Shown one piece after another: positions 1 through 64,000 of a stretch of 64,000 bases of DNA; the stretch's first letter is position 1, and each line of letters opens with the position of its first letter. The notes beneath the pieces are model-generated. The model was not told the DNA's origin, did not search any database, and saw only the letters and a list, made by a program, of their open reading frames with translations. This DNA comes from Phylloscopus collybita (Eukaryota > Chordata > Aves > Passeriformes > Phylloscopidae), in assembly GCA_027886175.1 (NCBI GenBank), contig JAJNNQ010000019.1, forward strand, positions 19,487,501 to 19,551,500. Reading direction: 5' to 3'. The position numbers and the translations under genes are program-made.

Positions 1-170
1 GGAGTCCCTTCCACAGCATCTTCTCCACAACAACCCAGCTCTGCCCCAAAGAACAGCAGAAGGCGACCATTTATCCCTGAGCAGGTAGCTCAAGAAAAGT
101 ACTGTCTACCCAGCCTCCAAAGGCTCCTCTGCCTGCTTAAGTCTTCTCCATTCCTCAAGGAAGAACTCAC
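1..170 (-). other. GABRP: GABRP intron, left edge of window
   Basis: This is the 5' part of the intron after the TM1/TM2 exon, beginning GTGAGTTC at 170. No further exon is seen before the window ends. Confidence 0.85.
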
Positions 171-323
171 CAATGCAGGTTCTTGCAGGCACTGAGTCCA
201 GTGTGATCCAAAAAGAAACCCAAGACAGCATGACGAGCAGAGTGGAGGGCACATAGGTCTCCAAAATAAAATAAAGGACATTTCTTCTCAGTTCAAACTG
301 TAATATCAGCCGTGGGTAACTGC
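171..323 (-). CDS. GABRP: GABRP exon 7 (153 bp): TM1 and start of TM2
   Basis: The 153-nt exon, the family-standard size, runs from the acceptor ATAAACAG to the donor GTGAGT. It encodes [22 protein letters not shown]1 ([18 protein letters not shown]) and [10 protein letters not shown], the start of the pore-lining TM2. The next exon (VTTVLSMTT in the family) is outside the window. Confidence 0.98.
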
Positions 324-3300
324 CTGTTTATAAAGGGAAGAGACTTGGTGAATGTGGGATTCCCAAGGACACCCGAGGTAAAACTGGGACAGCCCAGCAC
401 CAGCCCTTCAGCTGATGGGGCTCAGCAGAGCTTGTGCAGGTGTAACACACCTGACACAGAAGGACATGCACAGCACTGAGGCAGAGGCATCTGAACCAAA
501 CCACCTGAGCAGCACACGCCTTGCAAAGGGAATGTTACAGCAGGGCTTCAGCTCCAAGCAGAGCAGGGCTGATGCTCTCAACCTGTTCTCTCACCCTCAG
601 CACAGCACACCTTTCCCAACACATGCTCTGAAGGGTATGCCAGGGTCAGCCTTACCTGATGGCTGAAAAACAGACATAACGTTTGTCTCTTGATGTCAGC
701 AGGCTGTGGCTCTCATCCCAAAGCATCCCTGTGCCTTATCACAGAGAATCAGAGCCCTGTTTTCATTAGTGATTTGTGATTTTTAACAGTGCTTTTCTGT
801 GCTCAAACAAAAATCAGTCATCTTTTAAAAACCAATTTGTTGTAAATACTGACATAAGGGTTCTGAGGCTGAATCAGTAGTGTTTTCAGGATATAGTTCT
901 GCTCTATAAAAAATAATTCCCTTTGAAGTGTAGAAACAAAGTCCATGTTGTTCATGGGCTGTGTATGCAACAAAACAACAAAACATTGTTATTTTTAAAC
1001 CCCTGTCATTCTAAGAAAGTTTTGCCCCCTTTCATAGTACCTGTAATTGGAGAAAAGAGTATTTTACACTGATAATGAAATAGACACTGAATTCTGATCT
1101 ACAAAAATATGTTATTCCATCATGATAGAATTACAATTGACAAATAAATGTATATTTAAAAATTAATTTTACTCCTAGCTACTGCAAACATTGCTCTCTG
1201 CAGTACCTATAGACTGCATACCTGGATAGAAGGAATAGAGTTTCCTCAGGTATGTGTGGAGGAAAATAAGGAGAATGAGGAAAAAAATAAAAATCCATCA
1301 AATGAATAAAGTATATTTTAAACTTCCATATTTCTGTGGATTTCCATCTTACAGAGTATCCTGACTACAACTAATAGGATGTCATCACCTTTCTGTTCAT
1401 CTCTTTTTGTAAGATTAAGATCTGCTAAAGGCTTTAACTGCTTCAGGACTGAGTCAAACCATCCCAGCCCACAGGAGGAGATGGGATGGGGAATACCCAA
1501 GAGCTCTCCCTGCCTTTTTCTCTCCCAGATGTACCTGTCTCCTGCTGTGACTTGGAGACCAGGGCGTGGTAGCGCTGCACCGTGTACTGGGAGAGCCGCA
1601 GCTTCTCGATGCCGTGCACGGAGTCGTTCCCCCTCAGCCAGGTGAAGGTGACATCGTTCTCATCGTAGCCCCCTGAGGAGAGCACAGACACTGTGACTGC
1701 TGTGGCCAGGGAGAGCCCGGCTGTGCCCTGCTCTGTCTCCTGCGGGGAGCAGAACGCTGAGCCCAGCACTGCAGACTGGACAGGGGCCCCTGAGCTGCGT
1801 CTGACACGGGGGCACACGGGCTGTGCTGCCCCCACTGCCCTTGCTCTGCTGCTCCGGCTGTGGACAGGAGCACACACCTCGGCGAATGGCACACAGCGTG
1901 CAAGGCTGCTGAGAGCCTTCTGCAGCTGTTTACAGGGGCTATTTGTGCTTTCAAAGATAATCCATTGCTGACATACACAGCTTGATTAGATACAATGGGA
2001 TATTAGTACTGCCGTGGTTAACCCTCAAACACAGCCTCTCCAGTCTGACAGGAGAGCAGGAGAAACACAGGGGTTAAAAGAGAATTCAGATCCCACTGAG
2101 CCCCTCACCACGGAGCAGAAGCACATTTCACTGAGTCACCTAGTCAAGTGTTTCAAAACATCAGAAAATGCATTTTCAGTTAGTCAGGAGCTTACAGCTG
2201 AGACTGCTATGCGGTTATTAACCAGGCTCCTCTGACTGGGTACACATTGTCCAGAAAACCTACTCATAAAACCAACATTTTCTACACATCATTCCTTCTC
2301 TCCTCAAAAGCATTAAGTTACTGAGGACAAATAAATACACACAACCTTTAGGTAACACCAAATTCCTGCCTCAAAGCAGTGGGACTCCATATATGCCATC
2401 TGAGGGATATATCCCCTCCAGGGATGCAAGTGATGACATGACCTCAGGTTAGACTGAGGGATACCTCAGTCTGAAGGATAAATCTTGTACTGAGTTGCCA
2501 GCCTGCCATTCCTTTCAAAAAATTTGACCTCATTTAGGAAACAAGTCCATCAGTTTCACTGATTTAATTCTTTTATTAAGAGCCCTTCTTTGAGACCATG
2601 AGTAAGGACGCTGTGATTCTGATAAGAACCCATTTGTCCTGGTGGAAGGAATCAGATGCAGTTGCAGCTCTATTTACATCTAATTGTGTTTTCTTATTAG
2701 ACACAAATTACCAGAGCTTGGGCGTGATGAACTCCTAAATTAGGTATCCAGAGCATGAATCCCTGAGCAGAATCCTAAACATGTGACTTTTCAAAGTTCC
2801 TAAGTGGTTTTATAAATTGTGGTTACTCAGGAAAATTTTATAATAAGTGATAGATTGTTGTTAATTCATCTGGCGTATATTTAAATAGCATTATTTCTGG
2901 GCACTTAACCTAATGAAATCTCCAGTGGGCAATATGTATGTAATTTCATTGGAATTATACAGCAACTGAGCATGATGTAGGACTCAATCAGTTTTAAACC
3001 AGGCCTAAACATGCTCCGCTTTAGCAGAACAGGCCAATCATTATTATTTCAGGAGCTATTCTTTGTAATAAAGTTAACCATGGTGAAATAATATGATTTT
3101 AATGTGAAAATAATATGTGCTTCCCTAGGTGCTTCATGTTGCAACCCCAGAAGTTAAAAAGCTGGTATGAATTTTCCATGCTGAGATGGTGGAAGTTTGG
3201 GTTTGTGCCACGCAGCAGGAGCTGGCTGCCTGCTCATCACAGGTCCAGAGCAGCAGCACAGCGCTGGCTGAGCCTTGGGGTAACACTCCTGCAGTGACCC

Positions 3301-6300
3301 ACCTTGCCCTGGAGTCTTTCTCAGCCAGCAGTGCCAGAGATGAGCTTTTAATCTAACTGAGAGCAGAACTCACTGCTAATTCCTCTTCCAGAAACATCCC
3401 AGTCTGAGACTCTTCTGTTGATGAGGGCCCTCATCCTTGTATCCCCTCCCTAGTTGGGGGGCAGGCACCACAAACCTGGGTTTGGCCCTAATTCCAGCTC
3501 ACGAGTTTGAGAGCCACGTTCAATTCTTGTGAGAACCACCCTTCCCAATGTCCTTTTACAGTGGGGATTTGGGGGGGCACTAGAGGTAGGAGCTACCTAA
3601 AGGTGTGAGAATTGTTCCTTGTTCTCTATCACAGGCACTTACCCCACAAGTTCATTTTGAAGAAGCTGTGTGTTCAAAAGGACCTGAATTTTGAAAACCA
3701 ACCAACATTATGTCATACTTTCTGTGCAAGAATGAATTATCTACACTTTAATAAAATATTTTTATTACCACTTTTTTGCATAAACTGCACAGGGATAGGA
3801 ATTCTCTGGACTGTGAATTACAACACAAACATTTCAAGAATGATGACGCAGAAGTTGTTTTCTTTTGGACATTATAATTTGCAGGAATAAAAATCTACTC
3901 CAGAAAGCCACTGCACTTAATCCAAATATCCAAGATGTGTAGTTACTTATGTATAAACAAATTTAGACTTTCTAGAAGGTTATACTTACAGCTTTCTAGC
4001 TGCAGTTGGCATGTTTGTGTATCCATAGGGTATTTTGACAGGTCCATGTTACAGGCAACAGTAGTAGTGATTCTGTAGGAAGAGAAAGAACTCTGAAAAC
4101 TGCAATAAAAGCATGTTTTACACAGCAAACTGGATCACAAAGCTCTGCTCTGTCACTTACATTATTTGGGCCTGTGACATGAATTAACTGAGAACTCTCA
4201 AGAAAAAGCACTCTTTGCAGCCACCCCAATGAAAATGTAGCCCAAGAAGGAATTTTGCTTTGATCTGGTGGGATATAGAGAGGGGGATGTAGATTCACAT
4301 TTTTCCCCATTACTACAATTTGCTCATTCTAAGGAGTCAGCACTTGTGACATGAGGCACAATGACTAACTGTACACATACTGTGGCTTGCTCTGATGTGG
4401 AAGTAGGTGAGTTTTACTCTGCAGCTGAGGTAACTGGGACCCAGTTACTGCAAGCTAAGGAGACCACTGTAGGAATTGCTGACTCCAGTGCTGTGCAGCT
4501 TCCCACAGTTCATGGACAAATACACTTCTTGGTAAAAAACAGAAGTCATCACTACATGGCAGTGGATAAGCAAATGGTTTCCCACTATCAGCTGAACTTT
4601 TACTGTTGTGATGTCCTCCTTCCATTCCTCTCCTGCCCTCATCTGACTGAATTTTTCCTCAGTGACACCTAAAGTCATGAGCTCTCCAAGCAGGCCTCAA
4701 GACACAGCATGTACTCTGCTGGGAGATACTGATCCTTGACTGGCATTTCCAGAGCCCAGAACAAGGGGAAATGGATCAGCAGAGAATGGCCACAGCTAGC
4801 TTGTTGACAGCAAACTCATGGCCTGTGACAGCTGGTACTTGCTCCTGCCCAGGGTAATTCTGGAAATCTATTCTGAGCCAGCAGCAGCAAAGCCAGAGGT
4901 CTCTGTACCTTAAGGCATACAAGACAGTGCCATTAGAGAACAGCCTGACCAGGCGGTTGCCCACAGTGATGTCGTGCAGGAAGGACCTTTTTGACTCCAC
5001 AATGTAGGTGTCTGGCACCCAGAGCAGCTCCACCAGGCGAGCGTCCAGCGTGAAGCTCTTGTTGCCATGGAAGACCAGCCGAGGGTCTGTCCAGCGCTGC
5101 CGCAGGGAGATGGTGGCTGTGTAATCCTGGGAACAGAGCAGAGCCTGGGAGGGGGCTGTGTAATCCTGGGAACAGAGCAGAGCCTGGGAGGGGGCTGTGT
5201 AATCCTGGGAACAGAGCAGAGCCTGAGTGGTGGCTGTGTAATCCTGGAAACAGAGCAGAGCCTGGCTGGTGGCTGTGTAATCCTGGGAACAGAGCAGAGC
5301 CTGGCTGGTGGCTGTGTAATCCTGGAAACAGAGCAGAGCCTGGCTGGTGGCTGTGTAATCCTGGAAACAGAGCAGAGCCTGGGGAGGTGGCTGTGTAATC
5401 CTGGGAACAGAGCAGAGCCTGGGGAGGTGGCTGTGTAATCCTGGGAACAGAGCAGAGCCTGGGAGGGGGCTGTGTAATCCTGGGAACAGAGCAGAGCCTG
5501 GGGAGGTGGCTGTGTAATCCTGGGAACAGAGCAGAGCCTGGGAGGGGGCTGTGTAATCCTGGGAACAGAGCAGAGCCTGGCTGGTGGCTGTGTAATCCTG
5601 GGAACAGAGCAGAGCCTGGGGAGGTGTGTCCAGGCACCCAGAGGGCACAGCTGGGGCACACTGTGTGACAAGGGACAGAACACGTCCTTCTTCAACATAT
5701 CACAGCCAAGCTTCAAGCTTGACTTTCATCACAGATTTTCACTCTGTAATATTTCTAATACACTTCCATTCTAAGGTGTGGAGTTTGAGAACTAAAGGTT
5801 ATACTTACAGTAGCTCATGTTTTTAATGAGCAGTTATTGTAATTGATATTTTTGTGCCCATTTTGCAGGTAAGAGAACAGATGGGAAGCACACACTTGAG
5901 GCCATGCCACAAGTCACTGACATCACAGATCAGTCATTGCCAAGAGCTGGGAAATTCCACATGTACTATAAATCTGGTCAGCAAAGAGGCACTGGCACTT
6001 TGGAGAAAAGGGTAAGTGAATCCAATCTGCTATGTCAGGGACATCTTAAAAAAATCCCAAACAAGTGAAAAAAAAAGAAAACTTGTGCCTTCTATTCTAA
6101 TAGGAATTTTGATTCTAAGAATGCTGGGATTAACTCGAGTTTGGCCTGCCAAAATCAACCTGCAATGACTGGAGTGTTCTTACAGTGCCCCACCAGAAAA
6201 GAATAGGCAGCAACAACTCAGCTCTGAAGCTGATGCTTTGCTGAGCCTTCTAGACACCACAGGCACTGCTGGACTATTCAACTTCCCCTCACAAGGGATG

Positions 6301-9300
6301 CCACACAGGATTGATTTTTTTCTATTTCCACAGGGTCTGATTTCTAAAAGGTGCTGAGTTTTTGACCAGTAGGACTTTTGGAACCACTTCTGTTTACTTG
6401 TAAGCCCACATTACTATGGCATCTACACAGTCTGCAGTCATAAATAAGCTCTGTTTTCATCCCACCACTGAAAGTGGTCAACAGCCCCTGAACAACAGAG
6501 CAGTTTCAAGATGACCCTTTCTGTGCTGGACACACAGGAAGACACGTGAAGTCTCTCAGGCATATCCCAATCTTATCTTGTAAAATAAACGTCCTCTCAC
6601 TTACCATGTCACTCTCAGATATACTAGAAATACTTGCAATGTCCAGACTCATTGCAATTTGTACAGGTTCTCCTGCAGAGGGAAAGAAAGGCTTCAGCAG
6701 AGAGAAGTGTGCAGGGCACAGTGAAGGCACTCAGGGTGCCGTGCAGTGCGGTCACTGTCCTCAGCCTCACTCACTGTCACTGCAGAGGCCCAAGGGGTCA
6801 GACACAGTTTCAGAGCATTAGGCTCACAAATGACAGGATCCAAAAGGCGGTGGTCACTGTTAGGGAGGCGGAGTTGTGCCTTTGGTGACGGTAGTTTGCA
6901 GCCAGTGCTGCAAAGCTCAGCAGTTTAGATCAGCAGCGTTACAGGGGCAGCTGCCGCTGGACAGGCAGCCAGGGCCACTTTGTCCCTCGATCGCAGCCCA
7001 CGCCAGGCACGGAGCGGCCACAGCAGGAGCCTCCGCACAGAGCCCTTCCCACGGCCCAGAGAGCGCCGGGCAGCGGCAGCTCCTGGGGAGGGGCCCCGAG
7101 AGCAGAGGAGCTCCCGAGGGCCGAGCACGGGCCCGCCCGAAAGGAGCGGCCGCGGCCCGGGCCCGGCTCCGCCAGAGAGAGACCCGCCAGGGCCGGGAGC
7201 CACCGCCAGAGGGCAGCACCGCCAGAGGACCACCGCCAGAGGGCAGCACCGCCAGAGAGCCACCGCCAGAGGGCAGCACCGCCAGAGAGCCACCGCCAGA
7301 GGGCAGCACCGCCAGAGAGCCACCGCCAGGGCCGGGAGCCACCGCCAGAGGGCAGCACCGCCAGAGAGCCACCGCCAGGGCCGGGAGCCACCGCCAGAGG
7401 GCAGCACCGCCACGGACAGCCACACGGGGGGACACGGGACACGGGGACAGGGGACACAGGGACACGGGGATACAGAGACTGAGCACAGGACACAACTGTG
7501 AGGAGCCGGCCTCCGGGGGATGTCACACCAGAGTCCTGGCTGGTTTTGTTTAACGTTTGCTGCAGATGCAGTGGATCCCTGTTATGTTGTAAAAAAGCAT
7601 TTGCTCACTGGTGTCACAGGACTTAGAAGAGCTTTTCTAGTCCTTCATCAGGTTAGCTGTTCCAGACATAATAAGATGGTAAATTCTGTGTTGTCTCAGA
7701 CATTTATTACCATGACCAGAAAAAGGAAGCAGCTCAGTGCTGCCAGTAGCAGCAGGTCAATCTACAATGGGAAATATCCATGGCCTTGTGAAAGCTGATA
7801 GGAAATTTTCCTGTCAAACAGGGTTTCATTAATGATTTAGGCACAAAATCAAAATTAATAGAAATAAAAATGGTCATTGCTGTTTCTTAAACTTTCAATA
7901 CTTTTCAGTTTCTGAATGTCATTCTGAGAAACCCTTTCCTCTGTGTGATGACAGCGCCCACCTGGAAGTTGTGAGACCTGACACCCAATAGCCTCAGATA
8001 AGTTCCTAAATTCCTGCCTGTTCCCAATTCTCCACAGTCTCGCCAGGGTTTGGAACAGGTTTTTGTCTCAGTGAGAGATGAAAGCATGTGTCAAAAGTCA
8101 ATAATCCTGGCAAGAAGAATGACTTTGTTCCTCTATAGCTGCATAAATAGCTATAATAGCTGTACATGACCAAAAGTAAAGCGGAAGGGTCAGGCTCTAA
8201 ACAAAAGCCTGTACAGTTAGAGCAGAATTTAGTTATTTACTCAGGTCTTTCAGAGAGATGTTAAAGTTTATAAATTCCTGCTCCTTAGCACAGAGCTGGA
8301 CATGTTCCCAAGCCCCACACACACTTGCACCAGCTATTCAAGACCACAGTGGCTGCACAGAAAGGAAGGCAGCCTGGGACACCAACTAAATTAAAAGAAG
8401 CACAACCTTTGAAACTGCAGAATCCTAAAGCAGGCTTAAATCCTGCTCTCCCCTCCACATGAGCCTTACAGACCGATTTTAAATGCTCCCTTGTGTGGAG
8501 CCAACATACCACCAAAGTAGGGCCGGAGGTATTTGTTGTACCCCATGGTGAGGTTCTCCAGTCCGGGGAGGAAAGTTGTGCCCCTGCCGTGCAAGCTGGT
8601 TCCATGGCCCAGAGAGCTCCTGGGGACACAAACACCAACTGTTACATGCTGGGCTGGGCACATCTGGTGTGCAGCTGCAGCTGCTTCCAGCTTGTGCTCA
8701 AACAAACAAACTGCACAGAATTGTTATTAAAACCAAGCAGATAATTGAAACCACAAGCATCTGCCCACCTTGCTGTCTTGGCTGAATAATTAGCACCTTT
8801 AAGAGGTGAGAAAATGGCAAATTGCCTCGGCTGATAGCTACAGGTTGCACACACAGTATCTTAAGAATGTTCTTGAAATATCACAGAAAAATCAAGCAAG
8901 GTCTCTAGATCACAAGCCTGAATAATAAACCCCAGTCTCCCGTTCCCACTCCTTCTTGTACAGCCTGTAGAAGGAATATCCATTTCTTTTTTCCTCCCAT
9001 TTATGACAACCTGAGACAAATCTTACAGCACAAAAGCTCCTCCTTTCTAATCTCTAGTCCCCTAAATAAGGTTCATCCTCCTAACATGTGAGTGTCAGCT
9101 CCTACAGCTGCTGTCAGGAGTAATATTGGAGGGGAAAGGTGCACTTCACAGACACCCCCTCAGCTCCAGGGACAGTGCTGCTCCAGCTGCTGAGCATACT
9201 GAGGGTCCAACTCTAAATGACAACCTCAAAATTTACATTTTGTGGCTGGACATTGAAAGCAGGAGTTGTGTTATGAGGCTGACAGATCTGCAGCCTCACA

Positions 9301-9999
9301 CAGACACTGAGAGGGATGGGTCTGGACTGCAACAGGAGATGGTCGTGGTGCAGGGTGGCACAGCCTCACCTGAGAAAAGTGTAACCAAGTGAAGGGTCAG
9401 GAGTTTGTTCTTGCTTTGGGCAGGAGGAGGTGGGAGGCTGAGCCTTTGCTACTCCCAGTGCCAGGACCCAGCTCTGGGCAGGGAGCAGCCATGGAGTTAC
9501 TCACAGTTCTCACCAAGAGTTTTTCTTCTGTTTCCTTCACAGCTGGGTTAATAGGGCCTTGGAGCTGCAGGATTTAGACTAAACAGGACCCTACAGCAGA
9601 ACCAGGTTTTGCACAGTATACATGTAAATACTTCAACAAATTTGGGACTTGTAGGTCCAAGGATGGTAATAACAGAGCTGGGAGCCTTGAGAGAGGCATT
9701 TCTGGTAAAAAACCAACAACCTGTGCTGGTTCTGAGCAGGAAATCAGGGGTTGCACTGTTAATGGACCTATTGTGGTTTAGGGAACTATGCAGATTGCTC
9801 TCTCCTCTACCCCATCCCTGACTGCACTCTGCCTTCTTTGGATGGGCTGGATAACTGGAAGCATAGTTTCCTTTTGACCCACATTTTTTATGTGAAACAT
9901 CATTCAAATGCTCCCTTTAAAACAAACCAAACCCTCCACTTACCTTTGGGTTGGAAGGAAAAGACATAGACTGAAGAAGGAAAAATATCTGCAGAACAT
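171..9999 (-). CDS. GABRP: GABRP, GABA-A receptor subunit pi (5' seven coding exons; 3' end off the left edge)
   Basis: The product is a pentameric ligand-gated chloride channel subunit of the Cys-loop family, located in the plasma membrane. Seven exons join in one frame: 9999-9944, 8619-8510, 6672-6605, 5126-4909, 4072-3990, 1672-1535 and 323-171 (826 nt, 275 codons plus one base). In order they encode a signal peptide, the extracellular domain, the Cys-loop, TM1 and the first residues of TM2. The pi subunit is recognised from stretches such as [44 protein letters not shown] and [18 protein letters not shown]. The exon sizes 68/83/138/153 are those of the whole GABR family. TM3, the cytoplasmic loop and TM4 must lie left of position 1. 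No stop or frameshift is seen. The neighbour upstream is KCNIP1 on the same strand, as in mammals. The unusual feature is the 13-copy repeat on the acceptor of the 218-bp exon. Confidence 0.96.
324..1534 (-). other. GABRP: GABRP intron 6
   Basis: The 1.2-kb intron is GT-AG and AT-rich in its middle (about 760-1320). I see no recognisable element. Confidence 0.85.
1535..1672 (-). CDS. GABRP: GABRP exon 6 (138 bp): loop C region
   Basis: The 138-nt exon begins GG GGC TAC (W-G-Y-D) after the acceptor CTCCTCAG and ends ACA G before GTACAT. It encodes [35 protein letters not shown] and [11 protein letters not shown] is a glycosylation sequon. The exon is CpG-rich compared with its flanks. Confidence 0.97.
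1673..3989 (-). other. GABRP: GABRP intron 5
   Basis: The 2.3-kb intron is GT-AG. The stretch 2520-3110 is AT-rich. I see no gene and no clear repeat. Confidence 0.85.
3990..4072 (-). CDS. GABRP: GABRP exon 5 (83 bp): Cys-loop
   Basis: The 83-nt exon, the family-standard size, encodes [20 protein letters not shown], then the second Cys and QLQLES. The two Cys are separated by 13 residues and form the signature disulfide of Cys-loop receptors. The acceptor is TTCCTACAG and the donor is GTAAGT. The final T joins GG of the next exon to make Trp. Confidence 0.98.
4073..4908 (-). other. GABRP: GABRP intron 4
   Basis: The 0.8-kb GT-AG intron holds nothing recognisable. Confidence 0.85.
4909..5126 (-). 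CDS. GABRP: GABRP exon 4 (218 bp): ligand-binding domain core
   Basis: The exon encodes [12 protein letters not shown] through NGTVLYALR. It contains the conserved RQ.W, LWVPDTY and the sequons NKS and NGT. The acceptor used here is TTCCCAG at 5133-5127 and the donor is GTACAG at 4908. The length is three less than the 221 of the alpha subunits because the protein is one residue shorter, consistent with mammalian pi. The acceptor is the first of 13 tandem copies (5111-5628), so the real 5' limit in transcripts could vary; only this choice gives the family-length protein after the ATG-ended 68-bp exon. Confidence 0.95.
5111..5628 (-). repeat. 13-copy 39/40-bp minisatellite made from the exon 4 splice acceptor
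   Basis: Copies start (plus-strand GTGTAATCCTGG) at 5119, 5158, 5197, 5236, 5275, 5314, 5353, 5393, 5433, 5472, 5512, 5551 and 5590. Spacing is 39 nt, with three spacings of 40 (5353-5393, 5393-5433, 5472-5512). Read on the gene strand each unit is a pyrimidine-rich tract, TTCCCAG (TTTCCAG in three copies), then GATTACACAGCC, the first 12 bases of GABRP exon 4, often followed by ACC as in the exon. The lowest-coordinate copy contains the genuine exon junction. Copies differ by only a few bases, which suggests recent expansion. Confidence 0.97.
5629..6604 (-). other. GABRP: GABRP intron 3, upstream of the minisatellite
   Basis: Unique-looking intron sequence runs from the donor GTAAGT at 6604 to the edge of the minisatellite. 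I see no other element. Confidence 0.8.
6605..6672 (-). CDS. GABRP: GABRP exon 3 (68 bp): beta-strand 1 region
   Basis: The exon is 68 nt, the invariant size of this exon in GABR genes. It lies between the acceptor CTGCAG and the donor GTAAGT and ends exactly on an ATG codon. It reads [20 protein letters not shown] and then SDM, nearly identical to the mammalian pi subunit. The next exon must begin GAT TAC (DYTAT), and it does. Confidence 0.97.
6945..7500. promoter_or_regulatory. CpG-rich island in GABRP intron 2
   Basis: This is the most G+C- and CpG-dense stretch of the window, with many CG dinucleotides between 6945 and 7440, against few in the surrounding intron. It contains the 30-bp repeat array and ends in GGGGACA-type repeats (7425-7480). 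An island can mark a promoter or a bound regulatory site. No TATA box or first exon is evident, so function is inference. Confidence 0.55.
7183..7412. repeat. GC-rich 30-bp minisatellite with CTCF-like cores
   Basis: The 30-bp unit is caccgccagagggcagcacc followed by gccagagagc. There are four uninterrupted units at 7201-7320, then units interrupted by a 19-bp variant (caccgccagggccgggagc). The core CCGCCAGAGGGCAG occurs at 7203, 7233, 7263, 7293, 7342 and 7391. Long open frames across this region on both strands come from the repeat length being a multiple of three and the lack of A/T, not from coding. Confidence 0.93.
7501..8509 (-). other. GABRP: GABRP intron 2, 5' half
   Basis: This is intron sequence beginning GTATGTTG at 8509. 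No recognised element. Confidence 0.8.
8510..8619 (-). CDS. GABRP: GABRP exon 2: mature N-terminus
   Basis: The 110-nt exon follows the acceptor GTCCCCAG and ends TTTGGTG before GTATGT. It encodes the diverged mature N-terminus and then [18 protein letters not shown], the conserved N-terminal helix of GABA-A subunits. NLT is an N-glycosylation sequon. Phase is 2 in and 1 out, and the last G joins GA of the next exon to form the second Gly of FGG. Confidence 0.93.
8620..9943 (-). other. GABRP: GABRP intron 1
   Basis: This is a 1.3-kb GT-AG intron between the signal-peptide exon and exon 2. I see no gene or clear repeat in it. Confidence 0.7.
9944..9999 (-). CDS. GABRP: GABRP first coding exon: start codon and signal peptide
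   Basis: This 56-nt coding part starts at ATG (9999-9997) and ends in AAAG before a strong GTAAGT donor at 9943. The 18 codons read [18 protein letters not shown] and leave AG, which pairs with the G opening the next exon to make Arg. The peptide is short, hydrophobic and has one early Arg, as expected for a signal peptide. It resembles the mammalian pi leader in length and composition but hardly in sequence. The start was chosen because it is the in-frame ATG that gives a leader of the usual size and the phase matches. An acceptor-like TTCTTCAG lies inside the exon, so another start or a different first exon remains possible. Confidence 0.65.
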
Positions 10000-12900
10000 G
10001 TCTGGAGATTGTTTCTGTATTTGCTCTGCTCGTCTGTGAAGAAGAAAAGAAAGACAGACTTCTGTGGTTTAAGAAAAATTATTTTAAGGGAAGGAGACAG
10101 GGAAAAGAATTGCACAGTCAGAACCACCACAGAGCGATGTTTTACATACCTGATACACAGTGGCTCCTGCCCCTTTTTATGACTAATATCCCTTGTCAGA
10201 ATGTTCTATCACTTACCACATTAAAGAGCCTGGTGACAACTCAGATCTTGAAGTCCTCGACAAGTTCTAGCTCCTCTCCTATCAGTATGGGATGGCAATG
10301 AGCTGATGTTGAGAATGGCACCAGAGGAGGGGATTGATTAAATAGGAAAATGTGTGGGTAGTTCCCAAAGCAGCCAGACTCTGAAGCCAAGAGAGAGCCT
10401 GCCCACAGATGGCAGTTCCAGCCTCTTTCAGTCCCAGGCTCCGCTGCCCAGGCTCACAGAAGTGCTGTAACTCTGTGCTCCATTGACTGTACCTGGGATA
10501 AACGCCTGCTATTAGCAGCAGCTCTGGCAAGCCACTCTCTGTGCAGCACAGCATGAGGTCATCGCACTTCAAATGGGTTTCGTTGACTTTTCTGGGAGTG
10601 GAACCAAGTTTGGCTCCTGCTGGCCTTGGAGCAGGTGCCACAGTGGCAGCTCTGAGCTGTGCTCTGCTCCACTCTGATCTCCAGCTCTTTGCTGGAAGTG
10701 CTGCTCCAGTCCCACACCTTTTTTTCAGACCTAGCACCTCTCTCATCACGCATGGCATTTAGGGTCTCAGCTTCCAATGTGGCTACACCATAAAAACCAA
10801 AACATCATGGCTTTTCTGCTTGGGTTAGATCCTTCCTGCAGCAGCTCCCCACAGGCCAGAGGACACTCTGCCTCCTCAGCCAGATGCAGAGCTGTGGTGC
10901 TGTGCCATGGGACAAGCAGAGCACCAGGAAATAACAACTTTGCCCACACAGAGCCAGAAAACTACCCAGACACTCAAATACTATGAATGGAGGGGCATCC
11001 CACTGCAGAAAGGATGGTATTTTCTCAAACACAGTGTGCTCTAATACCAGCCCCACATCTGCATTTCCAAGAAGGCTTTGCTCTCCTAGCCCATTCTCTG
11101 AAATGGTACTCAGATGTTTCTGGATGTTCTCAAGGGCTCCCCACTATAATGTGAGAATGCAGGGCCAGAGAGAATCATTTACCCACTTACAGCAATGTTA
11201 GACCACAATTTTGATTGAAAAGAAGGAAGATTGGTCCAGGTTGTTTAAAAAACTTGTAGAAATAAGTTAATTTTACAAGTTAGACTTCAGTTAAATTATG
11301 AGACTTTATGAACTTCAGCTGAGGAACCTCTCATGAGCATCCCTGATGAATATCCCATGCTTTGCACAGGATGACTGTAAAGACAATAATTATATCAAAG
11401 ACTGGGAGGCAGTGAAATGGAAATCTATACGTACTCCTGGCAAGAAAAAGGCGACACCAGTGCCCAGAGCTGAATTTAACCACAGCATTTCATCACTGCT
11501 CAGTGTGTCAGTGTTATAGGGAAGGGGCTTTCATCAGAGATTACCAGTACTGGGAAGAAATTATAATAAAGTTGTGTATTTATTTTTCTCTGTCCAGTAA
11601 AGGGTTTCATTTTAACAGAAAAATGTAGCCTTAAACACTGTTTGGTGACCAAGGGCAGAGTCAGTACACCAAGAGGCTACAGCAAACACATGGCCATAAA
11701 ATCCTCAGTGAACACATGGGAATTCTTCTTCCAAGCTTCCAGGTAACAGGTAAATGTCAAATAAACTGTGCAGCTCCCCTGGGGATCGGGATTACTTTCC
11801 TTGTTTCTCTCTGATGGCCATGACAAAGGGAAAGGCAGAGCTGGGGAGCTCAGCAGGAAATCCTGCCGTCCAGCAGGGACTGGCTGAGCTCTCCCAGCAG
11901 GGAGGGGCTGAGGCCGGGCAGGATCGCTGCGCTGTGTCTCCGCTCTGCCTGAGCACCTGCCCAGGACGGGACAGGAGCCGGCAGGGCTGAAGGGAGGGAG
12001 GGAGGGAGAGTGAAAGGGGCTGCCAGTGATGCATTAATTGAAACTTTGGCAATACACTGAGAGATGAGCATGTAACAGAAAAAAAAATAAATAAATAGGA
12101 GATGGGGCCTCGAGGAGCACAGTTCAGACACAATCATTCATCTTACACATGCAGTAGTCTGCATTCCTGCAGGGCAGTAAAGCACTCCTCACTGCAGAAG
12201 TTTTGGGGGAAAACTAGCCACAAACTGTCCTGAGCACTTCCACAGCCACATTTACCCAGCACATTTATTTTGCTCTTGCAGGCAGCACAGTCAAAGCTGC
12301 ACTGCAGCTGCGTGTCCTTCCACACCAGCATTCAGTTCTCCTCAATAAACACTCAGTATCTACAATAAGCACAAAGGTATCTCATCTGGATTGGTTTCCA
12401 CACTACCTTATTTTTAATGGCCATTCAGCACCATGTTTCTTAGTGCAATGTGGAATTTAATACAGTAGTAAAACAAGCAAGATTTTTTTAAATTCAGAAC
12501 TGTTCTCATTTTAAATCACTCAAGAAATAGCATAAATGTTCCCTACTTCTAAGAACAGAGAAATTAAGGTACTCAGAGGTGAAGTTATTTGTCTGGAGGA
12601 CCATCAGTGACAGACTATCTGTCAAGATGAACAAGATGTACCAACAGCTCCTTGCTCAGGTCACACCGGGCTCACACCGCCAAGAAATGCTGATGGCAGC
12701 AGCGCTGGCAGCCACACGAAGGCACTGCAGACCTCCCCCTGCTGCTGTCTGACCCTCCAGATGCTCACTGCCTGATTTCTCTCGGAATTCCACTCGGATC
12801 CACTGCCCCAGAGCTGGGCCCTTCCCTGCTGGGGCTGTGGAACTGGTCAGGGGCAGGCACTGCTCTGCCAAGTCCCAGCTTTATTTAAGCTAATCTTTCA

Positions 12901-13584
12901 CACGTGTGACCATCAATAACTGCTAACCTACTTCCTAAAAGACACAGATCAATTGACAGAGTATTATAAACCCTTTAAATATTAATGCCCTATCAGGGAG
13001 ACAATTGCACTGGGCCTAGAGACTCCTTCACTATTAGAAATTATGCCCCAGCCTTAAATAAATTAACTCAATTAGTGTCTTACCATGAATACAAATTCCT
13101 GCTTAGGGCTTGCAAATAAAATGATTTAGAGCTGTTCTTCGAGGAAAGATGAGGTGTTTAAACTTGCAAAAGAGCAAGTGCTGCCATATTCATTAGTCAT
13201 CTGTTTTAAATGGACTGCTTTGCCAACTCAAACTCACGGCATCCCTTTTGGAAGGGAGGGGGAAGAGTGTGGAAAACTGTTACATTTTCTTACTCTGGGC
13301 TGCACAGTTTTGGTTCTGCAAAGATGCAGATGTCTGCTGCAGACTCCAAAGGCAGCTCAGGGCCAGGCCAGCTCAGCCCCAGGGGCTCAGAGCCATCGGC
13401 AGCACCTGCAGGACACCAGGAGCTGCAGGCTGCTGGCACTGGCCAGCATCTGTGCTGCTGCGCTGCTCCCAGCGGTGCTGGCAGGAGGTGACACGGTCAC
13501 CAGCTCTGAGAAACTTCATCTGGATCCCTGAGGCTGGAAGGAGCCACTCTGCCTTGCTCCAAGGTCGAATTTTATCTCAAAAAT

Positions 13585-13696
13585 CCCTTCCCTTCCCTTC
13601 CCTTCCCTTCCCTTCCCTTCCCTTCCCTTCCCTTCCCTTCCCTTCCCTTCCCTTCCCTTCCCTTCCCTTCCCTTCCCTTCCCTTCCCTTCCCTTCC
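13585..13696. repeat. (CCCTT)n pentanucleotide microsatellite, about 22 copies
   Basis: An almost perfect run of the 5-mer CCCTT covers about 112 bp. It is polypyrimidine on the plus strand and polypurine on the minus strand. Confidence 0.98.
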
Positions 13697-15125
13697 TCAG
13701 GACACACCAATGCCTTCTGTGCCCAGCCCCATCCCACATTATCTCTGCTCTTTACTCCTGCTTTGGAAAAGGGACTTGGATGCAGCAGGTTCCTGCTACA
13801 GCTGGAGCCCCACAGCTATGGGAGATGCCATTAGTGGGACTGTATTTTCTCCTGTTGTTGCATTGTAGATCCAACACCACAATTTTTTCTCCCCACAGTT
13901 GCCAGTGCTTAGTTAGAAACCAAGCAAGCACAGCCCTGTTGTCCCTGTGCCTCAAGTGCCACCCTCACTGCTGATGGAAGGGCAGAGCAGGGGCCAGGCT
14001 GCCCCAGCACAGGGGAGCAGGGCTGGGCTGTGTCTGAGGGGCAGCCCTGAGCCCCCCAGAGCCCCTGGGTGCCCAGCACTCTGCAGCAGCCCCCAACACT
14101 CCCCAGGGTGAGGCAGCTCCTGCTGTGAAATGCCCTGCAGGCTCCAGCTGCTCTTCGAGAAACACGCAGTGCTCACAGCAGATGCTCTGTCACCAAACCT
14201 GCTGGGTTCTGAACAGGGCCCATGTACCACTGATGCTCCTACCAGAATCAGAACTACATTTCAAGCACGAGCAAAAGTTCTGGACTGATACCAGGCATGG
14301 TTTTCTCCAATCTGTAACTCCATTTAATTATTTCCATTATGACGTTGCCTATTACAACCTGAAAGCATTTTATCTGTGTGCACATCAGCACCCAGTGTTC
14401 ACGCTTTTTAACTCCACTTTAAAGAGAAAGAATACAATTTCAATGTAAAAGAAGGTTGATGTAACTTCTTGTCAGATACAGGAATGAGTTTGGGAACTGA
14501 CAATTAATTGGACACTCAGTTTTAAGTGCACAACGTTCTGTTATTATCTCAGGTAAATGCACAATTGTGGTTTTATCTTTGGCCAAAGCTCTTACCTGAT
14601 ATGATGTCCTTCCTTCTTGCTCATTAATTTGTTAAATAAATATTTCATCCATACAAGTGACTTCAGCTGTCAAAAGCTGGCAGATATTTTAACTACACCA
14701 GATTAAGATTTATTGGAAATAACTGTGTACTTTTATGTTAATAGGATGAAATACACTCAGAGACAGCAAGTCAGATCAAGATGTACTGATTAAATGAGTT
14801 GCAGTAAGTACTAGTTTTAGTTTTCATGTTCAAGAGACAGAAAGTTATCTCTACTAATAACGCCTGGTATTTCGAAAAGCTCTGAACACCATAAACATCA
14901 AAGAAGCTTAATTAAAAGGCTTTCTTTTAGTTTAACCTTCCCCTCAGAGGACCTATGCCTATATTGTTCTGTCAAGAGAGGAGTGAGGAATATTTTTAAG
15001 AAAAAATCCCAAGTCACTCTACATTAATCCATGATTGCTTTATGCTTCTCTGCCAACGAGGTGGCACTTAGCAGTGGGATCCATCCCAGGGGCACAGCAG
15101 TATCTCCACTGACCAGCCACAGTGC

Positions 15126-15181
15126 CTGGGCCCCCACAGCTGGGCCCCCACAGCTGGGCCCCCACAGCTGGGCCCCCACAG
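15126..15181. repeat. Four tandem copies of CTGGGCCCCCACAG (14 bp)
   Basis: Four back-to-back identical 14-bp units occupy 15126-15181. Each contains a run of five C, so the minus strand has regularly spaced G5 runs. Confidence 0.95.
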
Positions 15182-17698
15182 CTCCCAGCATCTCTCCAAG
15201 CACTGCAGCAATACACCCAATTCAAAATCTTTTGGGTTCTCATTTTGTCCTGAACAGTCACAGAGAGCTGACCCAGATGCAGCCCAGTGTTTTGCTGCTG
15301 AGATAGCTGGACATTGATAACACTTCCTATTATTATTTTCACTATTTGAGAATAATATTCTTGCTGAGGGGCTCTGGCCTGTGGAGGACTGTGGCTTCAT
15401 GTTATTCATGTGGGATATGTGAGCTCCCAGCAGAGGAGTGAAAGAGCAGATAAATGCCTCACCTGAAGCTCTTGTCCTCTGTTGTTACAGGTGAGCTCTG
15501 GTCCTCAGGAGCTCCAGCATGGCAGGAGTGGGTGCTGCTCCTTGGCAGAGCCCCTCAGGCACAGGTTTGTCAGCTGCCAGGTGTGTGTGTGCTATCTCCA
15601 CTGGGAAGGACACCTTTGAAAAGCTTCCCCAGAGAGCACTTCAGAATTTCCAAAATTAATGTCCAAAGAGTGTTTCCTGCTTTGGGGTGAAACAAAATGA
15701 GGAGGAAAAATCACCAAGGTTCACACGAGTTTATCTCACTAAACCTATCAAACAGTGCTGGTAGGTTTGCCAGCAGGAACACAGCTCTCATTACTTGGCA
15801 TGGGTTGAGGCTTAGTCATCTTAAAAATGCCTCAGCAAAAGGTAATGCAGTACAGAAACATACTTTGTGTTTAAAAATAGTCTCAACAGTTGTTAAAAGG
15901 GATTACGCAATGGTTTTTTCCTGTATCAGCAAACGTAGCAGGGCAGACAAAGTAAAAGGGTAACTCTGGGAATGAGGAAATTTTATCTAATTTACTGCAG
16001 CCTGAGGTGAAATATTAACTCAGCTCTGAGCTCTGCTGGGGTGTAAATAGCCTGAACAAAACCACTGCTGCACTTGCTTTTGAGGGCATGAACTCAGAGG
16101 TCTTCAAAGCTGTGCATGGTATCACAAAACACACCTTTCATTTTACTGAAGCATTCACTGAAACACTTACCTTTGGAGTAGATCGTTTTGAAGGCTGTGG
16201 AAGTAAGGAAAAGGAGAGAACTGTTTGACAGAAGTTTCCCTAAAAACTGTGAAAATAGTTTAAAGGGATGAAACCAAATCACTGCAGACTTACATTCAGG
16301 TTTGCATCTCAAAGGACAGGAGAAGTCTTTACATCCTTTCCCCACAGCTGAGCAGTGCTACCTGCAGGGATCCCTGCCCTCTGTGTGTGAGGAGCTGGAG
16401 TCAGCCCCACAGGCTCTGGGCTGGAGCCAGACTGATGCTCCTTGGGCATCTGGGGTAGAGCAGGTTTCAAGCCACTCCTTCTCAGGGTCATCCTTGATCT
16501 TGATCTGTGTCAGAGACATAAACCTGTCTGCCTGGGAATGCGCACACCAAACCAAAAGGGAATCCATAAAAATGGAGGAAAAGATCTGACATTTCCCCTC
16601 ATGATTATTTAGTTTATCTTTGTTACAGTATAAAGCACCCCCAGACCTGGCAAAAATAAAATAACCAGAAATCATGGAAACACTTGTGAGCTGATGGAGA
16701 ACATGCCCTTGGTATGAGACTGATAATTAGCTGACAGGGAGAAAATGTCTGGTGTCCTTAAAGGCTCTGTAGCCTATTTATTGCTACACCTGCAGTCATG
16801 CCACATCATCAGACACCCCTGAGGAGGCTTTGTGGCAGCTGGAAAAGTACTGACCAGTATGTCCCTAGCACGGGGACCAGCAGTGCCCTGGCAGAGCCTT
16901 GGTACCATTATCACAGGGAATTTGTACATGCCAGGGCCATATCTCTGCCTGCCAGTGGACTGGGAGATTGGCATGAGAAGGAATAAAGCTGATGTGCAGA
17001 TCTGGCCTTGTTATCAGAGGGATGGAATAACTCATGCAGTTATTTAGTTTGCCTCTGTGCCACATGCAGGCAAAAAGGGGCTATTATTGGATTTAAAAGT
17101 AACCTTTCCCATGCTGAGTTATGGCACACCCCTGAGGTTCTCCCCTTGTGCTCCAGAGACACAGCCCCTGAGCCAGTGCAGAGCTGCTCCCTCCCCACTG
17201 CCCCTCCGTCCATCAGGTGCCCTGGGACCCCTGAAGAAGCAGCACAAAATGCTCAGACTGCAGTAGTGATGGGCTCAGAATAAAACTGGAGCTGCCCAAT
17301 ATCTCGCAGCAGTAACTGAGGCTTCACCAGCCACTCAAACAAACCTCAGCCAAAAAGCAAACAAAAAGCCTCCGCACGTGCTTTGAGCCCGAGCCTGCTT
17401 TGCCTGGCAGCAGCTGGGACATATCCCAGGGAGGGAGAGGTGTTGAACAGGCAGCTAGCACACCTTCTTCTTGCAGAAGGGGCAAGAGTTCAGGTCTGGC
17501 ATTGTCCAGAGCGCCCTGCTGTCCCTGGGAGCAGGAGGTGCCTGCTGGAGCAGGTGCTGGGCAGGCACTGCAGTGACACCAAGACCACGTTTCACAGACA
17601 CCTTTATTTTCATACTTCTGCATGGATGAATGTTCTTTTTCCTGGGATGTAGTGGTAGATAGTAGACAGATAATACTCTACAAAATGGAGTTTAGCAA

Positions 17699-17730
17699 AC
17701 ATATATATATATGTACACACATATATATAG
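17699..17730. repeat. Short AT/AC dinucleotide repeat
   Basis: An (AT)n run followed by TACACAC and a second (AT)n run. Confidence 0.9.
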
Positions 17731-18650
17731 TCTGGCAAAATCATTTCTGCATTCCTCCATGTGTCAGAATGGATGCTTAAAATAAACCAAAGCTAAAGGG
17801 ACACTGTGAGGTTTTGGGTTATTTTTCTTACCTATAACATAAAATAGTGTTTTCATTTTTTTTTCAATGCGATTTCTGCCTTCCTGCTTGTACTTAAGCA
17901 GAACTGTGGAAGGGAAAAGACATGCCTGTAAGCTTTCAGTTTTCAGCACCCTATGTTACTATCAGTGGTGCAGGTAGAAGAACATTTCCAAACTTTACAC
18001 AAGGGCCAAACTACCAGTTCAGCATATGTCAGCACATCAAATGTAAGAGCACTCCTGAATCAGTGATGCAAATAAATCATTGGCATGTGTAAGCTCACAG
18101 CACAGGGCAGTTTCAAGGCCCCCACACACAAGGATACATGTTTGAGTCACACTTAAAAGTTTCATTGCAAAATTTAACCTGGCAGTGTCCCTTAAGAAAA
18201 AATACATATTTTTAAGAAAGGATACCCTCCTACAGGTATTTCTTTTTATTATTAAAACCAACATTTTTAAAACCATTCAACAAAATTGAATACAAATTGC
18301 CATCGGAGAATAGCATTTGTAACAGTGAAGCTATACATGGCTGATCCATTAACATGGCTTTAGTTATCACAATTTACATTATTTGCACATTTCCTTAGGT
18401 CTTTCATGGCGCTTCCATAAAGAAGAAGACAAGTTTGACACACTGCTTGCTACCATCTCATCAGAGGTGACCCATAGACACAAGGGTTTTTGTTCTCAAC
18501 ACATATTGCAGTCAGGAAATGCCACTGCCCACCATGCCTGAACCTCAGGGTATTTGTGTCTCAAGCTTTTAGCTTGGCTCATGGTTACTCACAATATTGC
18601 ATTGCATTCAGAGGAACAGGAAAACAAACAGCCACAGAACAGGCACAGTA

Positions 18651-18652
<2 letters not shown>

Positions 18653-18682
<30 letters not shown>
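18653..18682. repeat. T30 homopolymer
   Basis: Thirty consecutive T on the plus strand. It could be the A-tail of a minus-strand retroposed copy, but no recognisable body is seen next to it at higher coordinates. Confidence 0.9.
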
Positions 18683-18684
<2 letters not shown>

Positions 18685-21600
18685 ATTATCATTTATCACA
18701 TTCCTATTTGTTAACAGATTGTTACCTAAAATGCATGTTAGAAAGTCTTTCCTTATAAAATGCTGGCATGAAGATGCAGACTAATGTTTGTAACTAGTGA
18801 AACAGTCAAGAGTCCTGATTCAGACATTGTTTAAACATTCGTAACTTGGAGGAAATGTGCACAGTTGATAGCACTGACAGAGAATCTGACTGTAACAGGA
18901 CCTGCCTCCTGGCAGGAGGATTGATGAGGGTGGCAGACTGCAGTAGCATAGTGTGTTTTGTTTAGAAATCTGTAGTAGTGTTTGTCATAAATATTGCAAG
19001 CCCCATTTATGAGCAAGCAGAGGCTTGGCAAGTCTACAGTAGAGTAACATTCAAGAAAACATGAAAAAGAAACCCAAAGCCATTTCCATGCAGAGAGCAG
19101 CTCTCTCACAGTCACTGACGTCTCACCTGCTGGCTGGAGCACACCTGCCATGGACAGATGCTGCTGATGGAAAAGCCAGAGGCCACCTATGCTCTGGTGC
19201 ATCCCAGCCTCTGGCTGGAACAGTGGGATCAGGGACAAACAGTGAAATCAGGGAAATAATTGGGTTTGCAATGGCAAGGACTCTGCCACAGATAGATTCT
19301 GCAATCTGAGCTTTGGGAAAACTCAGCTGTGAGTGACTTTGCAAATATTCCTGTCTCAGCCACGGTGGGCTTCAGGTGAAGCACAGAGCTCAACACAGGC
19401 TGAACATCAGGGGTGTGTGGGAGGGGTTTGACTCCTGTGGGATCCAAACCAAAGCTCGTTGTCCGCTAAGGGCAGCCTTGGTGGGGCTGTCAGCATCTCC
19501 CTCTCTACCTGACGCACCCTCATTGTTCCTGGCAACAAAAAAAGCAGGCACAGTGGAGCAGCAGAGGAGATGGCAGAAGTGCAGGGCCAGTGTACTGGTA
19601 CCTGATTGCAGCAGTGCATGTCAGCACCCACTGACAGTGACACCAGCTGTTTGCTACTGAGCTGGAGCCATGCCCAGTGACAGGCCTGGTGACAAAGGCA
19701 GCCCCCACAGAACTGCTGACAGAGGGGCCAGGAAACACAGCTGAGGCCAAATTCATCAAAGTAACTCCAGAAATTAATTTAGTTTCAGGGACTATGGCAT
19801 CATGCAACTAATAATATTTTCTTTTGAAAAGGTTACATTCCAAACATTTCTGTCTGTATGTGCCATCTCATAAGCACCCTTGAAGCAAGACTATTATAGA
19901 GGGAAAAGGCACTGTACTAGCCTGATTCAAATCCTTCATTTCCATTGTCCTGACCACTTCTCCCTCTGCTGAAGTGAACTGCTTAGAAAATTAGACTAAG
20001 CAGTTTTGATGGGAGGGAAAACCTGGTAATTTTATTAAATTGTCATTTGCTAAGGTGACTGCAAGAAGAATCAAGAAAGAATGGTGTAAACTGTGTATTA
20101 TTATTTCAGCTACAACTAATGTCTTTACCAAATGCCTGTTAAATAAAGCCTAAGTGATAATACCCAACAACTGGAGGAAAGAGACTCCCACAGCATGGCC
20201 TCCCTCTTGCAAATCCCAGCCCCTCAGCAGAGCTGCTGGATCACTGCTGGGAGGAATTCACTCATTTGTATTAGGAATTCACTTTCACTCATATGAAAGG
20301 CAATAAACAAGCTCAACTAAGGTGTCATTCCTGCAGACATGTAACTTCACTGGAACAGGACTGTTGAGGACAACAGGACAACTTAAAGAAATAAAGTTAA
20401 CACTACACAGCAGTGCATGGAGGAGCACAGTAAAGGGAAAATGCCCCATCTTGGGGAATTGGCATTATCATAACACTAGGACTGCTCAGACCTACTTCTG
20501 TAATCTGGAATGCCTCAATAGATGGAATTATTATAAAATCAGGGCTACAGAACAGAGGCATTCTATATATTCTGTATTATAAAAACCTTCTACTTACATA
20601 ATTTTTAAAATATATCTTCAGTGCTAACAGTTTGTCTGTAATACAGTATGTGGTACAATAAATACAGATGCTTACTGGATGGGAGTGATGCAGCACTACG
20701 GCAGGGACTGTCCCATCTGCATGATTTGAGCAGCTGGAAAAGTTGGCTGTTTGCTTCTTCCCTTTGCTTCTCAGCCATTGCCTGCCTGGAGATGGCAATG
20801 GCACTCTGGTGGGTCAGCTTTCCTAAGAGGCTTCTTCACAGAAGGCTCTGACATTCCCCAGCTGACCAATCATCCAACCTTGGTGTAAATTCACTACATG
20901 AACTTTTCTGTTTTATTAATTAAAAAACCAAACCCCTAAGCCAATGGTGCTTGTACAAGGCATGCTACCATCTTGCAGGAAAAAAATATGGGCCTGGCAG
21001 CTGATTCTGAGGCTAATAACAATTCAAGAGCTCCCAATCAAACGTGCTGGGAGCTTTGTGGGTGCCAAGGTCTGCATGTTGAAACACAGCTGCATCTTTG
21101 TTCTTCGCTAAGTCAAACAAAAAGCTCAAACAAATCCATAAAAGGGGCAAGATCTTACTGTAATGTCCAGTGATGAACCTAGAAAGTGTGTGCCAAACTA
21201 CAGCAAATGGACCAGAGCACACGGCCGTGGTGCTGCTGAGATGCACAGTGGAGCATCACCTGGTGTCCCTGGTACTCAACAGGAGGCTGGGACCAGAGCA
21301 GGTGCTCATCTTTCTGAACCAGCCCTTACACACCTGCCTGGTCTCTTGGGAACTCACCATTCCTGAAGAGAATTTGTTCTGTACTTTTTTATTAATATGT
21401 GCAACATGTTCTGCTCCTTTCTGGCTCACCCTGGCATGAAGATCACCTGGTTAATATGTTCAGGAAGAACTCCACTGAAGTCAGCCTGGTGGCACCAGTG
21501 CATGTGAGAGGATAAGCAGGATCTCTGCAGGAATGGGGATACTGGCTACATGGGCTGTCTGTTGAATGTCCCAGGTACACTGACTGTTCATTTTTTCACA

Positions 21601-21836
21601 GATTGCCTTGGTAGATTGGGGTTTTGTCAAAGCAGATTAACAGCAAGGCATCCACAGAACATTGTGCTGAAGGGAGGTATGGACTGAGCTGTCACTTGCA
21701 ATAGATGGCTGAACAGCTATCAACGTGTGCTATCATAGGGAATTAAGCTTGCTAGGTTAAAAGCAGGACTTGTGCCTAGAAAACAACGCTCTGTATTACT
21801 CATTGAACTTCGAGCAGCAGTTCTCTCTTGTAGGGA

Positions 21837-21842
21837 TTTATT
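21837..21842 (-). terminator. Candidate KCNIP1 polyadenylation signal (AATAAA on minus strand)
   Basis: This is the first AATAAA seen downstream of the stop codon, about 210 nt away. Others lie at 21388-21393 and 20912-20917. Which one is used cannot be told from sequence, and the known mammalian 3' UTRs are longer than 210 nt. Confidence 0.3.
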
Positions 21843-22050
21843 AAAATATTCACATGCTTCCAAAACGAAACAAAGGTCCACCAGCATCTTCTTGGCAGAA
21901 GAGGTGGGATTGGTTGCATTCAGTTGCCATTTGGTTGGACATGTCATACAAAATCCTCACACACTGGACATGGCTCAATTGTAAAATCTTTCACCCAGAA
22001 AGGAGATCTTTGTTACACAGAAGTCTCAGACTCCTCCAGTGCTCCTCTGG

Positions 22051-22098
22051 TTACATGACATTCTCAAAGAGCTGTAAGGATCGCATGATATTGTCATC
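22051..22098 (-). CDS. KCNIP1: KCNIP1 terminal coding exon with stop codon
   Basis: After the acceptor GCTTTCAG the exon reads [15 protein letters not shown] and TAA (22053-22051). This is the conserved C-terminal helix of KChIPs, which covers the hydrophobic groove when Kv4 is absent. The 3' UTR continues to lower coordinates. Confidence 0.98.
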   Translation of the reverse strand, partial: DDNIMRSLQLFENVM

Positions 22099-25000
22099 CT
22101 GAAAGCAAGGAGAAGATATTCCCATGAAACCAGCATGGACAAGCAGAATTCATAACCCTAGCTCTGCACCAGGGAGCTCTGCAGCTGCTCCTGCAGGCAG
22201 CAGCCTTGCTCTGGGAATTCTTTCCTCCTCTGTGAGCCAGGGCTTGTTCAGTGCCCAGCCTGATCTAGCACAGCAGCTGGTTTGTGCTTCAGCCCTGGGT
22301 TGGTTTGAGGCACACCAAGCACAAGGTCTTCTCCTGAGCCTGATGTCCAGCACAGGCTGTGCCAGGCAGGGCACTCTGCTGGTGCCTGTGCTCAGATGTC
22401 CCTGACCCTGGGTGTGCAAGCATGCTCTTGGCTAATGTGCTCCACAAGTCCAAATGGAATGGCAGGTTTTGAACTGACAAGCAAACTGCCTGAGAGAGAA
22501 CTTCAGAACTTCCTGCCAGAAATTCCAGCTCAAACCCAAAACACATGCAATCTGTGCAACCTCAGCCTCTCCGAGGCTCCTGGAGCCAAATGAGAAAGTT
22601 ACAGACAGACATAAAGGAAATCCTGGATTATTTCTCCTGAAGTATTGGAATTTTACTTCAAGATAAGAACCAGATTAGTATTCAAAAACATAATGATAGT
22701 TTCCCCCTGCCAGGAATTCAGTTATTCCAAAAGTTAGAACAGCTGTTTGCCTGTAACATGAAAACAATTTTCAACACTGAGCAGCTTCAGAGATCTGTTG
22801 CACTGCATTCCTCAGTTGTTTTGTGGGGCTGCATCACCCCTCCCACTGCTCACTCAGTGGTGAAGGCATCACCTGGCATGGGAAGCCAATCACCCTCTCC
22901 AGGGTCACACCAGAGCTCCACTGTCCACAGAGCCACCACAATGGCACAGGTGAGCACTGCTGTGCACTTTGGTTTGTTTTTATAAAGATAAAAGGAATAA
23001 ACCTTGTTGTTGCAGGGCTTGCTCCTGCCTGCCAGGAAACAGCAGCTGACAGTGCATCAGCCTGCCCAGCTCCCAGTGACAGGATGGCAGCAGAAAGAAC
23101 CAAACCCAAATGGGGACAGAGAATTAAAGCTCTAACAGTTACAGGTAAAGTAAAGCTGCTTCAGTACTGAGACAACTGATCATACACATGCCTACAGGCA
23201 AGTAAAGAATGTGAAGAATGATACACAAAACAAATGATCAAATAAAGATGATGCCAAAAATAAGCCAAGCAATCAGGTGGGACCAAGAATGAAGAAACTG
23301 AAAAACACTGGCCTTCTATTATGCATCTGCTAAACAAGGATTTTGCTGCCTGAAGTCCCTGACTGAGACTGGATGTGGCCAGAGCCAGGTTTGACACCAA
23401 ACCAGCAGAAGCCAGCCCAGCCCTCCACAGTGAGCACCTTCCCCTTGCTCAGGGACAGAGGAGCTGTCTGGCTGCAGAACTGGACAGAATTTTCCAGGCA
23501 ACATAAAATGCACAGAAGGGCCAATACACAATTCCATGCACCAATGTAAACATTCCAAAAGACAGAGGTTGCCTTTTACACCATTCTTTTACTGGTCAAA
23601 TGTTAGAGATATCTCCGAGTGAATATTCACACAATCAAGGTCTAAGACAACAGACATTAGGCCAATTGCATGTTAATGCAGATGCTTCTTTGTGCCAGTC
23701 CTAGAAGTACCAACAAAAACTTATTACAGCCAACCTCGTACAGCCCCCTCAATTTGCAAGAGGGGGCTTACTTCCAAAAACAGAGGAAAAATTAAAATCA
23801 TCGCTGTGATGATATTTGCTTTTGTTTGACCATGAAAACATTAATCAACTGCTTTTATAAGTCAATGCTGTAATTGTAAGAATTTGAGACATCTTTGACT
23901 CTGGGCAGTTTCAGCAATGTGGTACCTGATAATGACATCTGGGGCAGCACACAGAGACAGAAGCAGACTCTTAAAATGAAGGAAAAAAAAAAAAAGCCAA
24001 ACCAAATCAACAAAAACTCAGAACAACCTAAGACAGTTAAGAGCTTTCTCTACAGTTGTCTGCTTGTCTGTAGGATCAGGCACTGCAGTCCACTCAGGAA
24101 AATAAAAGCACTGGTCCCAGCACTGCACATGAAGATATCATCTCCCATATTCTGCCTGACCCAACCTCACTATTGAGTCAGAGGCTTCACAGGGCATCAC
24201 AAACTCGGTCTTGAAGCTGTTTTGGTGGGGCTTTTTTGGTTTGGTTTTGGTTTTGGTGGGTTTTTGTTTGCTTGTTTGTTTGTGGGGGTTTTGGTTTTGT
24301 TTTTTGTTTTTGTTTTTTTCCACAGAGCAAAGAAAACCCAGGATCCTGAGAAGGATCTTGTTTTGAATAGATTTTATCCAAAAGGAAGCAAATGATGTGA
24401 CATGAGATAGAGCTTTTCTTGCAGTTAAAATTTAGTCCTTACCTCCTGACATGATTCAATAAACTCATCTAGAGTTACAACTCCATCTTTGTTTTTATCC
24501 ATTTTCTGCGAAATAAAAGAATGTAAAAATTAGTTTACATTGGTAACACTATTGTTATAGTACAGTATCTTGATGCAACCTGAATAAAGCTGGGCATTTA
24601 ACAATGTAGCCCACAGACTCAGTGCTGGATTGGCCAACTGCTAAGGACTTGTTTACTTTGGGATTTGGAGCACTTCTGAGGTAATCTCTAACTGCTTTCT
24701 TGACACACATCAGAACCTCTGTCCTTATTCCATCATTTATTTATTCACAGCCTGACCAACCCCTACCCACATTCCTCTCAGTCCTTAGGGCAGTTGAGAG
24801 AAGCAGCACAGAAGGACTGCAACACAGGCAGAGACTTCAGACTTACTGGATGTGGCACATCCCAAGGCAAAGGGTCAGGCTAAGAGACCAGAGAGATTCC
24901 TTTGGAGCCAGGAAATCAGCAGGCATTGCAGCACTAGGCTAAGTGGTTGCTAGGATTTATTTTGGAATATATAACAAGGTATAGACTCAATTTCACAGGA

Positions 25001-28000
25001 AAGTCTATCTGTGCATAGCTCAAGTGTTAAGAAAAACCCATCAAAACCCAGGTACCTGGAAAAACACTTCTACATGCTGCCTTGGTGCATCTTCCTTGAG
25101 CACTGGATACGTGTATTTTCCCATCATATCATAAATTGCCTTTACGATATCCATCATTTCCTGCCACGGCAGCATGCCAGCACAAGCACAAAAAGGAAAT
25201 TAAGATAAATGAGAGCGCATTTCTTTCTTGTACCGCCCTATTCTTCACCCTCCTTCTCCTCTGACAAACCAGAACCAGCACCTGGAATGTCTGTGCATGT
25301 TCACAGAGACAGATATACCAGACACAAAAACATCCTGTGGAAAGGATTGCTCCTCTCTGCCCCTGCCGTGCCACATGCTCCCCGTGCTGCCTCCCCGGCC
25401 TGGCTCTGACACAGGAGGTGCTGGGAGCAAGGGCTGTGCTCAGCCCTGCACTGTGGCACCAGCTGTCCCAAGGGCCTCTTCCAGGGCCAGGGACTCCCAC
25501 AGCTGGAACTGGGAATCTGCTCCCTCCTCTCACCTTGCACAAATTGCCCCAGCTCCGCAGCAGTGGCAGTAACTGCAAACCCTCCAGGGATGTGCAATGG
25601 GTTGGAGTGGACCAGGATGTATTTGACACATGTTCAAGGTCACCAAGCTCAAAACCAAGGCTTCCCACAATGGAAGCAAGCAATACCAGATAAGAAGATA
25701 AAAACAGACGAGAATGCAGGATTTGGGAGTGGTGCTGGAGGCTTGTGCTGCTTCAGATGACCCCCACAGTATCTCCCCATGCAGAAAGCAAGCCCTTGAG
25801 CCTCAGTCACCAAGTACTGCTACCATCACCCTCCCCTTCACAAAGGTTATGTGGTTCAGAGCTGTAATCAGCATTTTGCTCCTGGCTAATACAATTCATT
25901 AAAGGCATCATAATATAAGAAAATATGTCTGGAAAATCATGCAATAAGATCACTGTGTACTTTGCTTAGACGTAGACAAATGCTTGAGTCTACTCTGATT
26001 TGCATTTAATTAGCTTCATGTAAAATTAATTGTGTTCTGCAACAAAATCCAATCAACTCTCCCTTCCAAAATCAACCACATTTGACAGGAACAGCCTTAC
26101 CTCCTTGTTTATATAGCCATCCTTATTTATGTCATACAGATTAAATGTCCATCTCAGCTTTTCGTGAACAGTTCCCCGTAGCAGAATGGACAATGCCATC
26201 ACGAAATCCTGGTTTGGGGAAGAGAGAGAGGTATGAATTCTCATCATATCCTTTTCTAAGTCTTTATACAATACCAGTGTACCCTCTTTATACAATGCCA
26301 GTCAAAAGATTTATCTTTTTACAATGGAGCATATGCTTATCAACCTCTTCTGGCTCCCTTTTCCAAAAATGCATCCTCTCTGACTGAACTCAATGGTTGA
26401 AGCATTCACTGCAATGTCTGCTTTTTAAGAGCACTGCCAGATGCTCCAGTGGCCTTTCTCCTCCCTGCTGCGAGGAGCTGTCACTCAGATTGCCACCCCT
26501 GGTTAAACACAGCTGGACCGTGCCTGTGGAAGTAGAAGTTGATGATTTCTGACCTCCAGATCGAGGTGCTGGCAAAGAAGGAGAAAATCCTACCTGAGAG
26601 ATAAACTCCAACCCAGGGAGCCTTAGATTTTGCTGTCTGGCGAAATTTGCCAGACTTGACCAGATGTGATTCCCACCACTAATTACGCAGTGTGGCACAC
26701 ATAATTTTAATTGGTTTTCTTTGCTTCCAGTAAAGTTACTGCTTCTGATAACCGTGATTTATTAATTATACTTCATGGTGGCTCAGGCACTGAGAGTAGC
26801 ATAGCTACAGGGGATTTTTAGCACAGGCAGAGCTTCAGGCAAACAGAGCTCTACAGCTCCTGATAACTCATTTAGTACCTTTAGTCACCTCCATGAGCAG
26901 TGCAGCACTGCTTTGGAACCTCTGCTCCTTTTTGCCAAGCCCTCCAAGGAATTTGAATTTGTTGAACAACACAAAAAAGGAGACAAAATTCTCCTGTTTG
27001 ACAACCAGTTAAGAGACAGATTTGCCAGGAATGAAAGTTCAGCACTCTCTAGGTTTTGGTGTGGTGGGTGGGGTTTTTTTGTTTGTTTTGGGGTGGGTTT
27101 TGTTGTTGTTGTTGTTGTTATTTTTGTTGTTTTTGTTTGGTTTTGGTTTGTTTGTTTGTTGTTTTAACAGCAATTTTCTGTTCTCAATCTGTTTAGGTTT
27201 CTGAACACCTTTAAATACTGTGGAGCTGCCCCATTCAAACCTCCCACTGCAGCCCTTGCCACAGAGACACACAGATAGATATGGAAATACCCCCTTTAAC
27301 ATTTAATGAACAAGCACATTTCCCTGGAAATCACCAGACGTGTTGCCCATTTGACAGCAAACGTAAGACTGCCTATGATTTGTAGTTTTTTAGGAGTTTC
27401 ATAGTCTACAAAACCATGAAGTTCATCCTCCAGAAGTCTATGACTTAATATATCCCTTTGCTGCACTCCCACAGCTATGAGCTGAGCATGGAGAGGTTGT
27501 ATGTACCCACTACAACATGCCTTTGTAAAGGGTGCATTTAGTTTCCAAGTACCTGAAATACTTGTTCAACACATCATGCAATGCATGACGACCGTAGATG
27601 ACAAGATGACAAGTTCTCTCTGTCCCTCATTTCATTTTACATGGGACTCTCCTCAGCCACTCCTCTCTGCTGCATAAACCTCTGCACTTTCTCCCTCTGA
27701 TCCTGACTAGCACAATCTAGATCTTTCTTTACTGACATGGAACTGCATCTGTATAAACTAAAGTGAACCAGATTTGAAAACATCGACTGACTTTAGACTG
27801 AAACTTCTAACCTTTAATCCAACAAGTCCTACTACTTTGCAATGAAGACTGGACAGAAAAGGTTAAAAACCACAAAATTGAGAAAGTGGCATGGAAGATG
27901 CAAAGCAATCACCTCAAACTTCACGGAGCCATTCTGTGCAGTGTCGAAGGCATTGAAGAGGTAATGTGCATACATGCTGGCATCTGAAAGGCACAAAGGG

Positions 28001-31000
28001 CAGCGGCAGCAGCTCATCATACACTGATGGCTCTAAACAAGTCATGAACTTCTTTTCCTTCTGCATATAACTCAATCCTGAGGCATTACCAGGTATTACA
28101 TGAACCAGTAAATGCTATCAGACCTTGCAAAATCCTGGCATCCTTCCTTAAAGCTGCCTTGAAATGCAAAAGCTTTTATTACAGTAGAAACTATTTGGAT
28201 TTAAGGGCAGAAAGAAACAGCACAAAATCCCCAACCATCCCAGGGTATCCCAGGGTGTCCCTAGTTCAAATGGTGGGAAACACAGCAAAAATACCAAAGA
28301 GTGACTTCAATCTGCAGCATTCTTTCTCTACTTTTTTTTTTTTTTTTTTTTTTTGTGGGAGACACAGCAGAGACCCCCCAGGGAATGCCCAACTTGACAA
28401 GGGTCTCGCTCCAGTTACTTGTGTTTGACCCATGGCTGCTGGAGAGCAATCTCACCCAGAGGCATATTTTTGTCCTTAAACTGCTGAGTTTAGAAAATCA
28501 CAACAGAAAATCATCAAGTTCATACTGAAATTTAATGCAAACTTTTTATAGGTGTACATCTTAGACATCACATGGGTTGTAAAACATAAACATAATGTGT
28601 TTTATTTTGACAATTGGTTGAAAAAACACTTGTTAATGACCTTCTTTAGGTAAATACACATGCACACATACACCCTTGCAGCTGTGTTCTACAGCTTCTA
28701 CAGAGTGGGATGTTTTGGAAAGCCTCAAATACTTAATCTTTTACTAAAAAGCCATTTAAATTACTCACTTCTTTCAATTGAGAACAGCATCCCCACAGAA
28801 CATATCAGTTAGAATATATAGATTCTTCATGTTTTTAAAAGACAAGAACATGTGTTATTTGAGAGATTTAATACAGTACCTTAATATGCCCATTCATGAC
28901 ATGGCCCTGTCTTAGCCACATAAACACCAAAAATGACCTTTTCAGGTGGCCAGGAGTTTACTTATCAACTAAAAACTGCTTTAAGAATTTTAAGGAGGTT
29001 TTGATTAATTTTCAGGCCAAAGAGAAGTCTGGGACTCTCCTGTGCTAGACACTACATGCCCAGCAGTCCAACAGCAGGGAAGCAAAGACATGCTGAGGGG
29101 AAGCAATTCCCCTTTCTGCCAACAGAAAGTAAGAACAGAAGAAAAAAGCATCAACCTCCAGTTTCTATTTTGGATCAGGGAATAAAGAGCTGACATTGAT
29201 GGGCAATCTTTATTGGGGTTTTTCTGTGTGAAATAACTGTTCAAAGGGCCTAAAATTTTATTACCTTGATGTTTGTGTTTCTGTCTAAACCCCCTCAAAG
29301 CTTCAGCTCGATCCCGTTTCTCGCACAGATGATCTGCAGCAGTTTTGCAGCCAGCTGGCAGTGGGCAATGTTAGGGCTTCAAAAACCCTGACAGGCACAA
29401 AGCACTCCACTTACCTCCATGAGGAAAAAACTGTGCATAGATCTGTTTGAATGTTTCTTCATTAACAACCCCACTAGGACATTCCTGTTGGAAAACAAAA
29501 GAAAGAAAAAAAAAGAGAGAAAGAGAATAAAGAAAAACACAGGTTTGTAAAGGTTCATTTGCAAAACTCTACAAGCCCAAAGAGAGCAATGAAACAAATC
29601 ACCTTTCTGTTCTCACAGTGCTCTGCATGCACAGGCTGTGCAGCTGTAGAAATTAAAGTAATTCAGACTGCAATTTCATCTTAAGCATCTCACAAAGCTG
29701 CTTCACCATTATTGACATTTCTAACTGTGTTTTCAGCAGTTCCATTGCTGTTTTATAGAATCACCTAGAAAGGCAGCTCATGCCTTCTGTCATACGAAAC
29801 TTTCATCTAATAATTACAAATAACGTTCATGCCAGTTAACACCTCCCTGTCTAATGCCTTCACAGATATGAACCCATTAATCCCCAGCAGCAGACTGTGG
29901 CCAGAAGCCTGATTCCAGATCCACTGAGGTGAACAGTCCATAGCACACTAGTTAATCCTTACAAGCAAACCTCAATAATAAACACACCCCCAGCAGCTCA
30001 GTGCTGCTGTAACATACATTACAGAGCCTTGGGCATTGCTATCTACCCGTGTGTAGGGAGTCAGGTTTGTTCTTTTTTTACTTAAGAGAATTTTTCCCCA
30101 TAAAGTTGCTAGGACACGAACGACTGGGTGCTTATGGGTGCTTGGCCAAAACAAAGAGGTGACCAAATGTCGAGAGAGGGAGATAACGTGAGTGTTCTCC
30201 TTGGTCACTCAAGTGCTGTTGCTACAAGATCACACAGGGCCCTTGAAGAGTATTTCACCAAATTGCCATTCTTTTTAAAACCAAGCCTGGCACAGCTGGC
30301 CAATCCTTTCCAGCACAGTGCTACACCAAGATTTATTTCCTTCTCTCGTGATACCACAACTGTTATGTTCTCAAAGAACCACAACTTCATCTGCTGAAGT
30401 ATGGTTTGTAGATTAGGGACTAATCATTCTTTTCTCTCTGCTTCCCGCAACTACAGAGCCCCTGAGGTCTCCTCCCTCTGTTTATCACCAGAGATGGGCA
30501 CGTGCCTGCTGCTGCCTGTGCTCCCTCACAGGGGCAAGGGCTATCCTAGCAGTTTTAGCCATTGGGCCTGCTTCATTTTCTGAATTTCCACATGATCCTT
30601 ATTGCTTCTGATGATCCATCTGGAAGCCAAATGAAAGTCTGCATCACAGCTCTAGGAGTGCTGGGGAGAGACAGTGCTGACATTGATCAGCCCATTTAGC
30701 TCTCTATGACTGGATTGCTTTCAGACACATATGCTACTACCGATCCATTTGCAGTTAATTGATCACAATTTTTGTTTTATAAGAGCCAAATAATGCTCAA
30801 GAGGCCTCATTAGTGCTATAGTACTACTTTATTCTGCTGACTCGAAAGAAATCTCTCTCGTGAAACAGAGCAGGTGAGCTTAGTTTCAGTTTAAATTCCA
30901 CCAACATTAATAAAGGTTCACTCATTCAAGAAAAAACTCTTGTCGGTATGAAAAACACAGTCCTTCACTGTAGTATTCTTAAAGCTTTCCTTTGATAGCA

Positions 31001-34000
31001 GGGTTTTAGGTTAACATCTCTCATTTGCTTAAGTATGACTGCTTTAAAAATGCCAAACAGTGAACTTTTTTTTTTTTTTTTTTGTATTGTTGTCAAGCAC
31101 AGAACAAACCCCTCATTTTCCCAGGGCTGTCTATCAAGCTCTGGCAGCACAAGCTGTGCATCTGAACTTACCCTCTTCTTTTAAATCACTAAACCACAAA
31201 GGAGCTGAATCCACATAAAAAACCAAACACACCAACTCACAAAACCAAAAGGAAATAAAACAGCAGTTGTATTTTTTCCTCTGCTGGAATCAGAAATAAA
31301 CCTCACTGATTGCTTTCAGAGGTGTGCAAAGCAGAGATGCAGGGACCACACGGGAGCTGAGCATGACCTGCTTGTCAGACCCTTCTCAGTTCACTAGGCC
31401 AGAACACGAGGATGGGTACCCAGGGGTCACATTTTGCTAAATTAGAGGTAGTGAGTTACCTGACCACACACAAACCCACAATCCAGATTTGCATCTCTAA
31501 GCACTCACACATCCCATGTAGTTTGTTGCCCTACGTTCTCCCACTTTGGAGATGTTTTGGGGATTATTGAAGTATCAGAACATTTCTCCCTTGCTTATAC
31601 TGCTCACTTCAATCTCTATCATCCTGCTTTGTTACAATTACATCTCATACTACCCTTTGTTACAGATTTGCTAAAATAATCACTGAACGAAAGCAAGGTA
31701 AGGATCTCTTCAGCAGCCCCTCAGCTATTTGGGTTGTCTGTTTCCTGATTTAGTATTTTCCCTAACAGCACCCCCCCCCCCCCCCCCCAAACTGAGCAAA
31801 AAATCCCACAAACCCCCCAGCTCCTTTAAATCCACATACTGGATCCCAAAGAATGCAAGCCATTAGAAACATGGCTTAAATGGACAATCCTGAATTACTG
31901 AGCTCAAATCTCTGTATTGTTGGTCACTTCATTAGACATCAATTTATCAGTTTTAATAATAAAAATGCTTCCTTGCTCTCCTCCCTGCAATACCATACGT
32001 GCTCACCAAACTTTACTCCTCTGGAGGGCAGAAACTTTCTTCTAATTCCAGCCTTTGCCTACTCATGGCCATTCTGTTCCTATGCCAATATTGCTGTTTA
32101 GCTCAAACAGTTCTGGTGGTTTTGTAGACAGAAGGTATTACATTTTCTTTTTTTAAGTTGTACCAAGGCAAGACCCACCAGAGGCTCTGCTGGGTTTGCC
32201 AGTAACTTTGCTTTTGTAGAATCCCAACCAAAGAGATGGGACCAAACACCTCAGATTAGTCTGGCTCGAGTCTGACTGCAGCTAACAGAGGGGTGCAAAG
32301 GAGACCATTCACATAATGCAGAATCCTGCAGGCAGAGGCAACTGCTAAGATAAATGTGAGCTGCTGGTCCTGGAACCAAGAAATACTGGAGGGCAGCACC
32401 CTCTCACAACTGGAAAAGCAAGCTGGAGGCAAAGAGAGTGACACTTGGCTAGGCACTGATAACACAGCCCTGGTTAGTGTGCTCGGCTTCTCTGGAGGGG
32501 AATTTATTGGCAACCTCCATCAGTCTAGGGCAAAAACACCAGACCAGACTAGTGACACCCTGGGTAAAGACAGACAGTTTGGAGGGAGGGGAGGAACAGA
32601 ATTCAGAGACAAAGAAAGAACAGGTTTAAAGGTACTGAGAATTAGGACCCTGGTCAGACAGGCACTAGTCCCAAGGCCAGCTCAGGCTGGGCTGAGCTGC
32701 CTTTGGAGGAACACCATCCCTGCTTCTGCACACCAAATCCTCTGCAGCCACGACCTCAGTCCTTCTGTGTCCATCACAAGTTCCTGCAAATGGCTCTGTG
32801 ATTATCCAGGTGTTGCCTTGTGATTAACCAGGAACTGAGCAATAATCACTGAGAGCAAGCTGTAAGTACAAGCCAGGGAGGACAATTACTGAATTCCCAC
32901 AGGGATTTTGAATCTCCAGATGGCACTGTAACATCATCCCAAGGAACAGACGGTTTGGTACAATAGCAGATACGGTAACAGATGAGCCAGCTTGCCTCCT
33001 GTGCATAATTACTCATCCCATTGAAACCAGGATTTGCAGGCTACCAGTGTCAAAGCTACACTTCCATGTCAATTTAAACCTTAGATATGAAACTTCATGT
33101 ATATTATGTGCAGATCAGCTGGATAAAACCAGCTTGCTTTGTCCTAATACTCAGAAATAAACCAAGACCTTGGCATCACTGCCAACTAATACCAAGGCCT
33201 CCAGTGATGTCCTAGGTTTACATTACAAGTTAAATGCCCCTGTCTGCCACTTGTGCCCTGGGAGGTAATGCCTCTGTAGTGCAAAGTGCTAGCAGAATTG
33301 GGAAGGGCAGGGGGTAAATGTCCTGTCTGCTCCAGTCTGCCTCACTGGTTTGCACCTGCAGCTGCAAATCCCCCCAGCACGGAGCAGAGCTCTCCCACAC
33401 AGGATTCCCACTCGACAGCGACACAGAGGCACTGTAGAGATTTTAGCAAAACTGGGTTTAACCTCCCTCTGTAGGCAGTCATGTCATATCATGGCGTTAA
33501 TCTGTGAAGCTCTGTCTCAAAAACCACGTGATTTCCTGTTGGCTGGCAAAAGCATGAAGAGATCAGTGTTCAGTTAGGCAACTTCACGTGTGAAATGACT
33601 TCTGGCGCGCAGCAAATGCTGCACAAATATGCCACATGCATCAAACAAAAATACAGGAAGCTGAGCTGTGCTTCAGCCCACTTAGATGAGGAGTGAAACA
33701 AAGGGTGAAACCACCAGACTCCTTGGAAAAGTCAAATATGCACTGGAAATGTGATTTGATCAAATTTCAAAAATCTGTCAAAAGAAAAGGCCCTTCTCAA
33801 AGTCCTGCAGGTTTCTCAGAACTGCCTGTATTTAAGGTAGCTCAGCTTTCTTTTGACAAGTTTTTACCCAATAGACTTGACAGAGAAATGTCAGCATTTT
33901 GCTGTGATGGTCTCTGAATGTTGGAGCTGTCCTGCAAGAGAATATAAAAACCATTCTGTGTTTATTAAGCCAGCTTGATTCTGACCTGTTAATCATCATT

Positions 34001-37000
34001 AAAACATCAACTGGCACAAACCACCTGGGTGACTAAATCCTGACCCTCAGGCAAACATGTAATGAGTATCCATTCTTCAAGGTCCATAAAGCATCTGCTC
34101 CATGTAGCCTCAACGTTCCCCATCCATTTCTCGTGATTGTGAGGAGCCCCTGGGAGGCAGCAGTGGAGCCAGGCTGTGGATCTGGGCTCCCAGGGCTGCA
34201 ACAGTGGCTCACAAGGCTGGGCACGGAGCTGCTCTGCACACCCAGTCATGCCAGCTGGCACTGCTGCCTGCTTGCCCAGAAATCTGCAGCCTCTCTCTGC
34301 TCTCCTCAGTCTTAAAACACATTCAACTTTTGATTTCACTTTGGCTCCTGCCACACCAGCCTTATTCCTTACTTATGCAGGACCCTAATGTCCTAAAGTG
34401 CTCTACAGAGACCCTACTACACAAGGAAGATTTCTGCAGCTAGAGAAGGGATGATATCTCCATCCTGGGCAGCTAATCATGAGTGAGCAGTACCACTTAT
34501 ATTTGAACATGAGGAGATGACAACAAGGCTTAAATAAGTAGCCATAAAAACATTTTCAGGTTATCTTCAAATACTGGCATAGCTGAGGAAATTGAAGTGT
34601 GCTTGCTGACATTTGGGGAACAAGTTTAATGAGACCATTATGTGCTGAATATTCATCCAAACCCAGTTTTAGGCAGATTGCAGTGTCATAAATATTAGAT
34701 GGAGAGGCAGATTGTGCTCATTTTGCTGTCGTAAGGGACATCTAATATAAAACTACTAATGCTTAGCAGGGGAATAATACAAAATCGAGCTGGAGCAGTT
34801 GAGGCTGGTAGCGACATACATATTAGACTCTGTTCATTACAGTACTGTTCTTACATTTTTAAATCCTCTGTAAAGAACTTGAAGTTCTCTTTTAGTGAAA
34901 TTGGTTTGTGCTTCAAGCTGTTCCAGTCCCTCGGGTCTATGGCACACTGTCGTCATTTCTAGTTCATCTTCAATTTTATCTGAAAGAGAAGACAGGAAAA
35001 TATTTATTTTGGTTGTTACCTTTGCTCTTTTAACATGATGGATAGGACAGACTGGACTTCAAGAGCAACAGATCAAAAAGAAACCACCAACAGAACTGAT
35101 CTGTATAACTGTTTTCAACCTCTTGAAATAAAAATAAAAGCCACAGGAGTGAAGCAATAGCTCACGTTTCTTCCTGGGCTGCCAATTAGCTGCCCATTCA
35201 CAAAGTAAAAATGGTGGTGAGAGCAGCAGGGCAGCAGCAGACACATTGCTCCAAAAGGCCACCACAGACATTTCATACCTAAATATTGAAACAGCGTGGA
35301 GGAATGGTACCTCCAAAGTACTGGCTTTAGAGAAAGTTGTGCAAGTACACCTGAGAGAGCAGACATGCTCAGGCATATCAGAAAACAACCTTATACTGAG
35401 GGTAAACAGTGAGGGAAACTCTTCTGTGTGCTAACCAAAAAGCTTGCTCTAGAGACATTGAAGGTCACTTTAGTCCTAGTAGAAATTCAAATTTTGTCCA
35501 CATTTGCAGAATCCGGAATGAATTCAGCCTGAATTTGTAAGGGCTTTTCGGGGAAAGAGATAAAAAATGAAAAACACTTCTATGCATTTTATTCAACAGT
35601 GTTCATCTAAAAGGAAGAAAAATACTATCACATCTTCAATTACCATAACCTCATTTCATTTGTGATGCATGTTTTCCCCTGTCAAGCCCATCTCCCAGCA
35701 GTGTATGCAATGCCCAAATATACAGATACTTAGTGTCTGTCAGTTTGAGATTCTCTAAACTTCAAGGACCAGATCCAGCCTTCAGCTGACATGAAAATCC
35801 AACCCACATCCAAAAGTTGCTTGGCATAAGAGCAAACACTGCCCTTATTGTCAAAACTGCACAATTCATACCTTGTAAAAACATTTTAGGTCATTTGGCT
35901 CAAGCATAATATACTAATTTCTGCTGTAAACCAACAATTTAAATAGGAATTTGCAAGGAAATAGAGTCACTCTTAATAGAGGAAAGGCATGAATTCAGAG
36001 CAGACTGGCTCAGTGAAAGAACAGTCCAGCCCAAAGGTGTATTTTCATAAGCTAATTAATTCTGCAGAGATACGTACACACATATATACATAGCTATACA
36101 CATATTAAATTGACTATTATTGATGGAGGGCACTTGTCAGTAAGTGCTAATGGTCAATTAACATTGGCTCCTCATTTTGTCAGTATTAAGAAATTGGTTC
36201 AAAATACAGGTGAATTCAGCCATCCTCTTAATCCACTTTGGCTCTGTCACAGTCAGCATTTGTAGATCTTGAACAGATAAATGACTTCCTAAGTCCTGTC
36301 CTGAAGGTCCCTTGCACAGCAGGGGAATGAAGGTGAGAGGCTGTAACAGCACAGGACAGGAGCAGAGTATCAGCTGTTCAGGGTGCAGGAAAAAGGGACT
36401 GAAAGCTGGCAAGGGGCCAAAAGAAGCCTGAAGGACACACCTTCCCCACACAAAGGGAAAATGAGGAGTCTAGAAATTACAGCTCCTGTTAGAAGAAAGG
36501 AGATGAAAAAGGATGTCTGCTACAGGAAAAATAATGTAAAATAAGGGGGGAAAGCCATTTTCTTTGCAAGAGAACTAATGCCATAAAACAAAGGAATGCA
36601 GAAGTAAAGAGAAAAAAGTGTGGGGAAGAAATTCTTTAAAATGAGGGACAAGAAATGAGTGGTTGAAAAAAGGAGAGAAAATCCACTCCAATACTCCTCA
36701 CTCTTCACAAAGATTTGGGATTTTTTGCTATTTGTTTCCTTTAAGTGCTTGCCCTCAAGTCAGCTCTTGTCAACCTGTTTCTTCCATTCCCTGATACCCT
36801 ATAAATTAACCACAGAAACCTCAGTGGCAAACCAGGAGACTGGCACCTCCTCCTCTGCCCTTGCTATCTATCATGGGCATTGTATTTCCCTTTATTTACA
36901 TTTTCATTATCATGCTGGCTCAGTCCCTCCAGCTCTTCAGAGGTGTCACTGCATGAAATATGAGCTCTTGCATTTATATCCACTACAGTTTTATTAAACT

Positions 37001-37452
37001 GAAGCTCACTGTAGGGTGGTGAGTGCAAGCAGAAGTGTATATACAAAAACATATGCAAATTTAAACTTTTGATAGGAATGATGTTAAGATATTTTCTCTA
37101 ATACCACATTCTTCCTCAGTTTTGCCGTGTTTACAGTGTGCTCCCAAGAGATTTGATTGTAGGAAACAACCTTGCTGCTGGTTTAAAGTTAATTTTCTTC
37201 TTCAGTTCACAGATGCATGAACAGACCTCGGGACTGACTGCACCCACTGCGAGGGGTGAGTGCGGTCACCTCCCCAGCTCAGTGACACCAGTACCTGCCT
37301 GGTGCTTACCGCATCCTTATCCTTTCCGAGGTGACAGAACAGCCCTGCACACAGGGCTGGGCACCATGCAGCTGCTCAGTGAGAGCTCGACAAGCCTGAA
37401 CCTTAGCAAAGCTTTTTTTTTTTCTTTCTTTTTCTTTTTCTTTTTCTTTTTC

Positions 37453-37484
<32 letters not shown>

Positions 37485-40400
37485 TTTCTTTTTCTTTTTC
37501 TTTTTCTTTTTCTTTTTCTTTTTCTTTTTCTTTTTCTTTTTTTCTTTTTCTTCCTTTGGGTTATCTGTGTTCACTAATCAGGTGGAAGCAGTAAGTAATG
37601 CAGAAGACTTCTGCTTACAGAAGTAATTTATGGTAATAAAAGTAATTTAAGGTAATAAATAAATAAATGGTAATTTATTCTTTTTCTGTTTTTATTTCCA
37701 ACACTTGTTGAAATCATCCCAGGATGAATCCCTTCCACAACATTTGGCTGCAGTGAGTTGTGTCCTGGGCTGAAGATTGTTTACCCTGTACAGCACATTG
37801 TCTTAGCTGTTTTCCTTACAATGTGTTTAAAAATGGAAGAACGGGATATAGCATTTCCTGAGTTCAGATATATTTCTGCCCATATTTCTGTGGCTGCTTT
37901 AATAGAGGGTATGAGGTCAGGGTCTAGTAGAATCATCTGTGGTAATCTTATTGCAGTGAAGGCTCAGGTTAAAATAATCACTTAGGTTTGTATTTTTGTG
38001 CAAAATAGCATCTGTATTTGCTTAGCCCATAGGATATGCACATTTCCTTTTATAATGAAAACTAAACAATGACTTCATTTTACAAAGAAAAATAATCTTG
38101 ACACACTTGCATGTGCATGCATATTTCAGATTGTTGCTAATGAAAGAGACTCTTTCATTTCACTGCTCCTTGCTCAAGAGCAGAGTGAATTTTCCCTAAT
38201 GCAAATTGATGCTTTAACAGAATACACTTTAGAAGTTACTTAATGAGGCTTGCTTTATTCATCCTTTCATAATTTGTTCCAATTTTACCTTTTGTTATCT
38301 TTACAATTTGGTAAGTTCCATACTCAGAGTGCCTGCAAATGGCCCTGCATTTCACACAAGGGTTTGGACTGGAAGGGTTCTTAAGGATCATCCAGTTCCA
38401 ACCCCGTGTCCCGGGCAGGGACAGCTCCCACCAACCCACAGCCCCTCTGTGCACCACAAACCGATTGTGTGTTACTCCCCAGCTGCTGCCTGGGCCCTGG
38501 GATTGAGCAGCCGTGATCCCCAGCCTGCCCATCCTGCCCATCCTGCCCCCACGGCCTCTGCCCAGGGCTGGCTTTGCTGGCCACAGGTGCCGGGGAAACA
38601 AGCGCCTGCCACCTTCCTCAGGTGCAATCCTGCAGCATCCCCAGCCCACCTGCCTGCCAAATGAGCAACAGTGAAGCCTCAAACAGTGCTAGGGCTGGCC
38701 AAGGACAACCCAGAGCCTCAAACATTTTAAAGGGTGTAAATGATGATTTTAATAAAGATGCAAATGACCCCGTCCCCTGCATCCGAAGGCTGCAAGGTGA
38801 AAATGCAGAACAACAGTCTCCATGGTTCGTGGGAGGACTCTGAAAACAAGTTGCTTATAATAAATTCACTTTTTCTTAAGGAAAATATTCAAGGCTTAAA
38901 GTGCAGCTAATGGCCCAGTGTTAATTGTAAAACTGACAGGCGTTAGATGAAATGGGTAATTTTACAAACACTGAAGGGGATTAAATTACATGCAAGAATT
39001 ATTAGACTGCATCTTGCTTTTATTAAAAAAAATAGCTATATTTTAGGAGCAAGGACCTGAAGAAAAAATTAACTCTAGTTTACCCACAGTATATTGAAAT
39101 TAATCTCCAGACATAATGTGCTCTTGGGCAGATCTTGCAGGAAGTCAGTCTTGCCTGTGGGAGATCAACTGCAAATATTTGGCTATTTCCTGGAGAGAAA
39201 TGCCTCGAGGCCTGAGTGCCGAAGTTCTCCCTCGGGCAGGAGCTGGGCGAGAGCTTTGGGGTGTCCCTGGGGCTCTGAGCCGTCGGGCAGCGCATTCCTG
39301 GACGCCGTGTCCCAGCCCTTAGCGACCCCGCCCGGCACACCCTGCCCGCCCCTGGGGCCCGCAGGGACAGAGCGCAGCTCAGACTCAGCTGTCATCCCGA
39401 AAAAGGGGCAAGGAAAATCCGTTTGTGGCAAACAGCAGTTAAAAATGGCACAGGGGTACCTACTGATGTAAGTATTGAACACAATTAAAGTTGAACAGCC
39501 ATTATTATTATTATTAAAAATAATTATCAATATTATACTGTCTGGCTGGAGAGATCAGTTCTCAAAAGGGACTCACTCCAGGAAATAACCCAAAAAAGAG
39601 AGTGATGTCTCCTTATCCGCTCCCTTTTTTTTTGATAGGACTTTTGACTCTTTCACATGTATTTTGAGATGGATTTGATGGTTCTTGTGGGTCTCTTTCA
39701 ACTCAGAATATTCTGTGATTTTCACCACTAAACCAGCAACATCAAAATAATTTCACAAACAGACAAGCTTAGCAGGGTTGTTCCGCCTCTGTGAACCTGC
39801 AACACCACCACTTGCTGAGAGAAGATACTTGAAAACCCAACAGCGTATAAAATTCCAAGATAAAAATGGCTAATAATAATATAATTATTAAAAAATAGAT
39901 TTTTTAGATTTCTCATCTAATCCTTACAATAAACTATTCACAATGTATAAATACTGTCCTCTGCCTCCCCTTTAATTATTTTCACAGTTGTACACACAGA
40001 TGCAAAACCGATGTTATTCTCCAAAAAAAGAGGCACTGGAATTTTGAGGTACCTCCCAAAGCTTAGCTGGCACACAGCTAAGATCAGGTACAATGGTTTG
40101 AACATGAAATGTACTATGTCAGATTTGAATTCAGATGTTTCTGAAGACACTGCATGAAGTTCATCTGCCATTAGAACTGTTTTTGTTTTGACCATTCCTA
40201 GAGGAGGAGACTACAAAGTGTCCTTCCAGTGCACACAAAGGATATGCAGGCAGGAGCCACTGGCCTTAAACTGGTTTCCCCAGGTGGGAAATGCAGGTTG
40301 AGCTGGAACCAAGGCAAGATTATGATTCCAAAGCATCAAGAGAAAGGAAAAACCATGAGAATGTCAAGCAATCAAACATGATGCTTTTTTACAAGAAATA

Positions 40401-43400
40401 TCAGAAACTCTTCAGAGAGCACTTCATTAAATAGTTGTAAGAGACTTCTGAACTATTAATTAGGTAAGTGAACTTATTTTTTTTCCTTTTATGGAATAGG
40501 TAATTTATAAAAAAAACTCTGATGAGCCAAGACAATGCATTACAAATGGACTTATTCTCTCTGTGAATTATTGCTGTCAATGTGTTGGTTTTGTTTTTTC
40601 TTTTTTTTGTCATTGCAAAGCAAATCAGACACTTCAAGTTCTTGATTTATGACTGCACCAATTTCCATTTAGACTGGTTTGCTCTAGCTTCAAGTTAGGA
40701 AATGGGTTTTGGAAGAACAATAATCAATGAATATATAATGGGGTGAAATCAAGCAATCAAAACCAGTAATTAGTTCAGTGCCTAATTCAAGGACATTTTA
40801 TCCCTGAGTTATTATGGGAAAAACAGAACTGTGTATTTGGTACCTTCAGGCAGGGGTTTAACTACAATGTAAAACCTAAGGGTATTCTCCCCACTCAGAG
40901 GCACCTTTTTTGAACAGGTGGGACTACACACACTTGGCACCGGCTTCAGACTTGACAGGAGAGCTTATAGAACATTCAGGAAAAGAAGGTGAGCAGGGAC
41001 ACAGGGACAAACACAAGTTAAACCACACAGACCCCTTGTAAGAGCACTCTCAATCACGTAGAGTGTTTCAGAACACAATTGCAATGGATCACAAAGCTGT
41101 AGCCTCCCCTGAGATTTTATTCTGGATTGGGACTTTTTGCCTGGAGACAGAGAACTTGTGCCTCTAAGCATGTCTGTGCTCCCTTTCCACAGAGGGCCTG
41201 GCTGTGCCTCCCCCAGGCACTCTGATCAGGGCAGCACCAAATGCAGATCTTGGGAGATGCAGGAGCAGCCCCAGCTGGGGACAGCCAGAGCACTCTTTCA
41301 AATTTTATTCCTGACAAATGCTCACATGACTGTGATACAGCCAGAAGCCATCTCCCCCCTGCACTATGTTTATGGTCAGTTTGTCAAAGTCTACTGACAG
41401 CACAGCAGCTCTTTGCAGCTTCTTCTCTCTGAAGTTACCCAGTGCCATAAAATTTTACTTCTTCACTGGGGAACTATGCAGCAAATAAGCAGAGCTCAGA
41501 TACATCCATGCTAATAACCTACACTGGAATTCTGCACAACAGCAATTTCACGCTAAGGATCTTTAAAAAACAATTAGCTGTTTTTTTCTACTTTGACTTT
41601 AAATGTCAATTTCTGATCAGTTTGTTTGGATTGTTGTTGTTTTTTTTTTAAATTAAGGTTTGGTTAGGGTTTTTAAAACAAAAATATTTATTTTCCCAAG
41701 CTGAAAACACATGTGGGTTTGCTCACATTTATTACAGAAATTTGTGTGCGTCTGTTAGCATACGCTTCCTTTCAGAAACAGCACTGTATAAAACAGAACT
41801 TGCCACAGAAATATAATGTAACAGTTGCAGTGTGAATGCGGGAGCAATTTTCCTCTTTTAACAGGTGGACCACTGCATTATGGCAATTCACCTGTGCAAA
41901 GACTAGGAAAAGAACAAATTGATTTGGTCCAGGCAGAATTGAGCAGAGAAGCACCACTGTAAACCAGCACTCTGCAGATCCCATCCAAACGAGCCAGTAC
42001 TTCCCCGAAGATCACTTTCCTCACTTCATAGAACTGTTCAAGTTGAACAGATTGCTCCAAAATGTGAAGCATAATTAAGCAGAACACAAGTACCAATTAA
42101 GCTCCATTTGCACTGAAGAAACTGCTGAAAAATACAGATCCAGATGTTTCAGTAAAAGGAAATGTCCTGAAATGCGTGTGGTGCTGTGAGCATGCTCTCT
42201 GCTGACACACGGTGCATGCCCGGCAGCGTGGGGACAGACTGGGGACAGCTCAGGGCCACCCCCTGGGCACGGGCTGTGTGCTGGAGATGTGCTTGTGCGG
42301 GCAGCACCCTCACTTCAGGCATTTAAATGGTTCCTGATCTCGGGCAACCAACAGTGCCTGGGTATCTTCTTCACAAAAACATTGATGTCCCAGTTTTTGG
42401 TTTGTCAAGACACAGAACCAGAAAGAAAGCTTCAGGACACTAAGATAAGAGGACAGTGCCTGAACCACCCTGCTGCCACCTATGCTCCTTTAAGTACAGA
42501 CTACATGTACTTCTTCCTGACTCAGATAAAGCTGCTTTGGAACCGGTACTCACTCAGATTCTTCTCCCACAGAGCATTTTGAACGCAGGCAGCTATAAAT
42601 CAGGTACTGGTTTTTACACATACACACAGCTGCCGAGGGTGAGAACATTCGCCCACTGAAACTTTTCATCCAAATAAATGTCAACTCCCGATGGCAATTT
42701 AAAAAAATTAGAAAACCCCATTGTGTTGGTTTAGCACGGGTGGTAAAAACCAATTAGTGACTGACTTCTAAGATTGATGGCTCCTAAGAACAGCTGTTTC
42801 AGCCAATTGCCTTGGCCAGAAATCCTTCCCCATCCTTCACCCCTCAGCTTCCCCCGGTGTCCTGGGTCCTGGCTAGGAGAGGGTTAAGTTTTGCAGCAGC
42901 CAGGAGAGGTACACCTGGATCCTGGGGTTATTTCCTCAGGAAGGGAGTGACTGGACTGAGGGGTTTGAATTGTCTGCCTCTCCTGTACACTCAGCATTGT
43001 TGTTGTTACTCTTTTCTTATTTCAATGCTGTTTCTACTGAATTGTTCTTATCTCAGCCCATGAGATAAGAACAATTACTTTTCTGTCCCTTCATTCTCCT
43101 CTCCACCCCATTGAAGGGGGAGGAAGGAAGTGAATGAGTGGTTTTGGTCTAGGGTGTTTCAGTGGCAGCACCAGAGCAGGGGTGAAACTGAGACCTCCCT
43201 GAGCTCCCATGCAAGAGCCAAACTACCAGCAGCTCCAGCCAGGCAGCACAGCAAACAGGCAGGGAGCTGAAAGCCCGGCAGACAAGATAGGAGAGTTTCA
43301 GGAAACAGACGGTAGCTTAAAAATTTCCTAAACTTGGCCCAGCTAGCAGGGCTGAGAACCTTACAACTTGGTTCCTGTGGCAAAAGGTTGTTTGGGACAA

Positions 43401-46400
43401 GCACAAAACCTCCTTCCATTTCTCTGTGTCCATATTCTGCTTCTCCTGGAAGGCCAATAGGGACAACTAGGATGTAAATGCAACCAACTACACACTTGAT
43501 GAGTTGCCATGAAGCCAAAGTATTTAATTATTTAAAACTTTACCATGTTCAGGGTTAGATTCAGATTCCACTAACCTGTCTAAGGATCATTCTGCTTCTG
43601 AAACTCAGTAATTCTCTGACTAGGAGAGGAAGGCCATGAGGTTTAAATCTTCCCAGGCTGGGGTCTGGCTTTGATCAGTCCCTTAAAAGCATTGGCAAAT
43701 TCAGAGACCTGGTCTGTTTTCAAAACCACCACCAACGAAGAGTGATTTGAAACTAATAAGCACCAGTGCACGTAAACATTGGAGCTGTTCTGGCTGACAA
43801 TGTCTGAGGACTTCTGCAGGCAGAAAACAAATACACAATTAGGAACATGACCAATGCCAGAACGCAGCTTATTAAATTTTCATGCTGACTCTGATTACTT
43901 TCATTTAGCACCACAGATGTTAAACCAGGATGAGGAGATAGAGTGCCCATGAGTACTGGGAAATGGCTGGCAATACAAGCAAGATTTGGAAAAGAGTCAT
44001 TAGAGCAAATGTTGCACACATGTGCGCTGATTGCTTTTACCACTCAGTTGATTTTAAAGATGTCACAAAAACGTTTGAACATATTAGATTTCATAATTCT
44101 GATTGTCCCATTCTGTTTTAAGGAAGTCATGTAGCAGCTCTAATGCAATCCATAGGAGGAAATCTGCCAAAGAGCAAGAGGCACAAGGAACAGGTTGAGA
44201 TGAATGTGCCATCAGGGTAAGCTCATCCCAAAGCTGAACCTTGCACAGAGGAGCCCTGTGGCTCTTTCCCCTTTTGCTCTGGGCTCTGACATCAGGGGGG
44301 GGACCACGAAAGGGAAAAGGCAACCAACACCCACAACAGGTGTTGAGAACTTCTGGTCTAGGATCAACCTAGGGAAGCCTGACCAGTCTGCAGGTGCACA
44401 GTCCTATTTATTTTAGGGAGGAAGAAATACTTAGCTTGAAATATTTTAAATGGTGTGTGAGAAGAACCAAGAAGAAAAACTTCCCTTTCAGAATGCTTCA
44501 GATTTCATCTTGCAGTGACAATACTCCTTTTATTAATCTACATGAAATTTAAATAAGTTTTGGCCTAATCCCAGAATAATAAGATGATGGAGAGCTAAAG
44601 CACTCTACGTGCAAAGACAGAGTCTCTGTGAGCTGCCAGTCCTGCTCTGGCACCTGAGCCTGCTGGAGCAGCCCCAAGGTGTGGGCACTGCTGCCCCTCC
44701 TCACCACAGGACTGTTTGTGCCCAAAGCCCAGTGCCCTCAGATGTCCTCGGCCACAGCACAAGGTGCAGTGACAGACCCAGCACTGGCACTGCTGCAGGG
44801 AGCCAGGGACTGCCACAGCACTGCTGTCAGGAAGGGTGGTGCACATAAAATGGACAAATTAAGTGTTTTACTCTTTCAACTCTGTGAAACCTCCTTTTAA
44901 GAGAGAAAGAAATAAATTAGGACTTAATTAAGATGCATTAAGATTAATTGGGACTTAATTAAGATACATTTGGATATGCATCCTCAATTCAAGGTTCCCA
45001 TGTGTGGGTTTAGGAATCGCAGAAGACAGCTTAAAGTAATGTAATTATGTTCCATTTGTATCCACTATTTATATAGCTATCCCTTTCCAATTATAAGCAC
45101 CTCTATCTCAGTATATTCAAGAAAAGCAGCCTTACCCTGAAATTCTTGAGGATCCACTTCAGCCAAAAGAAATCTCTCCCCCTACAACCATAAATATATT
45201 AAGCCAAGTGAAGTTACCCCAGATTTCAAAACATGACACTTTCAAATTGCTTTCTTGTGGTTCTTGCATGTTTCCAAAAACAAGGACACAACCATGAAAG
45301 TACAGGCAGGTCTGTATCTAGATGAGTGATGCTTCAAGTCAGTGAGAATGGCTTCAGCTTCAGTGGGGGAAGCTGGAGCACAACTCTGATTTTAAGACTT
45401 TCTAATAACAGTGTGTCCATGAGACTTTGGCAAATCAGTGAAAAAGACAAGCAACTTTTAACATCTCACCAGAACGAAGCCATCTCAGATACTGCCCTGG
45501 GGCTGGTGTAAGGACATGTCTTCAAAACCCTCATAGGCTCTTCCAGAGCTCACACAGCCAGCTTCAGGTCAAACACTTCTTGTTCCTTCCAGCTCAGTGC
45601 CCTCTTCCCTTCCCTCCCTCCTCCTACAGGGAGAGGAGAATCTCCTGCCCTGCTTGGACATGCTGCTTTGGGGGCTGTTCACCTGCTCCCAGGATGCTGA
45701 GGCTGGCACTGCTCACAGGAACTCACTGCAGCAATGGGAACAGAAACCACAGTTCACTGCTCCTCACAGGCCAGATGAAAAATTACTAAACACATCTGTC
45801 TGCAAGATTTCAAACACCTTTTGTGTAATAATGATCTAAGTCATCTTTAATGGTACAAGCCAAAAGCCTATTTTTTAACCTGGCCATGTCTCTTTAAAGT
45901 GAATGCTGTTTTCACACTATTTAACTTCTATAATTTAAATGTGTATGGCAAGGGGGAAAAAACTCCACACTTATTTTCCTTCCTGCTGCCACACAAGAAA
46001 CCACATTTATTTCATATAAAATTTACCACCATTATTTATTAGCAGGCAGAAAGCTTCTGGGTGTAATAAAAATCTGATACATAGAGCTGCAGCTTGCCTG
46101 AGGAGAGGGGGAATTAACTGTAATAAAACTCATTTAAAGAGCCTCATACTATCACTTTAGAAATACTAAAAAGAAGGGGGGAGAAGCAAGAAGAAAGATT
46201 TTTTTTTGATGATAAAAAAATGAAAAATCACAAAATATTTTCTGTTCTTTCTGCTAAATTCTCATATGAAAACAAAAGACAAGTTTTCCTCTCATGGCTA
46301 CATTTAAAAGCATATGTGGAAGGAATGTGTTCTTTTCCAAACTTGCTAACATTTTACCTCTTGACAGACATCAATTATGTCTGATGATGACTTCTTCTTG

Positions 46401-49400
46401 AGTGTCAGATTATTACATTCCTATTGTGATGGCCACCACACACAGGAGGGGTCAGCTTTTTAAGCCCACCCAACCTCGTGGTTACGTGCTGAGCCCAGCT
46501 TGCACAGCTTCACTCAGGAAAATAATTCCACTAACACCTGGAAAAGCACTTGTAACACAATGGCAGGACTGAAGAGACAGAACCCAGAACCTGGGAAGAT
46601 GTTCAGGACTTGTGTACTCCAGACTGCACACAGGGATAGCACAGAGGGGCATTGCTCTCGCCTGGTTGAGCAGGGCAGGCAGGGATGCCAATTCCTTTAG
46701 TAAGTTATTATCTTTACTGTATGCATTTTCTATTAGATATGGGCTGTACCTCCCACTATTGGAAAGAAAAATAAATAATCTTCCTGTGAAAATTAAATCC
46801 CTTCAGATTACACTTCAGAATTCTGTTTCAGTCTTCAGGAGGCTGGGTTGATTTTTTTATTACCTTGTTTTGGAAACACTCTCTCCGCTAAACAAAGTAA
46901 CCTGCATGGGACTGATGTACAATTCTGCCTGAATCCCTCATCATCCAACAGCTCTTCCTTTCCACAGTACATCTGAGGAAAGTCTTGCAAAGGAAGAGAT
47001 AATAAACAGTGAGAGAACAGAAAGCCAGACTCATCAGGTGCAGAGCTCGATCTGTAACAATCGATCACAGACACTGCAACATCTATCAAGCACTCTGACA
47101 GCTGGTTCAAGAGCATGGGGAAATCTCTACCCTCCACAGCCAACACTTCCATGGTTATAAATGAAGAGTAACTTTGACAGCTACAAGCTCTGTACAAGGA
47201 CAAATTCGGCTTCAGTGATGCTGCCATTTAGTTTAGAAATTGTTGTGCATGTATTTTTCTTGAACCACATTAGCTTTTCCTTAAAACCAACTCCTGCCTT
47301 GCAGGCAGCGCAGGTCCCAAAGCTTGCACCCCTCTCCCCTCTGGCTGCCTGATGCCTTTAGCCCTGCTGCAGCTGGATGGAATGTGGGTCCCCACAGTCG
47401 AGGGCAGCACCAAGCACCACGCACCACATCCTGGCTCAGGGAGCTGCACTTCCGACATGCACACCCACCTGGAGCCTGCAAGGTTGCAAGGTGGATTTGA
47501 GGCAGCAGTTACAGTCCACGGACTCTCCCACAACTCTAGAAAATGGGTAAAGCATAGGCTCCCTCTCTTTAGAAATATGTCAGACCAGCTTATCATCAGT
47601 GCATTTTATCTTGGAAAAAAACTGAAGCCAAACAAAAATTCTTGAAATAAAGCTGGGGATTTCCATCAAACTTTATACAGTGCTATTAATTTTATTTTAA
47701 AATAGTCTACAGAATATTAAGTGCTTCTAATAATCTTCTGCCCAGCAGATAAAGTGATGGATGTAGTGATGCAAGGGAGTCTGAAGGGATAGAGGCAAGA
47801 TGCAAGGAAAGAAACATATCCAGGTACAAAACTCAGGTACTGTTGCATTTTTATATACACAGGGAATTAACGGAAGCACAACTATCATGGAATATAGTGT
47901 GGAATGTGTTAGAGGTTTTGCTGTGGTATATTGGTATAATCTTTTTGTATGTCTACCATGTTCCTTTAAGAAAGGTCCATTTGAAGTTGTGCTTAGTAAA
48001 ATACCTAATCAAGATCGTTATCTATCTGTTGCATCACTATTACAAAGGTTTGCACTTTTCAAACCATTAACAAACTTCTAAGTCAGCAACCAAGTTCTTC
48101 AAACACTGAGGCAAAAAGCACAATAAGCAGTTCTACTTCACACACTAGTATACTTCTTATCTTCCCCTCTGCACTCTGCCCAACCAGCTAAGAATACATC
48201 CCATTCTTCTCCTTCTTCTCGTGGCCATCTGCTCCAGAATTTCAAGGAGGACACTTCTATACTTCCAGTCATGATCAGTCCCATACCATCAACTAAAGAA
48301 TGGGACATGGGGGAGGGCGTTGCCAAGAAGTCAGTCAGATTACACCTCCTACTTTCAAACTCCTTACAGAGCATTAGTATCTACTGTAAGCAACCCAAAG
48401 TATAAAGATGTTAAAAATACTTACATTGCAATGTAAGCATCCACTTTGCCTTTCCCATCGCTGCCATCAGCACATCAAACAAAATAACTTAATGTCACCT
48501 TTAAAGATCTCTGACTTATTGAAATCTATATTGCATGACATTAGCAACCACCCACATTATACTAATGTTCTATTTTCACATATAAATAATTCTTAGCACA
48601 GGAACAGAGTCAAAAGAGAAAAAACACAAGCTCATATAATAAGTACCAAATAAATATATCTTAGTTTTCAAGTGAACTCTTTTGCAGCCAGAAACACAGA
48701 ATTCCAGTAAAAACTATCCAGATCTGCTCAGGTTTATAACAGTGTGTTCCTGCATGTGGGGCAGCCCATGCAATCAGAGCTCTGTGTAACTGTGGTCCCT
48801 CACAGAGGGAAATGTCACCCCCTCCTGCGCCCGCACGGACGGACGGTCCCTGACTGCTGACCACAGGCAGAGCTGCTCCATGAACACAGGGGGGACTACC
48901 TGCTCACTTCTTCTCAGGCCACTTTCACACAGACACCCTTCTCACCTGTCACATACTTGACTTTGCTGAGGAAACACTAGGGAGACTCTTCCAGGAAAAG
49001 TAATTGCTTCAGGAACTACAGACACTGGAATTATAATAATTAGGTCTGCAAAGGAGGTATAAAAACATTCTCGCAGTTAATGCAAGGCAAATAACATAGT
49101 AATGCAAATTCCTCAACATTTTACTTAGCAGCTTATTTTTAAGGTAAGCATTTCTGCTCCATTATTTGAAATTAGTTGTCATTGTTGGAGATCTTAATTT
49201 ATTTGTAATTACGTAATTGCAATCCAGTGACATTCTAGGAGTAAACTAAAAGCTCCCACAATATTCATTTTGTAATAAGGAAATCAATAATGTAATAACA
49301 AATACATGCCAATTTACACCTCTTAATAGAAGTAATTCCTAATTAATCAATTTTTAATATTTTTTTCTAATTCTGCAGGAGGATTTCTAGGATTACGTGA

Positions 49401-50525
49401 CAGCACTGATTTTACTGTAGCAGGGTTAAAATTCCATCTGCTTTTCTTCATCCAGTGAAACAGATTTTAATATATAAATTTTCTTTACTTTTTTTTTTAA
49501 TCTTTTGCCAGCCTGTATTAACCCATATCTTGAAGAAATCTGAATAAAGTAACATAAGTGCTTATGCTAGTATTTTATCCTTACTATTTCCTTTGCTAGA
49601 TAAACCTGACACAATTAGTGATCGAAGCAGGAATACAATCAGTGATTTGGGGGTCCCTTTGTTTTAAAACATACCTCATTTGCATAATCAGTAAGTTATT
49701 TTCTTTAAAAGTTCAGTGATACCTACATCCCTTTATGAAAAGATGAAGCCTAAAGCACACTTTGTTGTTAAAACCTGTATGCTTTACTAATCCAGGAAAA
49801 CCTTTAAGACAGAAAAAGTTCATTACTTTCCTTTGAATTCATTACATTGATTCACTACAAGTCGAAGGAAGACTAAATCTTCCAGCTGGTGAAAACAGAA
49901 GTATTTCTTAGGTTATTTTGCTGAAGTGTCTGGAACAGCAATTACAGCGAAGTTTTGTTTTGTTCACATTTAATTCATCATGTCTTTAATCTGCAAATGC
50001 CACAACAAAACTCTTGTAACCCCATGAAACCATACGCCTAATTATCAATTCTGGTTCCATTATCCCAAGAGGGCCCTTCCTTTTTCAAGTTTGGTACTAA
50101 TTTATTTTCAACAGAGAGCAAGAATTAACAGTAAGAAAAAATAATTAGGAAAACTTAAAAAAGAATACACAGGGCAAAAATCATCACAGCTTTAGATTCT
50201 CTCTGGTGAAGGTAAAATATCAAAAGCAAACAAAAGTTCTCGATAAAGCATAAAGGATTGCACCTTTGCAGCCTGTATGATTCTTAACAAAGATGAAGCC
50301 CACACTGAGAATCCGTGCACTGACAGACACCACTTTCCTCCGCAGCCATCTGCTGCCTACACTCACATGCATTTAAACACAAGCAAACAGGAGCTGCAAA
50401 ACTGGAGTTCTCTTACCATCTGACAAGTCAATTAGCCCGAGGTAGTGCAAAAGTTTCAGAGAGGAGCACACCACCACCACAATTCCTAAAGTCTGGAGTC
50501 CCTCTGACTCGCCTTTAGTCCACAT
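22051..50525 (-). CDS. KCNIP1: KCNIP1, Kv channel-interacting protein 1, isoform with hydrophobic N-terminus
   Basis: The product is a calcium-binding EF-hand protein of the neuronal calcium sensor family. It binds the cytoplasmic N-terminus of Kv4 (A-type) potassium channels and controls their trafficking and inactivation. Eight exons join in frame: 50525-50417, 34979-34855, 29484-29415, 27983-27913, 26208-26101, 25160-25056, 24505-24443 and 22098-22051 (699 nt, 232 residues plus stop). The core from KIEDELE to SLQLFENVM* is nearly identical to the mammalian protein: a degenerate EF1, then EF2 ([12 protein letters not shown]), EF3 ([12 protein letters not shown]) and EF4 ([12 protein letters not shown]). 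Core exon sizes 125/70/71/108/105/63 are those of the KChIP family. The first exon is not the classical KChIP1 one but a KIS-type transmembrane segment. Classical first exons were not found and probably lie beyond 64000. Confidence 0.96.
22099..24442 (-). other. KCNIP1: KCNIP1 last intron
   Basis: The 2.3-kb GT-AG intron includes a T/G-rich tract (24218-24320) and a small hairpin at 23742-23768. No other element is recognised. Confidence 0.85.
24218..24320. repeat. T/G-rich low-complexity tract
   Basis: About 100 bp consist almost only of T and G (TTTGG, GTTT and T-run mixtures) on the plus strand, so the transcript strand reads A/C-rich. Confidence 0.9.
24443..24505 (-). CDS. KCNIP1: KCNIP1 core exon (63 bp): EF-hand 4
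   Basis: The exon encodes [20 protein letters not shown] then E. The loop [12 protein letters not shown] has the canonical calcium ligands. The acceptor is TTTCGCAG and the donor is GTAAGG. Confidence 0.98.
24506..25055 (-). other. KCNIP1: KCNIP1 intron between the 105- and 63-bp exons
   Basis: A 550-bp GT-AG intron with nothing recognisable. Confidence 0.85.
25056..25160 (-). CDS. KCNIP1: KCNIP1 core exon (105 bp): helix and linker to EF4
   Basis: The exon encodes [20 protein letters not shown], then [15 protein letters not shown], and is in frame 0 at both ends. The acceptor is GTGGCAG and the donor is GTACCT. Confidence 0.98.
25161..26100 (-). other. KCNIP1: KCNIP1 intron between the 108- and 105-bp exons
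   Basis: A 940-bp GT-AG intron; no recognised element. Confidence 0.85.
26101..26208 (-). CDS. KCNIP1: KCNIP1 core exon (108 bp): end of EF2 and EF-hand 3
   Basis: The exon encodes [20 protein letters not shown], then [16 protein letters not shown]. The loop [12 protein letters not shown] is a complete canonical EF-hand (D, N, D, Y, E at the binding positions) split at its last Glu. The acceptor is AAACCAG and the donor is GTAAGG. Confidence 0.98.
26209..27912 (-). other. KCNIP1: KCNIP1 intron between the 71- and 108-bp exons
   Basis: A 1.7-kb intron containing a T/G-rich tract with (TTG)n at 27058-27166. Confidence 0.85.
27058..27166. repeat. T/G-rich tract with (TTG)n
   Basis: Low-complexity T/G sequence including an uninterrupted GTTGTTGTTGTTGTTGTT run. 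Its composition resembles the tract at 24218. Confidence 0.9.
27913..27983 (-). CDS. KCNIP1: KCNIP1 core exon (71 bp): EF-hand 2
   Basis: The exon encodes [20 protein letters not shown] then KFE, between the acceptor CTTTCAG and the donor GTGATT. The loop [12 protein letters not shown] spans this exon and the next. Confidence 0.98.
27984..29414 (-). other. KCNIP1: KCNIP1 intron between the 70- and 71-bp exons
   Basis: A 1.4-kb GT-AG intron with a T23 run at 28332-28354; nothing else recognised. Confidence 0.85.
28332..28354. repeat. T23 homopolymer
   Basis: Twenty-three consecutive T on the plus strand. Confidence 0.9.
29415..29484 (-). CDS. KCNIP1: KCNIP1 core exon (70 bp): degenerate EF-hand 1
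   Basis: The exon encodes [20 protein letters not shown] then PHG. CPSG replaces the calcium-binding loop start, as in all neuronal calcium sensors, so EF1 does not bind calcium. The acceptor is CTGTTGGAAAAC-type intron ending CAACAG and the donor is GTAAGT. Confidence 0.98.
31066..31083. repeat. T18 homopolymer
   Basis: Eighteen consecutive T on the plus strand. Confidence 0.9.
31771..31788. repeat. C18 homopolymer
   Basis: Eighteen consecutive C on the plus strand (G18 on the transcript strand), following AACAGCA. Confidence 0.95.
34855..34979 (-). CDS. KCNIP1: KCNIP1 exon 2 of core (125 bp)
   Basis: The exon lies between the acceptor CTTTCAG and the donor GTAAGA. It encodes [20 protein letters not shown] and then [21 protein letters not shown], the first shared exon of all KChIP1 isoforms. 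Relative to the human protein as I recall it, the Met of EMTMV is Thr here. Confidence 0.98.
37413..37552. repeat. (TTTTTC)n hexanucleotide microsatellite
   Basis: About 140 bp of TTTTTC units with a few irregular T runs; polypurine (GAAAAA) on the gene strand. Confidence 0.97.
38360..38435 (-). mobile_element. CR1 LINE 3' fragment
   Basis: The stretch tttggactggaagggttctt followed by aaggatcatccagttccaac and a CCCGGGCAGGGACA tail matches, from memory, the reverse complement of the 3' end of avian CR1 (GGTCCCTTCCAACCC-type). It is severely 5'-truncated and edges are approximate. Confidence 0.75.
39195..39380. promoter_or_regulatory. CpG-rich cluster inside the KCNIP1 intron
   Basis: CG dinucleotides are frequent here (for example around 39205-39340) against an AT-rich background. 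It contains GCGACCCCGCCCGG, an Sp1-like GC box on the minus strand. It may be an internal promoter or a decayed GC-rich repeat; I cannot decide. Confidence 0.4.
39500..39516. repeat. Short (ATT)n run
   Basis: Five ATT units followed by AT-rich sequence. Confidence 0.85.
39665..39722 (+). mobile_element. CR1 LINE 3' tail
   Basis: The sequence ggttcttgtgggtctctttc followed by aactcagaatattctgtgat is the sense-strand 3' end of an avian CR1, as I remember the consensus. Truncated; the left limit is uncertain. Confidence 0.75.
42722..43160 (+). mobile_element. Degraded solo LTR of a songbird-type endogenous retrovirus
   Basis: It starts TGTGTTGGTTTAGCA and contains TTATCTCAGCCCATGA, TTCATTCTCCTCTCCACCCC and a GGGGGAGGAAGGAAGTGAATGAG segment. 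These resemble, from memory, a common passerine LTR that ends near a GGTTTAACCACGACA-like terminus. No coding sequence of a retrovirus is present. The right limit is uncertain. Confidence 0.55.
43040..43076. repeat. Perfect 16-bp inverted repeat (hairpin) inside the LTR
   Basis: AATTGTTCTTATCTCA at 43040-43055 is the exact reverse complement of TGAGATAAGAACAATT at 43061-43076, with a five-base loop (gccca). Confidence 0.97.
44920..44967. repeat. Short direct repeat
   Basis: GGACTTAATTAAGAT followed by R-CATT occurs at 44920 and again at 44951, 31 bp apart. Confidence 0.85.
49020..50170. other. TAAT-rich AT stretch next to the KIS-type exon
   Basis: This 1.1-kb intronic stretch is AT-rich, free of obvious retroposons and dense in TAAT/ATTA cores (for example TAATTACGTAATTG near 49207 and CCTAATTAATCAATTTTTAAT near 49339). 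It may be a conserved non-coding element; that is inference only. Confidence 0.3.
50417..50525 (-). CDS. KCNIP1: KCNIP1 alternative first exon encoding a KIS-like transmembrane N-terminus
   Basis: The open segment starts ATG at 50525 with A at -3 and ends TCAGATG before the strong donor GTAAGAG at 50416. Its 36 codons plus one base join AT of the 125-bp exon to give Asp-Lys-Ile-Glu, the exact phase required. The peptide starts [10 protein letters not shown], then has a hydrophobic run ([14 protein letters not shown]) and ends [10 protein letters not shown]. It aligns without gaps to the KChIP4a KIS N-terminus over 26 positions, with about 10 identities (E-G-L, V, K-L-L, G-L-I) and mostly conservative changes elsewhere. 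This is strong evidence that it is a real exon rather than chance. Transcription from this site is not shown by the sequence. The upstream flank is purine-rich on the gene strand and has an A23 run (complement of 50694-50716), with no clear TATA box. Confidence 0.85.
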
Positions 50526-50693
50526 CCTGCGAGGCACCACACGGGCACCACTTGTGTGCCTGCAAACAGCTGCCAGACATCAGAAGCTGAGAAATCCTGT
50601 TTCAAGCTTTCCTTCCTGCTGCTCAGCTAAGTGCACAGCACATTCCCCTCACTCCCTCTCTTTCCCAACCTCTCCCCCTCCCCTCTCACTTGC

Positions 50694-50716
50694 TTTTTTT
50701 TTTTTTTTTTTTTTTT
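50694..50716. repeat. T23 homopolymer beside a pyrimidine tract
   Basis: Twenty-three T follow a C/T-rich segment (50641-50690). On the KCNIP1 strand this is an A run and a purine tract about 170 nt before the start codon at 50525. Confidence 0.9.
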
Positions 50717-53700
50717 GGAACATGCAAGCAACTTCTGCACTGAACCATAACCCATGGTTTTATTTTCTTTCACCTCAGGGTAATTCTCTCAGGACTTTGT
50801 TTCAGAACAACTGAGCACCGTGTTGCTAACCTCAGCAACATCTCACACATTTTTTTTTTTTCTTTAAATACCTGTGATACCAGGTGCATTTGAGATTTTC
50901 TCAGTAATTCTGCCAATGCAGATGCTTTTTGTCAATACCTCTTCTGTACTGTGTAAGAGAAGAAGGGACACTGTAGGGGAGGAAAGGGCTTTCCTTTTCT
51001 GAATGCCTCCCCTTGCCTACAACATGCTGGGATAAACAAAATCACACTTCCCACATCCATGTGTGCACACCCACACCCAGCCCAGGAGCTGCAGAGTAAT
51101 TCTGCCTGTTAGCAGCTCCCCTGGGGTACAGCTGGACAGCCAGGAGTGCACCCCAGCATCTCCAATGCAGCCACACTGGGGTGGGCCAGGCTGGCTGAAC
51201 AAGCCCCTCTTTGCAGGCAGAAGAGTCATTTCCACTGTTTCATCTCAGTGTTTCTCCAGGCTGCTGGCACTGGACAGCGCTGTGGACTATTCTACACAGA
51301 CCGATTCGATTGGTGAAACAAAGCAAAACCTCTTCAATCACATTGGTCATGGCAGATGGACATCAAGAAATCCCTCCTAGGGAACGAATGTAAACAAAGG
51401 TTACAGTTAGAAAAGCACATCTCTTGTTTACAGAAAATTCCCTGGGAAAAGACTTTCATAAAACTAAAACATCTCAGACACCAACCAGGGCTACACACCA
51501 TCCCAAAAATTTTTGAAATCTGTACTAAACAGCAAAACTTTTAGCAAACAAAAAGGCCAATTTATAAAGCCAATGTCTGAAGTTAAACTTTCTCAACTAA
51601 TTTGTGTAACAGAGGCAGCAAAAGCTGAAATGCCAGTTTATGCTGTAGTTCTAAGCACACAGAGAGTAGGAGAGCTTTCAGAGGGCTGTCTGGAAAGGAG
51701 GCTGGCTTGGCTGTTGCCCACTGAAAGGTTATGGCAGCAGCTCCATGCAACTCAGTAGGGGGGACAGCTCTCAGACTTAATCAGACTGTCCCTGATTTAT
51801 GAATTACAGTTTAACTGCTCCTCTAGTGGAACCACGACTGAAATTCTGCTTCTTGACATGACACAGGTAGGCTGACTTTCACAGAAACAAAACACATGAA
51901 GAGCATGTGACAGAAACTATACTTAGGATGTTAAAGCTAAGCAGCAGCCTCAGGTAATAAACATCCTTCACACATCTTCCCTTGTGTGTATCTAAAATAT
52001 TCCATGACCAAGCATGTATCATGCACACTTGAGCAGGCAGAATACTCCCCCAGTATTCCACAGACCTCTTGAATCACAGTTCCATTTCCATCCTGAGATG
52101 GTATCAGAAGTACAGCTGGGGGTGCGTCTGTGTGAATTTCTGCAAAGGCCTTCAACATGCAGAACTCAAAACCTAAGTTTTTTTCCAAAAAAACACAAGT
52201 CAGTTGACAGCCAGCTCCTTGATAAGATAAACATTCATCTGCATGAAAAATTTTGGATCTTATTGCAGAGGCACTCATCCTCTGAAGGTATTATACACCT
52301 CCTAGGCTAATCCCAGTGCTGAATGGGATAAAACCAGGCTCCAGAATTAGGGACACAGTTCAGTACATCTTAGAAGCACTGGAGCACACTACTGGAGTGC
52401 TTCTGCTACTGTCTGCAGAATACCAGCAAGTCCAGAGACTCCTACCCCAGAGCTCCCCAGGAACAGCTGCTCTACAGCAGCACACACCTGACACCTTCCC
52501 CTGGGTATCCGTATGTAAACGACCACGTGAGAGCTTAATCAGTTGTACTATGACATTTCTTGATAAAAATCAAATACACAGCATGCAAAGTACAGAGATG
52601 AAAGGCTAAATCCTATTATGAATTGTGCTGCACCAGTTCCTGTCAATCCAATTTTCCATTGGTTCAAGTACAGGAAAGATCATTGTTCTCCAGGACACTG
52701 CAATGGACTACTCAAAGAGCATTTTTAAGGGAAACTTGGTCAAATATGTCCATCCCAATTAACTAGAGATTTTTGCAATGGTCCATACTATTAATTGGAA
52801 ATTTTAATAAACCTTTGTCTCTACTTAAATATTCCTGTCAATTTGCTTACTGGAACACATCCTATCTAATGGAAAAGAATATGACAGAGCACACTATTTT
52901 CCCTACCCTCCCTGAAATTTAATTAAACTACAGCTTATTAATTAATTACAAGTTACATTCTCATGAAAAAAGTGCAAAGCTTAATTGCCATTATTAAACT
53001 ACACATCAGTTTGGATGAATCAGTGCACGCTTTGCTGCTGCTCAAATACGTCCTTGCTCAGGCCTGGAGGGCAACACGCTTAGATGAAATGAAAGGGTAT
53101 TTCACTTGTCAGTACTTTTTCTGTTCAGACTGCTTTCAGGCAAAGGAAAAACCCCAAATCCAGCAATGATACCAATTATGTCTGGAGGTATTGCAGATAA
53201 CAGTTTAGTTAATGTAAAACTTGAAACACTCTTCAATGCATTGAAGAATCCTTGGCTTGAGATTTCTCTATCCTTAAGCATTTTACATTCACAGCAAGTA
53301 GCTAATTACTATTAACTCTTGCTAGTCACCAGGAAAACATGCACCACAATATACTTGGATTTCTGTTAGGATTATCTTCCAGGTACATTTTGAACAAAAG
53401 CACTGATATGAATTCTAGAGGTATATCTCTAGATATATCTCTGCTATTTATCTCTGCCACTTCTAGAGAGAAAAAAAGATGGCACACATCCAAACAACTC
53501 TCTACTCAACAACAAACTACGGAGCAGGATCCCATTTGCATTGGGCCTTGACAATTGAAGGATGCTTCCCTACAGGAGATGAGCATGCAGGCTGATATTT
53601 GGGAAATGAAGGCAAGCAAAAATTCTTTAAATTTTGTGGCAAATCATGAAATCATTCTGCCAGTTTAGGCTTCTTACAGAGAACTATAGCACTTGTGTGA

Positions 53701-56700
53701 TGAAAATGTAAGCATTCAAGCTACTATATAAAGATTTAGTTTGCTTAAGGGAAGCTGGATGAACTCTGCTGAGAAAACACCATATTTGCTGCTCTCCATT
53801 CCCACTGTTTGGTGCAATATCTGACTGTCAGGGGTGGCCTTTACAGACTGGCTATCGCCTACAACCAAACTGGAACAGAGGCTCAGCTGGCAGCATTAGT
53901 GTCTTTCTGTCTATTTTGACCATTTCAGCTGCATGGCCTGCTTACAAGAGGGATTGCTTTTACATTAGAAGAAAAATGCATCTGAATCTTAAGGCATCAT
54001 GAAAATCTCATACATCATGATTAAGGGGTTTTTTTTGGAAAAGATACATAAAATATTTGTGATTATGTGAAGCTTTGTGAGCCTGAGAGCTATCTGCAAG
54101 CCTCTGAAATCATCCAGTTCCACAATGTGCACTAATCCTGTTTCAGTTGCTAGCTCCAATATCATCAAAACAGGAAAGTGGAAAACCACTTGATTTCAAC
54201 TGGCAAGCTGGCATGGATTCTGCTAAAATAACGGATCTAAACAGGAAGGAATGTTCCAGTTTGTTGCCCAGGTTGCAAAGCTGCTATCTTCTGCACTAAC
54301 CCATACAAAAATCCAATTCCTGTGTGTTTCTCCTGGATACCAAGGCAGCCTGTTATTGTTAGGATACAATCATCAGTGAGCATTAATACTTAGGTTTCTT
54401 CAGACCTGGGTATAAACTATTTTCCAGTGGAAGATGTATAAACACAGATCTTCCTGAACTACAAAAGAGTGCTATGAGAGTCAGTTAAGAATGAAATAGC
54501 ATCTTCTCAATTAACATAATCTCAAATCTAGCAAAATTTCACTGTTATAACTCTAGAAGGAGAAGGTGAAGTTGGCATGTTTATTCAATACATTCTGTTC
54601 AGTTTATACAATAATTGTGCTCAGAGGGGGCATTAGACAGCACAGAGACCTGCAAATGCCATACAACAGCCTTAAACTTTAAGTGTCAGCTGAGGGTTCT
54701 GGTTATTTCTTGTTTATGGTGATGTTAACTTCACAGACAATCAACTGATTTTGCTTTGGTCTCTGCTATAACTCCAAAGTACTGCAACAGAGGAATTAAC
54801 AGTGCCCAAAACTGACAAGCTTTTGTTTTGTGCTAACAAAAGCTAAACTGACAAATCTTATACTGGGGCTGTACCTGAAAGTAAAGCTGTACCTTGGATC
54901 ATGATGACTTGCAAATGCTGAGCTGGAGCCTTCATGAGACCAATTTCTCCAAGCCAGCTCTTAGTTAGTGAGCTGGAGGGAAAGGATGCAGAGTCCCACC
55001 TGCATAACCCTGCAGCAGGGAAGCAGGATCAACTCACCAGGCTCTGTGTCAGACACACAAACAAATCACCGGAGCATGGCAGGCACACTGCAACTTGCTG
55101 GGGGCTGGCTGGCTGCAGGCACACAAAGCTGGCAATACCTGACCTGGATGGGAGGTATGGGAAGTCCTTTCCTGCACACCTCTATTCTGCCTGACTATCC
55201 ATAAAACACCTAATAGTTTGGTTTTGCTGGTTACCTTTATTTCTTTATTTGTTTTTATCACCTTTACTTTTCTCTTGGGCATATCTCAGTCAACACCACT
55301 TGGACACTGGAATTGTCCTTTTTCTGTCATTGTTCTTGCCTGGCTGAGGTGTTTCTGTGTCACCACTGCTATAGTACTCCTCAGTTACTGCTAGGTGATT
55401 CACACAAATGCTGTTACTTTTATGAAGCAATAACTAACAGGTGGTCCATGTCAGCCCTTTCTTGCTCCTAACATGCCACAGGGAGTCACAAAAAGAGAGG
55501 AAATGTGTATGTGAGCCCAAGCCTTCAGAAACCTGGTTCCTGTGCTGGGCAGGAGTTATGAAACCACAGCCAAGTCACAGACACCAATATGCACTGGTGT
55601 GTTAAGGGATCCACCTGCCCTGAGCTCTGCCTTTGCTCCCCTCTCCCAAGCAGGTAATGGTGCTGCCTTGGAGGGCTCTCCCCTCCAGTGTGCTCAGTGC
55701 TGTGCAACACTGGGAAGTTACAGCATGGGGCACTCAAAGAGAAAAGTTCAGTGTGGAACACACAACAGGGCAAAACAAAGCCATGAAACAAGCATTGGTA
55801 TCTGTGTAACCCTTAGCTCTAGAAAATAAATATATGTCACAAAATATTAACAACTCCTTCATATAAATTTCAGCCTCTCAGAGCTCTGCAATTCACTGCC
55901 AATTTCCTCACACGCTGACAGGGACACTTGTCTTCCATGAAGTCATTTGGGATAAAACTAGATCCCTTCCCCAGGTCTCATCGGCATAATTTTAAAACAA
56001 GTTCCTTGAAAAATAGTTCTGGCCTTCTCTACCAACAGATAGGGAATAAATAAATACATATTCAGCTCACTGCATTCCAGAGAGGCCCCGGTCTGAGGCC
56101 CCCCTTATGTAATGGTGCTCAGTAAGACATCAGCTGCTGGGCACATTATCTTGAGGCTTTGCTGTGACCTAGGAAAGGCACACACCAACATGGCCATTTT
56201 AATAAAGAAATCAGTTACCAAAAATGCCATTAGGGGAAGGTAGTTCCAGTAATGGAGAATTAACAAGTTTCTGTAATTAACCAATTATCTTAGATATAAT
56301 TCATTAGAAGTTGCATGTTCTCATTTCATTAACTTCTCCTCCCAGACTCTGCTTTCCAGCTAATTGTAATTGCAGAAGAAGGTGGGAGAGGTAAGACCCA
56401 GCAAGACACATCTACTGCCAACTGCTGCAGTCCTGAGCACACTCCAGAGCTGATCCACACTGCACACCCAAGGAAAGCTGGAGGGACTCAGCTGCTGGCA
56501 GGTTTGCCCAGAGCCTCCTGCCATTACACAGAAGATGGGTAATTTCAAATAGTAATCTGAACATAATATTAAACTAGTGATGAAGTGGCTCAGATAAAGG
56601 CAAGGCCTGGCAGCATGAATCTCTCTGCAGAGTACACCTTGTGTATCAAAACATTCAGAATGCACTCTTTGGAGGCATCTTAGAAAGTTCCTCCAAGACC

Positions 56701-59700
56701 CTGCTCTACCAACAGAGAATGTGCTCAAAACACAGCAAAAATCAGCAAAGGCAAAGGGCAGTTACAGGAACCCTTTAGTCACATCTTTTTATTTACCTGT
56801 TGCTGGGTCTTAGCTCAAATATTAAAGCCTGGTGTATTCAAGGAGTGTAAGAGTAGCAGCTCTTCAGTTCTGCCTGAAAACCTCTTACAGAGAAAGATTG
56901 CTAAATTCCCTTCCACAGCAAATTTCTAAGTTATTAGTTCATCTCTCTGCCTCCTTTTCTTCTTAGGATTAAAGAAGGGGGAAAACTCATAAGGTAGTTT
57001 TGCTTCAGTTTCTGCTTATAAATCAAGGTATAAAATCTGTTTTAACATCTATGAGATCAGTAGGAAACATTCACTAGCTGTTTTAGGAAGTGGCACTGCA
57101 ATTGGGGCTTCTTACAGTATTGCATTATTTTTTGAGAAGCAAAGATCTCCATTTCCCAGCTGTAGCAAAATGGAAGCAAGTCCTGAGAAGTGCACTTCTG
57201 TAGTATAGCTGCAGATATTTTTTCCAATTCTGGATGATATGGTTTGTTCACTACATTGCTTAAATGAGGTTTAAATTGTTCAGTGCAATGAAATCTAGCA
57301 AATTATTAAGAAAGGGGAGAAAGTGTCACACAACCTGTAAGCAAAAAGCAGCAATAAAAAGCAAATGGGCAAATTATTTTGGTAGAAATTTGTCTTAGGT
57401 AAATACCACACAGGAGATTACTACTGCTACTTTATAGAACTTTCACCTACAGTTTTGGAATATTTTACAAAGAAAATTCTAGTAAGAAAAACTGAGAGAA
57501 AGCAAAAGAATGTTTCCCTGAAGGAAAGCCAGGGAAGGTTAAGTAGGTTAGGTTTCCTGAGTTTTTGAAGAAGCTTAGTTTGGTACTCTGCCCTCTTTCT
57601 GGACCCCTAAGTTCAAATTATTCAGGCTCAGGTTTATAAACATCTTTGCCTTCATTTTTTTTCCTAATTACAATACTGTTTAATACTGTTTTCAATGACT
57701 TATTCACTAAAGTGTATTTTCCTTTTGTTCAAAATCACTGTTTTGAAAACTTCACTATTCCTTGTTCATTGTTGAGTAGTCTTACCCTTTAGAAAGCCTC
57801 AGAACACAAGGCAGAAGAATACACAAAGGGATAAAAAACCAAGACAAAAGAAAGAAGAGTGAAAACTGAGTGATAAACCAAGACTAAAGAGAAGAGAAAC
57901 ATCAGATAAAAGCCACTTTATCCATGTCACCTGTGCCAGCCAAACCTATGTTGCTTATTGCCTGATCTTACCTGGAGATGCCTGCCTTTGTTTCAAGAAA
58001 TGTGTTAATTTACTGAACCAACCTTGAGGGAAAATGCATTTCAAAGACGGAGAAAAAGTTAAAAATAGCCTTAATAAGCAGCTCAAAACCCAGACTGGAT
58101 CTAAAGCATTTATCTAAATGCAAATACTTCTACAGATAGGAGGAGTGTAGCCTAACATCAGGTACTTTTTGTCTAAATCTGCAGTTACCCATCACAAGCA
58201 ATTCTTTCTCCTGCAGGTGACACCAGGCACACATAAAAACAGAGCACAGGCCAGCAGTAGGTTCTTTCAGCAGGATTTAATTTCAAGGAGTAATTTTCAT
58301 AAACCCATTTGGAATTCTGCTGAAGAGTGAGCACACTTGGACTCAACACTGAGCAAGTCACAGCAGACTGCAGCTCGTTAAACCTTTGAGCTCTTGACAC
58401 CCTTTGCTTTTACCCAAGCAAATATCTACAAAGCCTTTCTGACTTACTTTCCAGAAATTAACTGAGAGCATCACAGAGCTGGTACAATCTGGGCCAGGAG
58501 ATAGCTAAAAAACCTGGAAGACAACTTTATGGAACAGGTCCTAAGGGAGCTGACTGGGAAAGATGCCCTCTTTGTCAACAGAGTGGATCTCATGAGCAGA
58601 GTGGAGAGTGGGACTGTCTTGGCCTTGGTGAGCACAGAGCCATCATGTTTAAAATCTCTGGTGATGGGAGAAAAAGTGCCAGAAAAACCGCAGCTACAAC
58701 ATGAGGAGAGAAAACCTCAGGCTACTCAGGGAATTGGTCAGTAAGGTCCCCATGGAAAATGCTTTGCGTGAGTAACCTGAAATGCATAATTTCTCACTGC
58801 TCAGGAGAAAGCAGTAATTTTAAAGTGACACAGGGAAAGGCAATCTGTAACAATAAAGAGGCATTTGCATTTTGTGATCTACCCAGAAAACCATTCAAGG
58901 AGAGGCACTTTGTAATAATTTTTCACAAATTATGTCCAGTATCAATACAAATGGACAATTAATTAACATGTACTTGGAAAGTAATGCTTCTTTTGCACAG
59001 AGAATTTTTTTAAAGTTCTATATAGACAGAGAATAAAGCTGCTGTAGCTGAAAAGTTCAGTATAGCAGATTTAATAACCTTCACTCAGATACATTAAAAA
59101 GCTATTAAACGTCTGCCATTCAGGTAACTATTGGAGGTTACACTATATATTTTGCTGTCTTCAGCCCAAGACATGAGGAAAAGAAGAGGGGAAAAAAAAA
59201 AAAAGCCGAAGAGGAGGGGTAGTTAATGGATCCAGCCAAGGAGATCTTCTCAGTAATTATGCCTGATTAGAAATTTGTCTGCTTCAAGGAACAGAAACCT
59301 GAAGCTTTATTAGTAATGAGAGATCTCAAGTTTCCAATTAACTGAAAACAAAAGTACCACACATTTCACATTGCACCTTCTTGTCACCCTGTTTTCAAAT
59401 TACTCTTTGAAGGACTAATTTGTGCATGACATGACAGAGAGAAGGACAGGGAATCTTAAAAATAAAATAATTCCAGTGATTCAGTGAAACACTGAAAACA
59501 CAAGTTTTGCTTGTCAAGAAATCATCAAGATCCTCTGCCTATTCTAAACCTGCCCAGATTCCAGTGCAGATGTGGAGACTTTTTATGCATACATTCATGT
59601 GAGAAGGAATAAACCCAGGCTCACTGTGAGGCAAGCCAGGAAAAATATTTGAATTTAGGCCTTTTCTTTCCCATGAGTAGTAAGCTGGAGCAGAAGGCTG

Positions 59701-60629
59701 AGGGCTGACTCCTGTGCAGGGCATTTTCAGCAGCACATTAACACCCCTTCCACTGATACCTCTGGGAGGGCATAGATGTCACCTTCTAAAGGGAATTGCT
59801 TCTTATTAAGCTCTGTGCACTGGGAATAAATGTTGGGAGTTTCCAGCTAAAGCCAGAAGGCCCAGAAGTGAGAGACCTGCTGCAAACACCATCATATGAG
59901 AGCCTCTGCCCACAGAAGCCCAATTCTGAGGGGATCATAACTCATACCTACACTTCAGCTTATGTCTGACTTTAGAAGTTTTACAGCAGTAAACAAATTT
60001 GTTGTTGAAGATAGCACTGGTAAGTCTTGCAAAGAACCTCATTACCTGGAAAAGCCTGAGCCAGGATATTTCTGTGCTTGATCTCTTGGCTGATATTATC
60101 AGCAAGAACATGCATTACATCCAGCTGTGAAAGCAGAGAGGAGAGCTCTCCCAGGCAGTGATAATTGGAGTAAGACTGTCTTATTTCACAGATGGTAAAG
60201 CCAAGTTATTATATGGTAATGAGAGAGCCAGCATTTAATCTACCATGAACAAGGACAGTTGAAACCAGGATGTCTATCTCCACTACGTGTCCAATGGAAA
60301 ATAATCACATTCAGAGAGGGCAAGTCTCATTCCCGATTATAGGCAGCACACAGAATAACAGAAGTTTGTAAACTTCCTTTACCCCCTGCCAAAACAGTCA
60401 GGAAGTCATCCTTACACTTCTTATTTCACCAGACTGAGACACTAATTTTGAAGACTTTAGAAAAAACTAAGGTTACAGACAACAATATATTACTGATTTA
60501 GCTGAAAAATATAAGCTTTGCTGAAATCAGTTAAAACTCAGAGGATGGTTAAGAGAGACCAGATTTTAGATAAACTATCCCGGATCTAATAACTCATTGC
60601 CTGTCAACTTTATGTTTGCGTAAGCTGGG

Positions 60630-61120
60630 CTTGTAACGAAAAACAGGGAACTTGATCCCAGAAACACAAGGTGATTGCAAACCCTCTATCTCCAGAAACA
60701 GTCCTGGAACAGGAAACTACAGGTTTTTCCAAGCAGTCATTTGTCACGTATGCATCGAAAGGTTGAAAGTTTAGAACGAGGAAGACCAGTTTTACTTCCT
60801 CCTTTTGGTGACCACTCCCCACATAAGACCCCTGACTCATATCAGAGAACAAACTACGCATCCCTAATTGCATTTTTGTCAATTAGCATAATTGGATAAA
60901 GGAGAAGAATTGCATAAAGGAGAAGAGGAGGTGACAGGAGTATGAATATGCATTTGTATTTTGCATATTCGACACTTTTGTGGATAAAAGGCTTTGTAAC
61001 TACCTGTGATCTTGGCAGTGCCTATTGGGGAGCTATCCCACAGCTCCCTGGCCGTCAATGAACATACACTTTCTAACTTAACTGTTAGAGAGTCTTTTGT
61101 CCCTCACAGTTGGGTATTGA
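60630..61120 (+). mobile_element. Possible degraded LTR
   Basis: Features in order suggest an LTR: a TGTAACG start, a TATA-like GGATAAAAGGC near 60982, AATGAACATACA as a possible weak polyadenylation site, and a GAGAGTCTTTTGTCCCTCACAG-type end. No matching consensus could be named. A tandem ATAAAGGAGAAGA duplication lies at 60895-60928. Confidence 0.35.
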
Positions 61121-63346
61121 TAGATCGATATTCATATTTTAATAAATCAAGACTGTATCAGAAAAGCTGTATTTATTCCAAGAAAAAGATAACATTCACT
61201 TTAAGTTATTTTTCACCTGTCCAGTCTGGTCAGCTCACTTATCTTTTTTTCTTACCACATCTCATAAGCAGCTAGTAAATACACAATACTTTGAAGAGTT
61301 TTTTCTTTTTAAAGAAAAGTTTTCTGCCTCAGCATGTTCAAGTTAATTATTCCGTAACACTTAGGGCTCAGGAAAAACACTCACACAGTAGCATGATTAA
61401 AAGTCAGCATGATAATAAGTGCCCTGCAAGCTGTAGCACTAATTGAATTTCCTAATAGGATTGGGTTGAAAAGGTTTAGTTTGGATTTTGCTGAAGGAAA
61501 AATAAATGAGAGACAAAATGAGCAAAGAAAGACAGATCCAGATATGGAGATATTAGATACAGGTTTTGCTCCTAGTTTGCCTACTCACCTTGCAAGCAAC
61601 ATCAGATGAGTCACTTTTGTCCTCAAGCAGCTCAAACATCAATCATGACAATCACTTATTCACGCAAAAAACTTCATTACTCTTGAACTGATCTTCACAC
61701 TGTACAGAACTATTGCTAAAACCTTCACTAAATGAGAATGGACTTTAGTTTGCCACAAGAAAAGAACAAAGCTCCAAATGAGACAAGATGCTATAATTGC
61801 CAGCAGGTGTGAAGACATGAGTAAAATTAAAAGCTTTCATCTACTAAGTACTAGTTACATGGTCCCAGCAGCTATAATCAAACACTGGAGCCACAGTTTG
61901 AGTGATCCCTTTTCTGACCCTTTATCTCATCAAGCTGACCTACACTTGAGTTTTTATGGGTAAAATTCCATAGCTACAGCTTCAAACTGATGGAATAAGA
62001 ACTTGCAGTTTCTCTCTGCTGATCTCAGCTGTCAATTGCACATCTTGGACCTGCAGAGATACTTGCTTTTTTATTTTTAGATGCTTCAACTCTTTATCGC
62101 CTATATGATCCTTCCACAGTTCTTTGTTATCTGTCTCATAAAGAAAAAGCCAAGCAAGAACATGTGTCTGAGAACACAGGTACTGCACTTTTGCCATCAA
62201 TGCATTGCTGTGAGCAACCTTCCCAGGCAGGCTAAGTGCATATTAAAGATTTGCTGAATCAGAATAGACTAGAAATGAGCAGGCTTATTTGAACAGAAGC
62301 CATGCTTTATTTCATGCATAATTGTATTATTGATTTTCCTGAGGTCTATGATTAATTTGAATGCTGAATTATTTGACAGCACTGAAATGAGAAATCAGGT
62401 TGTTTGCTACTTCTGACAACAAATGAATTGGGATTTTGGAATGTTGCCAATCCACTGCTACAAGAGAATAAGCTTTGATTTGCCTTCTAATCAAGTTTAT
62501 ATAAAACATACATTAAACAAAGAAAGCTGCATCTTTTGAGGAAACTGCTAAGAAAAAACAGAAGTAAAAACTCTAGAGATTAAAAGCCTTTCATTTATCC
62601 TCAGAGCAGGCACAAAGAGCGCATCTGTGTTGTGTCTCCAGCCAGGGCTGCTACTTGCATTATCCCTTCTCTTACATTTCCCCTGTGAGATTTCTACACC
62701 TGCCATCACCAAGCAATCTGGTATATTATTTGTAGTAGAGGTTTTGATATTTTCATTCAGATTAAGCCATTTCATAAAAAAAATATTTACCAAATCATTA
62801 AACAAATACAGGACAGATTTTAAGACAGCTGTCAGGTCACTGAAATCAATCCCCTCCACTCTGCACAGACCATCGATGGGAATTGAGCGTTTTCCTTCCC
62901 TTTTTCCTTCACTGAAAACTGCGATTTCCTTCACAGCTTTTCTGATAGCACATTGCTGCATCACAGTGTCTTTTGGTCAACTGCTGCAGGAACAGAAACC
63001 AGCAGTTCCCATGGCATGACCATCAGCAGCAGCGAGCCAGGCCCTGTGCACACACATTCATCACAGCCCTCAGGAGCAGCAGTGTACAGACAGGAATCAG
63101 GAAACTGGTGCTGCAGAGGGAAGCATTTCTGCCAGGTGAAGACCACAAGCATGGGTTTTGTGCCCCCATCCTGGGAAATATACAATGAGCATAGATGCAT
63201 GCAGTGCATTTCCCAGCTCAACTACAAGCCACACTAGAAAATTACAGGGGCTACTTTCCTGCATCCTAAGTGTGCTCTGAGAGGTGCTCCACATTACAGA
63301 AGTAAAAGTGTTAAATTTGGAATTTATCAAGCTAGCAGTTACTTGC

Positions 63347-63482
63347 TGTCATGGCTTAACCACAGTGAGAAGCTCAGCCCCATGAAGCTGCTCCCTTGCT
63401 GCCCCTCAGTGGGACAGGGGAGAGAATTAGAAGCATAAAAGTGAAAAAACTCATTAATTGAGATAAAAAGTTTAATAACCCT
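63347..63482 (-). mobile_element. Songbird-type ERV LTR fragment
   Basis: TGTCATGGCTTAACCACAG opens the fragment. CAGTGGGACAGGGGAGAGAA and AAAAGTGAAAAAACTCATTA with GAGATAAAAAGTTTAATA follow. Its order is the reverse of the element at 42722, and it resembles, from memory, the common passerine LTR beginning TGTCGTGGTTTAACC. Only one end is kept and no coding part is present. Confidence 0.65.
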
Positions 63483-64000
63483 TGACCTACTATGTAATTA
63501 CGGAAAAAAAGCTCCCCTCAAAGCCAACAAACAAAACTGAAAAATTCAACTCCAGCTTTAATGGTGAATAATGCTTCCATTTGCATCACTTGTCTTGGGG
63601 TTTATTTCTTTTTGTTAATTTCCTTTTTGTTATAGTGTATATTTTTAAAGGATTTCTGACAACACATATGGACCACAGTACACTCAGAGTTGTTCTACCA
63701 TATGTTTGTGTAAGCTGAATTATTTTGTTTTCTATTATACTTAAATGCCACTAGGCTTGTGAAAGGTATTAGACTTGACAACTTACATTTTGTGACTTTC
63801 ATTCATGATAGTCACTTGAACTTTATCAGTCTCTCTCAGTGCTTCAAGATAACCATTTTTGGTTATGTCAAAATATAATTTACCAGAATTTCAATTCATT
63901 TCCTGATATAACTCACTTCGCACACTTCCTGGAAGACATGCTTTTCAGACTCATGCAAACACACATAGGCAGTAGTCCATCTACCTGCAGTTTCTGTGTC

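Follow-up and report, generated by a model that had tools for sequence, protein, structure and literature searches.

The 3' splice site of GABRP exon 4 is repeated in a 13-copy minisatellite that runs directly into the true exon, and this array is a real, extreme instance of the boundary-spanning minisatellites already known from amphioxus. We consider it probable that the array is a lineage-specific expansion of this splice site which the gene tolerates, with splicing still proceeding mainly from the donor at 6605 to the acceptor at 5126. The array extends boundary-spanning minisatellites from lancelets to a bird, with 13 near-identical acceptors and a unit that is short and mostly frame-neutral. 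The extra acceptors differ in little but their position, and the array is for this reason also a natural experiment on which of several equal 3' splice sites the spliceosome takes, the first AG, the exon-adjacent one or a mixture. Gene models and short-read mapping at the array may be unreliable.

The host gene and its exon 4 acceptor

GABRP lies on the minus strand of the window, the whole 64-kb stretch of DNA that was analysed, and its coding exons were placed by joining the reading frame (slashes outside brackets mark junctions here and below):

9999-9944, minus strand: GABRP coding exon 1
8619-8510, minus strand: GABRP coding exon 2
6672-6605, minus strand: GABRP coding exon 3, 68 nt, with donor ATG/gtaagt, the 5' partner for every candidate acceptor
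5126-4909, minus strand: GABRP coding exon 4, 218 nt, with canonical acceptor 5126 and donor AAG/gtacag
4072-3990, minus strand: GABRP coding exon 5
1672-1535, minus strand: GABRP coding exon 6
323-171, minus strand: GABRP coding exon 7
past the window start, in the flanking piece L007, minus strand: GABRP coding exons 8 and 9

With acceptor 5126, the nine coding exons join into an uninterrupted protein of 444 aa that is 95% identical over its full length to GABRP of Chamaea fasciata, has both Pfam domains of its family, and finds its best match among solved structures in 8vsz_A, a GABA-A receptor subunit pi chain. The junction was compared across 30 bird proteins, picked among 120 listed of 921 matches; at least two bird proteins among the matches listed, P0108 (59% identical) and P0113 (58% identical), were left out of this alignment. 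The plain junction M/D that results from 5126 is found in 23 of the 30. Acceptor 5126, the last of the array, is the genuine and conserved acceptor of GABRP exon 4. Downstream of GABRP, a cysteine-rich open frame on the minus strand (L007:1-552) resembles a portion of a gene for a secreted protein.

Anatomy of the array

Tandem Repeats Finder places the array at 5112-5626, with a period of 39, 13.1 copies and 94% matches, the top score among 29 rows for the 64-kb window. The positions of an exact word and a table of the units refine this as follows:

5112..5622, minus strand: minisatellite of 13 block copies with 12 inter-acceptor units

The repeated block (5622-5112) consists of 25 intronic bases and the first 15 bases of GABRP exon 4, so that, as in the amphioxus repeats discussed below, the unit spans an intron–exon boundary of the gene and adjoins the true exon. 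On the minus strand the copies stand head to tail, each with the acceptor consensus TT(C/T)CCAG/GATTACACAGCC, or in a longer reading ...GGCTCTGCTCTGTT(C/T)CCAG/GATTACACAGCC. Within the 64-kb window the minus strand has 13 exact matches to the word CAGGATTACACAG, every one inside the array, and the plus strand has none. The first exon bases of acceptors 1 to 7 are 5597, 5558, 5519, 5479, 5440, 5400 and 5360, and those of acceptors 8 to 13 are 5321, 5282, 5243, 5204, 5165 and 5126. A sequence-only reading had described a 13-copy array of 39/40-bp units that crosses the intron–exon junction and adjoins the true exon; the repeat search, the 13 exact words, the unit table and the joined reading frame all bear this out.

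The units are 39 bp long in nine cases and 40 bp in the other three (units 3, 5 and 6). Six unit types can be told apart; towards the true exon they run A B C B C D E A E F B B, and exon base 13 is C instead of A in 4 of the 12 units. Variation between units is limited to an 8-nt spacer and one pyrimidine, while the AG, the tract and the exon start are constant; CAG/G and the pyrimidine tract are kept in all 13 copies. The mixed order of the six types makes simple stutter an unlikely source of the array.

That the real genome lacks the array, or carries it at another length, is very unlikely in our judgement. Tandem repeats are a common site of assembly errors, this array is known from the assembly alone, and a mis-assembled repeat of the amphioxus kind is reported in the available part of PMC3087553. 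Against such an error stand the six unit types in mixed order, the intact flanking gene and the contiguity of the source assembly (517 contigs for 1.247 Gb).

Possible seed and growth

When the array is removed in silico, CACC is the sole match of at least four bases at a distance of 40 within 120 bases around the junction, and the same 120 bases hold no such match at a distance of 39 or 41. Joining the exonic ...GCCACC to the intronic TCCCCAGG... reproduces exactly the spacer that the three 40-bp units have. The array probably started from a single 40-bp tandem duplication between the two CACC, from the one in the intron end (GGACACACC/TCCCC) to the one in the exon start (GCCACC/ATC), a four-base match that is weak in itself. 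Since this joining gives the spacer of the 40-bp units, 40 bp is probably the ancestral length and 39 bp derived. One base would then have been lost from the spacer, giving rise to the 39-bp units that are now the majority, and more duplications would have led to the 13 acceptors in their present order before the exon.

Thirteen near-identical acceptors

Acceptors were scored with an approximate vertebrate matrix set up from general knowledge. A splice signal lies inside the repeat unit in all 13 copies: 10 of them, 5126 included, score 8.7 and the remaining three 9.1, within the range of seven other GABRP acceptors tested (6.4–14.2). Every copy thus scores equal to 5126 or slightly above it, in keeping with the earlier description of near-identical acceptors in a row. 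An AG outside the array with first base 5660 scores 8.8, and among the extra AGs in each unit one that lies 18 nt before the main AG scores 6.6 at the seven positions at which it is among the best 40. An acceptor with first base 5650, which is implied by an insert of the type annotated in Poecile (see below), does not reach the top 40 AGs under this matrix, an example of how far such scores can be trusted. The acceptor sequence itself does not set 5126 apart; the downstream exon alone does.

The copied exon start may in addition offer the acceptor behind it a candidate branch point. For 11 of the 12 acceptors preceded by another unit, the site most like a branch point is ATTAC, 35 or 36 nt upstream; at acceptor 5204 a site other than ATTAC scores higher. 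Every unit behind another has a polypyrimidine tract, a CAG and a candidate branch point ATTAC from the copied exon start, and because ATTAC was exonic before the duplication, the duplication itself may have given each copy a new branch point.

Splicing most likely continues to join 6605 mainly to 5126, and we infer that the twelve upstream copies are mostly silent decoys. This preference for 5126 is argued from its being the only copy that stands before genuine exon sequence and gives a normal exon length, and from comparable amphioxus repeats that are reported to leave regular splicing undisturbed. The equal scores (8.7 for 5126 and for nine other copies, 9.1 for three, 8.8 for 5660) count against it.

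Two other ways in which the upstream copies could matter, or be kept silent, were weighed. Decoy acceptors might bind splicing factors and tune the splicing of exon 4, as a device under selection; the confinement of variation to the spacer and one pyrimidine would fit such a role. The test for this clustering, however, hinges on the assumed number of events, its probability running from 0.03 (3 of 4) to 0.0004 (6 of 7), few mutations or homogenisation account for the clustering equally well, and bird models show the intron end without the repeat, so that we hold a selected regulatory device to be highly improbable. Helices between units are likewise conceivable in a repetitive array, and RNA structure could in principle hide the upstream acceptors. 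The stretch 5680-5080, however, folds no better than its shuffles (z +1.09, with 16 of the 20 shuffles equalling or surpassing it), which leaves this explanation with next to no credibility.

The exon 4 junction in other birds

Inserts at the M/D junction are present in 2 of the 30 aligned bird proteins, Poecile isoform X1 and Oenanthe isoform X4, and five further models have another structure at the exon 4 junction, four of which run LC..Q directly into D(Y/F)TATI. The Poecile insert (P0007) is LCRAGAQTHIPRLCSVSQ, 18 residues; the Serinus model (P0036) includes the homologous intron end, LCRAGAWTHMPRLCSVPQ; and the Oenanthe insert (P0009), LCQQVPGHTSQLCCVPQ, 17 residues, is similar to the Poecile and Serinus stretch. 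The corresponding part of the window is:

5598..5650, minus strand: single-copy intron end, homologous to the Poecile X1 insert and the Serinus model

This stretch (5650-5598) encodes 17 residues and, at 53 nt, is one base shorter than the 54 nt of Poecile and Serinus; its use would shift the frame. The songbird gene models of Poecile, Oenanthe and Serinus already take an acceptor 51–54 nt upstream of exon 4. The bird models with a junction insert, two of them with M/insert, suggest that songbirds can splice to upstream acceptors, which counts against a merely tolerated array.

In all three models the intron end is present once and continues directly into the D(Y/F)TATI exon, with no repeat. 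Because the intron end is single-copy in these other songbird models, the expansion is probably lineage-specific, as judged on the annotation models of a few other songbirds.

Consequences of using the upstream acceptors

Use of the upstream copies would turn the following stretch, delimited by the joined reading frame, into exon:

5127..5597, minus strand: would-be exonic stretch if upstream acceptors are used

Nine of the 12 extra acceptors are in frame (5165, 5204, 5243, 5282, 5321, 5360, 5519, 5558 and 5597). Use of the six nearest the exon, 5165 to 5360, would lengthen the protein by 13 to 78 residues; for 5519, 5558 and 5597 the gain would be 131, 144 and 157 residues. The reading frame is fully open for all nine; 5479, 5440 and 5400 lead to a frameshift and an early stop. 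The in-frame inserts would fall directly before DYTATI. The array is open in all three frames; the same holds for 2175 of 5000 shuffled 39-mers and for 1889 of 5000 shuffled 40-mers, and with so many open shuffles the open frames give no sign of coding selection. The placement of the 40-bp units relative to the frame has a chance probability of 0.09, which is weak as a sign of frame selection. Given the open shuffles and this probability, the nine frame-neutral acceptors cannot be taken as selection.

One 13-residue insert lowers the Pfam score of the ligand-binding domain from 163.2 to 149.5 bits. The insertion point stands before the DYTATI strand, behind the loop that in receptors of this family links the binding domain to the channel. 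Because it lies beside this gating or coupling loop, an insert at the exon 4 junction would probably harm the subunit. A protein search for the repeated insert gave none at E ≤10 out of 7996 scored candidates, a weak negative, since plain GABRP was not recovered either although its exon start is in the query region.

These observations bear on the possibility that the array works as a ladder of acceptors, several of which are appreciably used and place inserts of 13n residues before DYTATI, with an array length that varies between individuals. The alike scores of all array acceptors speak for it, as do the nine in-frame and fully open extra acceptors, including the six nearest the exon, and the annotated Poecile and Oenanthe isoforms with inserts of 18 and 17 residues at the same junction. 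The open frames and the position of the 40-bp units are, however, uninformative for the reasons given, regular splicing is reported to go on undisturbed despite the amphioxus repeats, an insert next to the gating loop is probably harmful and is accompanied by the lower Pfam score, and the search for a repeated-insert protein came back empty, weak as that result is. We therefore regard such a ladder as unlikely. Its boldest form, a vertebrate ion-channel ladder in which individual-specific array length sets the in-frame GABRP isoforms (+13n residues near the gating loop) and the copied exon starts act as branch points, seems to us more doubtful still.

It is also highly improbable that the array is regular coding sequence, with 5597 or another upstream acceptor as the main one and an exon 4 of up to 689 nt. 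Acceptor 5597 keeps the frame, which is open all the way, but its use would place 157 residues inside a conserved receptor domain, no such residues are found in 23 of the 30 aligned bird proteins, and the differences between units, among them T to P and S to F, show no visible coding constraint. A tolerated array spliced mainly at 5126 is the reading that we prefer over these.

Relation to known boundary repeats

The CFTR (TG)m(T)n tract, a repeat of variable length located at a 3' splice site, has an effect on splicing. It is a microsatellite inside one acceptor and does not multiply acceptors, whereas the GABRP array does.

The closest counterparts are the 'mirages' of amphioxus, tandem repeats at or across intron–exon boundaries in the Adh3, troponin C, PGBD5 and globin genes, the globins being BflGb6 and BflGb9 (PMC3087553, PMC3902484, as far as their available text goes). 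The sequence-only reading knew of no described case in which a coding exon's 3' splice site is itself the minisatellite unit; the claim that there is none is wrong, as mirages that include copies of a 3' intron end and an exon start had already been described. In BflGb6 the 3' intron end and the 5' part of exon 2 are copied, one haplotype having 6 units and another 3, and the Adh3 mirage has units of 10–72 bp and somatic instability (PMC3087553, available part). Regular splicing is described there as undisturbed, yet the use of cryptic sites within the repeats is considered possible (PMC3087553), and for the Adh and troponin C mirages the accessible text of PMC3902484 reports duplicated splice sites and no aberrant mRNAs.

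Like the mirages, the GABRP array consists of minisatellite-like tandem copies of an intron–exon boundary, and BflGb6 shares with it the combination of 3' intron end and exon start. The BflGb6 units are, as described in the available text, 150–160 bp long in 6 and 3 copies, in contrast to 39/40 bp and 13 acceptors in GABRP; length and somatic instability are documented for the mirages, whereas the GABRP array is known from one assembly. The hosts of mirages are lancelets, on another branch of the phylum than the host of the GABRP array.

More distant parallels exist elsewhere. In human segmental-duplication genes, minisatellite units of ~30 bp at exon–intron boundaries can shift exon–intron structure (PMC2812944, in the part available); that account concerns recent duplicated copies and stresses new introns, whereas GABRP is a conserved gene with an existing acceptor as the unit. 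Intron polymorphism in Cryptococcus CNN00420 is ascribed to repeat expansion that multiplies splice signals (PMC2395259, available part), but there whole introns are multiplied, and in GABRP only the acceptor and 15 exon bases. The available portions of PMC3549977 and PMC4039745 contain nothing that bears on acceptor-spanning units. Among the matches listed by a literature search in which subscription papers were thinly covered, there is no bird case and no case described with as many acceptors.

The array in the genome and other repeats

A DNA search of the source assembly, which skips simple and very common words, returned six matches, one of full length and 100% identity, which is the window itself, and five at 66–69%. 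A dispersed satellite family was rejected as a description of the array: there is one full-length locus, and the other five matches lie in minisatellites with units of 41 bp (contig 27) and 43 bp (contig 3). The 41-bp minisatellite on contig 27 (L008:3173-4776) has 37.8 copies, and its unit also resembles a pyrimidine tract plus CAG.

With cut-offs of period 10–100, at least three copies and a score of at least 80, four arrays were counted in 199,919 bases sampled at 20 places of the same contig, compared with four in the 64-kb window, numbers too small for a genome-wide estimate. None of the four sampled arrays has an acceptor-like unit by a loose pattern.

Other repeats accompany GABRP in the window. 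The intron between coding exons 2 and 3 contains a GC-rich minisatellite (7169-7412) whose best row has a period of 49 and 5.1 copies and which also shows a 30-bp periodicity. A perfect TCCCT pentanucleotide run of 22.6 copies (13584-13696) lies upstream of the first coding exon, and a perfect 14-bp repeat (CTGGGCCCCCACAG) of 4.1 copies is found at 15126-15183, upstream of the coding exons.
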